A stretch of DNA of 64,000 bases from Arthrobacter globiformis (GTDB lineage: Bacteria > Actinomycetota > Actinomycetes > Actinomycetales > Micrococcaceae). Position numbers and translations under genes: made by a program. Of this stretch, positions 1 to 64,000 are shown piece after piece (the first letter of the stretch is position 1; every line of letters starts with the position of its first letter). The notes below the pieces were generated by a model that was not told where the DNA came from, made no database searches, and saw nothing but the letters and a program-made list of their open reading frames with translations. The stretch lies in contig NZ_JAUSZX010000001.1 of NCBI RefSeq assembly GCF_030818015.1, forward strand, positions 3,658,001 through 3,722,000, in the 5' to 3' direction.

Positions 1-443
1 GTTGCTCACCGACACCACACGCAGGCCGGCGAACATCACGGGCAGGGACAGCGGCAGGTCGATCTGCAGGAACCGGGCGGTCGGCTGGTAGCCCATGGCC
101 ACAGCCGCCTGCCGGAGGTCATCATCCACGGAATCGAAGGCGTCCATGGCGGCCCGCACCAGCAGCGCCACCGCGTAAATGGTCAGGGCGACAATGACGT
201 TCAGTGGGTCAAGGATCCGGGTTCCCAGCAGGGGCGGCAGGATGATGAACAGGGCCAGGGAAGGGATGGTATAGAGCAGGGAACTCACGGTGGCCACGAG
301 CTGCCGGAGTGCGCTGTGCCGCCGCGAGAACTGTGCCAGCGGGATGGAGATCAGCAGGCCAAGGATCATCGGAACCAGGGCCAGGACCAGGTGCTGGCCG
401 GCCCGTTCAAAGACCATGGGGCTGTTCGCCAGGAACCACTCCA

Positions 444-444
<1 letters not shown>
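1..444 (-). CDS. Quaternary-amine (glycine betaine/choline type) ABC transporter permease, partial
   Basis: Inner-membrane permease of an osmoprotectant-type importer; only the N-terminal 148 codons lie in the window and the gene runs off the left edge. The protein starts MEWFLANSPMVFERAGQHL and has alternating hydrophobic segments (for example LVLALVPMILGLLIS and VIVALTIYAVALLVRAAMD) followed by the EAA-like loop GYQPTARFLQIDLPLSLPV that contacts the ATPase in this family. Its ATG (position 444) shares one base with the TGA of the ATPase gene (TGATG), so the two are translationally coupled. The family (OpuBB/ProW-like) is clear; the exact substrate cannot be told. Confidence 0.88.
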
Positions 445-1532
<1,088 letters not shown>

Positions 1533-1704
1533 ACCCGGCTTACCTAACTGTTGGGCGGCAACATCGGACGGTAAAGCGAATTGATCATAAGCACGCTGTT
1601 TTTTGGCTGTAAAGCGCGTCTTGACACAGCGTAACCAGTGCCCGCGGCAAAACCGCCGCAGGCACGGATACCGTAATCATTCGGAGACAAACACTCCAGG
1701 TTCA

Positions 1705-2832
1705 TCAATGGCGGTAGCGTTCAGCAGCCCGCTGGCTGCGGCCGGCCACCACCACCTTCTGGTGCCATTCCCGCTGGTACGCCCTTCTCGCCGCAGCGTC
1801 GTGGCGCCGCTCAAGGGCAGCGAGCTCGCGCTGGAGCTTGACGTAGCTGGCCCACCGCCTCTCCTCGAGGGAACCGTCGTCGAGCGCCGCCCGGACGGCG
1901 CACCCGGGTTCCCTGTCATGGGCGCAGTCGGCGAAGCGGCAGTGCTCGAAGAGCGCCTGCAGGTCGCCGAACATCTCCTCCATGCCGTCCTCGGCGTCGA
2001 ACAGCCCGAACCCGCGGACACCGGGAGTGTCCATCAGCACGGCACCGTTGGGCAGCGGCACCAGTTGCCGCGACGTCGTGGTGTGCCTCCCCCTGCCGTC
2101 GGTGGCGCGCACGTCACCTGTTGACTGGGCGTGGTGTCCCACGAGCGCGTTGATGAGCGTGGACTTTCCTGCGCCGGAGGGCCCGAGCAGGGCGAGCGTT
2201 GTCCCCGGCTGCACCCGGGAGAGCAGTTCGTCGATGCCGTCCCACTGCTCGGCCGAGGTGGTCACCACGTCCACGCCGGCTGCCTGCAGGATCACCTTCC
2301 CGACGACGTCATCGGCGATCTCCGCCAGGTCCGCCTTCGTGATGATCACCAGGGGTGTGGCGCCGGAATCCCAGACGGCCACGAGTGTCCGTTCAAGCCT
2401 GTTGTGGCTCAGCGGACGGTCCACGGGAACAACCACGCCCACCATGTCGATATTCGCGGCGAGGACCTGCGCCTCGGTGGACGGGTCAAAGGCACGCTTG
2501 CGGCTCAGCTCGGACGTGCGTGGAAGAACGCCGACGACGGCCGGTTCCGCGGCCCGGTTGCGGCCTACCCAGATCCAGTCGCCGGTGGCCGGCACGGTAC
2601 CGGCCGGGTAAGGCAGGTGCACGAGACCGTCGGTCGTGGCCGCGACAATCCGGTTACGGTCCACCCGGACGACGCGGGCGGCCGCCTCGCCGCCGGCTGC
2701 CGGATGGGCCGCAAAGTGCTGCGCCGCTGCCTCCGTAAAACCGTACGGGACTGGGCCAGGCAGGGGGTCAGGCTTTATTGAAGGAGTCTGGTTTTGAAAC
2801 TGGTTGGCACGAATGCCGGAAGAATTTTTCAC
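1705..2832 (-). CDS. rsgA: Ribosome small-subunit-dependent GTPase A
   Basis: RsgA/YjeQ is a circularly permuted GTPase that assists late 30S maturation. An OB-fold region comes first, then the GTPase motifs in permuted order: TKAD near 165 (NKxD position), P-loop GPSGAGKST near 217, TTTSRQL as switch I, and DTPGVRGF near 268. The C-terminal zinc motif is visible as CRFADCAHDREPGC. The length of 375 aa is normal. The GTG start at 2832 has a GAGG six bases upstream. The N-terminal ~30 residues are poorly conserved in this family, so a slightly later start is possible. It is monocistronic between the ABC operon and a 281-bp gap (2833-3113) in which I see nothing supportable. Confidence 0.95.
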   Translation of the reverse strand: MKNSSGIRANQFQNQTPSIKPDPLPGPVPYGFTEAAAQHFAAHPAAGGEAAARVVRVDRNRIVAATTDGLVHLPYPAGTVPATGDWIWVGRNRAAEPAVVGVLPRTSELSRKRAFDPSTEAQVLAANIDMVGVVVPVDRPLSHNRLERTLVAVWDSGATPLVIITKADLAEIADDVVGKVILQAAGVDVVTTSAEQWDGIDELLSRVQPGTTLALLGPSGAGKSTLINALVGHHAQSTGDVRATDGRGRHTTTSRQLVPLPNGAVLMDTPGVRGFGLFDAEDGMEEMFGDLQALFEHCRFADCAHDREPGCAVRAALDDGSLEERRWASYVKLQRELAALERRHDAAARRAYQREWHQKVVVAGRSQRAAERYRH

Positions 2833-3113
2833 TGTGGACCTCGGGTTGGCCCCGAAGCGCCGCCGGCCGTCCAGGCCGTGCGTTGTGCACAGAGTGCGCT
2901 GGACTGGCTACGAGTGGGCAGCAGCGGGGGCGGGAGTAATGAGAGTACTTTCGACAAGGCGCGGAGCGCGCACGAATTCTGCAATCATCAGGTCCACCTC
3001 CCCCGCACGAAGTTCACGCCAGACTGGCCGCCGCCGGACAGAATTCCCGGAGACTCCCCCAGAATAGCCAGCTGGGCGCCGGCTGGCTAGGGAAACCAGG
3101 CGGGGCCGGAAAT

Positions 3114-3566
3114 TCAGTCCAGTTTGCCGTTGACCGGCCGCTCCCGGAACAGCCGCAGCGCGGCGTCGACCAGGGACACCCTGTTGAGCGAGCCGATGTC
3201 GTGCAGCGGTATCCACGCGGCGTGCGTGGTGGTGCCGTTCGCTTCGTGGGTGAGTTCCCCGCCCGTCACCCTCGCCTCATAAACCAGGCGGAGCGCCTGG
3301 AAGTCGCGGTCCGCCCCGTCCAGCCGCGAACCCGCCGGCCAGTGCCCGACGTCGATCCCGAGCATTGCGCCGATTTCGGCGTGGTAGCCCGTCTCCTCGA
3401 AGACCTCACGGATACAGCCGTCCACCGGGTGCTCGGCCAAGTCCAGCCCGCCGCCGGGCAGCGTCCAGCCTTCCTTGCCATCCTGCTTCCAGTACGCCAG
3501 GAGTATCGCGCTGTCGCGGATGATCACCGCGTAAGCGGCGGGGCGGGTGTCGAAGAGAACGGTCAT
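3114..3566 (-). CDS. Nudix hydrolase
   Basis: Hydrolase of nucleoside diphosphate-linked substrates, 150 aa. A full Nudix box lies at about residues 39-61: G, five residues, E45, seven residues, then REVFEETGY, including the REUXEEXGU core that binds the metal. The N-terminal strand (AVIIRDSAILLAYWKQ) and the downstream LRLVYEARVTGGELT match the family fold. The substrate cannot be predicted. ATG at 3566. The gene stands alone; the next leftward gene upstream ends at 3738 and a large hairpin separates them. Confidence 0.9.
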   Translation of the reverse strand: MTVLFDTRPAAYAVIIRDSAILLAYWKQDGKEGWTLPGGGLDLAEHPVDGCIREVFEETGYHAEIGAMLGIDVGHWPAGSRLDGADRDFQALRLVYEARVTGGELTHEANGTTTHAAWIPLHDIGSLNRVSLVDAALRLFRERPVNGKLD

Positions 3567-3669
3567 GGCTCCAGCGTAGCCCCGCGCTGTCCGCGTGCAG
3601 GCGGCCGTCCTGGAGTGGGACTGTGACGAACCTTAAGCATCTCCCGCAGGAGGAAACCTGCTCCGTCCA

Positions 3670-3723
3670 AGCGCGAACGGACACTTGGGGCCCTCAGGCG
3701 GGGCCCAAGTGTCCGTTCGCGCT
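3670..3723. repeat. Long inverted repeat with perfect 20-bp arms (possible terminator)
   Basis: The left arm at 3670-3689 begins AGCGCGAACGGACACTTGGG and its exact reverse complement is at 3704-3723, with a 14-base G/C-rich loop that can pair further. It sits 14 bases past the stop of the sugar kinase, where a terminator would act, but no clear T-run follows on either strand. An 18-base copy of the right arm with one mismatch recurs at 19856-19873, which suggests a dispersed family rather than a plain terminator. Confidence 0.75.
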
Positions 3724-3737
3724 CAGTCATGCCCGGG

Positions 3738-4724
3738 TCAGGCCTGGTCGCGGACCAGCAGCGGGACACCGAAAACAGGGTCCTGCTCCAGGATCCGCAC
3801 GTCACGGACTCCTGCCACGGCCAGGTGCTGCCGGAACGATTCCTGGAGCCGGACTACGTTCATGCCCAGGCCGCTGCCCAGGATAACCGGACCGTCCAGC
3901 CCCAGCTGCCGGAGGACCTGGGCAGCCATGTCCGCCAGGTCCTTGCCCGCCTGGTCGATCAGGTCGCGGCTTACCCTGTGGCCGGCGTCGGCCGCCTCCA
4001 CCACGAGCCGGGCCCGCTGCGCCCAGAAGCGGCGTCCGGTGTCGGGGGAGTGGAAGAGCGCGATCAGCTTGTTCGGGTCATCGGTGTTGCAGGAGTCCAG
4101 GAGCGCCCTGGTCAGCTCGTCCGGTTCCTGACCCTGGTTCATACGCCGCAGGCTGTGCCGGACGGCCTCCCTGCCCAGCCAGTAACCGCTGCCTTCGTCG
4201 CCCAGGAGGTAGCCCCAGCCGCCGGCCCGCGCCTCATCGCCGTCCCCGTTCGTTCCCCAGGCCGCGGAGCCGGTGCCCGCAATGACGGCGACGCCGCTAC
4301 TGGCGCCGCCGGCCGCGAGCAGGAGCCGGGAGTCGTGGACCACCGTAATCCGGGCCCCCGGGGCGTAGGGCTCAATGAGGGCGGCCAGGGCGGCGGCATC
4401 CTCATTGGTGTCGATCCCGCCGGCGCCGGCATAGACCTGCGCCACCGGGCCACTGCCGATTTTGGCGAAAAGCTCCGCGAGATGCGCGGCGGCCTCCTCA
4501 CGGCTGACGTTCTGGACGTTGGCGCTTCCCACGCTCTGGTCGGCTACCGGTTCCCCGTGCTCGAAGCGGACGCCCCTCGTCTTGGTGCCGCCGATGTCGA
4601 GGCCGATCACGACGTCGTTGGGCAGGGCGGAGCCGGACGGGACCGTGCTGGACGAAACAGCATTGGACGGGACGGCACTGGACGGGACAGGGGCCGCACC
4701 GGATAGGTTGTCAGAGTTAGTCAC
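3738..4724 (-). CDS. BadF/BadG/BcrA/BcrD-type sugar kinase (N-acetylglucosamine kinase-like)
   Basis: ASKHA-fold ATPase, most like N-acetylglucosamine/N-acetylmuramate kinases that phosphorylate amino sugars in cell-wall recycling or catabolism. Motifs: phosphate-1 loop GLDIGGTKTRG near residue 41, phosphate-2/adenosine motif VIAGTGSAAWG, then GYLLGDEGSGYWLGREAV, diagnostic of this kinase group. Length 328 aa from the GTG at 4724. The first ~37 residues are low complexity (Ala/Val/Pro/Ser) and come from an imperfect 15-bp DNA repeat around 4640-4690, so the true start may be internal, close to VVIGLDIGG. It is divergent from the nitronate monooxygenase gene with only 36 bases between starts. 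Confidence 0.85.
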   Translation of the reverse strand: MTNSDNLSGAAPVPSSAVPSNAVSSSTVPSGSALPNDVVIGLDIGGTKTRGVRFEHGEPVADQSVGSANVQNVSREEAAAHLAELFAKIGSGPVAQVYAGAGGIDTNEDAAALAALIEPYAPGARITVVHDSRLLLAAGGASSGVAVIAGTGSAAWGTNGDGDEARAGGWGYLLGDEGSGYWLGREAVRHSLRRMNQGQEPDELTRALLDSCNTDDPNKLIALFHSPDTGRRFWAQRARLVVEAADAGHRVSRDLIDQAGKDLADMAAQVLRQLGLDGPVILGSGLGMNVVRLQESFRQHLAVAGVRDVRILEQDPVFGVPLLVRDQA

Positions 4725-4760
4725 CTGAACAGATTACTGATTAGCCCCAAGGAGCCGGCC

Positions 4761-5792
4761 ATGCCCCACGCCGAGATCGATACCCGCATCATTGCAGCGC
4801 CCATGGCAGGCGGGACGTCCACGCCGGGCTTCGTCTCGGCGGTCCACCGCGCCGGGGGACTGGGCTTTCTCGCCGCGGGCTACAAGAGCGCGGACGCGGT
4901 CAGCGCCGAGATCCGCGCCTGCCGGGACGCCGGCGTCCGGTTCGGCGTCAACGTTTTTGTGCCCGACCATGCACAGCTGAACCCCTCCCGCGACGCCGTG
5001 GCAAGGATGGAGGAGTACCGGAGCAGCCTTGACCGGGACGCCGGGCGCTACGGCGTGACCGTGCCGCCCCTGGTGCTTGACGACGACGACGCCTGGCAGG
5101 CGAAGATCGACCTCCTGCTGCAGCACCCCGTTGAACTGGTCAGCTTCGCATTCGGGCTGCCCGATTCCGCAGTTGTCGAGGCGCTCCGGAAAGCCGGGTC
5201 GACCGTCGTCGCGACGGTCACCAGCCGCGCCGAGGCCGAGCTGGCAGCGGACCGCGGAGCCGATGCCCTCGTCGTCCAGCACAGCAGCGCCGGCGCCCAC
5301 TCCGGCGCGTTCCTGCCCGGGACTAAACCAGGCGACATGCCGCCGTCGACGACTGACCTGATCCGGGAGGTGGCAGCCGCCGTCGACCTTCCGCTGATCG
5401 CGGCCGGCGCGGTGTCGGACGCCGCCGCCGTCAGGTCGGTCATTGCCGCCGGGGCGGTTGCCGCGCAGGTGGGAACGGCGCTGCTGCGGACGGACGAAAG
5501 CGGCGCGCGGCAGCTGCACAAGGACGCCCTTGGCGATGACCGCTTCACCGAAACAGCACCCACCCGGGCGTTCACCGGCCGGTACGCACGGGCACTCGTC
5601 AATGACTTTGTCCGCGACCACCGGGACGCCCCTGCGGGCTACCCCGCCATCCACCATCTGACAGCTCCCATCCGCGCGGCAGCAGCGGCCGCCGGTGACC
5701 GGGAGCGGCTGAACCTCTGGGCAGGAAAGGGCTGGCGCTCGGCCAGGACCGGACCCGTGGCCGAGGCGGTCGGAGCGCTCCTGGACAGTTAA
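4761..5792 (+). CDS. Nitronate monooxygenase (2-nitropropane dioxygenase family)
   Basis: FMN-dependent TIM-barrel enzyme that oxidises alkyl nitronates such as propionate-3-nitronate to carbonyl plus nitrite. Seen in the sequence: IIAAPMAGGTSTPGFVSAV at the N-terminus, FGVNVFVPDH, QHSSAGAHSG, and the FMN-phosphate part LIAAGAVSDAAAVRSVIAAG followed by AAQVGTALLRTDES. Length 343 aa is normal. ATG at 4761 with AAGGAG about nine bases upstream. Just after the stop, the bases GGACAGTTAAGGGCCGGGC are duplicated (about 5784 and 5807), copying the stop-codon region. Confidence 0.92.
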   Translation: MPHAEIDTRIIAAPMAGGTSTPGFVSAVHRAGGLGFLAAGYKSADAVSAEIRACRDAGVRFGVNVFVPDHAQLNPSRDAVARMEEYRSSLDRDAGRYGVTVPPLVLDDDDAWQAKIDLLLQHPVELVSFAFGLPDSAVVEALRKAGSTVVATVTSRAEAELAADRGADALVVQHSSAGAHSGAFLPGTKPGDMPPSTTDLIREVAAAVDLPLIAAGAVSDAAAVRSVIAAGAVAAQVGTALLRTDESGARQLHKDALGDDRFTETAPTRAFTGRYARALVNDFVRDHRDAPAGYPAIHHLTAPIRAAAAAAGDRERLNLWAGKGWRSARTGPVAEAVGALLDS

Positions 5793-5838
5793 GGGCCGGG
5801 CCGGGCCGGACAGTTAAGGGCCGGGCGCCAACGGCCAG

Positions 5839-6825
5839 TCAGGGGCCCGACCGGGCCTGGACCAGCCCTGCCAGCAGCCCTGGCCCCTCGCCCAATACCA
5901 GCTCCCGGAAGAGCCGCAGCGCATCCGGTTCGCTCTCCCGCACGCCGCGGCGCTCGCGCCAAGCCAGACCGATCTCGCGGTATGCCAGTTCCGATTCCAG
6001 CGCAATTTCGACCCAGCCCAGGTCCCCGGTGGCCGCCGTGACGCCGCGGCCCGGGCCGCTGCCGCCCTCCGGCGGAAGAATGCTGACACCCAGCCCGGCG
6101 GACACCAGGCCCCGCGCGGTGTGTGCATCCTGGCTTTCAAAGGCAATGCGCGGCCGGAAGCCGGCTTCCCGGAACAGGACATCCGTCAGGGACCGCAGCC
6201 CGTACCCCGATCCCAGCGCGACGAACGGGTCTTTCCGGATCTCGGCCACAGACGCTGATTTCCGGTCCGCCAGCCGGTGCCGGTGGTGCAGCACGAGCCG
6301 CAGTGGTTCCCGATACAGGGCTGCGGACCCGATGGTCCTGCCGGCGGGTGCCACGGGTGCGGTCAGCGCGAGATCGGCGGCCCCGGAGGAGAGTTCCGCC
6401 AGACAGCTGTCGCGGGAGCCCTGGCTGAGATCGAACTCCGTCTGCGGATAGCGGCTCCGGAACGCACTGATGAGCAGTGGCAGCGTCGCTTCGCCGAACG
6501 TGTGCTGGAAGGTCACGGCGATCCGGCCGCGCACCACCTCCGACTCGTGCCGGACAAGGTCCAGGCCGGCGCGGAACTCGGCGAGCGCCGACTCCACGTA
6601 GGGCAGCAGCGTCGTGGCAGCAGGCGTTAGCCGCACGCCCCTGCCGTCCCTTACCAGGAGATCGGTCCCCACCACGGCACTGGCGCGCGCCAGCGCGCGG
6701 CTGACCGTGGACTGCGGAACGCCCAGCAGCTCGGCGGTTTCGGTGATGTGCTGTGTCCGCCCAAGCTCCGCCAGCAGCGGCAGAACCGGCAGCAGCTGCA
6801 CCAGTTGCCTGTGCTCGATATCCAC
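5839..6825 (-). CDS. LysR-family transcriptional regulator
   Basis: 328-aa LTTR. The N-terminal winged helix-turn-helix includes VPQSTVSRALARASAVVGTDLLVRDGRGVRLTPA (split here by domain: recognition helix near residue 37, wing near 55-65). The rest is the two-lobed effector-binding domain with VRGRIAVTFQHTFGEAT starting the first lobe. It is divergent from an MFS transporter 90 bp away, the classical LTTR arrangement, so it very likely controls that transporter and itself. The effector is unknown. Confidence 0.93.
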   Translation of the reverse strand: MDIEHRQLVQLLPVLPLLAELGRTQHITETAELLGVPQSTVSRALARASAVVGTDLLVRDGRGVRLTPAATTLLPYVESALAEFRAGLDLVRHESEVVRGRIAVTFQHTFGEATLPLLISAFRSRYPQTEFDLSQGSRDSCLAELSSGAADLALTAPVAPAGRTIGSAALYREPLRLVLHHRHRLADRKSASVAEIRKDPFVALGSGYGLRSLTDVLFREAGFRPRIAFESQDAHTARGLVSAGLGVSILPPEGGSGPGRGVTAATGDLGWVEIALESELAYREIGLAWRERRGVRESEPDALRLFRELVLGEGPGLLAGLVQARSGP

Positions 6826-6854
6826 GGTTTTCCTCCGTCAATCAATCCGTTCCC

Positions 6855-6898
6855 GCATGAATTATCGGTGAATCATGCATTGGATGCTAGGACAGCAT
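6855..6898. promoter_or_regulatory. Two dyads in the LysR/MFS divergent promoter
   Basis: GCATGA at 6855-6860 faces TCATGC at 6873-6878 (imperfect 24-bp dyad), and ATGCT at 6884-6888 faces AGCAT at 6894-6898 (perfect 5-bp arms, 5-bp spacer). Both lie in the 90-bp space between lysR and the MFS gene, so they are good candidates for the LysR operator. The regulator-site link is inferred from position only. Confidence 0.5.
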
Positions 6899-6915
6899 AG
6901 ATCTACGCTGAAGGC

Positions 6916-8247
6916 ATGCCAACGCCCAACCAGCATGCCCGCGGAATCCAGCCGAGCCAGTCCGGGCCGGCGCAGGCTGCCGGGGCGAGTCCGGCTGCCG
7001 GGGCAGGCGTCGAATGGAACGGGCATCCGAAGGGTTCACAGGCCTACGGCAGGATCCTGGCTGGCCTGGCGTTTGCCGGGGTGGCCACCTTCGCCCAGCT
7101 CTATTCCACCCAGGCAGTACTTCCTGTCATGGCTGCCGAGCTTCGGGTGAGCGCCGCGGACGCCGCGCTGACCATTTCCCTGGCCACCGTGGGCCTCGCC
7201 GTCACCGTCATTCCCTGGTCGTTCCTCGCAGACCGGATCGGGAGGGTAAAGGCCATGACCTGGGGAATCTGCCTGGCCACGGCCTTGGGGCTGCTGGTGC
7301 CGCTGGCCACGTCTTTCCCCGTCCTGCTGGGGCTCCGGATGCTGGAGGGCATGGCCCTGGGCGGCATCCCGGCCATCGCCATCGCCTACCTCAACGAGGA
7401 GATCGACCGGGCGCACGCTGCCGTGGCCGCGGGCAGCTACGTCGCGGGCACCACGTTGGGCGGCCTGGCCGGCCGGCTTGTGGCCGGGCCGGCGGGGGAA
7501 CTATGGGGATGGCGCGCCGCCGCGCTCGCCGTCTCCGTCCTGGCCACCGTGGCCGCCGTGCTCTTCCTGGTCCTGATTCCCAAGGCCCGCGGCTTCAGCC
7601 CCGCCCGGGGTATCGGCCTCCGCGGAGCGGCCAGGACCTTGTCTGGGCATCTGGCCAACCCGCGGCTGCTGGCACTCTACGTGCAGGCCTTCCTGCTGAT
7701 GGGCGGCTTCGTGGCCGTCTACAACTATCTCGGTTTCCGGCTCTCCGGCGAGCCGTTCAGCCTTCCGGCCACGCTCATCAGCCTCATCTTCCTGGCCTAT
7801 CTGTCGGGCACTGCGACCTCACGCTGGGCCGGAGCCCTGACGCAGCGCTTCGGCCGGCGCACGGTGCTGCTGGCCGGCATTGCGGTTATGGCGGCAGGCC
7901 TCGCCTTCACCCTCACCCAGGTGCTGGTGCTGATACTGGCCGGCCTCATCATCTTCACCGGCGGTTTCTTCGCGGCCCACAGCATCGGCGCGGGCTGGAC
8001 CGGAGCCATCGCCCAGTCAGGCCGGGCACAGGCAGCATCGCTGTACAACCTCGCGTATTACCTGGGCTCCAGCATCTTGGGCTGGGCCGGAGGACTGGTG
8101 TTCCAGTCCCTCGGCTGGCCGGCGCTGGCGGCCGCCGTCATCATCCTGGGATGCACGACGGCGGTGATCACCGCCGTCGTGCACCCCTCGTCCGCGCCCC
8201 AGCGGCGGCAGCGCCAGCCGGATAAGGCAAGCCTGCAGCATCCCTGA
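6916..8247 (+). CDS. MFS transporter (YnfM-like arabinose efflux permease family)
   Basis: 443-aa major facilitator with 12 predicted membrane helices; the first ~45 residues are a Gly/Ala/Pro-rich cytoplasmic leader. The conserved A-like loop DRIGRVKAM lies between helices 2 and 3, and RFGRRTVLLAGI is the equivalent loop in the second half. AQLYSTQAVLPVMAAELRVS resembles the start of YnfM-type exporters. The likely role is proton-coupled efflux of a small molecule sensed by the divergent LysR protein. The substrate cannot be told. Confidence 0.92.
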   Translation: MPTPNQHARGIQPSQSGPAQAAGASPAAGAGVEWNGHPKGSQAYGRILAGLAFAGVATFAQLYSTQAVLPVMAAELRVSAADAALTISLATVGLAVTVIPWSFLADRIGRVKAMTWGICLATALGLLVPLATSFPVLLGLRMLEGMALGGIPAIAIAYLNEEIDRAHAAVAAGSYVAGTTLGGLAGRLVAGPAGELWGWRAAALAVSVLATVAAVLFLVLIPKARGFSPARGIGLRGAARTLSGHLANPRLLALYVQAFLLMGGFVAVYNYLGFRLSGEPFSLPATLISLIFLAYLSGTATSRWAGALTQRFGRRTVLLAGIAVMAAGLAFTLTQVLVLILAGLIIFTGGFFAAHSIGAGWTGAIAQSGRAQAASLYNLAYYLGSSILGWAGGLVFQSLGWPALAAAVIILGCTTAVITAVVHPSSAPQRRQRQPDKASLQHP

Positions 8248-8365
8248 ATAATTCGCCGCCGAACCGGGCCGAAAACTTGCAGATGTTCGGAAGTGCCGCC
8301 CGCCTGTGAATGTCTTGGCAACATTGGCGCCGCTAAGATGAACGGAGAACACTTCAGGAGGATCC

Positions 8366-8875
8366 GTGAGCAGCAACCCGAAGAATATTCGGCCGCCAGC
8401 GGGGCACGAGCCGCTGGACGCCATTGATGAGCGGCTGCTGGCGGCCCTGGTGGACGATGCCCGGATATCCAACAAGCAGCTGGCCGAGCTGGTGGGCATC
8501 GCCCCCTCCACCGCCCTCATGCGCACCCGCGCTCTTTCGGACCGGGGCATCATCCAGGGATTCGAAGCGAAACTGAGCCTTTCCGCGATTGGCCGGTCAG
8601 TGCAGGCCCTGATCGCCGTCCGGCTCCGTGCCCACGACCGGGAGCAGATCGACCGGTTCACCTCCCGCGTCCCCAAGCTGCCCGCCGTACTTTCAACCTT
8701 CCATACGTCCGGCTCGGTCGACTATCTGCTGCACATCGCCGTCGCCACCACCGAGGACCTGCGGGACTGGGTTCTGGACAACCTTGCCACCGACCCCGTG
8801 GTGGGCCACACCGAAACCACACTGGTGTTCGACCACATGCAGGGCAACCACGGACCGCTGCCGGAACAGGACTGA
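8366..8875 (+). CDS. Lrp/AsnC-family transcriptional regulator
   Basis: 169-aa feast/famine regulator. The N-terminal HTH reads DERLLAALVDDARISNKQLAELVGIAPSTALMRTRAL in pieces (DNA-binding helices roughly residues 17-60); a RAM (ligand-binding, dimerising) domain follows with FHTSGSVDYLLHIAVATTEDL. GTG start at 8366 with a perfect AGGAGG five bases upstream. It stands between an MFS gene and the convergent small ORF/ArsR pair. The 48 bases after the stop contain ACCAGGCGCCGGAAC twice in direct repeat, 17 bp apart. Confidence 0.94.
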   Translation: MSSNPKNIRPPAGHEPLDAIDERLLAALVDDARISNKQLAELVGIAPSTALMRTRALSDRGIIQGFEAKLSLSAIGRSVQALIAVRLRAHDREQIDRFTSRVPKLPAVLSTFHTSGSVDYLLHIAVATTEDLRDWVLDNLATDPVVGHTETTLVFDHMQGNHGPLPEQD

Positions 8876-8923
8876 CCAGGCGCCGGAACTCACCAGGCGC
8901 CGGAACAACCGACCCGGCGCTAC

Positions 8924-9166
8924 CTAGTGGCGGGCAAGCAGCAGGCCAGAGTGGGCTGCCCCGAGGACATCGCCACGCAACAGGCTCAATTCATCGCGGC
9001 GCCGCGCGGCGTCCCGCTGCTGCCGGGCGGATTCCTCCGGAACAACCCGGCGCCGCTCCGCCCATTCCACCAGGCCTGCGCCGATACGGACGGCCATGGC
9101 TTCCACGACGGAGGCACGGCGGTAGCCGGCGCAGGGAACGGACTGGTTGACCGATAGAGCGCTCAT
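8924..9166 (-). CDS. Small hypothetical protein coupled to the ArsR-type regulator
   Basis: 80 aa, unrecognised. Arg/Ala/Glu-rich and predicted helical (VPEESARQQRDAARRRDELS), with no signal peptide or membrane segment. Its ATG overlaps the TGA of the regulator gene by four bases (ATGA, 9163-9166), which is the main evidence that it is translated. Its function may be tied to the regulator/MFS module. It could also be a spurious reading frame in high-GC DNA. Confidence 0.5.
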   Translation of the reverse strand: MSALSVNQSVPCAGYRRASVVEAMAVRIGAGLVEWAERRRVVPEESARQQRDAARRRDELSLLRGDVLGAAHSGLLLARH

Positions 9167-9882
9167 GGCTCTTTCCTTTCGGGGCTCGTTGACTGTTTTG
9201 TGCTGAAGGATTCCGCTTGGGCGGGGTTCGGAGTCCTGCGCTGGCCGCGGGTGCCTGCGGACGCGGGGACCCTGAGGATGGGGAAGGCGTTGAAGTGGAT
9301 CTGGACCGGCCGGGCACCTTCCTGGTCCCCCTCGCCGCGGATCTCCTCCAGCAGCCGATAGGAGAAGGCCTCCATGGCCCGCGTATAGGCGCCCAGCTGC
9401 TCCTCGTTCATCCGCACATTGGCGGTGCTTACGGTTGCGGCTTCCAGCCAGTCACGGTCCAGGCTGTCCGCCCCGTGCGCCATGAAATCGGCGAGCACGG
9501 CCTGGCGGCGGAGCTCGAACTCCCGGTTCACCAGCCGCGACGCTTCCTGGGTGGCGGGGGAACTGGCAAGTTCAGGTGACGAGACCTCGATGGCGCCGCG
9601 CGGCCGCTCCCACCACCGCTCCCGCGCGGTCCCTTTTCCCTCTACCTCCCGAACGAAGTCGTGCTTGGCCAGCTGGCGCAGGTGATAGCTCGTGGAACCG
9701 CTGGACTCCCCCAGCAGCTCGCCGAGGCTGCACGCCGTCTGCGCGCCGTACCGCGAAAGCATTTCCAGGATCTGGACTCGCAGCGGATGCGCAAGCGCCT
9801 TGAGGGAAGCGGGGTCCATCTTCCGGACGGGGTACGGCAGGTCCTGTACGTCGGGGGCTTCAAAGTTCGGCTTGCTGGCCAT
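9163..9882 (-). CDS. ArsR-type helix-turn-helix transcriptional regulator
   Basis: 239-aa regulator with a winged HTH of the HTH_5/HTH_20 group: LKALAHPLRVQILEML, then SLGELLGESSGSTSYHLRQL as recognition region and a wing around EVEGKGTARERWWERP. The C-terminal half is a longer helical domain without the Cys metal sites of classical ArsR, so a non-metal ligand is likely. It lies 113 bp downstream of an MFS gene on the same strand, and the gap holds five precisely spaced TTGCAA palindromes, presumably its operator. A small ORF overlaps its stop by four bases. Confidence 0.92.
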   Translation of the reverse strand: MASKPNFEAPDVQDLPYPVRKMDPASLKALAHPLRVQILEMLSRYGAQTACSLGELLGESSGSTSYHLRQLAKHDFVREVEGKGTARERWWERPRGAIEVSSPELASSPATQEASRLVNREFELRRQAVLADFMAHGADSLDRDWLEAATVSTANVRMNEEQLGAYTRAMEAFSYRLLEEIRGEGDQEGARPVQIHFNAFPILRVPASAGTRGQRRTPNPAQAESFSTKQSTSPERKEP

Positions 9883-9897
9883 ATCGCAAGGCTACTC

Positions 9898-9967
9898 TTG
9901 CAAAGATTTCTTTGCAACGGTTATTTTGCAATCAGTTCTTTGCAACCGTTTCTTTGCAAGGAACGTG
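9898..9967. promoter_or_regulatory. Array of five TTGCAA sites at exact 14-bp spacing
   Basis: The palindromic hexamer TTGCAA occurs at 9898, 9912, 9926, 9940 and 9954, always 14 bp apart, with loose conservation of TTCT at the end of the unit (TTGCAA-N4-TTCT). It begins 15 bases upstream of the ArsR-type regulator start and fills the gap to the MFS stop. Position and symmetry fit a cooperative operator for that regulator, probably autoregulatory. The binding protein is inferred. Confidence 0.75.
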
Positions 9968-9995
9968 CTTACTCCGGCGGTTTCTCCGGCCGCTG

Positions 9996-11228
9996 CTACC
10001 GGCGGAGGCTGCGGCGCCAGGTGATCGCCGCCAGCAGCCCCGCGGCGCAGGCGCAGGCTGTCACGAATCCGGCGACGGCCGCGTCGAGCCCGTAGACCGC
10101 CGTCGCGAGCCCCAGCCCCACTACCGGGACGGCACTTCCGAGGTAGGTGATTACATAAACGGTGCTGATGATCTGTGCATGCCGGGACGCTTCCACCTTG
10201 CCTGCCACGTCGTTGAAAACTGTCCGGAAGGCGACGCCCTGGCCGGCGCCTGCGGCTACGCTCGCCGCGACCAGCAGCCACGGATTGCCAGCGGCAGCGG
10301 CGGCCGCGATGAGCGCCACGGCGCCGCCCAGCACAGCCAGCCCGGCCGGCACAGCGAACCTGCTCCGGACGGCGACCAACTGGCTCAGGGCGGACGATCC
10401 CAGGGTTAGCCCGGCCAGCAGGCCGATCAGCGGCCGCGATTCGGTGCCGAGGATCTTCGCGAAGTAACCCGGCGCGAGGGACAGGCAGAAGCCGAAGACG
10501 GCAAAGCTAAGGAAGCCGACGGCTGCCGCCAGCCAGAATGCACCCCGGGCGTCGCGGGACACCGTGGGCAGGCGCGGCGCAAGCGCCTTCAGCGGACGGG
10601 GGCCGGCAGGCTTGATGGCGGGACGGGCTCGCAGCAGGTACAGCGGGACCAGCAAGGCGGCCAGGACGAGCGTATGGATGAGGTACGGCGTGCTGGTGGA
10701 GTCCGGCAGGAGCGAGAGGATCCCTCCGATCGCGGGGCCCGCTGCCACTCCCCCGGCCGAGGCCAGGAGGGTGAAACGGGAGGCCCACTCCGGGCGCTCC
10801 GGCAGCAGTTCACGCAGTGCCGCCGAGCTGGCCCCGGTAGCCAGGGCGACGGCGACGCCCTGGAGCGCCCGGCCGCCGCACAGCCCGGCAAGACTGTCCG
10901 CGTTCGCAAAGACCAGGCCACCCGCGAGCCCCGTCAGCACGGCAAGGAGAAGTGCCGCACGGCGCCCGATGTGGTCGGACCAGTGCCCCGCGAGCATGAG
11001 CGTGGCCACGAGTGCCAGGACGTAGGCGGCGAACGCGACGGTGATACCCAGGGAGCCGATGCCCAGCCGCACCTGCAGCAGCGGATACAGCGGGGTCGCG
11101 AGGTTTGCTCCCACCAGGAGCGTGAAAATGACGACGCCGGCCATGGCCAGCCGTGTGGTGGTGGACGCATCCCAGCCCCAGCGGGTGGCCGTAGCCGGAC
11201 GCATTCGAAGTTCGCTAAAGACGGTCAT
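9996..11228 (-). CDS. MFS transporter
   Basis: 410-aa, 12-helix major facilitator. GHWSDHIGRRAALLLAVL is the helix 2-3 loop with the conserved D-x-x-GRR pattern, and the first helix contains VVIFTLLVGANLATPLYPLL. It is closest in style to drug/metabolite exporters paired with ArsR-type regulators. The gene precedes the regulator on the same strand and is convergent with nothing; its own promoter lies in the 11229-11381 gap shared with the divergent AsnC-type gene. The substrate is unknown. Confidence 0.9.
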   Translation of the reverse strand: MTVFSELRMRPATATRWGWDASTTTRLAMAGVVIFTLLVGANLATPLYPLLQVRLGIGSLGITVAFAAYVLALVATLMLAGHWSDHIGRRAALLLAVLTGLAGGLVFANADSLAGLCGGRALQGVAVALATGASSAALRELLPERPEWASRFTLLASAGGVAAGPAIGGILSLLPDSTSTPYLIHTLVLAALLVPLYLLRARPAIKPAGPRPLKALAPRLPTVSRDARGAFWLAAAVGFLSFAVFGFCLSLAPGYFAKILGTESRPLIGLLAGLTLGSSALSQLVAVRSRFAVPAGLAVLGGAVALIAAAAAAGNPWLLVAASVAAGAGQGVAFRTVFNDVAGKVEASRHAQIISTVYVITYLGSAVPVVGLGLATAVYGLDAAVAGFVTACACAAGLLAAITWRRSLRR

Positions 11229-11381
11229 GCACGTGCCCTTGCCTGTGTCCGGGGAACCTGCCCTTTGTGGGGGCTGCCCGCGCGGATGGAATCTTGGTAC
11301 CTAAAGAATGCGGCAGGAGTGCGTACCCGTGCGTCATTCTGTGGGAATATTGAGCAAAACCATCAATCTTTGGCCGGATTC

Positions 11382-11900
11382 ATGAACCGGAGTGACGATT
11401 TGAACACCTTGGACCCCACGGATCTGAAGATCCTGCTCGAGCTGATCCGCGACCCCCGGGTCCAGATCGGTGAGCTGAGCGAAAAACTCGGCATTGCGCG
11501 GAACACTGCCCAGTCACGCGTGCGCCGGATGCTGCGCTCTGGCATCCTGCACGACGGCGGCCGCGAGATCGACCTCGAAGCGGTGGGATACGACGTCGTC
11601 GCCTTTGTGACGATTGAAGTGACGCACCGGGAGCTCGACGGCGTGATCGCCGCTTTGCGGCTGATTCCCCAGGTCCTCGAAGTGCACGAGATCTCCGGCC
11701 GGGGCGACGTCTGGTGCCGGGTGGTGGCCACGGACACGCAAAACCTCCAGGGCGCGCTGCGTTCGATCCTGCGCATCAAGGGCGTGATCCGCACCGAAAC
11801 CGTGCTGGCCCTCCACACGCACATCCCGTACCGGACCGAGCCGCTGATCAGCCGCCTGGTTCAGTCGGCTCCGGGGCCTGCGCCCCTTCGGCCGGAATAG
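11382..11900 (+). CDS. Lrp/AsnC-family transcriptional regulator
   Basis: 172-aa regulator with DPTDLKILLELIRDPR and VQIGELSEKLGIARNTAQ forming the N-terminal HTH, followed by a RAM-type domain (FVTIEVTHRELDGVIAAL and VLEVHEISGRGDVWCRVVA). The reading frame is open far upstream, but that part overlaps the opposite-strand MFS gene and is shadow; the ATG at 11382 gives the family N-terminus. No strong Shine-Dalgarno is visible, so it may be leaderless or start a few codons later. It is divergent from the MFS gene and may regulate it. Confidence 0.9.
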   Translation: MNRSDDLNTLDPTDLKILLELIRDPRVQIGELSEKLGIARNTAQSRVRRMLRSGILHDGGREIDLEAVGYDVVAFVTIEVTHRELDGVIAALRLIPQVLEVHEISGRGDVWCRVVATDTQNLQGALRSILRIKGVIRTETVLALHTHIPYRTEPLISRLVQSAPGPAPLRPE

Positions 11901-11909
11901 GATTCGAGT

Positions 11910-12335
11910 ATGGATTGGTTCTCTTACTTCTTTCAGGTCAACTGGCTTGCGGTGCTTCTTGCCTTCGTCGCAAGCATGGCCATCGGCTTCGTCTGGTACC
12001 TGCCCGCTGTGCTCGGCAAGCGGTGGATGGAGGCCGTCGGCAAGACGGAAGAGGACCTCAGGAACACTAATGGCGGCGCCGGAATCTGGGTTCCCATGAT
12101 GGCAGCTGCAGCCCTAACAGCCATCCTGCTCGCAGTTCTGATCAGCAAGCTCGGACTCGACAGCGCGCTGGCCGGCGGATCGTTCGCTTTCGTGCTGGCA
12201 GTGGTGTTCCGTGTGGGCGGCCACGTAATCCACAACGGTTTCGCCGGACGTCCTGCCGCGGTGACGCTCATCGACTCCGGCCACGATGTCCTCGCTGTGA
12301 CAGCCGCCGGAGTCATCATCGGCGCGCTGTCCTGA
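11910..12335 (+). CDS. DUF1761 family membrane protein
   Basis: 141 aa, four predicted membrane helices. The N-terminal pattern LLAFVASMAIGFVWYLPAVL followed by GKRWM is the hallmark of DUF1761, a family of unknown function. The ATG at 11910 lies nine bases after the AsnC-type gene, so they are probably cotranscribed. The stop codon falls inside the first unit of a tandem repeat that fills the space to the next gene. Confidence 0.87.
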   Translation: MDWFSYFFQVNWLAVLLAFVASMAIGFVWYLPAVLGKRWMEAVGKTEEDLRNTNGGAGIWVPMMAAAALTAILLAVLISKLGLDSALAGGSFAFVLAVVFRVGGHVIHNGFAGRPAAVTLIDSGHDVLAVTAAGVIIGALS

Positions 12336-12400
12336 CCCAATGCGGATGTCCTGACCCCAACGCGATGTCCTGACCCAACGCGATGTCCTGACCCAAATAG
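12328..12400. repeat. 17-19-bp tandem repeat, four units, starting on a stop codon
   Basis: Units start with TGTCCTGACCC at 12328, 12347, 12366 and 12384 (19, 19, 18 and 17 bp). The first contains the TGA that ends the DUF1761 gene, so the stop-codon neighbourhood has been copied three more times, up to 18 bases before the GTG of the next gene. It looks like recent slippage or unequal duplication. Confidence 0.9.
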
Positions 12401-12417
12401 ACGGAGACCTGCAGACT

Positions 12418-13413
12418 GTGACCATCATCGACAACGCCGTCTACGTCGACGGGGTCCGCACCGCGGAGCCCGAAAACCTGGAACAGACGTTTGAAACGCT
12501 TGACAGCCACGGCGGGATGGCCTGGATCGGCCTGTACCGTCCCTCGAAAGCCGAGATGGCCGCCGTCGCCGAGGAGTTTGGCCTGCATGACCTGGCCGTG
12601 GAGGACGCCGTTTCGGCCCACCAACGGCCAAAGCTGGAGCGCTACGGGGCCAGCCTTTTCACTGTTCTGAGGCCGGCCCGGTACCGCGATGACACCGAAA
12701 CTGTGGAATTCGGCGAGCTCCATATATTCGTTGGAACGAACTTCGTGGTGACCGTCCGGCATGCCGAGATGTCCGGCGTCGGACAGGTACGCCGCCGCCT
12801 GGAGTCCAGGCCGGATCTCCTCCGCCACGGACCGCCGGCGGTACTGTACGCACTGCTGGACCAGGTGGTGGACGACTACGCCCCGGTGGTGGCCGGGCTG
12901 GAAAACGACATCGACGAAATCGAAGACCAACTGTTTTCGGGGGATTCCGCGGTGTCCCGCCGCATCTATGAACTCGCCCGCGAGGTCATCCAGTTCCAGC
13001 GGGCCATCCATCCGCTGCCGGCCATGATGCAGCAGCTGAATCAAGGATTTGACGACTTTGCTGCCGACGCCGAGCTCCAGCACAATCTCCGGGACGTCGA
13101 GGACCACGTGGAGCGGGTGATTTCGCGGGCTGATTCATTCCGTGACCTCCTTCAAAACGCGCTGACCCTGGACGGCACGCTTACCGCCAACCGGCAGAAC
13201 GAGGCGAGCGCGCAGCAGAACGAGCAGGTAAAAAAGATCTCGTCCTGGGCGGCCATCTTCTTCGCCCCATCGTTTGTGGCCGGCGTGTACGGCATGAACT
13301 TTGACCATATGCCGGAGCTGCATTGGGCCTACGGTTACCCCATGGCGATACTGCTGATGGCAGCCACAGCCGCCCTGATGTATCTCATCTTCAAGCGGAA
13401 GGGCTGGCTCTAG
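12418..13413 (+). CDS. CorA-family magnesium/divalent cation transporter
   Basis: 331-aa CorA/MIT-family channel. A large cytoplasmic N-terminal domain precedes two C-terminal membrane helices; the selectivity motif YGMNF is at the end of the first, with the periplasmic loop DHMPELHWAYG and a second helix ending in a positively charged tail (FKRKGWL). The family works as a pentamer for Mg2+ uptake. GTG start at 12418, preceded by GGAGACC. The TAG stop overlaps the GTG of the next gene by one base (TAGTG), indicating coupling. Confidence 0.93.
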   Translation: MTIIDNAVYVDGVRTAEPENLEQTFETLDSHGGMAWIGLYRPSKAEMAAVAEEFGLHDLAVEDAVSAHQRPKLERYGASLFTVLRPARYRDDTETVEFGELHIFVGTNFVVTVRHAEMSGVGQVRRRLESRPDLLRHGPPAVLYALLDQVVDDYAPVVAGLENDIDEIEDQLFSGDSAVSRRIYELAREVIQFQRAIHPLPAMMQQLNQGFDDFAADAELQHNLRDVEDHVERVISRADSFRDLLQNALTLDGTLTANRQNEASAQQNEQVKKISSWAAIFFAPSFVAGVYGMNFDHMPELHWAYGYPMAILLMAATAALMYLIFKRKGWL

Positions 13414-13919
13414 TGGCCGGTTTTCACCGCGGCCTGGTCATCACGCCCGGCACCGAACGGCAGTTGGGCGCCTACGGGCTGTTCAGGCCCTCCCCTTCCC
13501 AGCGGGACGTCCTGGCCCTGCCCACCGGTCCGCTGTCAGTCAAAGGCGCCGACCCGGACATGCTTTGGGCCAGCTTCGCCGAGCTATGCGGCGGAAATTG
13601 GTCGACGGCGGACTATCTTCTGCTGGCGGAGACGTTCCCAGCCTGGGTCGTGGACGGCATACCTTCACCTTCTGCAGAGTCCGCGTCCAGCCCGGCTGAC
13701 TGGCAGCGGTTCCTGACTTTGCTGAACGTCCTCCACGAGCGGGACATCACTCCGTTCCTCATTGCGCCGGGCCTGTTTGGCAGCCCCTTTGGACCACCGG
13801 AGGGCGGCCCTCCTGAGGAACTGGCCGCCGTTCTGTCACGCATCGGAGAGCGGCTCTCCGTGCTTCGCAGGATCGAGTCGGACGAACAGTTGGCGGATGA
13901 GCAGTCTGGCGGCTGCTAG
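13413..13919 (+). CDS. Stand-alone ZapE/AFG1 C-terminal-like protein without ATPase core
   Basis: 168 aa. It resembles the C-terminal part of actinobacterial ZapE (AFG1-like cell-division ATPase): LWASFAELC, then STADYLLLAETFPAWVVDGIP and WQRFLTLLNVLHERDITPFLI, matching the family pattern of FxxLC, SDYLxLA, WVVxGVP and QRFxNLVDVL. No Walker A or B is present, so it cannot be a functional ATPase alone. GTG at 13413 overlaps the CorA stop. It may be an adaptor or a degraded copy that kept an open frame. The assignment rests on motif memory and needs a profile search. Confidence 0.6.
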   Translation: MAGFHRGLVITPGTERQLGAYGLFRPSPSQRDVLALPTGPLSVKGADPDMLWASFAELCGGNWSTADYLLLAETFPAWVVDGIPSPSAESASSPADWQRFLTLLNVLHERDITPFLIAPGLFGSPFGPPEGGPPEELAAVLSRIGERLSVLRRIESDEQLADEQSGGC

Positions 13920-13994
13920 CAACAGCCGTAACCCGGCCGTCCCGAGCCGGTTGCGTCTGCTTACAATCGATTGACATCAACTACTGAGGGAAAC

Positions 13995-14336
13995 ATGAAG
14001 AAACTCACTACCGCCCTGCTTGCCGCCGGGTTCGTCCTCTCCGCTTCCGCCTGCGCTGCACCGCAGCTCACCACCGCACAAACCTGTGACCGGATCAGGA
14101 CGGTTGTCTCGAACCCCACGAACTCCGTGGGCAAGACCGGCATGACCCGCCTGGCCAACCAGATCCGCCCTATCGAGGCTGTGTCCTCGGACGAGCTGCG
14201 CCCGGCGCTGCAGGCCATCCTGGAGTACACGGACGAGTCCGCCAAGGAAACCCCGGATGAGGCGAAACTCACCGGTTTGAAGGCCGGCTACGAGCAGGCC
14301 GGCAGCACCTACAGCAAGTTCTGCGGCGGCCAGTAG
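13995..14336 (+). CDS. Small secreted lipoprotein, function unknown
   Basis: 113 aa. Type II signal peptide: MKKLTTALLAAGFVLSASAC with lipobox SASAC, so the mature protein starts at Cys20 and is membrane-anchored outside. The mature part has one more Cys pair candidate (TCDRI near the start, KFCGG at the end). The upstream in-frame ATG at 13971 was rejected because the ATG at 13995 has GAGGG four bases before it and directly begins the signal peptide. A G/C hairpin ends the gene. Confidence 0.85.
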   Translation: MKKLTTALLAAGFVLSASACAAPQLTTAQTCDRIRTVVSNPTNSVGKTGMTRLANQIRPIEAVSSDELRPALQAILEYTDESAKETPDEAKLTGLKAGYEQAGSTYSKFCGGQ

Positions 14337-14356
14337 CCCGCGCCTCTTACACGCCT

Positions 14357-14398
14357 GGCGGCCCGGGCAGGGCACTCCTCCTGCCCGTGGCCGCCTTT
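14357..14398 (+). terminator. Rho-independent-type hairpin after the lipoprotein gene
   Basis: GGCGGCC-C-GGGCAGG pairs across an eight-base loop with CCTGCCC-GT-GGCCGCC and is followed by a short TTT. It starts 21 bases after the lipoprotein stop codon. Confidence 0.65.
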
Positions 14399-14535
14399 CG
14401 CGTTGGCAGAACAAGATGAACGTTGGCGAACTCTTGATCCGAACCTGCGATGACAGTGTCAGGTTCTTGAGCTGCGTCCCGGACCATTTCATTGAGAATC
14501 GCAGGACGGCGTGGACAACTGGATGAGGTGGCTGC

Positions 14536-14937
14536 ATGGCGGAGGACCCGGACGCGGACCAGGACCTTCCGGTACTGGATGACGGTGCGCTGCAGGACCT
14601 CACGGACGAAGCCGGGAAGGATGCAGCGCGGAAGTTCATGGAGGAGTATCTGGTGATGCTCCCCGTGCGGGCGGCCAAGATCTTCAAGGGCCTCACCCGC
14701 GGTGATACAGACACAACTCTGGAGGCCATCATCAGCCTGAGGGTCAGCTCCGGGATGGCCGGCGCGCACCGCCTTGAGGCATACTGCCGAAGCCTTGAGA
14801 GCGCGCTGAAGCACGGGCACAACCCGGACATGACAGCAGTGAAGGCAGTGCTGTTCGCCAACATCCGGCAGGTAGTCCGGGAAGCATCCAGGCGCGGCCA
14901 TCTGCCGCCCAAATCACACGGATCTTCGAACTCATGA
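14536..14937 (+). CDS. HPt-like domain protein lacking the phospho-accepting histidine
   Basis: 133 aa, a single helical domain resembling histidine phosphotransfer (HPt) proteins: FMEEYLVMLPVRAAKIFKGL, then SLRVSSGMAGAHRLEAYC and RSLESALKHG. In HPt domains the fourth helix-bundle motif is A-H-x-L-K-G-x-x; here it reads I-I-S-L-R-V-S-S, with Ile at the His position. It can therefore not carry phosphate in the usual way and may be a protein-binding relic. No kinase or response regulator is adjacent. The final residues are polar and the ATG at 14536 follows GATGAGGTGG. Confidence 0.65.
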   Translation: MAEDPDADQDLPVLDDGALQDLTDEAGKDAARKFMEEYLVMLPVRAAKIFKGLTRGDTDTTLEAIISLRVSSGMAGAHRLEAYCRSLESALKHGHNPDMTAVKAVLFANIRQVVREASRRGHLPPKSHGSSNS

Positions 14938-15002
14938 GCTGCAGCCGCGCATCCCCCAACCTGAGAGCCATGCCCGGCCCCGGCGACCACACGGGCCAAA
15001 GC

Positions 15003-15032
15003 AAAAACACCCCGGTCCGAAGACCGGGGTGT
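15003..15032 (-). terminator. Rho-independent terminator of tRNA-Ala
   Basis: Read on the minus strand, an 11-bp perfect stem (ACACCCCGGTC, loop TTCG, GACCGGGGTGT) is followed by a run of five T. It begins six bases past the tRNA 3' end. Confidence 0.93.
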
Positions 15033-15037
15033 AACTG

Positions 15038-15110
15038 TGGAGCTAAGGGGATTCGAACCCCTGACCTCTTCGATGCGAACGAAGCGCTCTACCAACTGAG
15101 CTATAACCCC
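15038..15110 (-). tRNA. tRNA-Ala (anticodon CGC)
   Basis: 73 nt cloverleaf on the minus strand: acceptor GGGGUUA/UAGCUCC, D arm GCUC-AGUUGGUA-GAGC, anticodon stem CUUCG/CGAAG around loop UUCGCAU (anticodon CGC, codon GCG), T arm AGGGG-UUCGAAU-CCCCU, discriminator A. The G3:U70 pair, the major alanine identity element, is present. CCA is not encoded. A strong terminator follows. Confidence 0.97.
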
Positions 15111-15153
15111 GTGGCGCCGTTTCCCGGAGGAACTCAACGCCGGTTTCCCTAGG

Positions 15154-15954
15154 CTACAAATTTTCTTGCCGGTTTGCCAACCAGGCCTCAAATGTCGTGT
15201 GTCCGTAACGCTGTTCGGGCGCCAGGTTCTTCCCTTCACGCAAAAATCTGCCCGTCGATCCGGGCAGCGGCAGTTCGGTCACGAGGCCCCTGGCACCGGT
15301 TATCCGCTTCCAGACTGTGGCCATCGATGCCATGCTCAGCACCTCCGGCCCTCCGACGGTCTCCACCGCGCGGGAATCACTAAACGGCGGTCCCAGTGCG
15401 GCTTCCAGCAGCGCCGCCGCCACATCGGCCGGCGAGATCGTCTGGAACCGGGCGCCTTTGATCACCGGTACGAGGCCAACGCGGGAACCCGCACCGAAAA
15501 TCCCCGTCACCAGGCTGTGGAACTGCGTTGCCCGCACAGTGCGCGTTTCGAGCGGCGATCTCGCGTACACGCGCTCTTTGTCCGCCTTTGACCGGTAATA
15601 CGTGAGGGCGCTTTGGTCGCAGTTAATGATGGAAAGCTGTACGGCCCGTACCACGCCAGCCGCCGCGGCTTCGCCCAGCAGCAGTGCGCCGCCGGCCGCA
15701 TAGTGCCTGAGTGCTTTGCCGGTCCGCGCTTCGAGGCAATCGATGACGACGTCGGCACCCGCCAGCGCTTCGGGCACCCCGTCTCCGGTGGTGACGTCCG
15801 CGCGGAAGTACGCGGCGCCGTCGTAATACTCCCGGGCACCCGGGAGCGGCGGGTTTCGAGTCAAAACCGCGACGGCGTGCCCCAGGCCAAGGGCCTGGCG
15901 CACCACTTCGCGGCCAGCCTCGCCAGTGCCGCCGGCAACGCAGATGCGGACCAT
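15154..15954 (-). CDS. NAD(P)-binding SDR/NmrA-like protein
   Basis: 266-aa atypical short-chain dehydrogenase. N-terminal dinucleotide fold VRICVAGGTGEAGREVV with GGTGxxG, ADVTTGDGVPEALAGADVVIDCL as the second Rossmann half; no YxxxK catalytic pair is evident, as is common for NmrA-like sensors and atypical epimerases. ATG at 15954 is 33 bases downstream of the sepX stop, so it may end that operon. The biochemical role cannot be assigned. Confidence 0.85.
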   Translation of the reverse strand: MVRICVAGGTGEAGREVVRQALGLGHAVAVLTRNPPLPGAREYYDGAAYFRADVTTGDGVPEALAGADVVIDCLEARTGKALRHYAAGGALLLGEAAAAGVVRAVQLSIINCDQSALTYYRSKADKERVYARSPLETRTVRATQFHSLVTGIFGAGSRVGLVPVIKGARFQTISPADVAAALLEAALGPPFSDSRAVETVGGPEVLSMASMATVWKRITGARGLVTELPLPGSTGRFLREGKNLAPEQRYGHTTFEAWLANRQENL

Positions 15955-15987
15955 TACGGTGACAGCTGGTGCTGCTTTGAAGGCCGG

Positions 15988-16965
15988 CTACGCGCGGCGG
16001 CGCTGCAGTACGTCATCAAGGTTGCTCAGCGCGCTCTGGGCCTTGGTCAGCGGCTTGGCGGGCTCGGCATTCGGGGAGGCAGCAGGAGGTGCGGCAGCCG
16101 GCCCCTGCTTGAGTGAAGGCTTGCCCACCGACTTCGGAGCCTCGGGCAGCGCCAGCGGCTCGGGTGCCGGACGCTCGGCCTTGGCCGCTTCAACGTATGT
16201 CGGCTTGGGAACTTCCACCGGATCCCAGCTGGATTCAGGCGCAGCCGCCGGGCCCTGCACAGGGGCTGCGGCGCTTTCGTCGCCGGCCGCGATGGCAACT
16301 GCCAGTGCCGCCTCACGCAGTTCGACTGCCGTGAGAGGCTTGGGCTTCGGCGCTTCTGCCTCGGCGTCGAAGAGGGCACTTTCCCGGGGCTTAACGGACT
16401 CCGGGGCGGGTGCCGCCTCCGCGGGGCGCTCGACGGCCGGCTCCCGGCTTACCGGCGAGCCCATGGCCGCCTTGAAGGCGGCGTTGACTTTCCTGCGCCG
16501 GTCACGGACAGCGAGCCGCCGCAAAACCACGACGGCGGCAACACCTGTCAGGAACGCCACGGCCGGAACCCAGGGGTTGCCGAGCCCAAAGAGACGCAGG
16601 ACTCCGGCCACAACCGCCGTGAGGAAGGACAGCAACCCGACAAGCGCGATTGCCGTCCGTCCATAGCGGATCCGAAAGGCACCGGTCCCCCTGGCGGCAG
16701 GCCTACTGCCGGACGGAGCCGGGGTGAGGCCTGTTGCTGGTTCGCTGCTCTTCCTGGTGTCCATGCGTTTCTCCTGCTGGGCGGCCATATATACAACCGT
16801 CCCGGCTTGCGGGTTTGCAGTTTCGGCGTCGACGCTATCCAGCGTCAGGTCACCGGCAGCCTGGAACTGATGCCGGCCGTTGCGGAGCACGTAAGGGGCA
16901 ACCCAAACGATCCAGAGCGCAACAGCAGCCACAAGGATGACTGAGCTGCTAAGGGGGAAGTCCAC
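15988..16965 (-). CDS. sepX: Divisome membrane protein SepX/GlpR-like
   Basis: 325-aa membrane protein. A first helix (VILVAAVALWIVWVAPYVL) is followed by RNGRHQF, then two more helices around residues 110-150 (IALVGLLSFLTAVVAGVL and WVPAVAFLTGVAAVVVL), and a long Ala/Pro/Glu-rich, probably disordered tail. This layout and the neighbours rimJ-like GNAT and galU match SepX (Streptomyces) / GlpR (Corynebacterium), the membrane partner of the gephyrin-like Glp in cell division. I place the start at GTG 16965, because the longer frame begins with TTG. Assignment is by topology and synteny; sequence conservation outside the first helix is weak in this family. Confidence 0.72.
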   Translation of the reverse strand: MDFPLSSSVILVAAVALWIVWVAPYVLRNGRHQFQAAGDLTLDSVDAETANPQAGTVVYMAAQQEKRMDTRKSSEPATGLTPAPSGSRPAARGTGAFRIRYGRTAIALVGLLSFLTAVVAGVLRLFGLGNPWVPAVAFLTGVAAVVVLRRLAVRDRRRKVNAAFKAAMGSPVSREPAVERPAEAAPAPESVKPRESALFDAEAEAPKPKPLTAVELREAALAVAIAAGDESAAAPVQGPAAAPESSWDPVEVPKPTYVEAAKAERPAPEPLALPEAPKSVGKPSLKQGPAAAPPAASPNAEPAKPLTKAQSALSNLDDVLQRRRA

Positions 16966-17091
16966 ACACAAAACCGTATGAGGTATGTGGGGGCTGTTGT
17001 GGCATTCGTCTCGGTGTGTCGCGGCCGAGCTTCAAATCAATGGACTTATGTCGTGAACCCGGCCCTGACCAGCGGCTCCGCCTGTCTGCGG

Positions 17092-17712
17092 TCAGGCGGG
17101 CCTGACCCGCAGCCAGCGGCTGAGGAGACCTTCCGGAACTTCCTCTGAGGTCAGGGCGAAGGAGCGGTGGTCTGCCCATTCCCCATTGATGTGCAGGTAG
17201 CGCGGACGGTAGCCCTCGTCCCGGAAGCCGAGCTTCTCCACGACGCGCAGGCTGGGCCCGTTTTCGGGACGGATGTTGATTTCCATCCGGTGCAGGCCAA
17301 GGGTCCGGAAACAATGGTCAGTTGCCATCGCCACCGCAGTGGGAGCGATCCCGTGCCCGGCCCGCGCCTGGTCCACCCAGTAGCCGAGCGTCGCCATCAA
17401 GGCGGATCCCCACACAATAGAGGAGACCGTCAGCTGCCCCACGATGACGGGGTCACGGTGTCCGGGCGTCCACTCCGTGATCACAAAGGGCAGCGCGGTG
17501 GCCTGGGCCGCTTGCGTGTTCAGGGACCTGACCATCTGGCGGTAATCGGGCAGCGCCCCGCCCGCGATCGGATTCGAGGCCTCCCAGGGCGCCAGCCAGT
17601 CACTGTTACGGGAACGGACCTCGGTCCACTCCTTCCGATCCCGGTACCTGATGGGCCGCAGGACAATGTCCCCGCACTCCAGCGTGACCGGCCAGATGTG
17701 GCTGACCCTCAT
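17092..17712 (-). CDS. GNAT N-acetyltransferase, RimJ/RimL type
   Basis: 206-aa acetyltransferase. LRPIRYRDRKEWTEVRSRN at the start and WVDQARAGHGIAPTAVAMA (acetyl-CoA pyrophosphate loop) and RMEINIRPENGPSLRVVEKLGF in the C-terminal half are typical of protein-N-terminal acetyltransferases RimJ/RimL. ATG at 17712 lies six bases after the galU stop, so it is cotranscribed with galU. In many actinobacteria a gephyrin/moeA-like gene separates these two; it is absent here. The 126 bp between this stop and sepX contains no gene. Confidence 0.9.
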   Translation of the reverse strand: MRVSHIWPVTLECGDIVLRPIRYRDRKEWTEVRSRNSDWLAPWEASNPIAGGALPDYRQMVRSLNTQAAQATALPFVITEWTPGHRDPVIVGQLTVSSIVWGSALMATLGYWVDQARAGHGIAPTAVAMATDHCFRTLGLHRMEINIRPENGPSLRVVEKLGFRDEGYRPRYLHINGEWADHRSFALTSEEVPEGLLSRWLRVRPA

Positions 17713-17718
17713 GAAAGA

Positions 17719-18624
17719 TTACTCGGACAGACGTGCGGCAATTTCCGGAAGCCAAGCACGCAGACCAGGTCCGAGGTCCTCGCTGTCGATGGCTAGCTCC
17801 ACGCAGGCCTTGAGGTAGCTGAGCTTGTCGCCGGTGTCGTAACGGCGGCCACGGAAGACCACACCGTACACTCCGCCGCCTTCACCGTCCCTGCTGGCCA
17901 GCTCCTGCAGGGCGTCCGTCAGCTGGATCTCGCCGCCGCGGCCCGGTTCGGTCTTTTCCAGCACATCGAAGACATCGGGGTGGAGCACATAACGGCCGAT
18001 GACAGCCAGGTTGGAGGGCGCCTCGTTGACGTCCGGCTTCTCCACCAGCTTGTTGATGCGGACGAAACCCTCGCCATCAATCTCGGAGATGTCCGCGCAG
18101 CCGTAGGCGCTGATCTGGGACGGCTCCACCTCGATGAGCGCCACCACAGATCCGCCGGTCTTGGCCTGCACGTCAATCATGATGCTGAGCAGCTCATCGC
18201 GGGCATCGATCAGGTCGTCGCCGAGGAGAACGGCAAACGGCTCGTAGCCCACGTGCTGGCGGGCACGCAGCACCGCGTGGCCAAGGCCCTTGGGGTCACC
18301 CTGGCGGACATAGTGGATGTCCCCCAGGTTGCTCGCGGCCTGGATCGATTCCAGCTTGGCGGTGTCGCCCTTGGCCTCCAGCGTCGCTTCCAGGGCCGGG
18401 ACGCGGTCAAAGTGGTCCTCGAGCGCGCGCTTGTTGCGTCCGGTGATCATAAGGACGTCGCTCAGGCCTACCTTGACGGCCTCCTCGACGACGTACTGGA
18501 TGGCCGGCTTGTCAACTACCGGCAGCATCTCCTTGGGCATGGCCTTGGTGGCAGGCAGGAACCTGGTGCCGAGCCCAGCAGCGGGGATTACGGCCTTGCG
18601 GACTGAACAATTAGTGGAAGTCAC
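17719..18624 (-). CDS. galU: UTP-glucose-1-phosphate uridylyltransferase
   Basis: Makes UDP-glucose from UTP and glucose-1-phosphate for cell-wall and exopolysaccharide synthesis. 301 aa, normal length. N-terminal nucleotide-binding motif AVIPAAGLGTRFLPATKAMP with the conserved GxGTR and the Lys of KEMLPVVDKP; FAVLLGDDLIDA is the metal/sugar site; VEKPDVNEAPSNLAVIGRYV follows. GTG start at 18624. It heads the galU-rimJ-(sepX) transcription unit and is divergent from the 5-FTHF cyclo-ligase gene. Confidence 0.96.
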   Translation of the reverse strand: MTSTNCSVRKAVIPAAGLGTRFLPATKAMPKEMLPVVDKPAIQYVVEEAVKVGLSDVLMITGRNKRALEDHFDRVPALEATLEAKGDTAKLESIQAASNLGDIHYVRQGDPKGLGHAVLRARQHVGYEPFAVLLGDDLIDARDELLSIMIDVQAKTGGSVVALIEVEPSQISAYGCADISEIDGEGFVRINKLVEKPDVNEAPSNLAVIGRYVLHPDVFDVLEKTEPGRGGEIQLTDALQELASRDGEGGGVYGVVFRGRRYDTGDKLSYLKACVELAIDSEDLGPGLRAWLPEIAARLSE

Positions 18625-18712
18625 TGGTCTAATCTATCCGAGGGAACATTCATACGGTAAATGCTTCCGGCAGCGGCCCGGCCGCCTGCCGCTGCGACAA
18701 AGGATGACATCC

Positions 18713-19324
18713 ATGCCAACAGGGACCATGCCGTCGAAGGACGGGATCCGTTCGCGGCACCGGCAGATCCGGGCCACGATGACAGCAACGGACCTCTCAA
18801 ACGCCGGCGACGGCATCGCCACCCACGGGCTGCCCTGGGCCGAAGCGATCGCTGCGGGCAAGCCGGCCACGTTCACCGCCTACCTCGGCGTCGATTTCGA
18901 ACCGCCGACACTTCCCCTGCTGCACGCGCTTCATGAGGCCGGCCACAGCATCCTGCTCCCGGTCTGCGAACCGGACCGGGAACTCAGCTGGGTCTTCTGG
19001 ACCCCCGACAGCGAGTTCATCCGCAGCAGGTATGCACCCATCCAGGAACCCGCCGGTGAGCGCCACGGCCTGGATACGGTGCGGACTGCGGCCGGAATGT
19101 TCATGCCGGCAACGGCGGTGGACCGCAGCGGCAACAGGATCGGACAGGGCGGCGGCTATTACGACAAGTTCCTGGCTGCAGCCAGCGCCGGTGGCCTGCA
19201 CCTTCCGAAGGCTGCCATCATCTACGACTCCGAACTTCTGCCCGCCCAGACCATCCCAGCTGAAGACTTCGACCGCCCCGTCGAGGCAGTGCTCATGCCA
19301 TCCGGGCTGGTAGCCTTCGCGTGA
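18713..19324 (+). CDS. 5-formyltetrahydrofolate cyclo-ligase
   Basis: Converts 5-formyl-THF to 5,10-methenyl-THF with ATP. 203 aa. The C-terminal signature GQGGGYYDKFL is present, and MFMPATAVDRSGNRIG precedes it. The frame is open upstream but the ATG at 18713 has AAAGGA at eight bases and gives a normal length; the next ATG (MPSKDGIRSRHRQIR) is also possible and matches the conserved K..R..R start of the family. It is divergent from galU, the same order as around M. tuberculosis galU. Confidence 0.93.
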   Translation: MPTGTMPSKDGIRSRHRQIRATMTATDLSNAGDGIATHGLPWAEAIAAGKPATFTAYLGVDFEPPTLPLLHALHEAGHSILLPVCEPDRELSWVFWTPDSEFIRSRYAPIQEPAGERHGLDTVRTAAGMFMPATAVDRSGNRIGQGGGYYDKFLAAASAGGLHLPKAAIIYDSELLPAQTIPAEDFDRPVEAVLMPSGLVAFA

Positions 19325-19348
19325 CCACGCCCGGGCGGGGTGGTAGAA

Positions 19349-19375
19349 TTGGCACTCAGGCCCTGCGACTGCTAA
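19349..19375 (+). promoter_or_regulatory. CIRCE-like HrcA operator upstream of the FmdB-family gene
   Basis: TTGGCACTC at 19349-19357, nine bases, then GACTGCTAA at 19367-19375. The consensus is TTAGCACTC-N9-GAGTGCTAA, so 16 of 18 half-site positions match and the spacer length is exact. It lies about 95 bases before the start of the zinc-ribbon gene, as expected for heat-shock control by HrcA. Confidence 0.8.
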
Positions 19376-19471
19376 TGGAGGCATTTCCGCCGCGGTGATC
19401 CGTCAAGGAGAATCCGGGAAATGAAGCCAGGCAGCACGGGACCTGTCGTTTGTCCAAGAGGAGGATCTACA

Positions 19472-19759
19472 GTGCCCACGTATGCCTATGCCTGCAAGGA
19501 TTGCAGCCATGCCTTCGACATCGTGCAGTCTTTCACCGACAGCACTCTGACGTCCTGCCCCGAATGCCAGGGCACGCTCCGCAAGAAGTTCAACAGCGTC
19601 GGCGTGGTCTTCAAGGGCTCCGGCTTCTACCGGACTGATTCGCGCGATTCCAAGGGAAGCGCCGTCTCGCCCTCCCCCACTGCGCCAGCGCCGGCCGCCC
19701 CGGCCGCCTCCTCGTCGTCTGCATCATCCGCTGCCCCGGCAGCTGCAGCCGCGAGCTAG
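19472..19759 (+). CDS. FmdB-family zinc-ribbon protein (Ruc-like)
   Basis: 95 aa. N-terminal MPTYAYACKDCSHAFD with CxxC, and a second pair in SCPECQGTLRKKF, form the zinc ribbon; VGVVFKGSGFYRTDS is the family's next motif. The C-terminal ~35 residues are Ala/Ser/Pro-rich and disordered. This architecture matches mycobacterial Ruc (Rv0991c), a redox-regulated chaperone next to the 5-FTHF cyclo-ligase and galU, with the same neighbours here. GTG start at 19472 with AGAGGAGGA seven bases upstream; the earlier ATG at 19421 was rejected. A CIRCE site and a strong terminator bracket the gene. Confidence 0.88.
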   Translation: MPTYAYACKDCSHAFDIVQSFTDSTLTSCPECQGTLRKKFNSVGVVFKGSGFYRTDSRDSKGSAVSPSPTAPAPAAPAASSSSASSAAPAAAAAS

Positions 19760-19794
19760 GCGAGTTCCTGCGGCACTGCCGCCTTCAAGCTAAT

Positions 19795-19826
19795 AGAGTC
19801 CGGCCGGGATTACCCGGCCGGACTCT
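19795..19826 (+). terminator. Perfect 14-bp-stem terminator after the FmdB-family gene
   Basis: AGAGTCCGGCCGGG (19795-19808), loop ATTA, and its exact complement at 19813-19826, followed by CTTGCTT. It lies 35 bases after the stop. Confidence 0.85.
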
Positions 19827-19968
19827 CTTGCTTCGATCGAGTACAGCCCCGGCCTCAAGTGCCCGTTCGCGCTTGCAGGGCAGTCTTCCGATGCGCCTCG
19901 GGGCGCGTTTTCCACATACCGCTACCGGCACCTGTCGTGAGCCAACGGATTGCCCGTAGCGTGGCGGC

Positions 19969-20715
19969 ATGCCAGCTACCGGAATTTTCCCTGCAAGGGC
20001 AACCCGCCCGGCCGTTCGTCCCGGCCGCGGCAACGCATTGCCCGGTTCTGCCGCCCGCCCGCGCCCGCGCGGGCGGCGCTTCGCGGGATGGCTGAACCGA
20101 AACCGCCGTCTTGCTGTGGCACTCCTCCTGTGCGCGGCCGCGGGGATCGCCGTCCACCAGCTCACTCCTGCCCCTGCCCAGACCGTAAGCGTCCTGGCCG
20201 CTGCCCGTGACCTTCCAGCGGGAGCGAAGCTGGCCGGGAGTGACGTCAGGAGCGTCAGCGTTCCGCCGGCCCTGGTGCCGGGCGGGACTATCGCTGACAG
20301 CTCCGGAGCGGACGGCAAGCAGCTGGCAGCGCCGCTTCGCAAGGGCCAGCTCCTGACCGATACGCAGCTGGTGGGGCCAGGCCTGCTGACGGGAGCGCCG
20401 CCCGGGTCCGCTGCGGTGCCGCTGCGGATGGCAGATCCCTCATCCATCCAACTGGTGTCCCCCGGACAACTCGTGAACGTGGTCCTGACAAGCGGCAACG
20501 GCTATGAGCAGGCATCAGCCTCGAAAGTACTCGCCAAGTCAGTGCCCGTCCTGTGGACCTCCGGTCAGGAAGGCCAGGGCGGCAAGTGGCTGGCTGCCGG
20601 GGATTCGGACGGGCTGCTGGTAGTGGCCGCCACCCCTGCCCAGGCCAGTGCCTTGGCGGGCGCGTCAACCCAGGGAAAGCTGTTTTTTGTACTGGTGGGA
20701 TCCGGTGCCCGGTGA
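19969..20715 (+). CDS. SAF-domain / CpaB-RcpC-like membrane-anchored protein
   Basis: 248 aa. A Pro/Arg/Ala-rich N-terminus (residues 1-42), one membrane helix (LAVALLLCAAAGIAVHQL), then an extracytoplasmic SAF fold: VSVLAAARDLPAGAKLAGSD and AAVPLRMADPSSIQLVSPGQ followed by VNVVLTSGN. The pattern is that of CpaB/RcpC proteins of Flp pilus systems, but no other pilus gene is present, so it may be a solitary SAF protein. ATG at 19969 sits in a weak context; the arginine-rich leader could be shorter. Confidence 0.78.
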   Translation: MPATGIFPARATRPAVRPGRGNALPGSAARPRPRGRRFAGWLNRNRRLAVALLLCAAAGIAVHQLTPAPAQTVSVLAAARDLPAGAKLAGSDVRSVSVPPALVPGGTIADSSGADGKQLAAPLRKGQLLTDTQLVGPGLLTGAPPGSAAVPLRMADPSSIQLVSPGQLVNVVLTSGNGYEQASASKVLAKSVPVLWTSGQEGQGGKWLAAGDSDGLLVVAATPAQASALAGASTQGKLFFVLVGSGAR

Positions 20716-20770
20716 GCCGGCCCGTGCGAATCCTCAGGTCTGTGGGAATCGGCCGTGTTTGCCCGGTTGC

Positions 20771-21094
20771 TTAGCCCCAGTGCGGGGGCTTCTGCTCCTT
20801 CAGCCACGCGTCGTGGTCGTTGCCGGATTCTGCGTCGCCCCAGGTGCGGGGATCGTCCTCGGCTGCACGTTTGGGGACCACGCCAGTCCGCTGCTGCCCG
20901 TCCTCTTTGGCGCGGCGCGCCTTTGCGGGCTTCTCGCGGTCCGCGGACTGCTGGTCTTTGCGTTCGGCCCCGTCTTGGCGCTCGGGCCCGTCTTTGCGTT
21001 CGGCCCCGTCTTTGCGTTCGGCCCCGCCTTGGCGCTCGGGCCCGTCTTTGCGTTCGGCCCCGCCTTGGCGTTCGGTCCCGCCGTCGGATATCAC
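20771..21094 (-). CDS. Small repeat-containing hypothetical protein
   Basis: 107 aa, unrecognised. Residues ~6-48 are a hexapeptide repeat of the type (A/P)-E-R-(K/Q)-(D/G)-G, encoded by an 18-bp tandem repeat; the C-terminus DDPRTWGDAESGNDHDAWLK followed by EQKPPHWG looks conserved and non-repetitive. Highly charged, no membrane segment. The ATG overlaps the TGA of the large helicase-like gene by four bases (ATGA at 21091-21094), which argues for coupled translation. Confidence 0.65.
   Translation of the reverse strand: MISDGGTERQGGAERKDGPERQGGAERKDGAERKDGPERQDGAERKDQQSADREKPAKARRAKEDGQQRTGVVPKRAAEDDPRTWGDAESGNDHDAWLKEQKPPHWG
20972..21086. repeat. 18-bp tandem repeat inside the small charged ORF
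   Basis: About six units alternate TTGCGTTCGGCCCCGTC-like and TTGGCGCTCGGGCCCGTC-like sequences, giving hexapeptides in the minus-strand protein. It lies directly beside the 15-bp repeat at 21205-21316 but has a different period and sequence. Confidence 0.85.
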
Positions 21095-24000
21095 AGCGGG
21101 CCTTTCTTCCGTTCCGTGGCCGGCCGTTCCAAGCCGGGCTCAGAACCGAAGCCTACTCCCGCGCCGGCGGCGTCGGAATCGAAACCGTCCCCGCCACCGT
21201 TCGCCTGATCGGTGCCAGCCTGATCGGTGCCAGCCTGATCGGTGCCAGTCTGATCAACGTCCCTCTGATCAGCGCCTGTCTGATCAACGTCCATCTGATC
21301 AATGTCCGTCTGTTCCGCACCCGGCGAGTGCGCGTCCGCCAAGACCGCCTCGGTTGCACCCCGATCGGGTGCTTCCCAGCCGCTCTGGCCCCCATCGTCA
21401 CCGTTCGGGTCGTCGCCGAAGCTGCCATCCATGCCTTGGTACGAGTCCTCCCCCAGATCGGGCTCGAAGTCGCCCACCGCAAGGGTGCTGACGTCGTCAT
21501 CCAGGAAGAATCCCGGCGCCCCCACGGAGCGAAGCGTAGGGGCAGGCTTCTCAAGCCCGAGGTACCCGCCGATCCTGTCGGCGCACGCCGAGGGATCTGT
21601 GAAGACCTCGATGGTCCACAGCGGCATGTACCGCCAGCCGAGCCGCTCCAGCAGCTGGGGGCGCAGCCGGCTGCGTTCCCGGACTGTCATCTGCCGGTAC
21701 TGCTCGGTGCCGTCCGATTCGATGGCTACCGGCCGTGGAATATCGGCCTCGTCCTGGCCCATGGTGCTGAGCGGATCGGCCGCGGCCACGACGTCGATGA
21801 CGCCGTCGTACTGGTGCCAGACGCGGGCACCGCGGGCCCGCAGCCGGTCGCCGAGATCGGCAACCAGCGGATCAGCCCCCAATGCCTGTTCACTTGCAGC
21901 TGCCCTGGACGCAGGCGTCCCCAGGTCCGTGTTGCCGGAGATCTCCCGGTCGAGAAGTTCGAAGAGATCGACGGCGCCGTGGGCCAGCCGCGTCCGGTCA
22001 AGGTCCTCTGGTTTGAAGCACGTCAGGACGTGAAGCGACTGCCGTGCCCGGGTCATGGCCAGGGCGAACTTGGCCCGGCCGCCCTCGGCGGACAGCGGAC
22101 CGAAGCTGTGCAGGGCGCGGCCGTGCGGCGTCCGCCCGTAGCCCGGCGAGAAAATCACGCGGTCGCGGACCAGCCCCTGGGCACGCTCCAGGTCCACGAC
22201 CCGGAAGGATTCATCACCTGCTGTGAAGAATCCGGACAGCGACGGGTAGTTGGGCAGCTGCAGCCGGATGGACTCGCCGATGCGTGCCGCGTGCCGGAGG
22301 CTGGCAGTCACAACCGCCAGCGAGGTGCGGGGACGGAGCCGCGCGTGCTCGAACACGAGCTCCACCACCCGGTTCACTTCGGCCACCACCGATTCGACGC
22401 CCTCATGGTCAGCGCTGGGCAGGCCCGTGCCGTCGGGCAGATACTCCACCGTCAGCGCACGGTCCAGCCCCGTGGCCGACTGCCCCTCGGGGAGGCGGCG
22501 GAGGCTTCCGTCGTAAAAGTTCTTGCTCAGCTGCAGCACCAGGTCCTCGTCCACCGCGCGGTAGACAGAGCGCAGCGGCGCCGTCGGCAGCACTGCCGAA
22601 AGTGCGGTGAACGCGCTTTCAACACTTTGGTGCGACTGTTCGCCGGCGGCGAGCCGCTCCACGGCAACGGTAAAGGTGCGGGGGCTGGCGATCCTGTCGT
22701 CGCCGAAGGCGATCACCTGCCGGGCGCGCGCGACGGCGGGGAGGACCGCCTGCAGCGACGTCGCTTCGGCGTCGAGGATCACCACGGCGTCAAACTTCTG
22801 CTCGGCAGGCAGGAGGCCGGTCATGAGGTAGGGGCTGACCGACCAGACAGGCACCAGCATGGGAACCAGCCCCGGTGCCTGCGCCGTCAGCGCAGCCAGC
22901 GTGACCCGCCCGTCCTTGAGCAGGCTCCGGAGCAGGTCCGCCTGGCGGGCATGCTCCTCGATGCCAGCGCGCCAGCGTTCAGCCAGCTTCCACCGCAGCC
23001 GCCCGGCACCGCTGGCGATGTGGGCGTTGTCCGCGAGCCGGTACTCCGCCTCCAGCTGGCGCAGGGCGTCGCCGTCGGACATGGCCAGGTAGTCGTCACC
23101 GCTGATCATCGCCTCGAGCGCCGACTGCCACCAGGCCAGGTCAAGTTCGGCAGCGACGGACCCGGCGCCGACCTCGCGCTCCGAGAGATCTGCCAGCAGC
23201 TCCCCCAGCCCGTGCTCGCGCATGTTCTCGATGAGCAGCGTTCGCTCGGGCAGGGTCTGCAGCGTCTGTGTGTCCGCGACCAGCCGTTCCAGACGCTCCA
23301 TGAGCTCCGGGTAGGGAATGTTTTCGAGCGAACCGCCCGCAGCCGTATGCCGCAGGGCATCACCCAGCATCTTCATCTCGCGGGTAAGTCCGCGGTGCAT
23401 GATGCTGATTTCCGCCAGGCCGGACGGCACCGCCGGATGCCGCTGTGTGGTGGCGTACCCGGCCCACTGGGCACGCTGTTCCTGGACCAGCACCAGCGAA
23501 CTGTGAAGATCGGCAATGTGCACGCCCGGGCGGACGTACTCCTTGGCCACCCGGCGCAGGCGGGACCGCTGCATGGAGGCCATGTCGATGCCGCGCTCCC
23601 TGCGCCAGGACGAGGACGCCGTCGCGGAAATCAGGTCCGTCACGGGCCGGTCAAAAATGTCCGGCGTGAATTTGTCCAGGCTTTCGCGGACGGCCACCAG
23701 AAGCTTGAGCTGGGAGCCCCATTCGGCGAAGGTGGTGCCCAGGCGGATTTCGGCGTGGCTGGCCACGTCCTTCATCCGTTCCTGCAGCAGCGGCAGCTTC
23801 TTCGCCACCGCACGCGCCAGCTCCTGCGCTTCCTCGGTTTCCTTGCGCGTCACCAGCCGTGCACCGTGCCAGGGGCTGGTGGTCGATGCCCTGCTGAACG
23901 CACCGAGTTCGGCGGCGCGCTTCAGCCGACCGGCCAGCTCCTCGCGGTCCCGGATGCTGTCCAGGACGCTGCGCTTGAGGCGGACGGTGGTGGCCGGGGC

Positions 24001-25299
24001 GGGCTGGATGGACGTCAGCTCCGCGAGCGACTGCATGGCCTGGTACGGCGAGCAGCCCCACCGCTGCCGCACGTTGTGCAGCGACGCTACGTGGTCCAGA
24101 AGCGCATGGCGGTGCTCGGTGAGGGTCTTGTGCAGGCTCCCGAGCTGCGGCTCCTGCGCCTTCTCGTTGCGCATGATGGCGCGCACCAGCTGGCCCTTAA
24201 GCTGCTGCGGTGTTGCGTTTCCGGACAGCTGGAAAAGGATGGAGTCCAAGCCCAGGTCTTCGAGGCGTCCGGCCACTTCGTTGAGGCTGGCGCGGCGGTC
24301 CCCCACCACCAGAACGGTTTTGCCTTCGTCCACGAGCGCACCGATGGTGTTGATGGCCGTCTGCGTCTGGCCGGTGCCGGGCGGGCTGCTTACCACCAGC
24401 GAGTCCCCTGCCCTGACGGCGTCGATCACATACTGCTGGTCGGCGTCGGCGTCCAGGAGCAGCAGCTCCTCGGCCGGGTCCCGCTCGTCCACGCTGGGAA
24501 AGCGTCCGGGCTGGAGCGCGGGCACGTCGACGATTTCACCCGACGCGGCCTTGGCCAGCGAGGCCACCAGGGCGTTCTGCCCGTTGATCCACGGATCGTC
24601 AAGGTTGCCGGAAAGGTCCGCGAAGGTTGAGACGAGCAGGTTGTGCTCCACGTCGGCGCCATGGATCGGCTTGACCAGGGTGCTGATCCGGTCCAGCACG
24701 GGCAGCGGGTCGAACCGCGCAGTGCTGTACGCCATCCGTGTCACGGCGTTGACGTCGAACACGATCCCGTGGATGGTTTTGAGATGCCGGATCAGGGCCG
24801 GATTAATGCGCGCCTGCTCCGTGAGCTGGAGTTCGTAGTCGTCTTCCCCGGGGCGGATGGTGAGCGACATGGCAGTCAGCATCACCGGCGCCGAGACGCG
24901 CTGCGGTTTGCCGCCCACGGCGGAGGTCCACACCACGGTGCCAGCCGAGAAGTACCCTGCCTCGATGCCGCGGTCATTGGCCAGTTCGAAAATCTTGGAG
25001 CGCAGGTTCCGGCAGGCCCGGGCGGCCACGACGTACTGCTGCTGGTCGCGGATGAGTGTGGAGAGCCGCGTCCGGCGCCCGGCCATGAGCTGCGCCAGGC
25101 CCGAAGGGTGCGCGTGGGTGAGGTCGATGGAACCCTCGGGCGTTTTGGTGAAGCGCAGCATGGTGTCTGCCCCTGTAACGGGCTTGAGCCCGGACAGCCA
25201 CTTCCTGAGCTCCTCCGAACCCTCGGAGTCGACCTGACCTACTGACACTACTGCCTTCTTTTCTGAGCTTGCGCGTGACGCCTTGGACCATACGGGCAT
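21091..25299 (-). CDS. Giant SF1-helicase-like protein with C-terminal endonuclease-fold domain
   Basis: About 1402 aa. N-terminal DUF4011-like region, then an SF1 helicase-type core: P-loop SSPPGTGQTQTAIN (Gln where Lys is expected), ILVVGDRRASLNEVA-like region, Walker B-like VVILDAEATS instead of DEAS/Q, and an intact helicase motif VI GPLSAEGGRAKFALAMTRAR. A Vsr/MTES_1575-type endonuclease fold follows (GVIDVV, then AIESDGTEQY and LLERLGWRYMPLW). The last ~80 residues hold a pentapeptide repeat DQxxx. The frame extends to 25371, but ATG 25299 (MPVWSKASRASSEKK) is the likely start. Probably a nucleic-acid-processing or defence-related protein; catalytic state is uncertain. Confidence 0.85.
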   Translation of the reverse strand: MPVWSKASRASSEKKAVVSVGQVDSEGSEELRKWLSGLKPVTGADTMLRFTKTPEGSIDLTHAHPSGLAQLMAGRRTRLSTLIRDQQQYVVAARACRNLRSKIFELANDRGIEAGYFSAGTVVWTSAVGGKPQRVSAPVMLTAMSLTIRPGEDDYELQLTEQARINPALIRHLKTIHGIVFDVNAVTRMAYSTARFDPLPVLDRISTLVKPIHGADVEHNLLVSTFADLSGNLDDPWINGQNALVASLAKAASGEIVDVPALQPGRFPSVDERDPAEELLLLDADADQQYVIDAVRAGDSLVVSSPPGTGQTQTAINTIGALVDEGKTVLVVGDRRASLNEVAGRLEDLGLDSILFQLSGNATPQQLKGQLVRAIMRNEKAQEPQLGSLHKTLTEHRHALLDHVASLHNVRQRWGCSPYQAMQSLAELTSIQPAPATTVRLKRSVLDSIRDREELAGRLKRAAELGAFSRASTTSPWHGARLVTRKETEEAQELARAVAKKLPLLQERMKDVASHAEIRLGTTFAEWGSQLKLLVAVRESLDKFTPDIFDRPVTDLISATASSSWRRERGIDMASMQRSRLRRVAKEYVRPGVHIADLHSSLVLVQEQRAQWAGYATTQRHPAVPSGLAEISIMHRGLTREMKMLGDALRHTAAGGSLENIPYPELMERLERLVADTQTLQTLPERTLLIENMREHGLGELLADLSEREVGAGSVAAELDLAWWQSALEAMISGDDYLAMSDGDALRQLEAEYRLADNAHIASGAGRLRWKLAERWRAGIEEHARQADLLRSLLKDGRVTLAALTAQAPGLVPMLVPVWSVSPYLMTGLLPAEQKFDAVVILDAEATSLQAVLPAVARARQVIAFGDDRIASPRTFTVAVERLAAGEQSHQSVESAFTALSAVLPTAPLRSVYRAVDEDLVLQLSKNFYDGSLRRLPEGQSATGLDRALTVEYLPDGTGLPSADHEGVESVVAEVNRVVELVFEHARLRPRTSLAVVTASLRHAARIGESIRLQLPNYPSLSGFFTAGDESFRVVDLERAQGLVRDRVIFSPGYGRTPHGRALHSFGPLSAEGGRAKFALAMTRARQSLHVLTCFKPEDLDRTRLAHGAVDLFELLDREISGNTDLGTPASRAAASEQALGADPLVADLGDRLRARGARVWHQYDGVIDVVAAADPLSTMGQDEADIPRPVAIESDGTEQYRQMTVRERSRLRPQLLERLGWRYMPLWTIEVFTDPSACADRIGGYLGLEKPAPTLRSVGAPGFFLDDDVSTLAVGDFEPDLGEDSYQGMDGSFGDDPNGDDGGQSGWEAPDRGATEAVLADAHSPGAEQTDIDQMDVDQTGADQRDVDQTGTDQAGTDQAGTDQANGGGDGFDSDAAGAGVGFGSEPGLERPATERKKGPL
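21205..21316. repeat. 15-bp tandem repeat in the 3' end of the helicase-like gene
   Basis: Seven units beginning CTGATC at 21205, 21220, 21235, 21250, 21265, 21280 and 21295, plus a partial. The first three are near identical (CTGATCGGTGCCAGC), the others have diverged. On the minus strand they encode DQAGT, DQTGT and DQxDV pentapeptides near the C-terminus. Confidence 0.92.
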
Positions 25300-25415
25300 A
25301 GTTTCGAGCGTAGCCGGAAACGGCCGCGGTTGAGAGACCGCAACACTGGGTCGGCCCAAGTTGCGGCGCATTTCGCACCGTTGCCCGCCATGCCTGATCC
25401 GATACCCGGGAATGC

Positions 25416-25451
25416 AAAATGGCCGGCCTCCCTGCGGAGGCCGGCCATTTT
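25416..25451. terminator. Perfect 16-bp bidirectional terminator hairpin
   Basis: AAAATGGCCGGCCTCC, loop CTGC, and the exact complement ending in TTTT. It lies seven bases after the guaA stop and also works as a T-tailed hairpin on the plus strand. Serves guaA, which is transcribed leftward into it. Confidence 0.93.
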
Positions 25452-25458
25452 CATAACG

Positions 25459-27048
25459 CTATTCCCACTCGATGGTTCCCGGCGGCTTGCTGGTGACGTC
25501 GAGCACCACGCGGTTGACGCCGTCCACCTCGTTGGTGATCCGGTTGGAGATCCGGGCCAGCAGGTCGTAGGGAAGCCGCGACCAGTCGGCCGTCATGGCG
25601 TCCTCGGAGGAGACGGGGCGCAGCACGATCGGGTGGCCGTACGTACGGCCGTCGCCCTGGACACCCACGCTCCGGACGTCCGCGAGGAGAACCACGGGCA
25701 TCTGCCAGACGTCGTTGTCGAGTCCGGCAGCGGTCAGTTCTGCGCGGGCGATGGCGTCTGCCTTGCGCAGCAGGTCCAGGCGTTCCTTGGTGACCTCGCC
25801 GACGATGCGGATTCCCAGGCCGGGGCCGGGGAACGGCTGGCGGCCAACGATCTCCTGGGGCAGGCCGAGCTGGGCGCCCACGGCACGCACCTCGTCCTTG
25901 AACAGGGCGCGCAGCGGCTCAACGAGCTCGAACTCCAGGTCCTCCGGCAGTCCGCCCACGTTGTGGTGGCTCTTGATGTTCGCTGCGCCCTCGCCGCCGC
26001 CGGATTCGACGACGTCCGGGTACAGGGTGCCCTGCACGAGGAACTTGATCTTTTCGCCGTGCGCTGCGGCGTCGGCGATGATGGCGCGCTCGGCCTCTTC
26101 GAAGGCCCGGATGAACTCACGGCCGATGATCTTGCGCTTGGTTTCGGGATCGCTGACGCCGGCCAGCGCCGCCTGGAAACGCTCCTGCTCGTTGGCCACG
26201 TAGAGGTTCACGCCGGTGGCGGCAACGAAGTCGCGCTCCACCTGCTCGGCCTCGCCTTCGCGCAGCAGCCCGTGGTCAACGAAGACACAGGTCAGCTGAT
26301 CGCCCACGGCACGCTGGACGAGGGCTGCGGCAACGGCCGAATCCACACCGCCGGAGAGGCCGCAGATGACCCGGGCATCGCCGATCTGCTTGCGGATGCG
26401 CTCCACCTGCTCCTCAAGGATGTTGCCCGTGGTCCAGTTCGGTTCCAGCTTGGCGCCCTTGAACAGGAAGTTCTCCAGGACCTGCTGGCCGTAGGCCGAG
26501 TGCTTCACCTCGGGGTGCCACTGCACGCCGTACAGGCACTTCTCCTCGTTGGCGAAGGCGGCAACTTCAGCGCCCGCTGTGGTGGCCAGCACCTCAAAGC
26601 CCTCGGGAGCCTCGTGGACGGAATCACCGTGGCTCATCCAGGTGTTCTGGTGCTGGGGCATTCCTTCGAGGACGGAACGGCCTTCGCCGAGGATGGTGGT
26701 CTGGGTGGAGCCGTACTCCCGCAGGCCGGTCCTGTCCACCTTGCCGCCGAGGGCGTTGGCCATGGCCTGGAAGCCGTAGCAGATGCCGAAGACCGGAACA
26801 CCGGCCTCGAACAGGTCGGCACCGACGCTCGGGGCACCGTCGGCGTAGACGCTGGCGGGTCCGCCGGAGAGGATGATGGCGGCGGGGTTCTTGGCCAGGA
26901 GCTGCTCAGTGCTGTGGGTATGCGGAACCACTTCCGAATACACATTCGCTTCCCGGACGCGGCGGGCAATCAGCTGCGCGTACTGGGCACCGTAGTCAAC
27001 AACCAGCACCGGCTTCTGGGAAGTCTGGGATGCAGTGGGAGTAGTCAC
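25459..27048 (-). CDS. guaA: GMP synthase (glutamine-hydrolysing)
   Basis: Converts XMP to GMP with ATP and glutamine. 529 aa. Class I glutamine amidotransferase domain first ([19 protein letters not shown]; nucleophile in [23 protein letters not shown]), then the ATP-pyrophosphatase loop [17 protein letters not shown] and a C-terminal dimerisation region with [15 protein letters not shown] and the ending [13 protein letters not shown] typical of GuaA. ATG is the first codon at 27048; 12 codons before PVLVVDYG are Thr/Ser-rich. A strong terminator follows. guaB3 and guaB lie within 12 kb. Confidence 0.97.
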
Positions 27049-27119
27049 CGTACTAGCCTACTTTGCGCGATTGCCCCGACGCATCTTGAGCGGGCCCGCT
27101 GTGACGCACGGAACGCGGA

Positions 27120-27620
27120 TCAGTAGCGGCTGGCGGCCTGGGGGTTGGCGGCGAGTTCGGCCTCCACCTCGGCGTGGAACTTCTTCTCCACGATGAAGGA
27201 CAGGAACGGGACCACGCCGCCGAGCGCCAGCAGGATCATTTTGGCGAACGGCCAGCGCATCAGCGTCCAAAGCCGGAAGTTGGACATGAGATACACGACG
27301 TACATCCAGCCGTGGACGATGAGCACGGTCACGGACACGTTGAACCCGCCGAGCACGCCCTTCGGTTCCGCCTGCGAGAAGCCGAAGCCGAACGGCTGGC
27401 CAGTCAGGGCGTCCGTTCCGCCGGCGAAGAGGTACTGGCCGAAGCCGTAGCGGGCCACCAGCTCCGAGCACAGCAGCAGCAGCATGGCACCAGTGAGGTA
27501 GGCCATGACCTTGTAGAACTTCAGGGCGGAGCGGATCTGCGCCTCCGTGCCGCCAAAGCGTCGCTTCTTCGCCGCCCCGGTCGGGTTCGAGGGCTGGATG
27601 GCCGGCTTGGGTTCGATCAT
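27120..27620 (-). CDS. DUF3817 integral membrane protein
   Basis: 166 aa with three predicted membrane helices (YKVMAYLTGAMLLLLCSELV, VLIVHGWMYVVYLM and ILLALGGVVPFLSF). The pattern HGWMYVVYL and W-P-F-A-K is typical of DUF3817, function unknown. ATG 27620 overlaps the SURF1-like stop by four bases (ATGA), so the longer upstream frame, which lies inside the SURF1 gene, was rejected. It precedes guaA on the same strand, 71 bp away. Confidence 0.9.
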   Translation of the reverse strand: MIEPKPAIQPSNPTGAAKKRRFGGTEAQIRSALKFYKVMAYLTGAMLLLLCSELVARYGFGQYLFAGGTDALTGQPFGFGFSQAEPKGVLGGFNVSVTVLIVHGWMYVVYLMSNFRLWTLMRWPFAKMILLALGGVVPFLSFIVEKKFHAEVEAELAANPQAASRY

Positions 27621-28471
27621 GGCTGTACCTTTTGTTGGATCTCGTTGGGCTGGGCAGGTTCTGGTCCGTCGAGGCTGTGGCCACCGGCGTCGTGGTCCTC
27701 GGCGTCCTCGAGGCTTCTGCGGTAGTCGTCCTTGACCAGCCGCCACCAGATGAACAGGGCAAATCCGGCAAAAACGATCCACTCCACGGAGTAGAACAGG
27801 TTCAGCCAGTTGACCTTCGCGGCCGGCGGCTGGGCAGCGATGCTGAGCGGCTCCAGACCGCTGCCGGCGGCAGCACCGACGTCGGCCGTTCCTGACTTTT
27901 CCGCCGTGGCGGAAACGAATGCAGGGTAACTGCTGACGTTCCAGGCGTTGATGAGTTCAGCCACCGAGACTGCCGTCGCCCGGCCGGGTTCAGGGGCCGC
28001 GTTGGACACGGGGGCCTCGGACGGCAGGAGCCGTCCGGTCAGCCGGATAACGCCCGACGGCGGGGCAGTGGCGTCAGCGGGGTCGGCGATCCAGCCGCGG
28101 GCCACCGGTATGTAGGTCTTCGGTGAGGCCGCCGCGCCTTTGAGCACGGGGGCATCCGTCACCGCGAAGGCCGTGACCACCCAGTATCCGGTCTTGCCGT
28201 CCTTCAGTCGGCCCGCGACCAGGACCTGCTTAGCCGGATCGTAGGTGCCGGACGCCTGGACCATCTGGTCCGCCACCGAACCACGGAAGAAGTCACCGGG
28301 CTGAAGGGTTTTCGTTAGGGCCTGGACCTGCTCGGTGGCGGGGTTGACCGGCACCTCGGGCTGCGTGGAACGGCCGAACTGCCATTGGCTCAGGAGCACA
28401 AAGACACCCGAAACGGCGATCGCAAAGACCAAGCCTGCGATCCACCGGGGCTGGAGGGCTGTTTTCCACAC
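27617..28471 (-). CDS. SURF1-family protein
   Basis: SURF1 proteins help assemble cytochrome c oxidase. 284 aa: an N-terminal membrane helix (IAGLVFAIAVSGVFVLLSQW with the QWQFGR motif right after), a periplasmic domain with ASGTYDPAKQVLVAGRLKDG and TGYWVVTAF, RGWI, and a C-terminal helix (LFYSVEWIVFAGFALFIWW). GTG start at 28471 with AAGGG close by; a start a few codons away is possible. Coupled to the DUF3817 gene. Confidence 0.9.
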   Translation of the reverse strand: MWKTALQPRWIAGLVFAIAVSGVFVLLSQWQFGRSTQPEVPVNPATEQVQALTKTLQPGDFFRGSVADQMVQASGTYDPAKQVLVAGRLKDGKTGYWVVTAFAVTDAPVLKGAAASPKTYIPVARGWIADPADATAPPSGVIRLTGRLLPSEAPVSNAAPEPGRATAVSVAELINAWNVSSYPAFVSATAEKSGTADVGAAAGSGLEPLSIAAQPPAAKVNWLNLFYSVEWIVFAGFALFIWWRLVKDDYRRSLEDAEDHDAGGHSLDGPEPAQPNEIQQKVQP

Positions 28472-28541
28472 CCCTTAACGTTACTTCGTCCTCGTGTAGA
28501 ACAACGAACCGCAGAGTGGGGCAGCCGGGCATCCCCAATCT

Positions 28542-29030
28542 CTAGTGGTCGAAGAAGACCAGGCTTGAGTTGATGAGCTCAGCGATGACCTCGGCGTCGT
28601 AGGCCCGGCGCAGCGACTCCCGGAACGATTCCTTGGACAGTGACCGCGCCAGGGTGGCCAGCACTTCGAGGTGGTCGGAGAACGAGCTCGCCGGCGTGGC
28701 GATGAGCAGGACCACGGTGGCCGGACCGTCAGTTGCCCCAAAGTCCAGGGCCTTGCCGTACTTGGTGATCCCGACGGCGATCGAGGTCTCGGAGACGAAC
28801 TCGCTGCGGGCGTGCGGCAGGCCCACTCCCCCGGGCAGGCCGGTGGCCAGCTGGTGCTCACGGGCGTTGACGTGCGCCAGGAAGCCCTCGAGGTCTGAGA
28901 CGCGGCCGGCGTCGAACAGCTTCCGGGCCAGCTGGCTGGCCGCGTCCACCTTGTCCTCGGCGTCCATTTCGAGGATCACCATGTCCGGTGTGGTGAGCTC
29001 GGCATCGTAACGGTCCAGTGGTTCCGCCAA
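28542..29030 (-). CDS. PTS EIIA component, fructose/mannitol type (orphan)
   Basis: 162-aa PTS_EIIA_2 domain. The phospho-accepting His lies in GGVGLPHARSEFV; further motifs are TGLPGG, KALDFGATDGPATVVLLIA and HLEVLATLARSL. No EIIB, EIIC, HPr or EI gene is near. It starts 50 bp after the glpD stop on the same strand, so glpD-EIIA probably form one transcript. It could be a regulatory EIIA acting on glycerol metabolism or part of a PTS encoded elsewhere. Confidence 0.92.
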   Translation of the reverse strand: MAEPLDRYDAELTTPDMVILEMDAEDKVDAASQLARKLFDAGRVSDLEGFLAHVNAREHQLATGLPGGVGLPHARSEFVSETSIAVGITKYGKALDFGATDGPATVVLLIATPASSFSDHLEVLATLARSLSKESFRESLRRAYDAEVIAELINSSLVFFDH

Positions 29031-29080
29031 GTGGTGTCCCTTCAGTGGGGCCGGGGCCTGTCCGGCGACAGGTTGCGAGC

Positions 29081-30832
29081 TCAGCGCAGCGGGACGATAT
29101 CCTCCGCACCCAGCCGGGCAGCATCCGCCGACTCGTCATCGGGCTGCTGCTGACTGAGCCGTTCGGCTTCCACCCGCGCAAGGTAATGCTTGATTTCGCT
29201 TTCCCGCTGCGCATCGCTCCAGCCAAGAATTTCTCCCATAAGCTTAGCGACTACCGGGACGGCAGACACACCGCGGTCCCACGACTCGATGGAAATCCGG
29301 GTGCGCCGGGTCAGGACGTCGTGCACGTGCCGGGCACCCTCATGCGTTGCCGCGTAGACTGCCTCGGCCTGCAGGTAGTCGTCGGCACCGGGCAGCGGCT
29401 CGGCCAGTTCGGGCCGGTCCTGGATGAGTGCCAGCACCTCCGATGCCATGGATCCGTAGCGGTTCAGCAGGTGCTCCACACGCGCCACATGCACCCCGGA
29501 TTCCTCGGCAGTCCGGTTGCGACGGTTCCAGGCGGCCTTGAATCCGCTGGCCCCCAACAGCGGGATAGTCTCGGTGCAGCTCGGTGGCACGCGCTCGTCC
29601 ATACTTCGGACGGCTTCGTCCACGGCGTCCTTTGCCATTACGCGGTACGTGGTCCACTTGCCGCCGGCCACTACCACCAGGCCGGGCACGGGATGGGCCA
29701 CGACGTGCTCGCGTGAAAGCTTGGCCGTGGAGTCGCTTTCGCCGGCCAGCAGCGGCCGGAGCCCGGCATAGACACCCTCCACGTCTTCCCGGGTGAGGGG
29801 CCTTTTCAGGACCGTGTTGACGTGTTCCAGGAGGTAGTCGATGTCCTTGCTGGACGCCGCGGGGTGGGCCTTGTCCAGATGCCAGTCGGTGTCCGTGGTG
29901 CCGATGATCCAGTGCCGCCCCCACGGGATGACGAACAGCACGGACTTCTCCGTCCGCAGGATCAGGCCTACCGTTGACTGGAAACGGTCCCGCGGCACCA
30001 CCAGGTGGATGCCCTTGGATGCGCGCACCTTCAGTTGGCCGCGCTCGGTGACCATGGCCTGGGTCTCGTCGGTCCACACCCCGGTGGCGTTGATGACCTG
30101 CTTGGCGCGGATGTTGAAGCTGGAATTGTCCTCGCGGTTGACCACCTTGGCGCCCACCACACGCTCGCCCTCGCGCAGGAAGTCGACGACGGCGGTCTGG
30201 TTGACCGCGTGCGCGCCGTAGTACGCGGCGGTGCGCACCAGGTTGGCCACGTACTTCGCGTCGTCCACCTGGCCGTCGTAATAGCGGATCGATCCGACGA
30301 AGGCGTCGTCCTTCAGGCTCGGGGCGGCACGCAGGGTGCCCCGGCGCGAAAGGTGCTTGTGGAACGGCACGCCGCGCTTGTGCCCGCCAGAGATGGACAT
30401 GACGTCGTACAGCGCGATGCCGGCGCCAATGTACGGCCGCTCCACGAAGTGTTTGGTCAGCGGGTACAGGAACGGCACCGGCCTGGCCAGGTGCGGCGCC
30501 AGCTCGGAAAGCAGCAGCCCCCGTTCCTGGAGCGCCTCCTTCACGAGTCCGAAGTCAAGCATTTCCAAGTAACGGAGGCCGCCGTGGATGAGCTTGGAGG
30601 ACCGTGACGATGTCCCGGCGGCCCAGTCGCTGGCTTCCACGATGCCGACACTCAGGCCGCGGGTCACTGCGTCAAGGGCGACCCCGGTGCCAACAATGCC
30701 GCCGCCGACGATGAGGATGTCCAGTTCCTTGCCCGGCTCCGCCGAAGCCTTCAGCGCGGCAAGCGCGGCCTCCCGTGCCTCGGGGCCCAAAGCTCCCCTG
30801 GTCGCCGCCGGACGTTCACCGAAACCGGTCAT
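29081..30832 (-). CDS. glpD: Glycerol-3-phosphate dehydrogenase (FAD)
   Basis: Membrane-associated flavoprotein that oxidises sn-glycerol-3-phosphate to DHAP and feeds electrons to quinone. 583 aa. N-terminal FAD fold DILIVGGGIVGTGVALDA, ASDWAAGTSSRSSKLIHGGL with the GxSSxSxKxxHGG motif, VINATGVWTDE, and the C-terminal DAO_C region. ATG 30832. Upstream 88 bp to guaB3 has no obvious operator. Confidence 0.96.
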   Translation of the reverse strand: MTGFGERPAATRGALGPEAREAALAALKASAEPGKELDILIVGGGIVGTGVALDAVTRGLSVGIVEASDWAAGTSSRSSKLIHGGLRYLEMLDFGLVKEALQERGLLLSELAPHLARPVPFLYPLTKHFVERPYIGAGIALYDVMSISGGHKRGVPFHKHLSRRGTLRAAPSLKDDAFVGSIRYYDGQVDDAKYVANLVRTAAYYGAHAVNQTAVVDFLREGERVVGAKVVNREDNSSFNIRAKQVINATGVWTDETQAMVTERGQLKVRASKGIHLVVPRDRFQSTVGLILRTEKSVLFVIPWGRHWIIGTTDTDWHLDKAHPAASSKDIDYLLEHVNTVLKRPLTREDVEGVYAGLRPLLAGESDSTAKLSREHVVAHPVPGLVVVAGGKWTTYRVMAKDAVDEAVRSMDERVPPSCTETIPLLGASGFKAAWNRRNRTAEESGVHVARVEHLLNRYGSMASEVLALIQDRPELAEPLPGADDYLQAEAVYAATHEGARHVHDVLTRRTRISIESWDRGVSAVPVVAKLMGEILGWSDAQRESEIKHYLARVEAERLSQQQPDDESADAARLGAEDIVPLR

Positions 30833-30920
30833 GACAGGCCTCCATCCTCATCGAACGTTGTAGTTCACCAGAGTACTTCGTACGTCTGCCGATGGGCAGG
30901 GTGCGGGCGGAGGCTGTGCG

Positions 30921-32057
30921 TCACTTACCGGCGTAGGGAGAAACCACGACGTCGACCCGCTGGAACTCCTTGAGGTCCGAATAGCCTGTGGTGGCCATGG
31001 AGCGGCGGAGCGCGCCGATCAGGTTGGAGGTTCCGTTGGTGTTGTGGCCCGGCCCGAAGAGCACCTCTTCGAGCGGACCGACGGTTCCGATGTTGACCCT
31101 GTCGCCGCGGGGCAGCTCCAGGTGATGCGCCTCCTGACCCCAGTGCCAGCCCTTTCCGGGGGCCTCCTCCGCCCGGGCGAGGGCGGTGCCGAGCATGACG
31201 GCGTCGGCGCCCACGGCGATGGCCTTGACGATGTCGCCCGAGGTGCCCATGCCGCCGTCGGCAATGACGTGGACGTAGCGTCCGCCGGACTCGTCCATGT
31301 AGTCGCGCCGGGCGGCGGCGACGTCGGAGATGGCAGAGGCCATGGGCGAGTGGATACCGAGGGCGCGGCGCGTGGTGGTGGTGGCGCCGCCGCCGAACCC
31401 GACCAGGACGCCGGCCGCGCCGGTGCGCATGAGGTGCAGGGCGGGCGTGTAGCCCGCGGCACCGCCCACGATGACGGGGACGTCGAGTTCGTAGATGAAC
31501 TGCTTGAGGTTCAGCGGCTCGTGGTCCTTGGAGACGTGCTCGGCGGATACCGTGGTTCCGCGGATCACGAAGATGTCGACGCCGGCGGCCACCACGGTCT
31601 TGTAGTGTTCCTGGGTGCGCTGCGGGGTCAGCGATCCGGCCACGGTGACGCCGGCGGCGCGGATTTCGGCCAGCCGGGACGTGATCAGTTCGGGCTGGAT
31701 GGGCGCCTTGTAGAGCTCCTGCATCCTGCGCGTGACGGCCGGGCTGTTGGTTTCGTCGGCAAGCCCGCCAATCTCGTCCAGTACGGACTGCGGATCCTCG
31801 TACCGGGTCCAGAGGCCCTCGAGGTCCAGGACGCCCAGGCCGCCGAGCTTGCCGAGCGTGATGGCCGTCGCCGGGGACATGGCCGAGTCCATGGGTGCCG
31901 CAATGACCGGCATGTCGAACTTGTAGGCATCGATCTGCCACGAGACGGAGACGTCCTTGGGGTCACGGGTGCGACGGTTGGGGACGATCGCAATGTCGTC
32001 CAGGGAGTAGGCACGACGCCCACGCTTGCCACGGCCAATCTCAATCTCGTAAGTCAC
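30921..32057 (-). CDS. guaB3: GuaB3 family IMP dehydrogenase-like protein
   Basis: 378-aa IMPDH/GMP reductase-fold barrel lacking the CBS pair, the actinobacterial GuaB3 group. Motifs: YSLDDIAIVPNRRTRDPKDV, MPVIAAPMDSAMSPATA, VIADGGMGTSGDIVKAIAVGADAVMLGTAL. The usual IMPDH catalytic loop GxGSxCxTR is not visible, so the reaction (IMPDH, GMP reductase or other) is unsure. GTG start at 32057. Divergent from the conserved hypothetical at 32089. Confidence 0.93.
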   Translation of the reverse strand: MTYEIEIGRGKRGRRAYSLDDIAIVPNRRTRDPKDVSVSWQIDAYKFDMPVIAAPMDSAMSPATAITLGKLGGLGVLDLEGLWTRYEDPQSVLDEIGGLADETNSPAVTRRMQELYKAPIQPELITSRLAEIRAAGVTVAGSLTPQRTQEHYKTVVAAGVDIFVIRGTTVSAEHVSKDHEPLNLKQFIYELDVPVIVGGAAGYTPALHLMRTGAAGVLVGFGGGATTTTRRALGIHSPMASAISDVAAARRDYMDESGGRYVHVIADGGMGTSGDIVKAIAVGADAVMLGTALARAEEAPGKGWHWGQEAHHLELPRGDRVNIGTVGPLEEVLFGPGHNTNGTSNLIGALRRSMATTGYSDLKEFQRVDVVVSPYAGK

Positions 32058-32088
32058 TGCTCTAGGTTATCCCAGCTACAGTGGCCGG

Positions 32089-32742
32089 ATGGGCGGACGG
32101 CGGGTCTTCGACGGCCATATCGCAGGGATCGGAACCGCTTCCGGCCTGCGCGCCGTGGTGGGGATCTGGCAGGAGTCGCCCTTCGGTCCGTTCGCGGACG
32201 CGATGGTCCAGTTGCCGACGGGACGTCGGATACTGCTGGCACCGACGGAGGACGTGGCTGGCTTCATTGCCGCCACCTACAGCTTTGAGGAGGTCCGCGT
32301 CGTGGACGTCGATGCCGTGCGGGCCGGACAGGCGTTGACGGTCGACGCCGGACCTCTGGTGATCCGGGCAGGCATCGGCGGCAGGGCCCTCCTAGGCGCG
32401 CTGCTGCGTAGCATGCCCCGCCCGCTTGCCGTCCACACCCGCTGGCTGACCGCAGTCAGCCCGTTCGTGGCTGCAGCCAGCCCCGGAACCCGGACCTTCG
32501 GCACGGCAGGGAACGGCAGGCTGGAGTATTACGGGGTGACCGACCTTCATCACATCAGCTCCGCCGTCGTCCGCTGGGAAGGCGAGGGCGCCGGAGCGCT
32601 GTCCCCCATCAACCCTCCGGTGACGTTCGGGTTCAGCAGCGTGCCGCCGCGGCCCCAGCCTTGCCCGGGTCCGGACCACTGTGGTGGAAAGCCCCACGGA
32701 TGGGGACAACTCCCCATCGAAGCCGGACCCATGATGCGATAG
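32089..32742 (+). CDS. Conserved hypothetical protein next to guaB3
   Basis: 217 aa; I know no function. Soluble, beginning MGGRRVFDGHIAGIGTASGL and containing RRILLAPTEDVAGFIAATYS and RLEYYGVTDLHHISSA. From about residue 185 the reading frame becomes Pro/Gly/His-rich with poorer codon use, while another frame reads PSLARVRTTVVESPTDGDNS, so the natural C-terminus may be in that frame. The start could be ATG 32089; only 31 bases separate it from the guaB3 start. Confidence 0.6.
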   Translation: MGGRRVFDGHIAGIGTASGLRAVVGIWQESPFGPFADAMVQLPTGRRILLAPTEDVAGFIAATYSFEEVRVVDVDAVRAGQALTVDAGPLVIRAGIGGRALLGALLRSMPRPLAVHTRWLTAVSPFVAAASPGTRTFGTAGNGRLEYYGVTDLHHISSAVVRWEGEGAGALSPINPPVTFGFSSVPPRPQPCPGPDHCGGKPHGWGQLPIEAGPMMR

Positions 32743-32798
32743 TTTTGTGCACTGTCCTGATGCCCAGGCCGTGATTAGAGAACATATTGGGGGAATCA

Positions 32799-33689
32799 AT
32801 GGCGCCTGGAATTTACGGTGCTGACATCGAGCAGCTTCGTGCCCTGTCCAAATCGATGGGCCAGTCCAGGCTGCGTCTTGAGAACGTGGAATCCACCGTG
32901 AACTCCCTCGTGCAGTCAGCCGCTTGGAAGGGCGCGGACGGAGACAAGTTCCGGAATGCATGGACGTCGTCCCTGCGGCCGATGCTGAACAAGGCGGCCG
33001 AATCACTGCAGCAGCAGTCCAAATTATTGCTGACCCAGGCGACCGAACAGGAAAAGGCAAGCAACGAGGACGGCGGGAATGCTTCCGCGCCGGCTGGAAC
33101 CTCAGCAGCATCACGCCAGCCGTCGCCGGCTGAGGGCAGGACTTGGGACGATGCCTTTACGGACCCAAACTATGAACATGCGCCCTCGGGCCTGGAATGG
33201 CTGCTGGAAAAGCTTGGAGCGGAGGACGGGAATAAGGCCTCCGACATCGCGAGCGCGCTTCAGTTCGTAGCAGACAAGTTCAGCTGGAATATAGACCTTG
33301 CGCAGGTCGAAAAAGGGGTCAGCAAGTTTTTTGACTTCATGAGGGGCGCCGGCAAGGTGCTGGGCATACTGGGAGGTGCTGTCGGGGTTTTGGATGTCCT
33401 GTCTGGACTCGAGGGCAAGGACCCGTTCAGAATGGCCGACGGCTTCGTTGGCGGCGGTCTCTCTATTGCTGCGCTGGCTGCCACCGGGACAATCTTTGGA
33501 GCACCGGCCGGCTTGGTGCTCGGCGGGGTCGCGCTTGGCTGGGGAGTCCTGGGCATGATTTCCGGCGACGTCCCGGTCACCAAGAGAATCTGGGACTTCG
33601 GCGCAGGGGTGGTCGGCGGCGTCAGGGATGTGGCAGGTGCCGCCAAGGACGCCATGGGATGGGCGGGCGGTAAGCTCGGATTCGGCTAG
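32799..33689 (+). CDS. WXG100-type N-terminal protein with hydrophobic C-terminal domain (candidate type VII secretion substrate)
   Basis: 296 aa. The first ~85 residues are a two-helix WXG100-like module: ENVESTVNSLVQSAAW with W43-K-G45 at the turn and KFRNAWTSSLRPMLNK after it. A Ser/Ala/Pro linker (about 90-115) is followed by a helical part, then Gly/Ala-rich hydrophobic segments (VLGILGGAVGVLDVL, FVGGGLSIAALAATGTIFGA and GLVLGGVALGWGVLGMI), reminiscent of pore-forming or membrane-inserting toxins. ATG 32799 with GGGGGA five bases before it. It leads a three-gene cassette. No ESX ATPase is in the window. The family is clear only for the N-terminus; toxin function is inference. Confidence 0.7.
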   Translation: MAPGIYGADIEQLRALSKSMGQSRLRLENVESTVNSLVQSAAWKGADGDKFRNAWTSSLRPMLNKAAESLQQQSKLLLTQATEQEKASNEDGGNASAPAGTSAASRQPSPAEGRTWDDAFTDPNYEHAPSGLEWLLEKLGAEDGNKASDIASALQFVADKFSWNIDLAQVEKGVSKFFDFMRGAGKVLGILGGAVGVLDVLSGLEGKDPFRMADGFVGGGLSIAALAATGTIFGAPAGLVLGGVALGWGVLGMISGDVPVTKRIWDFGAGVVGGVRDVAGAAKDAMGWAGGKLGFG

Positions 33690-33733
33690 GGCACAGGAGA
33701 CGTTCAGATCCCGCAAACTAACCGCACAAGGAC

Positions 33734-34390
33734 ATGATGACCGACACCGCCACGCCGGCAGCGGCGTACCGAATGACCAGTCACGAGATTCTGGCTCTGC
33801 TCACTTTTGATCCGGGCGCAGGAACAGCGCTGACCCGCCGAGTGCTTGGCCTTGCCGAACTTGCAGACGACCACGAGCTGGTGCGGGCAGGCGTCTGCAC
33901 GTTGAATATCCGGGACACTGTGGAAATAAACGGCGAAGAAGTGACCCTTCTGGCGGAGGCGAAGATTCTGGCCCGAATCTTTGGAACGTCTTCCGGGTGG
34001 TTCGACATAACCCGCATTGGATCCGAGATTGTCTCTCCCAGTTACTTGGTGGATTCCCCTGCCGGCCGCGCTGCTATCTTCCTCCGGCCACTGAGCGAGT
34101 ATTTGTGCCTTCCGCTGCGGGACGATGTAGATCTGTTGGATTTCGTGCAGATGAGCGTGGACGAGGCAGTAGGGGTATTGCGGGAGGAGGGTGGAGGGAT
34201 GATCAGCTCCCGTCGGTACAGCGTCGAATCAGCTACGCCCGTGGTTGCCAACATCAAGGTGCCCGATGCCGGCTCCCTGCAACTTGCATCCGGCCCGTTG
34301 GATGAAAACGGACAACTTCGCATCCGCGACCTTCAGGCCGGGGAGCAACCCGGTCTGACGGTCCGCCGCCTATTGGCTGGCGCGTCATGA
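33734..34390 (+). CDS. Hypothetical protein, middle gene of the WXG cassette
   Basis: 218 aa (216 from the second ATG at 33737, which has the better distance to AAGGA). No membrane helix or signal. Recognisable pieces: MTSHEILALLTFDPGAGTA, TLLAEAKILARIFGTSSGW, LVDSPAGRAAIFLRPLSEYL, VDLLDFVQMSVDEAVGVL. The overall feel, an alpha/beta protein beside a WXG substrate, would suit a secretion chaperone (EspG-like) or immunity-type protein, but I cannot assign a family. The TGA overlaps the ATG of the next gene by four bases. Confidence 0.55.
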   Translation: MMTDTATPAAAYRMTSHEILALLTFDPGAGTALTRRVLGLAELADDHELVRAGVCTLNIRDTVEINGEEVTLLAEAKILARIFGTSSGWFDITRIGSEIVSPSYLVDSPAGRAAIFLRPLSEYLCLPLRDDVDLLDFVQMSVDEAVGVLREEGGGMISSRRYSVESATPVVANIKVPDAGSLQLASGPLDENGQLRIRDLQAGEQPGLTVRRLLAGAS

Positions 34391-34899
34391 TGGATACGGT
34401 TACGCCCAGCACTGCTGATTCCAGGAAATACGCATTGGGGTATGCGCATCGCTGCGCCCGTGTCTTCTGGTTCTGGTGGATGGGAATGGTCTTTGCTCTT
34501 CCGGGCGTTGCGCAGGCTGGCGCTCTGGCCGCCACGGGGCAAAATCCGGAGAACGGCCTCATACTCACGTGCTTGGGGCTGGTGATTTCCGGGGTTGGCT
34601 GGCTGATCGCCATCGGGCCGAGGTTTACACGCTCGTCCCCGCGGCCGGCGGAGGACGTGGCCCGCGCCGAACAGTACGTCCGCATTGTTCCCGGTGTCGC
34701 CATCGCCTCGGTGGTCGCCATGTTTCTGATCGTCGGGGCTTTGATGTTCGCTACGCCGCGGGGAACGTCTCCGGCGGTGCTGCCCATCCTGGCGTTCCTT
34801 GCTTCATTTCCGCTTCCCGTTGCGGCAGGGATGCTTTATTCAAGGTATTTGCACCGTGACCGCGACCGCCTGTATACAGCTTGGCTGGCCCGCCGCTAA
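34387..34899 (+). CDS. Integral membrane protein, third gene of the WXG cassette
   Basis: 170 aa, four predicted membrane helices (FWFWWMGMVFALPGVAQAGAL, LILTCLGLVISGVGWLIAI, VAIASVVAMFLIVGALMFA and PAVLPILAFLASFPLPVAAG). Starts MMDTVTPSTADSRKYALGYA. The ATG overlaps the preceding stop (ATGA). Adjacent to a secreted hydrophobic protein, a membrane immunity role is imaginable. It converges on the ABC transporter gene, whose stop lies 38 bp away. Confidence 0.65.
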   Translation: MMDTVTPSTADSRKYALGYAHRCARVFWFWWMGMVFALPGVAQAGALAATGQNPENGLILTCLGLVISGVGWLIAIGPRFTRSSPRPAEDVARAEQYVRIVPGVAIASVVAMFLIVGALMFATPRGTSPAVLPILAFLASFPLPVAAGMLYSRYLHRDRDRLYTAWLARR

Positions 34900-34937
34900 C
34901 CAGGAGCGCAGATCCGCCCGGATTGCCGTGACGGAAA

Positions 34938-36797
34938 TCAGATCCCGCCGGCCTCCTCGACGCTGAGCTGGGATTCGAACATCCGGAAATAGCGGCCACG
35001 GAGTGCCACCAGTTCCCGGTGTGTGCCCTGCTCCACGATCCGGCCGTCCTCCAGCATGTACACGATGTCGGCCTTCTCGATCGTGGCGAGCCGGTGGCTG
35101 ATGGCGATGATGGTGCTGCTGCGCTCGGCGAACAGCCGGGTGAAGATGCGGTGCTCTGCCAGCGCGTCGATGGCGGAGGTGGGCTCGTCCATGACCATGA
35201 AGGAGGCGTTCCGGTAAAAGTTCCGCGCCATGGCCAGCCGCTGCCACTGCCCGCCGCTCAGTCCGCTCCCCTTGCGGCCGCGCGGATCCTCCATCCAGTT
35301 GCTGACGTGGTTGTCCAGGCCGTTGGGCAGCTTGTTGATGAAATCCAGGGCCTCTGCATCGGCGGCCGCGCGGCTGATCCGTTCGTCGTTCCGGGGCGAG
35401 TCGACGTCGCCGAACAGGATGTTTTCGGCCGCGGTGGCGAACTCGTACTTAAGGAACTCCTGGCTGAGCACCGCCAGGTGGCGGTGCCAGGAGGTGACGT
35501 CGACGGCGGCGAGGTCCACGCCGTCGAGCATCACTTGGCCGGAATCCGGGCGGTAAAGCCCGGCCAGGATGCGGATCAGCGTGGACTTGCCGGCGCCGTT
35601 CTCCCCCACGATGGCGATGTGCTGGCCCTCACGGATGGTCATGCTGATGCCCCGGATCACCTCGATGTCACTGCCGGTGTAGGTGAAGCGGATGTCCCGC
35701 AGCTCAACGGTCTTGGGGGCCTCCAGGAGCGGCGGTGCGTGGCTGGAATGCACGGGCAGCGCCATGAACAGCTCGTAGTCCTTGAGGTTGGCGAGGTCCT
35801 CGTCGATCGAGCTGAGCGAGGACACCAGGTTGTTCGCGGTGGACAGGGCCCGGCTGACGATCTGTTGGACGTAGAGGAACTGCCCCACCGGCTGGGCCCG
35901 GGCGATGATCTGGCCCACCACCCAGATGAGCGAGACAACCTCCGCGGCGTACTGCAGGGCGTCCGCCGCCAGCTGCTTGGGGATGTACCGCTTCTGGAAG
36001 TCCAGCCGGCGCTTCTCGTCGGCGTCCCGGAGCCGTGAGCGCAGTTCCATGAGGTACCCGACGATTCCGTACAGGCGCATCTCCGCAATGTGCTGCGGGC
36101 GGAGCAGGTTGGTTTCGATCATCCGCCGCTGCCGCCGCGAATCCACCTGGGTGTTCCAGTGCGCGATCTGCTCACGGGACAGCTTGAACTGCAGGTAGAC
36201 GCTGGGCACGATGGCGACCAGCACGATCACCGCGATCCACCAGCTCACCAGCAGCAGCGCGCCGATGGCCAGGATCACAGACACCAGCTGTGTGAAGATG
36301 GCCGCGATCCGGTCCAGGACCCTGGCATAGGAATCGGAGAACCGCTTGGCGCGGTCGTAGAGGTCCACCGTTTCCTTGTCGTCGTACCGCCAGAAATCCA
36401 GGGCCAGGAACCGCTCGTACATCAGGTCGCCCACGATGGCCCCCACCCTGAAGCTCATGAGCTGCTGGATGTAGCGGTCCACGCTGCTGAAGGCTCCCCA
36501 GAACAGGCCCAGCCCGGCGGTGATGATGACGTAGAGGATGGCCTGCTGCCCGGCGGCAGCGTCCCCGTTGTAGGCGGCGGCCAGCGCAGTGGTGGTCAGG
36601 CCGGCGAAGTACGTGGTAACCAGGGGCAGGACCGCCGAGATCAGGGATCCAGCCACCTTCATGAGCACGGCCCCGGGCGACGCGCGGAAACTGACGCGGA
36701 GGACCTGGGCCACGGCACGCGCATAGGGCTTCAGTGCCAGCCGCCGCTGGGGTTCCCTTTTGGGGCTCAGTTCGGCGGGATGGCGTGGTTGGGACAT
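34938..36797 (-). CDS. ABC transporter, fused permease and ATPase
   Basis: 619-aa exporter half-transporter: N-terminal six-helix membrane domain (ABC_membrane type, e.g. VILAIGALLLVSWWIAVIVL), then the ATPase with Walker A VGENGAGKSTLI, signature LSGGQWQRLAMARN, Walker B SFMVMDEPTS and a H-loop ISHRLAT. The W after GGQ is unusual but tolerated. It probably acts as a homodimer; substrate (drug, peptide, lipid) unknown. Monocistronic. Confidence 0.94.
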   Translation of the reverse strand: MSQPRHPAELSPKREPQRRLALKPYARAVAQVLRVSFRASPGAVLMKVAGSLISAVLPLVTTYFAGLTTTALAAAYNGDAAAGQQAILYVIITAGLGLFWGAFSSVDRYIQQLMSFRVGAIVGDLMYERFLALDFWRYDDKETVDLYDRAKRFSDSYARVLDRIAAIFTQLVSVILAIGALLLVSWWIAVIVLVAIVPSVYLQFKLSREQIAHWNTQVDSRRQRRMIETNLLRPQHIAEMRLYGIVGYLMELRSRLRDADEKRRLDFQKRYIPKQLAADALQYAAEVVSLIWVVGQIIARAQPVGQFLYVQQIVSRALSTANNLVSSLSSIDEDLANLKDYELFMALPVHSSHAPPLLEAPKTVELRDIRFTYTGSDIEVIRGISMTIREGQHIAIVGENGAGKSTLIRILAGLYRPDSGQVMLDGVDLAAVDVTSWHRHLAVLSQEFLKYEFATAAENILFGDVDSPRNDERISRAAADAEALDFINKLPNGLDNHVSNWMEDPRGRKGSGLSGGQWQRLAMARNFYRNASFMVMDEPTSAIDALAEHRIFTRLFAERSSTIIAISHRLATIEKADIVYMLEDGRIVEQGTHRELVALRGRYFRMFESQLSVEEAGGI

Positions 36798-36939
36798 GGC
36801 TCCAGCCTAGCCCCGGCCGGCATGTCCGCTGGTTGAGCTTGCCCAAACCCTGGTTTCGCTCCCCACCCGCTCCCTAACCTCGGAAGCTCGGTCAGGGAAC
36901 CCCGGCGGTCGTGGCCCCAAGCTCAGCCAGCGGAACCGA

Positions 36940-38472
<1,533 letters not shown>

Positions 38473-38688
38473 TTACAGGTTCACGGGTAGGGGTTGCAGC
38501 CGATGACCAGCCCGTCATTACGGGACTGGCCTGTGCAGGGTTGGCTCGGGGCCAGGAGGTGGTTCTGGAGGAATTGAATTAATACTAGAACCTTGGCGGC
38601 GATCCCCATATTCCGGGCCGGCATTGTGAGCAAGGGCACGCCCCGCCCGCTCCCTAACCTCGCGGGCGTGGGCCCAACAATCGGGCAG

Positions 38689-40794
38689 CTACTTCCACCC
38701 AGTGGCGGCCAGGAGCCGCTTTTCGAACATCGGAATCATGGACTGGACGTACGTCTTGGTGAGGTGGTTATCGTCCTTGTAGACGTAGACGTTGCCCACC
38801 ACGGCCGGGCAGATGCCGCCAGCGCAGATGAAGTCGCTCATGTCCATCAGGTGCAGCCCGTCCACCTTGCCCCGGTACGCGTCCAGCGGCGACTTGGCGG
38901 CCAGTGATTCACCGAGCGGCGGGTTGCACTCCGGAGCGTCGGTGCCATACTTCTGGACGCATTCGGGCATGTTGGTGGCGAAGCGGGGGTTGTCCCGGAC
39001 CCCCACCACGTCGATCCCGGCGTCGGTGAACTGCTTGATGCCCTCCAGGTAGCCGGGCACTTCGGTTTCGAACGGGGGTTCCTTGTGCGTGAGGGATGCC
39101 ACGGTGAACACCGCGTCCGGCTTGTGCTCCATGACGTACGCGGCGCTGGCCTTCTTGAAGGCGTTGCAGTCGGCGTCGCGCTCCGGGGATTCGGCGCCGA
39201 ACCGGCAGTTCCCTTTCAGGAGGGTGACCACCTCCCAGCCGTGGTCCCTGGCGATGGGGCCGAGCGCGGCCATGTACTGCTGCGCGTGGGAGTCGCCGAG
39301 CACCACGATCCGCTTGGTGACCTTGTCCGGCTTGCTGTTCTGCAGGCAGCCGTTGAGCAGGGGGTCGCTGGGGACGTTTTCGTCGGTGCACAGCCCGTCG
39401 ATGTCCGCCCACTCGTTTTTCATGGCCGCGGGGGCCGGGATCACGGTGGCTTCCGGCGTCGGCTTGCCGGCGTTTTCGGGTGCCAGCGCGGCGGCGCCCG
39501 GAGTCAGCTCGCGCGGCTGCGCGGCTGCGGCCGCTTCGTCCGCCGTCAGCTTCGTCTGCCATACCGCGACGGGACCGGCCAGCAGGGCGCCGCAGGCAAC
39601 AATAACGACGGCCGTGCGCCAGGCCCGCAGCTGCGGCCAGTGCCAGTCGCGCAGGGGCTTCTCGACGAAGCGGGTGGTCAGCACGGCCAGGACCACGGAA
39701 CCAGCCACGATGATGAGGCCCTGGACCAGGTTGGGCGCCGCGATGCCGGTGCCCGCCAAGGCCAGCACCAGGACCGGCCAGTGCCAGAGGTAGAGGGCAT
39801 AGGAGTTGTCCCCCAGGGCCACGAGGGGTTTGGAGCACAGGATCCGGTCCACACCGAACCGGCTGCCGCTTTGCCCGGCGACGATGATGGCAGCCGCGGC
39901 CAGCGTGGGCCACAGCGCAATGAAGCCCGGAAAGGACCGGTCCACGGTGAGGAGCAGGCCGCAGGAGATCATGGCGGCGAGCCCGGCCCAGCCCAGCACC
40001 ACGCGCAGCGCCTTCCCCGGTTTCAGGTAGGGCAGCGCCAGGGCCAGCAGCGATCCCAGCGCGAACTCCCACAGCCGGGTCCGCGTATCGAAGTAGGCAT
40101 AGGCCTGGTTGCTGGCCGTCTGGTCGATCGAGAACACCAGGGAAGCGATGAAGATGCCGCTGAAGGCAACCATCAGGACAGTCCGGTAGCCGACTTCCCG
40201 GCGGCGCCGGAGCAGCCGCCACACCAGGGCGGAGCCGGCGAAGATGAGGGGCCAAAGAATGAAGACCTGGCCCTGGATGGATAGCGACCAGAAGTGCTGG
40301 AGCGGGCTGGCCCCGGAGTGGTCCTGCGCGTAGTAGTCCACAGCGCTGTTGGCCAGCAGCCAGTTCTGCCCGTAGAGGAGGGACGCCCACGCCTCGTTGA
40401 GGACGTCGGGCCAGCGGCTCTGCGGCAGGACCAGCCAGGTTCCGGCCAGCACGCCGAGAATCACGACGACGGCGGCCGGGATCAGCCGCTTGAAGAGGTG
40501 CAGCCAGTGGCTCACGAGGCGCAGCGGCGTGCCCTTCTCCACCTTGCGGACGAAGGACATGGTCAGCAGGAATGCGGAGATGAGGAGGAAGATGTCCACG
40601 CCGCCCGAAACCCGGCCAAGCCACACGTGGTACGTGACGACCATGAGCACAGCCAGGGCGCGAAGGCCCTGGACCTCGGGCCGGTAGCCCGGCTTGGCCT
40701 TCAGGCGGGCAGCCCGCGGTTCATGGGCTTGTCCCCCTGCCGGCTCCACGCGCGGCATGCTTTTCATCGGGTCTGTCGATCTCGCTTCTGGCAC
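38689..40794 (-). CDS. Acyltransferase (OafA type) with C-terminal SGNH domain
   Basis: About 701 aa. N-terminal acyltransferase-3 membrane domain (YRPEVQGLRALAVLMVVTYH, catalytic-type His, GGVDIFLLISAFLLT), ten or so helices, then an extracytoplasmic SGNH hydrolase-like domain with VVLGDSHAQQYMAAL and the DNHLTKTY Asp-His pair. This architecture O-acetylates cell-wall polysaccharides or secreted glycans. I chose GTG 40794 because GAGGGG lies six bases upstream, rather than the in-frame ATG at 40818. Confidence 0.92.
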   Translation of the reverse strand: MPEARSTDPMKSMPRVEPAGGQAHEPRAARLKAKPGYRPEVQGLRALAVLMVVTYHVWLGRVSGGVDIFLLISAFLLTMSFVRKVEKGTPLRLVSHWLHLFKRLIPAAVVVILGVLAGTWLVLPQSRWPDVLNEAWASLLYGQNWLLANSAVDYYAQDHSGASPLQHFWSLSIQGQVFILWPLIFAGSALVWRLLRRRREVGYRTVLMVAFSGIFIASLVFSIDQTASNQAYAYFDTRTRLWEFALGSLLALALPYLKPGKALRVVLGWAGLAAMISCGLLLTVDRSFPGFIALWPTLAAAAIIVAGQSGSRFGVDRILCSKPLVALGDNSYALYLWHWPVLVLALAGTGIAAPNLVQGLIIVAGSVVLAVLTTRFVEKPLRDWHWPQLRAWRTAVVIVACGALLAGPVAVWQTKLTADEAAAAAQPRELTPGAAALAPENAGKPTPEATVIPAPAAMKNEWADIDGLCTDENVPSDPLLNGCLQNSKPDKVTKRIVVLGDSHAQQYMAALGPIARDHGWEVVTLLKGNCRFGAESPERDADCNAFKKASAAYVMEHKPDAVFTVASLTHKEPPFETEVPGYLEGIKQFTDAGIDVVGVRDNPRFATNMPECVQKYGTDAPECNPPLGESLAAKSPLDAYRGKVDGLHLMDMSDFICAGGICPAVVGNVYVYKDDNHLTKTYVQSMIPMFEKRLLAATGWK

Positions 40795-40913
40795 AGATAA
40801 CCCCTCAAACGGCAGCACAAAGCACCCACGTTACCGTTTCGTGATTTTTCAGGCCAATCAAACGCGCCGGCTGTGACCGGCGTCTCAGCTGGGAAGATGC
40901 TCCTGAAAGCGCG

Positions 40914-40951
40914 AAGGAGGCCCGGCCAGCGACAGCTGGACGGGCCTCCTT
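40914..40951 (-). terminator. Hairpin downstream of groEL
   Basis: AAGGAGGCCCG at 40914-40924 is the exact complement of CGGGCCTCCTT at 40941-40951 with a 16-base loop. It lies 31 bases after the groEL stop. T-run on the minus strand is weak. Confidence 0.6.
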
Positions 40952-40981
40952 GGCGGAACCGCGAGAGCGGGCGGCAGCAGC

Positions 40982-42604
<1,623 letters not shown>

Positions 42605-42677
42605 TCAAGACAGAACCCCGTGCAACCGACCGGTCAGACAGAAATCAGACGCGGACGGCGGCACGGGGATCCAAGAG

Positions 42678-42971
42678 TTACTTAACGACGATCGCCAGAA
42701 CGTCGCGGGCGGAGAGCACGAGGTACTCGGTGCCGCCGGTCTTGACTTCGGTTCCGCCGTACTTGGAGTAGATAACGACGTCGCCAACGGCTACGTCGAC
42801 CGGTACGCGGTTGCCGTCTTCGAAGCGGCCGGGGCCTACTGCAACAACTTCGCCTTCCTGCGGCTTCTCCTGGGCGGAGTCCGGGATGACCAGGCCGGAA
42901 GCCGTGGTCTGCTCGGCTTCGAGCGGGCGGACAACAATACGATCCTCAAGAGGCTTAATAGAGACCGACAC
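42678..42971 (-). CDS. groES: Co-chaperonin GroES
   Basis: 97 aa: [40 protein letters not shown] (mobile loop), [18 protein letters not shown] and [13 protein letters not shown]. The heptameric lid for GroEL. Leftward operon groES-groEL; promoter region 42972-43155 carries two CIRCE sites. Confidence 0.98.
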
Positions 42972-43080
42972 TCGGACCTCTCCTTTTCGTCAAAATTCAT
43001 GGACAGTAAAAACTGTTGCGCCGTGGCGGCATACCGTCGTCGCGGTGCCGGCAGCAGCCAGGCTGGCAGCTCTTCGTGTG

Positions 43081-43107
43081 TTAGCACCCTCCTAGGGAGA
43101 GTGCTAA
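43081..43107 (-). promoter_or_regulatory. CIRCE element 1 (HrcA operator) of groESL
   Basis: TTAGCACCC, nine bases, GAGTGCTAA; one mismatch from the consensus TTAGCACTC-N9-GAGTGCTAA. It lies 110 bases upstream of groES. Confidence 0.95.
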
Positions 43108-43127
43108 TGATGACTCTATGTAAGGGG

Positions 43128-43154
43128 TTAGCACTCGGTCAAGGTGAGTGCCAG
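43128..43154 (-). promoter_or_regulatory. CIRCE element 2 (HrcA operator) of groESL
   Basis: TTAGCACTC, nine bases, GAGTGCCAG; two mismatches from consensus, both in the last three bases. It is centred 47 bp from element 1. Confidence 0.9.
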
Positions 43155-43189
43155 AAATTCATCCGCCGTAACCCGTGCGGCCCCGTCCA

Positions 43190-43594
43190 TCAGCGCCCGG
43201 CGAGGTCGTCGAACCCCAGGTCCTCGCCGCCGTCAGCGTCTTCGTCCCCCGCCTTCCGCTGTTCGCGGACAAGCACGACGGCGGCCGCCGCCGCGATCAC
43301 CACCGACACGATGAGCACCACGATGCCGCCAACACGCGCACCCAGGTACAGGTCCCGGATCTGCCGGGCTTCCTCGGTGGCGTCGCTGATGTTCTTGCCG
43401 CCCACCGAGTAGACGGTGGCATTGAAGGAGTCCAGCAGGAAGATGATCACCAGCAGGACAAGGCAGACGACGGCGACCACGGCTCCGGCGATCAGCGCCG
43501 GGCGTCCATACCGGACCAGGCGGCTATGCTGCGCCGGACCGGGGTTGGTGCTTTCGGGCTGATCGGGGGTGGTGGGCGTTTCGCTGGATTCCAT
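43190..43594 (-). CDS. Two-helix membrane protein, unknown
   Basis: 134 aa. Cytoplasmic Ser/Thr/Pro-rich N-terminus, a helix ([20 protein letters not shown]), a short loop with [20 protein letters not shown], a second helix ([20 protein letters not shown]) and an acidic C-terminus ([14 protein letters not shown]). No function known to me. It is divergent from the methyltransferase gene and is followed by the groES promoter region. Confidence 0.8.
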
Positions 43595-43649
43595 TCAGAC
43601 CACCCTATCGGGAAGAGCTTGGGGCGGCCGCTCCACTAGGCTTGATCCC

Positions 43650-44891
43650 ATGTCTGAAGCACCGCAGGACCAGATCGCCCCGCTCCTCACAGAAGAAGGA
43701 TGGGAGCTGCTGGCCACACTCGGACCCTACCGGGAGGATGATTCCTTCGCCCTCAGCTCGAGGCTCCGCAAGGCCGGCCACTCCCCCGAACTCGTGTCCG
43801 CCGTACTGACGCAGTCACGGCTCCGGACCAGGGCCGAGGCCAAGTTCGGCGAGTTTGCCCGGCAGATGCTCTTCACCCAGGCCGGCCTGGAGCAGGCCAC
43901 CCGGCTCAACGTCGCGGCCCGCCACGCCCAGCGCTTTGCCCAGGCAGGCGTCCGCCACGTTGCCGATCTGGGCTGCGGCCTCGGCGCGGACGCCATGGCT
44001 CTGGCGTCACTGGACATCGCCGTGACCGCCGTGGAGGTCGACGAGACCACGGCCGCCTGCGCCACGATCAACCTCATTCCCTTTCCGCACGCCACGGTGG
44101 TTCATTCGGATGCCACGTCGGTGGAGCTCGAGGACGGTTCGGGCGTCTGGCTGGACCCCGCCCGGCGCACCACCACCACGTCCGGCACCAAGCGGATCTG
44201 GGACCCCGAGGCGTTCTCTCCGCCGCTGTCCTTCGTGGAGTCGCTGGCGGCCGCGGGGCGCGCCGTCGGCGTCAAAATGGGGCCCGGCATGCCGCACGAG
44301 TCGGTGCCTGCCGGCTGCGAGGCACAGTGGGTCTCGGTGGGCGGCGACGTCACGGAAGTCACGCTGTGGTTCAACGCCGTGGCCCGTCCCGGAATCCGGC
44401 GGGCCGCCCTGGTCATCGGTGCAGAGGGCGCCGCCGAACTTACCAGCGGGGAGGAGTTCGACGCCGGACCCGTGGCCCCCGTTGGCCCGGTGGCGGGTTT
44501 CCTGTACGAGCCGGATGGCGCCGTCATCCGTGCCGGGCTCGTGGCCGACCTCGCCCTCGACCTGGGCGGCCACCTCGTGGACGAGCACATCGCCTACATC
44601 TGCGCCCCGGAGCTTGTGGACACTCCGTATGCCAAGGCCTACCGGGTCCTGGAGGTCATGCCGTACAACGTCAGGGCGCTCAAGGCCTGGGTCCGGGAGA
44701 ACGGCGTCGGCGTGCTGGACATCAAGAAGCGCGGCACATCGGTGACACCGGAGGAGCTGCGCAAGCAGCTGCTGCCCGGGAGCAAGAGCGGGGGCAAAGC
44801 CGGCGGCAAGGCCGCGGGCAAGAAGACAGCCACCCTGGTCCTCACCCGGATCGGGGAAGAGAGAGTGGCTGTCTACGTGGAGCCCGTTTAG
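43650..44891 (+). CDS. Class I SAM-dependent methyltransferase with THUMP-like C-terminal domain
   Basis: 413 aa. SAM-binding VADLGCGLGADAMALA with GxGxG-type motif, then VTAVEVDETTAACATIN and VWLDPARRTTT (DPAR), typical of the THUMP-like RNA-methyltransferase relatives. The C-terminal VAVYVEPV and KKRGTSVTPEELRKQLL belong to a THUMP-like C-terminal domain; a Gly/Lys-rich stretch (SGGKAGGKAAGKK) lies before the end. ATG at 43650. Substrate unknown. Confidence 0.87.
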   Translation: MSEAPQDQIAPLLTEEGWELLATLGPYREDDSFALSSRLRKAGHSPELVSAVLTQSRLRTRAEAKFGEFARQMLFTQAGLEQATRLNVAARHAQRFAQAGVRHVADLGCGLGADAMALASLDIAVTAVEVDETTAACATINLIPFPHATVVHSDATSVELEDGSGVWLDPARRTTTTSGTKRIWDPEAFSPPLSFVESLAAAGRAVGVKMGPGMPHESVPAGCEAQWVSVGGDVTEVTLWFNAVARPGIRRAALVIGAEGAAELTSGEEFDAGPVAPVGPVAGFLYEPDGAVIRAGLVADLALDLGGHLVDEHIAYICAPELVDTPYAKAYRVLEVMPYNVRALKAWVRENGVGVLDIKKRGTSVTPEELRKQLLPGSKSGGKAGGKAAGKKTATLVLTRIGEERVAVYVEPV

Positions 44892-44913
44892 TTTCTCGGT
44901 GGAGCCCGCTTAA

Positions 44914-45720
44914 CTACTTGGCGCGGACGAACGCCTCGGCGTCCCGGACCTGCTCCTCGGTGGGCCGGATGCCCGTGTACAGCACAAACTGCTCCAGCGC
45001 CTGGATGGTGGCCACCTCGGCCCCGGTGATGACCTGCTTGCCGGCCTCCCGCGCCGCCTTGATGAGCGGCGTTTCCGCTGGCAGGGCCACGACATCGAAG
45101 ACCACCTTGGCTGCCTCTATGGTCTCGACGGGGAAGGACAGCGCATCCGCCTCCGGTCCCCCGGCCATTCCCACGGGCGTGACGTTGATGACCATGTCCG
45201 CGGTGGCCTCCGGGCCGGCGCCCAGATCCGCCCGCCAGGCAAAGTCGTAGAGATCGGCGAGCGCCCGGCCGGTTGCTTCATTGCGGGCAATGATGGTCAC
45301 GTCCTTGAACCCCGCGTCGCGCAAGGCTGCGGCCGTGGCCTTGGCCATGCCGCCGGCGCCCTTAAGCAGCACCGATGACTCCGCTGGCACGGCGTTGCGC
45401 TGCAGCAGCTGCTCGATTGCCGTGTAGTCCGTGTTGTACGCCGTCAGCCGCCCGCCGTCATTGACGATGGTGTTGACGGAATCAATGGCCTTGGCGGACG
45501 GGTCCATGGCGTCCACCAGGGCGATCACGTCCTCCTTGTAAGGCATGGAGACGGCGCAGCCCCGGATCCCCAGGCCGCGGACGCCCGCGATCGCCAGGGC
45601 CAGGTCGGTGGGCGCGAAGGCCTTGTAGATCCAGTTCAGGCCCAGCTGGTCGTACAGGTAATTGTGGAAGCGGGTCCCGTTGTTGCTCGGCCGGGCCGAG
45701 AGGGAGATGCACAGGGTCAT
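44914..45720 (-). CDS. Shikimate/quinate 5-dehydrogenase family protein
   Basis: About 268 aa. N-terminal substrate domain (MTLCISLSARPSNNGTRFHN, AVSMPYKEDVIAL with the catalytic Lys), then a NAD(P)-binding Rossmann domain (SSVLLKGAGGMAKATAAAL with GAGGMA). DSVNTIVNDGGRLTAYNTDY matches AroE/YdiB. The start is unclear: ATG 45720 or GTG 45741 (VPILNKDMTL), which has GGAGG immediately upstream. The longer frame overlaps the GH3 gene and was rejected. Gene is leftward, 68 bp after the GH3 stop. Confidence 0.88.
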   Translation of the reverse strand: MTLCISLSARPSNNGTRFHNYLYDQLGLNWIYKAFAPTDLALAIAGVRGLGIRGCAVSMPYKEDVIALVDAMDPSAKAIDSVNTIVNDGGRLTAYNTDYTAIEQLLQRNAVPAESSVLLKGAGGMAKATAAALRDAGFKDVTIIARNEATGRALADLYDFAWRADLGAGPEATADMVINVTPVGMAGGPEADALSFPVETIEAAKVVFDVVALPAETPLIKAAREAGKQVITGAEVATIQALEQFVLYTGIRPTEEQVRDAEAFVRAK

Positions 45721-45787
45721 GTCTTTGTTCAGTATCGGCACTCCTCCATTAAACGGCGGCCCTGCCTTTATTACTTGCAGCCCGCTG

Positions 45788-47569
45788 TTATCTGCAGCCG
45801 GTGCCGGGGCGGTAGGGTCCGACGGCGGCCGGCAGCTTTCCGGGGGCGGTGGCCTTGCCTGCCAGGACGGCCAGCAGCGCCTTGTACGCTCCGGCGGTGC
45901 GGCCGTAGAGGGCGATCTTCGTGGACGCGACGGACTGCGCCAGCGGCCACGGTGCGTCCAGGGCCACCGCAACATCGCCCGTCACGGGGCCGGCGCCGTA
46001 GCCGATCAGGGTGACAAGCGGGCCTGTCCCCAAGGCGATCCCCGCATCCTTGGCCGCGGCGGCAAACCGGGCCCGGTCCGCTGCCGTTCCCCCCGCCACC
46101 CGCACGTGGCCGGCCACGGAAGCGCCCTTGCACCGGCCGGCCACCACCGTGATGGCCCGGGCCGAAATTTTCGCGGAGAGGGCCTCGCCGCTTCCCGGGG
46201 CTGCCGGGGGCTTCGGCTGCCCGGTCCGTCCGCGCCAGATCATCATGGTGACCACCCGCCGGGCCGCTTCCTCGAGGCGGGTGAGCGGGAGCTTCCCCTC
46301 CGTGACAGCCCGGACGACGGCGGCGTGCGCAGCGGCGGCGTCCGCCGGCATCAGCAGCAGGTCCGCCCCGGCCGCCAACGCGGCCGGCGCTGCGGACCCG
46401 CGGGGATAGCGGTCGGCCACCGCGCCCATGTTGAGCCCGTCCGTGACCGCCACGCCCTTGAAGCCCAGGCCGCGGAGCGCCTTGTAGGTTGCCTTCGAAA
46501 TGGACGCGGGCACGCCCGGGTCAAGGGCCCGTACTGCGATGTGTCCGGTCATGATCATGGGAGCTCCTGCCTTGACCGCGGCCTGGAACGGCTGCCAGTC
46601 CCGCGCCTTGAGCTGCGCGAGGGTGGCGTTCTGGACGGGGAGGCCCTTGTGCGAATCGGTGGTCACCGAGCGGTGACCGGGAAAATGCTTGACCGTCGGC
46701 AGCACGCCGCCGGAAAGCATGCCCTTGGCGAAGCCGGCACTCAATGATGCTGCGGCACGGGGGTCGGCGGACATGGACCGCGCGCCGATGGTGGGATCGG
46801 CGGGGCCCATCGTGACGTCGGCTGCGGGAGCGAAGTCCACTGTGAAGCCCAGCGGCGCGAGTTCCGCCGCGAGACCGGTGCCGGCCTCCGCAGCCAGGGG
46901 CACGCTGGCGGCCGCGCCGTAGCTCATGGGGGTGGGCCAGCGGGTCAGCGGTGCGCCGACGCGGCTCACCGCTCCGCCTTCCTGGTCGACGCCGATCAGG
47001 CCGGGCCAGGTGCGGCCGCCGGAGCGCGACGCTTTGTCCAGCCGCCGCGTCACGCCGGACAGCGCCGGGACGTCCACCAGGCCGGTGGCAGTTCCGGGCA
47101 CGTTGTCGGCCATGATCATGGAACCGGCAAGGTGGAGGCGTTCGACGGTAGCGGCCTGGGCTTCATGGTCAAGGCCGGTGTAAAAGGGCAGGATCACCTG
47201 ACCGGCTTTCTCCTCCAGGGTCATTTTTGCCACCGCCGCGGCGGCAGCGTCGGCATCCCGTTGCTGCGGGCCCCAGCCCAGCGCCGCAGTTTCCTTCGTT
47301 GCGGGCTTCGCCGCGGACGGGGCCGGGCTGTGTGCGCCTGACTGCGGTGAAGCGGCCTGTGGCGGCTTGGGCGAGTCGGAAGCGGAGGCCGCGGGCGCCG
47401 TCGTCGTATCTGGTTCAGGTGATGGCGGCGCCGTGCACGACGCTACGGCGAACAGCGCGGCGAGCACTGCCGCAGTCCGGGAGCATGCAATGCCGGAAGG
47501 TTTTCTGGGGGAATCGGGGCGGCTGGTGTTGTGAACACTCTCACGCGCCCTGTGTAGCCGTGCCATCAC
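45788..47569 (-). CDS. Glycoside hydrolase family 3 lipoprotein (beta-N-acetylhexosaminidase-like)
   Basis: 593 aa. N-terminal signal with lipobox ALFAVASC, then a Pro/Ala/Ser linker and a GH3 catalytic domain: PGLIGVDQEGGAVSRV, KHFPGHRSVTTDSHKGLPV (NagZ-type His/Asp pair) and GVAVTDGLNMGAVAD with the nucleophile Asp. A C-terminal domain (residues ~430-593) extends beyond NagZ. It probably removes N-acetylglucosamine from peptidoglycan fragments or chitin oligomers outside the membrane. Divergent from the carboxylate-amine ligase gene. Confidence 0.9.
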   Translation of the reverse strand: MMARLHRARESVHNTSRPDSPRKPSGIACSRTAAVLAALFAVASCTAPPSPEPDTTTAPAASASDSPKPPQAASPQSGAHSPAPSAAKPATKETAALGWGPQQRDADAAAAAVAKMTLEEKAGQVILPFYTGLDHEAQAATVERLHLAGSMIMADNVPGTATGLVDVPALSGVTRRLDKASRSGGRTWPGLIGVDQEGGAVSRVGAPLTRWPTPMSYGAAASVPLAAEAGTGLAAELAPLGFTVDFAPAADVTMGPADPTIGARSMSADPRAAASLSAGFAKGMLSGGVLPTVKHFPGHRSVTTDSHKGLPVQNATLAQLKARDWQPFQAAVKAGAPMIMTGHIAVRALDPGVPASISKATYKALRGLGFKGVAVTDGLNMGAVADRYPRGSAAPAALAAGADLLLMPADAAAAHAAVVRAVTEGKLPLTRLEEAARRVVTMMIWRGRTGQPKPPAAPGSGEALSAKISARAITVVAGRCKGASVAGHVRVAGGTAADRARFAAAAKDAGIALGTGPLVTLIGYGAGPVTGDVAVALDAPWPLAQSVASTKIALYGRTAGAYKALLAVLAGKATAPGKLPAAVGPYRPGTGCR

Positions 47570-47681
47570 TTCGATGCTACCCCTGCACTAGACTTGGATG
47601 ACCGTTCCCCTGCCAGCCGTTCGCCAGGAACGGACGGCAACCGGACCAGACGTCATTAGGCCAGCAGACAGCGAGGAACAC

Positions 47682-48833
47682 ATGAAGATTGATTTCGCTT
47701 CATCCAGGCAATCAACTCTTGGTGTGGAATGGGAACTCGCCCTGGTGGATGCGCAGACCGGTGAACTGGCGTCAGTAGCCAACGAGGTCCTTCGCGGCGT
47801 GGTTGCACGGCATCCCGAGCTGAACGAGGATGACGAACACCCGCACATCAAGCAGGAGCTGCTGCTTAACACCGTGGAGCTGGTCACCGGCATCTGCGAG
47901 ACCGCCGCGGAAGCGAAGGAAGACCTCGCCCGCTCCCTGGCCGCCCTTCGCGAAGTTACGGACCCGATGGGCGTGGAAGTGTTCTGCGCCGGAAGCCACC
48001 CGTTCAGCCCGCCGCAGCTGCAGCCGGTCACGGACAAGGAACGCTACGCCAAGTTGATCGACCGCACGCAGTGGTGGGGCCGGCAGATGGTGATCTACGG
48101 GGTCCACGTCCATGTCGGCCTGGACCGGCGGGACAAGGTCCTCCCCGTGCTTGACGGCCTGGTCAACTACTTCCCGCATTTCCAGGCCCTGTCCGCGTCC
48201 AGCCCGTTCTGGGGCGGCGAGGACACCGGCTACGCCTCGCAGCGCGCCCTCATGTTCCAGCAGCTGCCCACGGCCGGACTGCCCTTCCAGTTCGCCAGCT
48301 GGGAAGAGTACGAGTCCTACGTGCAGGACATGTTTACCACCGGCGTGATCGACACCATCTCGGAGATCCGCTGGGACATCCGCCCGGTGCCAGCCCTGGG
48401 CACCATCGAGATGCGCATCTGCGACGGCCTGGCCACGCTCGAGGAAGTTGGCGCCGTGGCGGCCCTGACCCAGTGCCTGGTCCACGAATTCTCCACCATC
48501 CTGGACGCCGGCGGCAGCATTCCCACCATGCCGCCATGGCACGTCCAGGAAAACAAGTGGCGGGCCGCCCGCTACGGAATGGATGCGATCATCATCCTCG
48601 ACGCCGAGGGCAACGAGCAGCTCGTCACCGACCACCTGCTGGAGACGCTCAAGCGGCTGGAACCGATCGCCGCGAAGCTGGGCTGCTCCGATGAGCTGGC
48701 CGACGTCGAAAAGATCATCAGCCGCGGCGCGGGGTACCAGCGCCAGCGGCGGGTAGCCGCCGAAAGCGGCGGAAACCTCCAGGCCGTGGTCCTCGACCTT
48801 GTGAAACAGATGCGGAACGGCCCCACCGCGTAG
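47682..48833 (+). CDS. Carboxylate-amine ligase, glutamate-cysteine ligase family 2 (YbdK-type)
   Basis: 383 aa, ATP-dependent ligase of the GCS2 family: TLGVEWELALVDAQTG, HIKQELLLNTVELVTGIC, CAGSHPFSP, VHVHVGLDRRDKV, and EIRWDIRPVPALGTIEMRIC. It may make gamma-glutamylcysteine or another glutamate conjugate. ATG 47682 has GAGGA at five bases; the frame is open 28 codons earlier but lacks a better site. Convergent with the rimI-tsaD gene. Confidence 0.92.
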   Translation: MKIDFASSRQSTLGVEWELALVDAQTGELASVANEVLRGVVARHPELNEDDEHPHIKQELLLNTVELVTGICETAAEAKEDLARSLAALREVTDPMGVEVFCAGSHPFSPPQLQPVTDKERYAKLIDRTQWWGRQMVIYGVHVHVGLDRRDKVLPVLDGLVNYFPHFQALSASSPFWGGEDTGYASQRALMFQQLPTAGLPFQFASWEEYESYVQDMFTTGVIDTISEIRWDIRPVPALGTIEMRICDGLATLEEVGAVAALTQCLVHEFSTILDAGGSIPTMPPWHVQENKWRAARYGMDAIIILDAEGNEQLVTDHLLETLKRLEPIAAKLGCSDELADVEKIISRGAGYQRQRRVAAESGGNLQAVVLDLVKQMRNGPTA

Positions 48834-48846
48834 GGCGCCAACCCAA

Positions 48847-50622
48847 CTAGGTAGCAGTTGAGGGCGTTCCCAGCGCCGAGAACTCCCTGTTCTGCGACTT
48901 ACTTGGCGCGGAAACCGTGGTGACCGGCATGGACGAGTCCGGCGCAAAGTTTATGCCGCTGGGTTCGATGCCAGCCATGACCAGCTGCGCGCCGAGTGCG
49001 GCCACCATCGCGCCGTTGTCCGTGCACAGGTCCAACGGCGGAACGTGCAGCGTGATGCCGGCGGCGGAGCAGCGCTGTTCGGTCAGCTGCCGCAGCCGCG
49101 AATTGGCGGCCACCCCCCCGCCCAGCAGCACGTCCGTGATGCCACGCTCGCGGCAGGCCAGGACCGCCTTGGATGTGATGACATCAACTACGGCTTCCTG
49201 GAAGGCTGCCGCGATGTCCGCCACCGGCACGGGATCGCCGGCGGCTTCGAACTGCTCCACGCACCTGGCCACCGCGGTCTTCAGTCCGCTGAAGGACCAG
49301 TCGTACCGGTGGCGGCCGGGCTCCTCCGCGGTGCCCATGTATTTGGGCTGCGTCAGTCCGCGCGGGAACCGGATGGCCTTGGCGTTGCCTTCGCGCGCCA
49401 GCCGGTCAATGGCCGGGCCCCCGGGGTAGCCCAGGCCCAGGATCCTGGCGACCTTGTCGTAGGCCTCCCCCGCCGCGTCGTCGATGGTGGAACCGAGCAA
49501 CTCGACGTCGTCCGTGATGCTGCGGATCCGCAGGATCTCGGTGTGGCCGCCGGACACCAGGAGCGCGCCGAGGTTGTCGGGCAGTATTGGCTTGTCCGCG
49601 CCATCACCGCCGGTACCGCTTCGGGGGTTCAGCAGGCCGACCCCTACATGGGCCACCAGGTGGTTGATGGCATAGAGCGGCTTGCCCGTGGCGACGGCGA
49701 GCGCCTTTGCGGCGCACACGCCGACCATCAGTGCCCCGGCCAGCCCGGGCCCGGATGTCACCGCGATGGCGTCGATCTCGTCCATTGTCACGTCCGCCTC
49801 GGCCAGGGCCGCCTGCAGGGCAGGAACGAAGGCGTCCAGGTGTGCCCGCGAGGCGATTTCCGGGATGACTCCGCCAAACCGGACGTGCTCCTCCATGGAG
49901 GAGGACACGGTATTGGTCAGGAGCTCGGTGCCGCGGACGATGCCTACGCCCGTTTCGTCGCACGATGACTCAATGCCCAGTACTAGCGGCTGCGAGCGGT
50001 TCATTTCTGGTCTGCCTCCGTCGGAGCGGTCAGTCTGCACGGGCTGGGGTCCGGCGTCGTGCACGATGTCCTGGTGCACGACGTCCTGGTGCACGATCTC
50101 ACTGTGCACCGCGAGCACGTCCTCCAGCTGAAGCCGCATGATCAGGGCGTCCACGCCGTCGCGGTAGTACCTTTTCCGCACGTGGATCTGCTCGAAGCCG
50201 AAACGGATGTACAGCTGCTGGGCGCGCGGGTTGTCGGCGCGGACCTCTAGCAGGATGTCGGCTGCGCCGCGGCGCCGCCCCTCGGCGATCAGGTCGGTGA
50301 GGAGTGCGGTGCCGATGCCCTTGCCCTCATATTCGGGGACGACGGCGATGGTCTGGACGTCGGCAATCGGTTCGACGCACATGAGTCCCGCATAGCCGAC
50401 GATGCCTTCCGGGGCCTCCGCCACGAGATACCTGCGGGTTTCCGGCTGCGTCAGTTCGTCCATGAACATCTGCAGCGGCCACGCGTCCACCGGGAACAGC
50501 CGGACCTCCAGCTCGTGGACGGCAGGGATGTCGGCGGGAAGCATGTCGCGGATGGTCACGCCCGAGGCCAGCTGGCGGGGCAGGACGGGCGCGTTGCCGG
50601 ATGATTCGGGCAGCAGGTTCAC
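48847..50622 (-). CDS. tsaD: RimI-TsaD fusion: ribosomal-protein alanine acetyltransferase plus tRNA t6A transferase
   Basis: 591 codons in one open frame. Residues ~20-170 are GNAT RimI ([37 protein letters not shown]). A linker with pentapeptide VHQD repeats (about 172-190) comes next, then from residue 207 ([19 protein letters not shown]) TsaD, with the metal motif [18 protein letters not shown], and [11 protein letters not shown]; TsaD transfers threonylcarbamoyl to A37 with TsaB/TsaE. No stop separates the parts. An internal ATG at 50004 (GGAGG ten bases upstream) could also start free TsaD. GTG start at 50622 overlaps the tsaB stop (GTGA). Confidence 0.93.
50059..50108. repeat. 15-bp tandem repeat encoding the RimI-TsaD linker
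   Basis: Units starting GTGCACGA at 50059, 50074 and 50089 and GTGCACCG at 50104. They encode VHQD-type pentapeptides on the minus strand. The period is a multiple of three, so copy changes keep the fusion in frame. Confidence 0.9.
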
Positions 50623-51290
50623 AGGGCACGCTTCCGGGGGCCGGGGACCTGGGCGTCGGATTCCCGCAGGTAGAGGGGCGTGGAGTCCAGGAGCTGCTCG
50701 CCCGCTGCCAGCCTCGCCAGCGCGAACTGGCCCAGGTAAAGCGCGTCCGGCTGTTCGGTGCTGAAGTCCGGATCCGCGCGCACGTCGTCGGGGTAGAGCC
50801 CTGCGCCCGCGCCGTAGGCCGGCAGGTCGGGAAGGTCCGCGGCGAAGCCCACGTGCGGCCCGTCCGTGAGCTTCGGCAGCTGGCCCGCGGCCAAGGTGTA
50901 GCGCGCCCAGTAGACCTCTTTTCGCCGGGCGTCGGTGGCAACGAGGAACTCGGCCGGCGCTTCGGTGGATTCGGCCACTTCAAGGGCGACGGCGTCGAGG
51001 CTCATCATGCCGTGCAGCGGCGTGTTCCAGACATAGGCCAGGGTGCGCGCCGTCGCGATGCCGGACCGGAGCCCGGTGAAGGGACCGGGACCAACGCCCA
51101 CAACGATCGCGTCAATGTCGGCCCCGGTTACTTCGGCGTCTGCCAGCAGCCGCTCGATTCCGGGCGCAAGGACCTCGGCGTGGCTCCTCGTGTCCTCGGT
51201 GGAGAAGCTGCCCACCACGCCTTCCAGGGCGTCGTCGGACACCAGGGCGGCGCTGGCCACGGCTGAGGTGTCAATGGCGAGAATGAGCAT
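50619..51290 (-). CDS. tsaB: tRNA threonylcarbamoyladenosine biosynthesis protein TsaB
   Basis: 223 aa, ASKHA-fold partner that activates Tsa[60 protein letters not shown]. Coupled by a one-base TGATG overlap with tsaE upstream and by GTGA overlap with rimI-tsaD downstream. Confidence 0.95.
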
Positions 51291-51934
51291 CAGGAGATTC
51301 CTTCCGGGGCCAGAACGGGCTGTTCTGCCCAGCGCGGCCCGAAGCCGCGGATGATGATGGTGCGGGGCTCGTCGTCATCCTCCGATTCGAAGTCCCAGAC
51401 TGGAGCGTCAGGACCGGGCGCGTCAGCACCGGCCGCCGCAATTCCCGGTCCCGTTGAATGCCCACCGGCGTGAAGGTGCGCGGGAGCGGCGCCGCCCAGC
51501 TGGCGGTGCAGTTCCACCTCGAGCCGGCTCTCGGTCAGGTGCTCCACGCGGTCCCGGCCCCACTCCACCACGGTCACGGCAGAGTCCAGCGTGTTCTCCA
51601 GGTCAATGTCATCGATTTCCGACGCCGATCCCAGCCGGTAGGCGTCCACGTGCACCAGATCCGGCCCGCCCGGCCGCGGCCCGTCGGGGAGGTTGGGGTG
51701 GATGCGCACCAATACGAAGGTCGGGGAAATGATGCCCTCACGGACGCCCAGCCCCTCACCGAGGCCCTGCGTGAACGTTGTCTTTCCGGCGCCCAGTTCG
51801 CCCGTGAGCACCAGGAGGTCCCCCGCCCGGAGCACCTCCGCCAGAGCCGCGCCGAGCGCGTGGGTCTGGTCCGCCGTCGTGACCGTCAGGGTCTGAACCC
51901 ACAACGGAGCGTTGCCGGTTTCCGGGATACTCAC
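51290..51934 (-). CDS. tsaE: tRNA threonylcarbamoyladenosine biosynthesis ATPase TsaE
   Basis: 214 aa, P-loop ATPase TsaE/YjeE: VLTGELGAGKTTFTQGLGEG (Walker A), ISPTFVLVR, HVDAYRLGSASEID, VTVVEWGRDRVEHL. After residue ~155 a long Gly/Ala/Pro/Asp-rich insertion precedes the end, RTIIIRGFGPRWAE, so the protein is longer than E. coli TsaE. GTG start at 51934 overlaps the alr stop (GTGA). Confidence 0.95.
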   Translation of the reverse strand: MSIPETGNAPLWVQTLTVTTADQTHALGAALAEVLRAGDLLVLTGELGAGKTTFTQGLGEGLGVREGIISPTFVLVRIHPNLPDGPRPGGPDLVHVDAYRLGSASEIDDIDLENTLDSAVTVVEWGRDRVEHLTESRLEVELHRQLGGAAPAHLHAGGHSTGPGIAAAGADAPGPDAPVWDFESEDDDEPRTIIIRGFGPRWAEQPVLAPEGIS

Positions 51935-53169
51935 GGCGCCGGCGTTTCGGTTGCGGGCGATTCGTTGACGTAGGTGCGGGGCACGCGGGGGCTAATGCGG
52001 GTGACGATCTCGTAGTTGTTGGTGCCGGCGGCGCGGGCCCAGTCATCGGCCGTGGGGCCGCCGTCGGCGCCGTCTCCGAAGAGGACGGCCTCTGCTCCGA
52101 GGACGCTGTGGCCGCCCCGGGAAACGTCCAGAGGGCCGAGGTCGATCACCATCTGGTCCATCGCTATCCGTCCCACCACGGGGTAGGTGACGCCCTCCAC
52201 GCGGACGGGGCCGCCGGTGGCGACCCGGGGAACGCCGTCGGCATAGCCGAGCGGAATGAGCCCCAGCGTGCTTTCGCCGGAGGTGTAGTAGTTGAAGCCG
52301 TAGGAGACGCCCTGGCCGGAGTGCACGTCCTTGCAGTGGGACACGACGGTGCGCAGGGTCATCGCGGGGCGCAGGCCCAGTTCCGCGGAGGTCTGCCCCT
52401 CGAAGGGCGAGAGGCCGTAGATTCCCAGCCCCGTGCGGACCAGGTCGAAGTGCGTGTCAGGCCGCGACAGGGTGGCCGGGGTGTTGGCCAGGTGGCGGAC
52501 TTCGGGGTCCACGCCGGCGTCTTCGGCGATGGCCAGGACCTCGCGGAACGCTGCGAGCTGATCATCGGTTTCCGGGCGCTCGGGCTCGTCGGCCACGGCA
52601 AGGTGGGAGAAGATGCCCACTACGCGCAGCAGCCCCTGGTCCTGGTACTCCACGGCTTCGCCCACCAGCCGGTCCCACACCTCGACGGTGGCGCCGTTGC
52701 GGCCAAGTCCGGTGTCGACTTTGAGGTGGACGCGTGCCGGCCGTTCCTGTTCCCGGGCGGCGGCCACGATCTGTTCCAGCTCCCAGCCGGAGCACCCGAT
52801 GTCGACGCCGGCGGCCACCGCCGCGCCGAAGTTGCTTTCCGGGGTGTGCAGCCAGGCGAGCAGCGGCGCTTCGATGCCTGCGGCGCGCAGCGCCAGAGCT
52901 TCGGAAATGTGCGCGACGCCCAGCCAGCTTGCGCCTGCCTCGAGGGCCGCGCGGGCCACCGGCACGGCGCCGTGTCCGTAGGCGTCGGCCTTGACGACCG
53001 CCATGACCTTGGCCGGTTCGGCGGCCGCGGCGAGGCGGCGGACGTTGTGCCGGATGGCCTCGAGGTCGATCACCGCCGAACGTTCGTGGGCCGTCCGGGC
53101 GTAACCGTGGGACGTCCCAACCGGGCCCGTTACCGCCGGGCGGTCTCCTGTTGCTGCTGGATAAATCAC
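51931..53169 (-). CDS. alr: Alanine racemase
   Basis: PLP enzyme giving D-alanine for peptidoglycan. 412 aa from GTG 53169. PLP-lysine motif VMAVVKADAYGHGAVPVARA, HLKVDTGLGRNG, VRTGLGIYGLSP, and VVGRIAMDQMVIDLG. The first ~28 residues before RSAVIDLEAIRHNVRRL are variable, and a start further inside is possible; the long upstream frame (to 53700) is shadow of the PfkB gene. First gene of alr-tsaE-tsaB-rimI/tsaD. Confidence 0.95.
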   Translation of the reverse strand: MIYPAATGDRPAVTGPVGTSHGYARTAHERSAVIDLEAIRHNVRRLAAAAEPAKVMAVVKADAYGHGAVPVARAALEAGASWLGVAHISEALALRAAGIEAPLLAWLHTPESNFGAAVAAGVDIGCSGWELEQIVAAAREQERPARVHLKVDTGLGRNGATVEVWDRLVGEAVEYQDQGLLRVVGIFSHLAVADEPERPETDDQLAAFREVLAIAEDAGVDPEVRHLANTPATLSRPDTHFDLVRTGLGIYGLSPFEGQTSAELGLRPAMTLRTVVSHCKDVHSGQGVSYGFNYYTSGESTLGLIPLGYADGVPRVATGGPVRVEGVTYPVVGRIAMDQMVIDLGPLDVSRGGHSVLGAEAVLFGDGADGGPTADDWARAAGTNNYEIVTRISPRVPRTYVNESPATETPAP

Positions 53170-53311
53170 TCTACTGATTCTAGTGCTGGCGCTTCGGGCC
53201 GAATAATTGCCGGGGAAACGGCGTGCCGGGAACGCGGTCTGACGGCCGGTCGCGCGCGGGGGCGGCCCGGTCCCGCACAACCGGCCCGGAGCTGGCTTCC
53301 CGGTGCCTGGA

Positions 53312-54403
53312 TCAGGCGTCCGAGAGGTGGGCGATGGTGGCGGCCGCGCGGCGCTGGGCTTCCTGCGGAACGTCCCGGACGATGTCGGCGAGGAAGGAGT
53401 AGCGGCGCAGCCACTGGCTGCCACGGCGTTCCGGCCGGGCGTTGGCGCGCTTCCACCAGTCGGCGATGTCTCCCCAGCCGGGCGCCGCGAGGGAACCGCC
53501 CACTTCCTGGACTGCCAGTGCGGCGCAGAGGTTGGCGAACCGAAGCCGGTCGCTGAGGGGCCACCCCGCCAGGCTCCCGACGATGAACGCGGCCCCGAAG
53601 CAGTCCCCGGCACCGGTCGGATCGAAGGCGGCCACCGGCAGGGAGGGCACCCATTCCTCCTCGCCGGTTTCCGAGTCCACTGCCACGGCCCCCTGCGCAC
53701 CCAGTGTCACCACCGCCACCGGCACCCGCTCCGCCAGGGAGTACAGCGCCGCCCAGGGATCGTTCTTGCCGGTGAAGGCCATGGCCTCGCGCTGGTTGGG
53801 CATGAAGGCATGGAAGTACTGCAGGTTGGCAAGCCTTGCCTGGGCCCATTCGCCGGTGGGGTCCCAGCCGACGTCGCCGAAGAGTTTCACGCCCTCCTTG
53901 TGTGCCGCGAGCGCCCACGGCTCCAGCTCATGGCCGAGGTCCGCCACGGCAGCCAGCGCACGGGGCGGATTTCCGATCAGCTCGGAGGAGGTCACCGGTG
54001 CCGGGTGCCCGTGCGTGACCATGGAGCGGTCGTGGTCCACGCTGAGGGATACGGTCACCGGCGAGTGCCAGCCATCGATCCGTCTGGAGAGTGAGAGGTC
54101 CACGTGCTCCTGCCGGTCCAGGACTTTCCAGTTGTAGTCGCCGTAGCCGTCGTCGCCGAAGGCCGCAGCCAGCCCGGTTCGCAAGCCGAGGCGGGCGGCC
54201 GCGATGGCCTGGTTGGCCACGCCTCCCGGGCAGCTGCCCATCCCCTCGCTCCAGATTTCCGTTCCGGGCTCGGGCGCGTGCGGCAGCCCGGTGAAGATGA
54301 TGTCCTGAAAGACGGTCCCGGCCAGCAGCAGGTCGAACTCTCCGGCCGACTGGGTACGGACGGCCGAGAGCGGGTCGAAACGGCGTGCGTTATTCGCCTC
54401 CAT
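53312..54403 (-). CDS. PfkB-family carbohydrate kinase
   Basis: 363 aa ribokinase-like kinase: LLLAGTVFQDIIFTGLPHAP, GGVANQAIAAARLGLRTGLA, and the C-terminal signature VAAFDPTGAGDCFGAAFIVG with the catalytic Asp. Substrate could be a sugar released by the divergent GH4 enzyme. ATG 54403 chosen; a longer frame to 54538 covers the divergent promoter and was rejected, and GTG 54412 is possible. Confidence 0.92.
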   Translation of the reverse strand: MEANNARRFDPLSAVRTQSAGEFDLLLAGTVFQDIIFTGLPHAPEPGTEIWSEGMGSCPGGVANQAIAAARLGLRTGLAAAFGDDGYGDYNWKVLDRQEHVDLSLSRRIDGWHSPVTVSLSVDHDRSMVTHGHPAPVTSSELIGNPPRALAAVADLGHELEPWALAAHKEGVKLFGDVGWDPTGEWAQARLANLQYFHAFMPNQREAMAFTGKNDPWAALYSLAERVPVAVVTLGAQGAVAVDSETGEEEWVPSLPVAAFDPTGAGDCFGAAFIVGSLAGWPLSDRLRFANLCAALAVQEVGGSLAAPGWGDIADWWKRANARPERRGSQWLRRYSFLADIVRDVPQEAQRRAAATIAHLSDA

Positions 54404-54527
54404 GTTCGGCACATTACGCTGTGTACCTTGGCGTTGAAACCCCGCGATGTGGGGGCCGGACGCGTCCAGCTGGCTGCGGCGCCGGAGTTCAGGCTGCGTT
54501 ATTGGCTGTTGCGCATAGACTCCTTCC

Positions 54528-55976
54528 ATGCGGCTCATGATCGCCGGCGGCGGCGGATTCCGGGTTCCCCTCGTATACCGTGCCCTGTGTTCCGGGCCCT
54601 ATTCCGGCCTGGTGAGCGAAGTGGTGCTGTTCGACATCGACCGCGGCCGCCTGGCCGCCATCGAGGCCGTGCTACGGTCCATGTCTTCTGAGGTGAGCGG
54701 CGCGGCTGACGGAAGTTCCGCCGTCGGACGTTCCTCCGGGCGTCCACCCGTGGTGACATCCACGACGTCGCTCGCGCAGGCCCTCGACGGGACCGAGATG
54801 GTGTTCGCCGCCATCCGCCCGGGCGGAACGGCCGGCCGGGTTGCCGACGAACGGGTGGCCCAGGACCTCGGGCTGCTGGGCCAGGAAACCACCGGCGCGG
54901 GCGGCATCTCCTATGCGTTGCGGTCCATCCCGGCGATGCTGGAACTGGCCGCGAACATTCAGGCGCACTGCCCGGACGCCTGGCTGATCAACTTCACCAA
55001 TCCGGCGGGGATGGTCACCCAGGCGCTGGTTCCGATACTGGGCCGGAAGGTGATCGGCATCTGTGATTCCGCGAGTGCCCTGGTGCACCGCGCCGCGCGC
55101 GCGGCCGGGGTGCAGCTGCCGGCGGGAAAGCTCGACGGCGTGGGCTACTACGGGCTGAACCATCTCGGCTGGCTGTACCGGCTGGAGAGCGGCGGCCGGG
55201 ATGTCCTTCCCGGCCTGCTGGCCGACCGTGAAGCTCTGGCAAGCTTCGAGGAGGGCAGGCTGTTCCCGCAGCCTTTCCTGCGCGATCTGGGGCTGCTGCC
55301 GAACGAGTACCTGTTCTACTACTACGAGGCGGCGCGCGCGACGGCGGGCATGCGGGCCATGGCCAGGACGCGCGGTGAGTCGATCCATGGCCAGCAGGCG
55401 GAGCTGTATCCGCGGCTGGCCACCGCCGGCGCCGAAGCGCACGGCTTGTGGGAGGCCGCCCGGCTGTCGCGCGAGGAGGGTTATCTGGCCGAAGCTAGGA
55501 CCGCCGGCGAGGCGCGGAACCCCGAGGATCTTGCCGGCGGCGGTTATGAGCAGGTGGCCCTGGCCGTGATGCGGGCGCTGGCCGGGGGTACCGGCGCGGA
55601 CGGGGTGGGGGCTGCTACCGAGCTGATCCTCAATACACCGAACTCCACTGGACATTCCTTCGCCAGGGCGGGCGGCTCCGATGCCGCAATTCCCGGGCTG
55701 CCGCCGGACGCCGTCGTCGAAGTTCCCTGCGCGGTCACGCCGGCAGGAGCCGTGCCGATCCCGCAGGACAGCCCCGCCGAACCGCAGCTCGGCCTTCTGC
55801 AGCAGGTCAAGAAAGTGGAACTGCTCACCGTCCGTGCGGCCTCTGCCGGCGACCGCGATGCGGCGCTGGAAGCGTTCGCCGAGCACCCGCTGGTCGGCTC
55901 GGCTGAGCTCGCTAACGCGTTGCTCACCGGCTACGAAGGCGCGTTTCCGGAGCTGGCCGGGTTGTGGCACCGGTGA
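54528..55976 (+). CDS. Glycoside hydrolase family 4 (6-phospho-beta-glucosidase-like)
   Basis: 482 aa, NAD- and metal-dependent GH4: N-terminal Rossmann MRLMIAGGGGFRVPLVYRAL, AIRPGGTAGRVADERVAQDL, AWLINFTNPAGMVTQAL, RKVIGICDSASALVHRAA (Cys/Asp region) and YYGLNHLGWLYRLE. Divergent from a PfkB kinase, 124 bp apart, forming a small sugar-use module. The exact phosphoglycoside is unknown. Confidence 0.93.
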   Translation: MRLMIAGGGGFRVPLVYRALCSGPYSGLVSEVVLFDIDRGRLAAIEAVLRSMSSEVSGAADGSSAVGRSSGRPPVVTSTTSLAQALDGTEMVFAAIRPGGTAGRVADERVAQDLGLLGQETTGAGGISYALRSIPAMLELAANIQAHCPDAWLINFTNPAGMVTQALVPILGRKVIGICDSASALVHRAARAAGVQLPAGKLDGVGYYGLNHLGWLYRLESGGRDVLPGLLADREALASFEEGRLFPQPFLRDLGLLPNEYLFYYYEAARATAGMRAMARTRGESIHGQQAELYPRLATAGAEAHGLWEAARLSREEGYLAEARTAGEARNPEDLAGGGYEQVALAVMRALAGGTGADGVGAATELILNTPNSTGHSFARAGGSDAAIPGLPPDAVVEVPCAVTPAGAVPIPQDSPAEPQLGLLQQVKKVELLTVRAASAGDRDAALEAFAEHPLVGSAELANALLTGYEGAFPELAGLWHR

Positions 55977-56102
55977 CAGGGCACGCCGGGGCGCAGTCGA
56001 AACGGTTTTAACCTGTGCATGCTAAATACCCTGGCCGGCTTTTCCCCGGCAGTACCGGGGTGGCACTCCCCGGCCGGTAGGCTTCGGGCCCGGGAAGACC
56101 GG

Positions 56103-56515
56103 GTGCCAGAAACCTTCTTCAGCGACGCCGCCAGGAAAGCGGCGGCCGAGATACAGAAATCCCTGGCCTCCCGCGAGACGCCGGCGCCCTTGGCGAAGCT
56201 CTCACAAACATCGCCGACACCCTGCGGACGGGCATCATCCCCGCCGACCTCCGTTCCTCCCTCTACAAGGCGGCTGCGCTGATCCCCGGCGTCACCATGG
56301 TGGACCGCCAGGCCACCGTTGACGGCAAGACCGGTACCGCCATCGGCATAATTGCACCCGACCCCGGAAGCAGAACGGACATCATTATCGATCCGGCCAC
56401 CGGTCTCATGATCGGAGAACGCGACGTCCTGCTCAAAGCCTCACTTGGTTTCCCGGCGGGAACAGCGATTTCGTGGACCTCCGTCAGCACAACGGTGGTC
56501 AACGCGGCGCCCTGA
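56103..56515 (+). pseudogene. Frameshifted remnant of a CU044_5270-family protein
   Basis: The frame ending at 56515 reads LRTGIIPADLRSSLYKAAAL then IPGVTMVDRQATVDGKTGTA and IIIDPATGLMIGE, which is the usual C-terminal domain of CU044_5270-family actinobacterial membrane proteins. It has no start, and the upstream portion (ETFFSDAARKAAAEIQKSLA) continues in another frame, so the gene is frameshifted and N-terminally truncated. A strong hairpin follows. The boundaries are approximate; the 126 bp before it hold nothing clear. Confidence 0.7.
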
Positions 56516-56539
56516 CGGTTCCAGGACGTTCGAAGACGC

Positions 56540-56577
56540 GGGCGCATCTGCCGGGGAACAACCCGGCAGATGCGCCC
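56540..56577. terminator. Strong 16-bp hairpin after the pseudogene
   Basis: GGGCGCATCTGCCGGG at 56540-56555 and its exact complement at 56562-56577, loop GAACAA. No T-run follows on the plus strand, so it may be a Rho-dependent or orphan hairpin. It precedes the mshA promoter. Confidence 0.65.
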
Positions 56578-56700
56578 CACTTCAGCGTCCGGTACATGAG
56601 CCGAACGGCGCCGTTCTGTGGACGGTTGAGGAGTAGTGTTTTATCCGATGCAGTTCCAGCAGTTCAAGCAGTTCAAGCAGTCCGGAGAGGAGGGAGGGCC

Positions 56701-57978
56701 GTGTCTGTGATCAAGCGTGTGGCGTTCCTGTCACTGCACACCTCCCCGATGGAGCAGCCCGGTTCCGGGGACGCCGGCGGTATGAACGTCTACATCCGCG
56801 GCCTTGCCTCCGCCCTGGCCGAAACCGGCGTCGAAGTGGAGATCTTCACCCGCTCCACCGCCGCCGGGCAGCCCGCCGTCGAACACCCCGACCCCGGCGT
56901 CTGCGTCCACAACGTCCTGGCCGGCCCGCCCCGCAAACTCCCCAAGGAAGAACTCCCCGAACTGCTGCACAGCATGGTCGCTGAAATCGAGCGCGTCCGG
57001 GGCCAACAGCCCCACGGCCGCTACGACCTCATCCACTCCCACTACTGGGTCTCCGGCGTCGCCGGCCTCGAACTTTCCCGACTGTGGAACGTCCCCCTGG
57101 TGCACACCATGCACACCATGGCCAAAGTCAAGAATCTCCTCCTGCACTCCGGCGAACAACCCGAACCCCGACGCCGCGAAGACGGCGAACATCACATCGT
57201 CGACGGCGCCACCCGCCTGATCGCCAACACCACCGCCGAAGCCGCCGAACTCGTCTCCCACTACGGCGCCGACTTCGACCACATCGACGTCGCACCCCCC
57301 GGCGTGAACCTTTCGGTCTTCACCCCGGCATTCCGCACCCAATCCCGGACCGCCCACGGCATCGCCCCCGGCACTTTCCACCTGCTCTTCGCCGGCCGGA
57401 TCCAACGCCTCAAAGGCCCGCAGATCCTGCTCAAGGCCGCCGCCCTGCTGCGCCGGCGCCGCCCCGACATCGAGCTCAAGCTCACCATCCTCGGCGCGCT
57501 CAGCGGCGCCAAGGACTTCAACCTCAAAACCCTCGTCAGTGCCGCCGGACTGGACGACGTCGTCACCCACCACCCGCCCGTCAGCGCACCCGAACTTGCC
57601 GGCTGGTTCCGGGCCGCCGACGTCGTCGTCATGCCCTCCTACAGCGAATCCTTCGGACTGGTGGCCCTCGAGGCCCAGGCCTGCGGCACCCCCGTCCTCG
57701 CCACCCGGGTCGGCGGACTCACCCGCGCAGTCAGCCACGGCCGCACCGGCCTGCTCGTGGACGGTCACCATGCCGCCGACTGGGCCGATGCCCTCGAAGC
57801 CCTCCATGACGACCCCACCACCCGCCACAACATGGGCACCGCCGCCGCCATCCACGCAGCAAACTCCGGCTGGCAACGCACCGCCGCCATCACCCTCGAC
57901 AGCTACCACGCGGCCGTCGACGAATATGCCTCCAGCCACCCCATGGCCACCGTTTACGGGTCTCGGCTCACCGGCTAA
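56701..57978 (+). CDS. mshA: D-inositol-3-phosphate glycosyltransferase
   Basis: First step of mycothiol synthesis: UDP-GlcNAc plus 1D-myo-inositol 3-phosphate. 425 aa GT4 enzyme. N-terminal HTSPMEQPGSGDAGGMNVYI is diagnostic of MshA; DLIHSHYWVSGVAGLEL, LFAGRIQRLKGPQILLKAAA and PSYSESFGLVALEAQACGTP (EX7E) follow. GTG 56701 with GGAGGGAGGGCC directly before it; the in-frame run back to 56473 includes the pseudogene and was rejected. Just upstream a 9-bp repeat CAGTTCAAG occurs twice. Confidence 0.96.
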   Translation: MSVIKRVAFLSLHTSPMEQPGSGDAGGMNVYIRGLASALAETGVEVEIFTRSTAAGQPAVEHPDPGVCVHNVLAGPPRKLPKEELPELLHSMVAEIERVRGQQPHGRYDLIHSHYWVSGVAGLELSRLWNVPLVHTMHTMAKVKNLLLHSGEQPEPRRREDGEHHIVDGATRLIANTTAEAAELVSHYGADFDHIDVAPPGVNLSVFTPAFRTQSRTAHGIAPGTFHLLFAGRIQRLKGPQILLKAAALLRRRRPDIELKLTILGALSGAKDFNLKTLVSAAGLDDVVTHHPPVSAPELAGWFRAADVVVMPSYSESFGLVALEAQACGTPVLATRVGGLTRAVSHGRTGLLVDGHHAADWADALEALHDDPTTRHNMGTAAAIHAANSGWQRTAAITLDSYHAAVDEYASSHPMATVYGSRLTG

Positions 57979-57999
57979 ACCCTTCCGGAAAGGACAACG

Positions 58000-59712
58000 A
58001 TGTCTGACAGCACTCCCCTGAGCGGTACCGGCCAGAGCAGCACTCCCCTGAGCGACCTGGACATTGCCCGCAGGGCAGTGCTGCGGCCGATCGAGGAAAT
58101 CGCCGCATCCGCGGGCATCGATGCCGGGGCAGTGGAGCTCTATGGCCGCTACAAGGCCAAGATTGACCCCGCGAAGCTGTCAGCCCCTGCGCCGGCCGGA
58201 AAAGTGGTTCTGGTTTCGGCGATGTCGCCCACGCCCGCCGGAGAAGGAAAATCAACCACCACGGTGGGACTGGCGGATTCGCTGGCGCGGGCGGGCCACA
58301 AGGTGATGGTCGCGCTGCGGGAGCCCTCGCTGGGCCCCATCCTCGGCATGAAGGGCGGGGCCACGGGCGGCGGGCTGTCCCAGGTTCTGCCGATGGACGA
58401 GATCAACCTGCATTTCACCGGCGACTTCCATGCCGTCACGTCGGCCAACAATGCCCTCATGGCCCTCGTGGACAACCACATCTACCAGGGCAACGAACTG
58501 AACATCGACCCGCGCCGCATGACGTTCAAGCGGGTCCTGGACATGAACGACCGTTCCCTTCGCGAGGTGGTCATTGGACTCGGCGGCCCCACCCAGGGGG
58601 TCCCGCGCCAGGACGGCTTCGACATCACGGTCGCATCCGAAATCATGGCGGTGTTCTGCCTTGCCACCGACGTCGCCGACCTGCGGGACAGGCTGGGCAG
58701 GATCACTTTCGGCTACACCTACGACCGGGCGCCGGTTACCGTTGCTGGCCTCGGCGTGCAGGGCGCGCTGACGCTGCTGCTGAAGGACGCAATCAAGCCG
58801 AACCTCGTCCAGACCATCGCCGGTACCCCGGCACTGGTCCATGGCGGCCCGTTCGCGAACATTGCCCACGGGTGCAACTCGCTGATCGCCACGCAGACCG
58901 CCCGGCGGCTGGCCGACATCGTGGTGACGGAGGCGGGATTCGGGGCCGACCTCGGCGCGGAAAAGTTCATGGACATCAAGGCGCGGATCGCTGACGTGGC
59001 GCCGTCCGCCGTCGTGGTGGTGGCCACCGTTCGCGCACTCAAAATGCAAGGCGGCGTTCCGAAGGACCGGCTGAACGAGCCGAACGTGGAGGCTGTGGCG
59101 GCGGGTGTGGTGAACCTGCGCCGCCATGTCCGGAATGTGGAGCGGTTCGGCGTAACACCGGTGGTGGCGATCAACAAGTTCCCTGGCGATACCCAGGAGG
59201 AGCTCGACTGGCTGCTCGGCTGGTGCGCCGGCGAGGGCATCCAGGCATCCGTGGCGGACATCTGGGGACGGGGCGGGGGCGGCGACGGCGGCGATGAGCT
59301 GGCTGCCAAGGTCGCCGCCGTGGTGAACGGGCCGTCGTCGTTCCGGCACCTCTACCCGCTGGACATGTCCGTGGAGGACAAGATCCGCACCATCGTCCAG
59401 GAAATCTATGGCGCGGACGGGGTGGACTTTTCGGTGCCTGCACTGCGCCGGCTGGCGGACATTGAGAAGAACGGTTGGTCCGGGCTGCCCGTCTGCATGG
59501 CGAAAACCCAGTACTCGTTCACGGACGACGCGTCGCGGCTGGGGGCGCCCAAGGGCTTCACCATCCATGTGCGCGACCTCATCCCCAAGACCGGCGCTGG
59601 CTTCATCGTGGCCCTGACCGGAGCGGTGATGACCATGCCCGGCCTTCCGGCCGTTCCTGCGGCAATGCGGATGGACGTGGACGACGACGGCAACCCGGTC
59701 GGCCTCTCCTAG
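58000..59712 (+). CDS. fhs: Formate-tetrahydrofolate ligase
   Basis: 570 aa; makes 10-formyl-THF from formate, THF and ATP. P-loop [67 protein letters not shown]-type [20 protein letters not shown] and [15 protein letters not shown] 58000 has GGAAAGG eight bases before it and follows mshA by 21 bp. Cotranscription with mshA is likely. The first ~20 residues contain a duplicated [18 protein letters not shown] pair. Confidence 0.97.
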
Positions 59713-59714
59713 AT

Positions 59715-59883
59715 CCCTCCTCACCTCCCATCGCTTCAACCCAAACCCCTCCTCACCTCCCGCCGCTTCCACCCAGACCCCTCCTCACCTCCCGCCGCTT
59801 CCACCCAAACCCCTCCTCACCTCCCGCCGCTTCAACCCCAACCCTTCCTCACCTCCCGCCGCTTCCACCCAAACCCCTCCTCA
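59715..59883. repeat. 32-bp tandem repeat, five units plus partial (array A)
   Basis: Units start at 59715, 59747, 59779, 59811 and 59843, each 32 bp and each opening CC(C/T)TCCTCACCTCCC; a partial unit ends at 59883. The last one contains the stop codon of the DUF559 gene. It fills the convergent gap between fhs and that gene. Read on the minus strand each unit starts GAGGAGGGG and ends GGAGGT. Confidence 0.95.
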
Positions 59884-60840
59884 GACGGCATCGGCAAATC
59901 CGGACGCTTGAGGATGGTCCACCTGGCTCGTTCGCATCGCACGCTTGATCAGGCGGATGGCCCGCTCGAAGTGGTCAGCCAGGTCCTCCTTGCCGAACAC
60001 AACAACGGTCCACCCAGCAGCCTCGAATGCTTTGTCACGCCGCCTGTCGCTGAAGATTTGGGGCTCGAGAAGGTGATGCCCGCCGTCGTACTGTATGGCC
60101 AGCCGCCGACGCCTGTAGCCGAGATCGGCAGTCGGCCCGACGGCCTTGTCCTCTCGCAGTGGCACCTGCAGTTGAGGCTCCGGAAGGCCTGCGTCCTCCA
60201 TCGCGAGGCGGAGTAGCGACTCGGGCGCAGAATCCGCTCCGACGCGCATCCGTTCGAGCGCGGCGCGCGCCCGAACCACACCCTGAAGATTCGGATGGCG
60301 GGCGACCAGGGAACGCAGTCCATCAAGCGTGTCGAACGGCTCGGTGCGGTCTTCGAATTCCGCTCTGGGAACGCGGATCAGTTCATCGCCCATGCAGACC
60401 AGTTCGCTCTCCGACAGCCGTCTTGCCATATCGAGCCAGGTCCGGGACCTGCTGCTTATTCGAATCCCGTCGACGAATTCGATCTCGTCCTCGGATGCCA
60501 ACACCGAGTGCCCGATCACGCCTCTCCGCCGCACCTCCGGCAGGGAATGGGGTTTGCTCAAATGGAACTCAGTCGAATCTGCCAGCCATGACGGCAGGAT
60601 CTGGTTTCGAATCCGTGCCGCCGTGACATGGGAAATCCAGGCACCGGGCGTTGCCGCAGACAGTGCCCGTGCCGCGGCCTCGAGCTCGAAACTCCAGCCA
60701 GTCGGGCGGTACAGTTCACGACTTACATGCGCGACGTCGGCCCGTCGCAGTCTGTTGGGTGGAACTCCGGACGCTTTCGCGGATCCCAGCGTGAAGGGGG
60801 CAGATACCAGACTGACAGGAAGATCGGTACGTCGTTGCAT
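59881..60840 (-). CDS. DUF559-domain protein (AbiEi-antitoxin-like N-terminus, endonuclease-fold C-terminus)
   Basis: 319 aa. N-terminal winged-helix-like region (LRRADVAHVSRELYRPTGW), middle containing RGVIGHSVLASEDEIEFVDG and SSRSRTWLDMARRLSESELV, and C-terminal Vsr/DUF559 fold (GPTADLGYRRRRLAIQYDGG, then RDKAFEAAGWTVVVFGKEDL). This layout is common for proteins related to AbiEi-type antitoxins; a toxin partner is not adjacent. ATG at 60840 chosen; the open frame upstream runs into repeat array B. The stop lies inside repeat array A. Confidence 0.78.
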   Translation of the reverse strand: MQRRTDLPVSLVSAPFTLGSAKASGVPPNRLRRADVAHVSRELYRPTGWSFELEAAARALSAATPGAWISHVTAARIRNQILPSWLADSTEFHLSKPHSLPEVRRRGVIGHSVLASEDEIEFVDGIRISSRSRTWLDMARRLSESELVCMGDELIRVPRAEFEDRTEPFDTLDGLRSLVARHPNLQGVVRARAALERMRVGADSAPESLLRLAMEDAGLPEPQLQVPLREDKAVGPTADLGYRRRRLAIQYDGGHHLLEPQIFSDRRRDKAFEAAGWTVVVFGKEDLADHFERAIRLIKRAMRTSQVDHPQASGFADAV

Positions 60841-60890
60841 ATGGCATTGTTGCTCGAAACTGACCCGGCTGGCAGAAGTTATCCACAGGT

Positions 60891-60971
60891 GGTGAAGCGT
60901 TCGGGTTCGGGCGACGAAACCTGACGAAGCGTTCGGGTTCAGACGGCGAAAGGTGAGGGAGGGTTTGGCGG
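60891..60971. repeat. 32-bp repeat, two units plus partial (array B)
   Basis: Units at 60891-60922 and 60923-60954, both with GAAGCGTTCGGGTTC, then a partial (GAGGGAGGGTTTGGCGG). It lies between the DUF559 start and the DUF2306 stop. Confidence 0.9.
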
Positions 60972-60979
60972 TGCGGGTT

Positions 60980-61516
60980 TTACTGCGGGCCTGCCACGGC
61001 CCCTGCTGAAGATGCAGCGGCCGCGGGCTGGTCGACCCGGCGCCCCGCGTGCTGGATTCGCCGGCCCTCACCGCGCCGCAGGGATATGAAGACGACGGCC
61101 ACGCTGAGCGCCACCAGAGCGGCAATGTACAGGGCCGTCGGCAGATCCTCGGCCAGCAGGCGGGGAATCGCACGGCCCGGCACCGAGACGGCGAAGCCGA
61201 ACGCCACAGCGATGCCGATATAGCTCCCGATCATGTTCCCCCGGTGCGCGGGGATGTTCCGGCGCACCGCGCTGATGAGCCCGAGCGTGACGGTCACGAT
61301 CGTGAACGCCGAGAGCCCGTGAAGCCAGCTGAAATGTCCGTCACTGACGATCCAGAAGCTGCTGAAACAGACGTAGTACATGGCCGCGACCCACAGGTGT
61401 CCCATGGTGCGGTGGATGCGGTCACGGCTGCGCCGAAGGATCTGGACCGGTCCGATGGCAATGACAAAGAGGGCGGCAATGACGTGGCTGGCAAGCAGTA
61501 CATTCCAAGGCTCCAT
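60980..61516 (-). CDS. DUF2306 membrane protein
   Basis: 178 aa, four predicted helices: HVIAALFVIAIGPVQILRRS, LWVAAMYYVCFSSFWIV, FTIVTVTLGLISAV, SYIGIAVAFGFAVSV. HRTMGHLWVAAMYY is the DUF2306 hallmark. The Ala-rich C-terminus is cytoplasmic and the role is unknown. Divergent from a MerR regulator that probably controls it. Confidence 0.87.
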   Translation of the reverse strand: MEPWNVLLASHVIAALFVIAIGPVQILRRSRDRIHRTMGHLWVAAMYYVCFSSFWIVSDGHFSWLHGLSAFTIVTVTLGLISAVRRNIPAHRGNMIGSYIGIAVAFGFAVSVPGRAIPRLLAEDLPTALYIAALVALSVAVVFISLRRGEGRRIQHAGRRVDQPAAAASSAGAVAGPQ

Positions 61517-61523
61517 GCACCTA

Positions 61524-61581
61524 GGATAGGAGCACTATCCAGCCGTGTACATCAGGATAGCCAGCCCGGCAGCAGCTATCC
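61524..61581. promoter_or_regulatory. GGATAG/CTATCC dyads between DUF2306 and merR
   Basis: GGATAG at 61524-61529 faces CTATCC at 61535-61540 (5-base spacer). GGATAGC at 61555-61561 faces GCTATCC at 61575-61581 (13-base spacer). These four copies in 58 bp sit in the 99-bp divergent promoter and are the likely MerR binding sites. Confidence 0.65.
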
Positions 61582-61615
61582 AAAGGGCTACCATCCGCCG
61601 AGGAACGGAGCGGGC

Positions 61616-62239
61616 ATGCAGCTGAAGGAACTCAGCGAGCGGACGGGAGTCTCCCCCGCCAGCATCAAGTTCTACCTCCGCGAAGGGCTGCTGCCCGCGG
61701 GCCGTTCTATTCACGCCACCCGGGCGGAGTATTCAGAACATCACGTGAGCCGGCTGGAACTGATCCAGGCCCTGCGGCGTGTGGTCGGACTGAATATCGC
61801 CCAGATCGGCACCCTGCTCAGAATGGCCGACGGCGGCGCACCCCGCCTTGAGCTTTTGGCCGCGATCCAGCGCACGGTGCTGGGCCTCGACGAGGTGAGC
61901 ACGGAGCACGGCGACCTGCGCACACCGGCGGGTGACGCCGTCGTGCGTTTCCGGAACTGGCCGGACGTCCCGAGCGACGCCAGGAACGCCCTCAATGCCC
62001 AACTGGTCCTGATGGAAAGCCTCGGCGTGCCTGTCACAGCGGAGCTGCTCGACGCCTACAGTCAGGCGGTGGATGCCATTGCCGCAGTGAATATTTCGGC
62101 CACAACCGCGCCGGAAGACGTCAACGATCTGATCATGACGGCGGCCGTCGGGATGCATCTGCACGGCCAGCTGGTCCTGAAGCTGCTCGCCCTCGCGCAG
62201 GCGAGCCATGCGATTCGGCGCTATGAAGAGCACGCTTAA
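61616..62239 (+). CDS. MerR-family transcriptional regulator
   Basis: 207 aa. N-terminal winged HTH MQLKELSERTGVSPASIKFY and LREGLLPAGR, then VSRLELIQALRRVVGLNIAQ as the coiled dimer region. The long C-terminal domain is unrelated to metal-binding MerR types. ATG at 61616 begins the family motif; GGAACGGAGCGGGC lies upstream. Divergent from the DUF2306 gene; a hairpin and array C follow. Confidence 0.9.
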   Translation: MQLKELSERTGVSPASIKFYLREGLLPAGRSIHATRAEYSEHHVSRLELIQALRRVVGLNIAQIGTLLRMADGGAPRLELLAAIQRTVLGLDEVSTEHGDLRTPAGDAVVRFRNWPDVPSDARNALNAQLVLMESLGVPVTAELLDAYSQAVDAIAAVNISATTAPEDVNDLIMTAAVGMHLHGQLVLKLLALAQASHAIRRYEEHA

Positions 62240-62242
62240 ACA

Positions 62243-62278
62243 GCGATGCTCCCCCACCAGAAGGTGAGGAAGCATCGC
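62243..62278 (+). terminator. Imperfect hairpin after merR, overlapping array C
   Basis: GCGATGCTCCCCCACC at 62243-62258 pairs with GGTGAGGAAGCATCGC at 62263-62278 at 14 of 16 positions, loop AGAA. The right arm includes the start of the first repeat unit. Confidence 0.55.
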
Positions 62279-62345
62279 GTTAAAACCCGCAAGACGTGAG
62301 GAAGCATCGCCTCAAAACCTGCAAGAGGTGAGGAAGCGTCCGGGG
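62266..62345. repeat. 32-bp repeat, two units plus partial (array C)
   Basis: Units 62266-62297 and 62298-62329 both start GAGGAAGCATCGC and end GT; a partial (GAGGAAGCGTCC) runs to the ino1 stop at 62346. Same period and similar ends as arrays A and B. Confidence 0.92.
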
Positions 62346-63431
62346 TTAGCGGTCGAGGTCGCCGCGGATGAAGGCCTCAACCTTTTCGCGGGCGAGGTCG
62401 TCGTTGAACTGCTCCGGTGGGGACTTCATGAAGTAGCTGGAAGCGGAGAGCAGCGGGCCACCGATGCCGCGGTCCAGGCCGATCTTGGCTGCGCGGATGG
62501 CATCGATGATCACGCCTGCCGAGTTGGGTGAGTCCCAGACCTCCAGCTTGTACTCGAGCGACACCGGGGCGTCGCCGAAGTTGCGGCCTTCGAGACGGAC
62601 AAAAGCCCACTTGCGGTCATCCAGCCACTGCACGTAGTCGGACGGGCCGATGTGGACGTCCTTCGCGGCCAGCTCGGCCTCGACGTTGGACGTCACGGCC
62701 TGGGTCTTGGAGATCTTCTTCGACTCGAGGCGGTCGCGCTCCAGCATGTTCTTGAAGTCCATGTTGCCGCCGACGTTCAGCTGGTAGGTGCGGTCCAGCG
62801 TGACGCCGCGGTCTTCGAACAGCTTCGCCATGACGCGGTGCGTGATGGTGGCACCGATCTGGCTCTTGATGTCGTCGCCCACGATCGGCACGCCGGCGGC
62901 GGTGAATTTGTCCGCCCACTCCTTCGTGCCGGCAATGAACACCGGCAGCGCGTTCACGAACGCCACACCTGCGTCGATCGCGGCCTGGGCGTAGAACTCG
63001 GCGGCTTCCTGCGACCCAACGGGCAGGTAGCAGACCATGACGTCAACCTTGGCGTCCTTGAGGGCCTGGACAACGTCGACCGGCTCTGCAGGGGACTGCT
63101 CGATGGTCTCAAGGTAGTACTTGCCGAGGCCGTCCAGGGTGTGGCCGCGCTGGACCGTAACACCGGTGGGCGGGACGTCGGCGATCTTGATGGTGTTGTT
63201 TTCGCTGGCCAGGATCGCATCGGCCAGGTCGACGCCGACCTTCTTGCCGTCCACGTCGAACGCGGCAACGAACTGGACGTCGTTGACGTGGTAGTTGCCG
63301 AACTCAACGTGCATCAGACCCGGAATCGTGGCCTGGGGGTCGGCATCCCGGTAGTAATGGACACCCTGAACCAGCGAAGCGGCACAGTTGCCCACGCCGA
63401 CGATAGCTACACGAATCGGATTTGAAGACAC
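62346..63431 (-). CDS. ino1: Inositol-3-phosphate synthase
   Basis: Converts glucose-6-phosphate to 1D-myo-inositol 3-phosphate, feeding MshA and phosphatidylinositol. 361 aa. NAD fold [79 protein letters not shown] and [19 protein letters not shown]. Normal length for the actinobacterial type. GTG/ATG start at 63431, AAGGAG five bases upstream. The 178-bp upstream region is the promoter gap to the aldo/keto reductase; no motif I can name. Confidence 0.97.
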
Positions 63432-63609
63432 GGAACTCCTTTGAGAACAAACTTCATGTGCCCTGCGCGTCAGTACCTTGCTGTACGACGGCGTCTGACG
63501 GGCACCGCGCCACGCGGCGCACTTACCAGTCTAACCAAACGCCGCCGGGGCCGGCTTTGTTCCCGCCGTCCCCGGCCGCTTGATTACGTCTCATTTTTGG
63601 AGCGGGGGT

Positions 63610-64000
63610 TCAGACCCGCTGCGCCCAGAGGTTGATGTCGGATTCGACGGCGAACTCGTCGATCGCCGTCAGTTCCTCGCCGCTGAACTCAAGGTTGTTG
63701 ATGGCGGCCAGGGTGTCCTCGAGCTGCCTGACGCTGGACGCCCCGACGAGCGCCGAGGTCACCGGGGAGCCCTTGGGCTGGTCGCGCAGGATCCAGGCGA
63801 TGGCCATCTGCGCCAGCGACTGTCCGCGGCCGGCGGCGATCGCGTTCAGCCCCCGGACCCTGTCCAGTTTGTCCTCGGTCAGGGCCGATTCGGACAGGAA
63901 CCTCGCCTTGGCGGCCCGGGAGTCGGCCGGGACGCCGTTGAGGTAGCGGTCCGTCAGCATGCCCTGGGCCAGCGGGGAGAACGCGATAGAGCCGGCGCCC
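63610..64000 (-). CDS. Aldo/keto reductase, partial (YghZ/Kv-beta-like)
   Basis: C-terminal part of an aldo/keto reductase; the N-terminus lies beyond the right edge. Visible: FSPLAQGMLTDRYLNGVP, LAQMAIAWILRDQPKGSPV, TSALVGASSVRQLEDTLAAI and an end FAVESDINLWAQRV typical of L-glyceraldehyde-3-phosphate/YghZ-type reductases. Confidence 0.9.
   Translation of the reverse strand, partial: GAGSIAFSPLAQGMLTDRYLNGVPADSRAAKARFLSESALTEDKLDRVRGLNAIAAGRGQSLAQMAIAWILRDQPKGSPVTSALVGASSVRQLEDTLAAINNLEFSGEELTAIDEFAVESDINLWAQRV

Follow-up and report, generated by a model that had tools for sequence, protein, structure and literature searches.

Judged by their sequence, three tandem arrays, A, B and C, in the 64-kb stretch of Arthrobacter globiformis DNA analysed here (the window) belong to a single repeat family with a fixed period, a set orientation towards stop codons, mostly conserved sites, a spelling that changes in a coordinated way among relatives, C-richness and, at a subset of sites, hairpins. 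The reading to which we give about half of our confidence is that the arrays are inherited, stop-codon-anchored gene-end termination signals, that is, Rho-loading arms that would sometimes be capped by a hairpin.

Three arrays of one 32-bp repeat family

The gaps in which the arrays lie (fhs/DUF559, DUF559/DUF2306 and merR/ino1) had been named correctly in the original prediction (Table 1). Genes were called with a home-made finder, which misses the DUF559 gene in this window.

Table 1. Arrays and neighbouring features, in window coordinates
Feature	Position	Strand	Description
Array A	59713..59885	-	Six heads at 32-bp steps; reverse-complement units extending outward from the fhs stop codon
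Array B	60888..60964	+	Three diverged heads at 32-bp steps; ~15 bp downstream of the opposite-strand DUF2306 stop
Array C	62263..62345	+	Three heads (62263-62339) at 32-bp steps; ino1 stop (opposite strand) 6 bp from the last head
Array C terminal hairpin	62243..62278	-	Predicted for RNA in ino1 sense; formed by the last arm and an inverted 3' arm, with a 16-bp stem that includes G-U pairs
fhs, formate-tetrahydrofolate ligase	58000..59712	+	Host gene of array A
DUF559 protein	59881..60843	-	TGA stop falls within array A's last unit; start codon placed approximately
DUF2306 membrane protein	60980..61516	-	Host gene of array B
MerR-family regulator	61616..62239	+	Convergent with ino1
ino1, myo-inositol-1-phosphate synthase	62346..63431	-	Host gene of array C
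Element of a second, analogous family	3670..3723		Forms a long hairpin (arm, CGAACGGACACTTGGGGCCC) shortly past the 3' end of the minus-strand gene 3738-4724

Tandem Repeats Finder placed 5.3 copies of period 32 at 59715-59883 (array A, score 289) and 2.3 copies of the same period at 62264-62337 (array C, score 120), and gave no report for array B at a score of at least 40. The top self-match lag was 64 or 32 for array A (0.841 and 0.835) and 32 for arrays C (0.613) and B (just 0.542, a value at which the 32-bp units first described as exact no longer deserve that word). With A read on the minus strand and B and C on the plus strand, the units fall into a common frame, with shared heads of GGTGAGG(A/G)(A/G)GCGT or near it. 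A two-unit weight matrix scored the arrays at 56.8 (A), 45.5 (B) and 56.1 bits (C), far better than chance: no further match was present in the window, and no position scored at least 8 bits in a 400-kb control that was reversed and complemented. The training set of the model included units of A and C and none of B, and array B still matched genome-wide (E 2.2e-7).

One result counts against the original prediction: when 400 kb of this genome were sampled without bias, lag 32 yielded one periodic stretch, itself a family member, and no more stretches than several other lags; we therefore relied on the sequence model instead. The family is sparse, and what makes it significant is the sequence and position that its members share; periodicity by itself would miss it. 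Single heads are weak evidence (the exact head GGTGAGGAAGCR has 14 genome-wide matches and 4 in a reversed control). A search of Rfam 15 with positions 56000-64000 and eight loci returned nothing above the gathering score, and low-E microRNA rows in the same search were taken to be palindrome artefacts.

The family proved larger than first reported when the proposed profile search was run. It has 103 matches at E ≤1 across the whole genome and occupies about 33 places in its 5.1 Mb; with this genome's spelling as the query, 123 of 198 genomes from the genus carried it, as did 2 of 32 Micrococcaceae genera, counts that miss other spellings, as illustrated by a relative (G077) that scores 0 despite 102 copies of its own arm. 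Sites in this genome were listed by hand and two weak single matches (935207 and 4010942) were excluded, the first of which resurfaced as orthologous to a G077 array. GC skew (20 samples) did not place the replication origin and the first 4 kb held no recognisable dnaA ORF, so we make no claim on the distance of the arrays from the origin.

The 32-nt unit is best described as a conserved block of 21 nt, which reads roughly ACGCTYCCTCACNTYYYGCNG in host-gene RNA, and an 11-nt spacer that varies between arrays. Heads are spaced by exactly 32 in 520 of 573 cases, and identity between arrays is 0.72 in the block versus 0.35 in the spacer. Units are more alike within an array than between arrays, spacers included (0.78 versus 0.35), and this likeness indicates that local duplication of units occurs; multiplication in situ may have proceeded by slippage. 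REP elements bear an unpaired GTAG or CGTC tag at one end; in the arrays, positions 11-14 at the end of the head read (C/G)GT and then T or C, which gives some units a CGTC-like end, but on both arms of a pair. The unit consensus is not palindromic, and hairpins arise between separate arms.

Anchoring at stop codons

The arrays are oriented with respect to gene ends. The 3' side of the unit abuts the stop codon of an opposite-strand gene, with 115 stops versus 13 starts within 30 bp among 232 arrays and 20 stops versus 1 start among 48 arrays of this genome. A called start is faced by 13 of 128 array ends within 30 bp, and 99 of the 232 arrays have no called gene end within 30 bp on the expected side. 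Overlap with a called gene is rare (5/232, or 6/280 in a wider count), and where a host stop is nearby the array mostly lies -1 to 15 nt from it (105 of 145). Inverted pairs occur in the order '-+' 91 times and in the order '+-' once (188 sites). Relative to 458 background gaps, which include the array gaps themselves, classified array sites are concentrated in convergent gaps (61/120 versus 105/458) and depleted from divergent ones (6/120 versus 104/458). In many convergent gaps each gene appears to have its own arms, and single arrays with one host obey the same orientation rule (12 versus 2 and 6 versus 3).

Composition and predicted structure of host-sense RNA

RNA transcribed from the host gene through the arrays would be C-rich, G-poor and weakly structured. 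Host-sense arrays contain 43.9% C and 18.3% G, versus 32.6% and 31.1% in 150 control 3' flanks, and their minimum free energy per nucleotide is -0.19 versus -0.40 kcal/mol in the control flanks (random subsets of 60 arrays and 60 controls). Array A, in fhs sense, has 103 C and 11 G in 173 nt (C/G 9.4), folds with -1.6 kcal/mol over 148 nt and is almost unstructured, its best stem being 4. Using a strong Rho criterion described in a passage of PMC6407284 (78-nt windows, C/G >2 and C at 11-13-nt steps), we scored as positive 135 of 278 arrays in host sense, none of the 278 in antisense and 18 of 330 other 3' flanks. The looser threshold of C/G >1 does not discriminate (188/278 arrays versus 230/330 other flanks).

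Many sites have an inverted partner opposite the last arm, so that the RNA could end in a hairpin there. Such a partner follows the last arm in 44 of 121 arrays, versus 2 of 232 with shuffled flanks; this test is strict, detecting a 3' partner in just 2 of 24 arrays of this genome that have a host stop, and it also misses the G-U-containing hairpin of array C, whose stem has a z of -4.95. The ino1 hairpins of 17 genomes, which are related by descent, contain 56 G-U versus 4 A-C pairs when read in ino1 sense; other one-sided sites show a weak excess of G-U (14 versus 6). A symmetric G-U versus A-C comparison of arrays with a partner (34 versus 27) is uninformative because convergent sites have two hosts, and one-sided tests were therefore used. 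No U-tailed intrinsic terminator was predicted at the arrays, and array C has a stem-loop alone.

These features are consistent with a model in which the ribosome would depart at the stop codon and unstructured, C-rich arms would load Rho, so that transcription would end inside the short gap; hairpin caps, where present, might halt the polymerase or shield a trimmed 3' end. Like Rho utilisation (rut) sites, the arrays are C-rich, G-poor and weakly structured, and lie just past the stop codon on a single strand. Rut sites, however, are degenerate, whereas the arrays have a conserved 21-nt block, a spelling that changes in a coordinated way between relatives, and many hairpins. Since Rho has little sequence specificity, the block and its spelling change are left unexplained by Rho. 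The conserved block suggests that something may read the block itself, for which Rho alone would not account. Micrococcus luteus is given as bicyclomycin-sensitive in a passage of PMC4499133. U-less (I-shaped) hairpin terminators of GC-rich bacteria are mentioned in a section of PMC8269248; array C and the fhs and ino1 hairpins of relatives are likewise stem-loops past the stop codon without a U-tract, but the arrays differ in having an arm sequence conserved at many loci, tandem 5' arms and, at some sites, no 3' arm.

Conserved sites and coordinated spelling changes

Of 27 arrays retrieved from a near relative (G002), 23 have a counterpart in this genome at the same place and on the same strand, within 14 of 15 regions; of the four without one, one lies where our contig stops beside the site. 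Unit number varies between counterparts. Eleven sites are common to this genome and G077, which uses a different spelling, and there the heads have changed in parallel: at these 11 orthologous gene ends, head positions 7-8 are GA or GG in 53 of 57 heads of this genome and AG in 44 of 54 heads of G077. Of 30 G077 loci compared with the portions of this genome under analysis, 13 were unmatched, three matched off our sites (L377, L387 and L389) and two were ambiguous (L381 and L383). The fhs and ino1 ends resemble each other within genomes far more than between genomes. The original suggestion of a structured 3' end signal rather than slippage thus draws support from the fixed orientation, block, period and sites; that of a mobile or duplicating element mostly loses, given the sites kept in G002, except that local duplication stands.

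Several relatives have, in place of an array at the fhs and ino1 flanks, one long hairpin whose core is related. The genomes with such long hairpins (G053, G070, G085, G086 and G089) have 7 to 13 array matches elsewhere, and in G086 the long-hairpin arm is rare (5 copies) alongside 7 array matches. One spelling therefore does not govern the whole genome in every species. It is a tentative and rather unlikely proposal that a set of Arthrobacter gene ends carries a sequence code for a putative sequence-specific reader, RNA- or DNA-binding, with factor and sites changing together; the changes at the 11 ends and the likeness of fhs and ino1 ends within genomes speak for it, and the coexistence of long hairpins and arrays lowers its standing somewhat.

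Alternative explanations

A protein could instead act on the DNA. The 21-bp block would then be the site of a putative DNA-binding protein, and a bound row would stop RNA polymerase or insulate convergent genes in an orientation-dependent manner; 32 bp is about three helical turns, which would stack the sites on one face, and protein and sites would change together. The period does stay at 32 although spacers are unrelated between arrays, tandem copies of a second family in this genome are mostly 31 apart, and the gaps between inverted arrays cluster at 1-3, 11, 22 and 32-33 bp. An open scan of periods 6-20, run on picks of >7 nt from 44 ortholog clusters, peaked at 10.6 bp, and an off-lattice test gave about 0.004. 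However, the 11-bp gaps in G077 are not independent, having one related palindrome in common, the G077 set alone peaks near 12.3, the off-lattice number is about 16, and gaps of 4-7, 26, 37 and others also occur. Together with the G-U excess and C-richness, which favor the RNA level, this makes a DNA roadblock rather unlikely in our view. We think it still less probable, and simply unlikely, that the arrays began as hairpin terminators or 3' stability elements, with a 5' arm later multiplied by slippage and homogenised by gene conversion, leaving the extra units idle. The likeness of units within arrays, the long related-core hairpins at fhs and ino1 in relatives and the varying unit number would fit such a history, but whole-unit conversion would not give an array-specific spacer beside a block far more alike between arrays, and the fhs array of this genome, which lacks a hairpin, nevertheless keeps its phase, orientation and C-richness. 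Stop-proximal structure might also stall ribosomes or stabilise mRNA, a role that has been proposed for E. coli REPs lying within 15 nt of a stop codon; ribosome stalling by such REPs is reported in a passage of PMC12306157, and most arrays with a host stop nearby lie at that distance. Other 3' flanks are more structured than the arrays as a group, and array A is nearly devoid of structure, which makes this explanation very unlikely.

Two further possibilities seem to us highly improbable. If the arrays were selfish, REP-like mobile repeats that had come to rest in convergent gaps where they do no harm, they would be dispersed, intergenic and found as inverted pairs, as they indeed are, and four G002 arrays have no counterpart here. 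A drifting insert would not be expected to show strict stop-codon orientation, however, nor to keep its sites in G002 and at the 11 compared G077 ends, and the RAYT-type, IS200-like transposase domain Y1_Tnp (PF01797) was found in 0 of 13 genomes (5 of 14 controls were positive), an absence that rules out mobility of the GTAG REP kind only. In one query each, array C matched no plasmid and array A matched no phage. Mobility is thus not supported. The other, equally far-fetched, is a DNA-uptake-like signal whose spelling would spread by transformation favoring DNA that bears it. The neisserial DNA uptake sequences (DUS) likewise combine a short core that does not vary with dialects particular to species, and they form inverted pairs at terminators (described in a part of PMC3630211), but the same text gives about 1900 DUS, often intragenic, in 2.2-2.3 Mb, compared with 103 matches in about 5 Mb here, where the copies are tandem, at gene ends and seldom overlap called genes. 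What the arrays share with DUS dialects is a short core (TCAC, by eye), species-wise spelling at many sites and inverted pairs at gene ends; they differ in being far fewer, placed at gene ends and tandem at 32 bp, and more than one element type may coexist per genome.

Relation to known repeats

To our knowledge, transcript ending in GC-rich actinobacteria is poorly mapped. Our literature search, with subscription papers mostly outside its reach, found no description of these 32-bp repeats. The arrays resemble REP and BIME elements (GTAG and CGTC super-families), which a part of PMC3733652 describes as short dispersed intergenic repeats downstream of genes, often in inverted pairs and mostly in convergent or unidirectional gaps. 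A REP is itself a 20-40-bp palindrome, however, whereas the 32-bp unit has no hairpin of its own; the arrays further differ in their tandem phase, their fixed orientation to the stop codon and their mostly shared sites, REP positions being variable between related genomes. REPs of the GTAG type have a RAYT transposase, of the kind not found in the 13 genomes, and those of the CGTC type lack it, according to the same part of PMC3733652, where no actinobacteria are listed for REPs; a section of PMC12306157 gives a count of putative REPs for one Arthrobacter.

The arrays provide sequence-defined gene ends, about 33 places in this genome with relatives in more than 100 others, and they bring their own controls: orthologous ends of different spelling, ends that have or lack a hairpin, and both one- and two-sided sites. 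Should a factor read the block, co-variation with the spelling changes would lead directly to it. Should Rho alone be enough, the arrays would be unusually clean natural rut sites, and the puzzle would be why their spelling changes in step. The window itself also holds a member of the second family, whose long hairpin lies just downstream of its neighbouring gene (Table 1).

The 32-bp unit and its three arrays

The tandem arrays A, B and C, which follow the stop codons of fhs, DUF2306 and ino1, had been predicted to be related when A is read on the minus strand and B and C on the plus. Read in this frame, all units begin with a shared head close to GGTGAGG(A/G)(A/G)GCGT. A two-unit matrix gave 56.8, 45.5 and 56.1 bits for A, B and C, hit nowhere else in the window and scored no position at 8 bits or above in a 400-kb reversed and complemented control, which confirms the three as real repeats with a shared head. 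The training alignment included units of A and C; array B, left out of it, was matched in the genome search at E 2.2e-7. The predicted 32-bp period held for A and C, both found by TRF, and was weak for B, which the same TRF run did not report: the best self-match lag was 64 or 32 for A and 32 for B and C, at 54% for B.

In 262 arrays with a complete unit, the conserved positions are 1–13 and 25–32, contiguous over the unit joint as a 21-nt block, and positions 14–24 form a spacer. Adjacent units within one array were 0.91 identical in the block and 0.78 in the spacer, versus 0.72 and 0.35 between arrays, and 520 of 573 head pairs were spaced 32 apart. The higher identity within arrays and the near-constant spacing show local copying of units, the spacer drifting in sequence and seldom in length. 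Arrays hold two to seven heads (280 distinct arrays).

Positions of features in the window
Feature	Window position	Remarks
Second-family member, long hairpin	3670-3723	downstream of minus-strand gene 3738-4724
Tandem repeat CGCGATGTCCTGACCCAA	12323-12396	about 18 bp, 4 copies
Tandem repeats, 18 bp and 15 bp	20954-21312	multiples of 3
Array A (TRF)	59715-59883	period 32
TTATCCACA	60879-60887	just upstream of DUF559 gene
Array C (TRF)	62264-62337	period 32

Arrays adjoin stop codons

Among 232 distinct arrays at named loci, 115 had a called stop and 13 a called start no more than 30 bp from the unit 3' side; 99 had no gene end there, and five overlap a called gene. The 5' side had 19 stops and five starts. 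In our A. globiformis genome (48 arrays, one over a called gene) the 3' side had 20 stops and one start. A stop lay at −20 to 60 nt in 145 of 280 arrays, and at −1 to 15 in 105 of these. At 188 sites the array order was minus–plus in 91, minus alone in 50, plus alone in 46 and plus–minus in one, locus L132 (C1:4014113-4014293 of our genome), between two minus-strand genes. Gene layout at 120 classifiable sites was convergent in 61, tandem in 53 and divergent in 6, compared with 105, 249 and 104 background gaps of 60–600 bp, array gaps being counted among them. The ten host proteins (products of genes whose stops adjoin arrays) scanned in our genome are ordinary cell proteins, including PEP carboxylase, formyl transferase, UbiA, COX15/CtaA, an ABC ATPase and a serpin.

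Distribution and change of spelling

By sequence the family could be traced genome-wide, a two-unit pattern giving 38 matches in our genome versus 0 when reversed. Periodicity by itself is rare, with one 32-bp-periodic stretch in an unbiased 400-kb sample, so the family is sparse. With E allowed to reach 1, R1, a sequence-only model of the family, gave 103 matches, grouped into 33 places all on the largest contig (matches within 300 bp merged, two weak single hits omitted). On contig C1, none of these places lies at 1.50–2.82 Mb and 22 fall at 3.7–4.94 Mb.

Built on our genome's spelling of the repeat and missing other spellings, the pattern matched 27 of 149 relatives, all of the same genus, and R1 at E 1e-4 matched 123 of the 198 genomes from the genus (at least five matches in 56 of them, counted from the listing) and 16 of 245 genomes, in 2 of 32 genera, at family level. 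Over genome contigs an exact two-unit pattern occurred in at least 117 stretches, the 80 titles among the matches listed being Arthrobacter or Pseudarthrobacter throughout. Genome G077, a relative with a different spelling, had no match to the pattern run on the 149 relatives, yet contained 102 copies of its own arm (the conserved repeat segment) versus 0 reversed.

In the near relative G002, 27 arrays in 15 regions were compared: 23 had a same-strand counterpart in our genome no farther than 250 bp from the projected site, and four had none. Of 30 G077 loci, 17 matched the stretches of our DNA that were compared. Extrapolation placed 14 of these no more than 500 bp from one of our family sites, with the weak hit at 935207 counted as a site and L381 and L383 ambiguous. 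At 11 shared sites, head positions 7–8 read GA in 37, GG in 16 and otherwise in 4 of our 57 heads, and AG in 44 of 54 G077 heads; loose heads arise by chance at 608 per 400 kb of control. Dispersed sites predating the split of the two genomes have changed spelling in step.

In most genomes listed, fhs and ino1 lie near each other; in ours they are separated by DUF559, DUF2306 and merR. In the 3' flanks of both genes, relatives have either 32-bp arrays or one long hairpin whose core is related (arms such as CTATCACTTTTGG and GGGGTCACTTACGG); neither was visible by eye after fhs in G036 and G152. The fhs and ino1 flanks matched at 28.3 within a genome versus 15.5 between genomes (0 of 10,000 permutations) in the 24 genomes with non-overlapping flanks, 7 of 31 having been dropped where the gap is one shared stretch. 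Local conversion could add to this likeness, both ends lying in one gap, a doubt made smaller by the sites elsewhere that are also conserved with changed spelling.

Host-sense RNA and interpretation

In the host sense, arrays contained 43.9% C and 18.3% G, with 0.283 YC per nt and an MFE of −0.19 kcal/mol per nt, versus 32.6%, 31.1%, 0.166 and −0.40 in 150 other 3' flanks (MFE computed for 60 arrays and 60 controls drawn at random). By our own script for a RhoTermPredict-like first step, after PMC6407284, 135 of 278 arrays had C/G above 2 when read in the host sense, compared with 0 of 278 read antisense and 18 of 330 other flanks; C/G above 1 did not discriminate (188 of 278 versus 230 of 330). 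For array A RNA, C/G was 9.36 and the folding energy −1.6 kcal/mol across 148 nt; for array B, C/G was 2.69 and no fold reached significance (z 0.88); for array C, C/G was 1.53, with a capped hairpin of 16 bp (z −4.95). Of 121 named arrays that have a host stop, 44 showed a 3' arm no more than 60 nt past the last unit, versus 2 of 232 shuffled; in our genome this strict test was positive in 2 of 24 arrays and missed the array C hairpin, which has G-U pairs. The ino1 hairpin of 17 genomes, in the ino1 sense, had 56 G-U versus 4 A-C pairs, other one-sided sites 14 versus 6 and convergent sites 12 versus 15, counts that lean toward a role at the RNA level.

The arrays are stop-anchored, mostly conserved gene-end elements and would most likely act as termination signals, with Rho-loading arms and, at some sites, a hairpin cap. 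They would work somewhat like rut sites, and somewhat like REP-type 3' elements, but among the tests that could be run they failed defining ones for REPs, for U-tailed terminators and for DNA uptake sequences. No published description of these repeats was found in the literature searched.

The main rival, a DNA-bound protein acting as a roadblock, we consider unlikely. Gaps between inverted arrays are mostly 1–3, 11, 22 or 32–33 bp, their period scan (6–20) peaks at 10.6 (picks above 7 nt, 44 ortholog clusters) and an off-lattice test gave about 0.004 (n about 16), as the roadblock would have it; however, the 11-bp gaps of G077 are not independent, one related palindrome near TTCTTSARGAA being common to them, and the G077 gaps by themselves peak near 12.3. 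A further possibility, on the doubtful side, is that gene ends are marked by a sequence code read by a putative sequence-specific factor that changes together with its sites. Evidence against one spelling per genome comes from G053, G070, G085, G086 and G089, where fhs and/or ino1 carry long hairpins and there are 13, 9, 11, 7 and 7 array matches elsewhere, and from a second family in our genome; the mixing of long hairpins and arrays made us lower our estimate for such a code slightly.

Second family and other features

The second family follows the same plan, with the arm CGAACGGACACTTGTGGCCCC (87 matches in our genome versus 2 reversed), often with an inverted copy opposite and sometimes in tandem at about 31 bp. 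Nine G077 sites (among loci L370-L392) share a related 37-bp palindrome consisting of a head, an 11-nt core near TTCTTSARGAA and an inverted head. The 12-mer GATGTCCTGACC of the CGCGATGTCCTGACCCAA repeat had no copy in a 400-kb sample of our genome, and the 18-bp and 15-bp repeats are perhaps coding repeats. TTATCCACA, which we take to be consensus DnaA-box-like, has its sole exact window copy beside the DUF559 gene; the similar CTGTGGATAA comes after the fhs element in several relatives.
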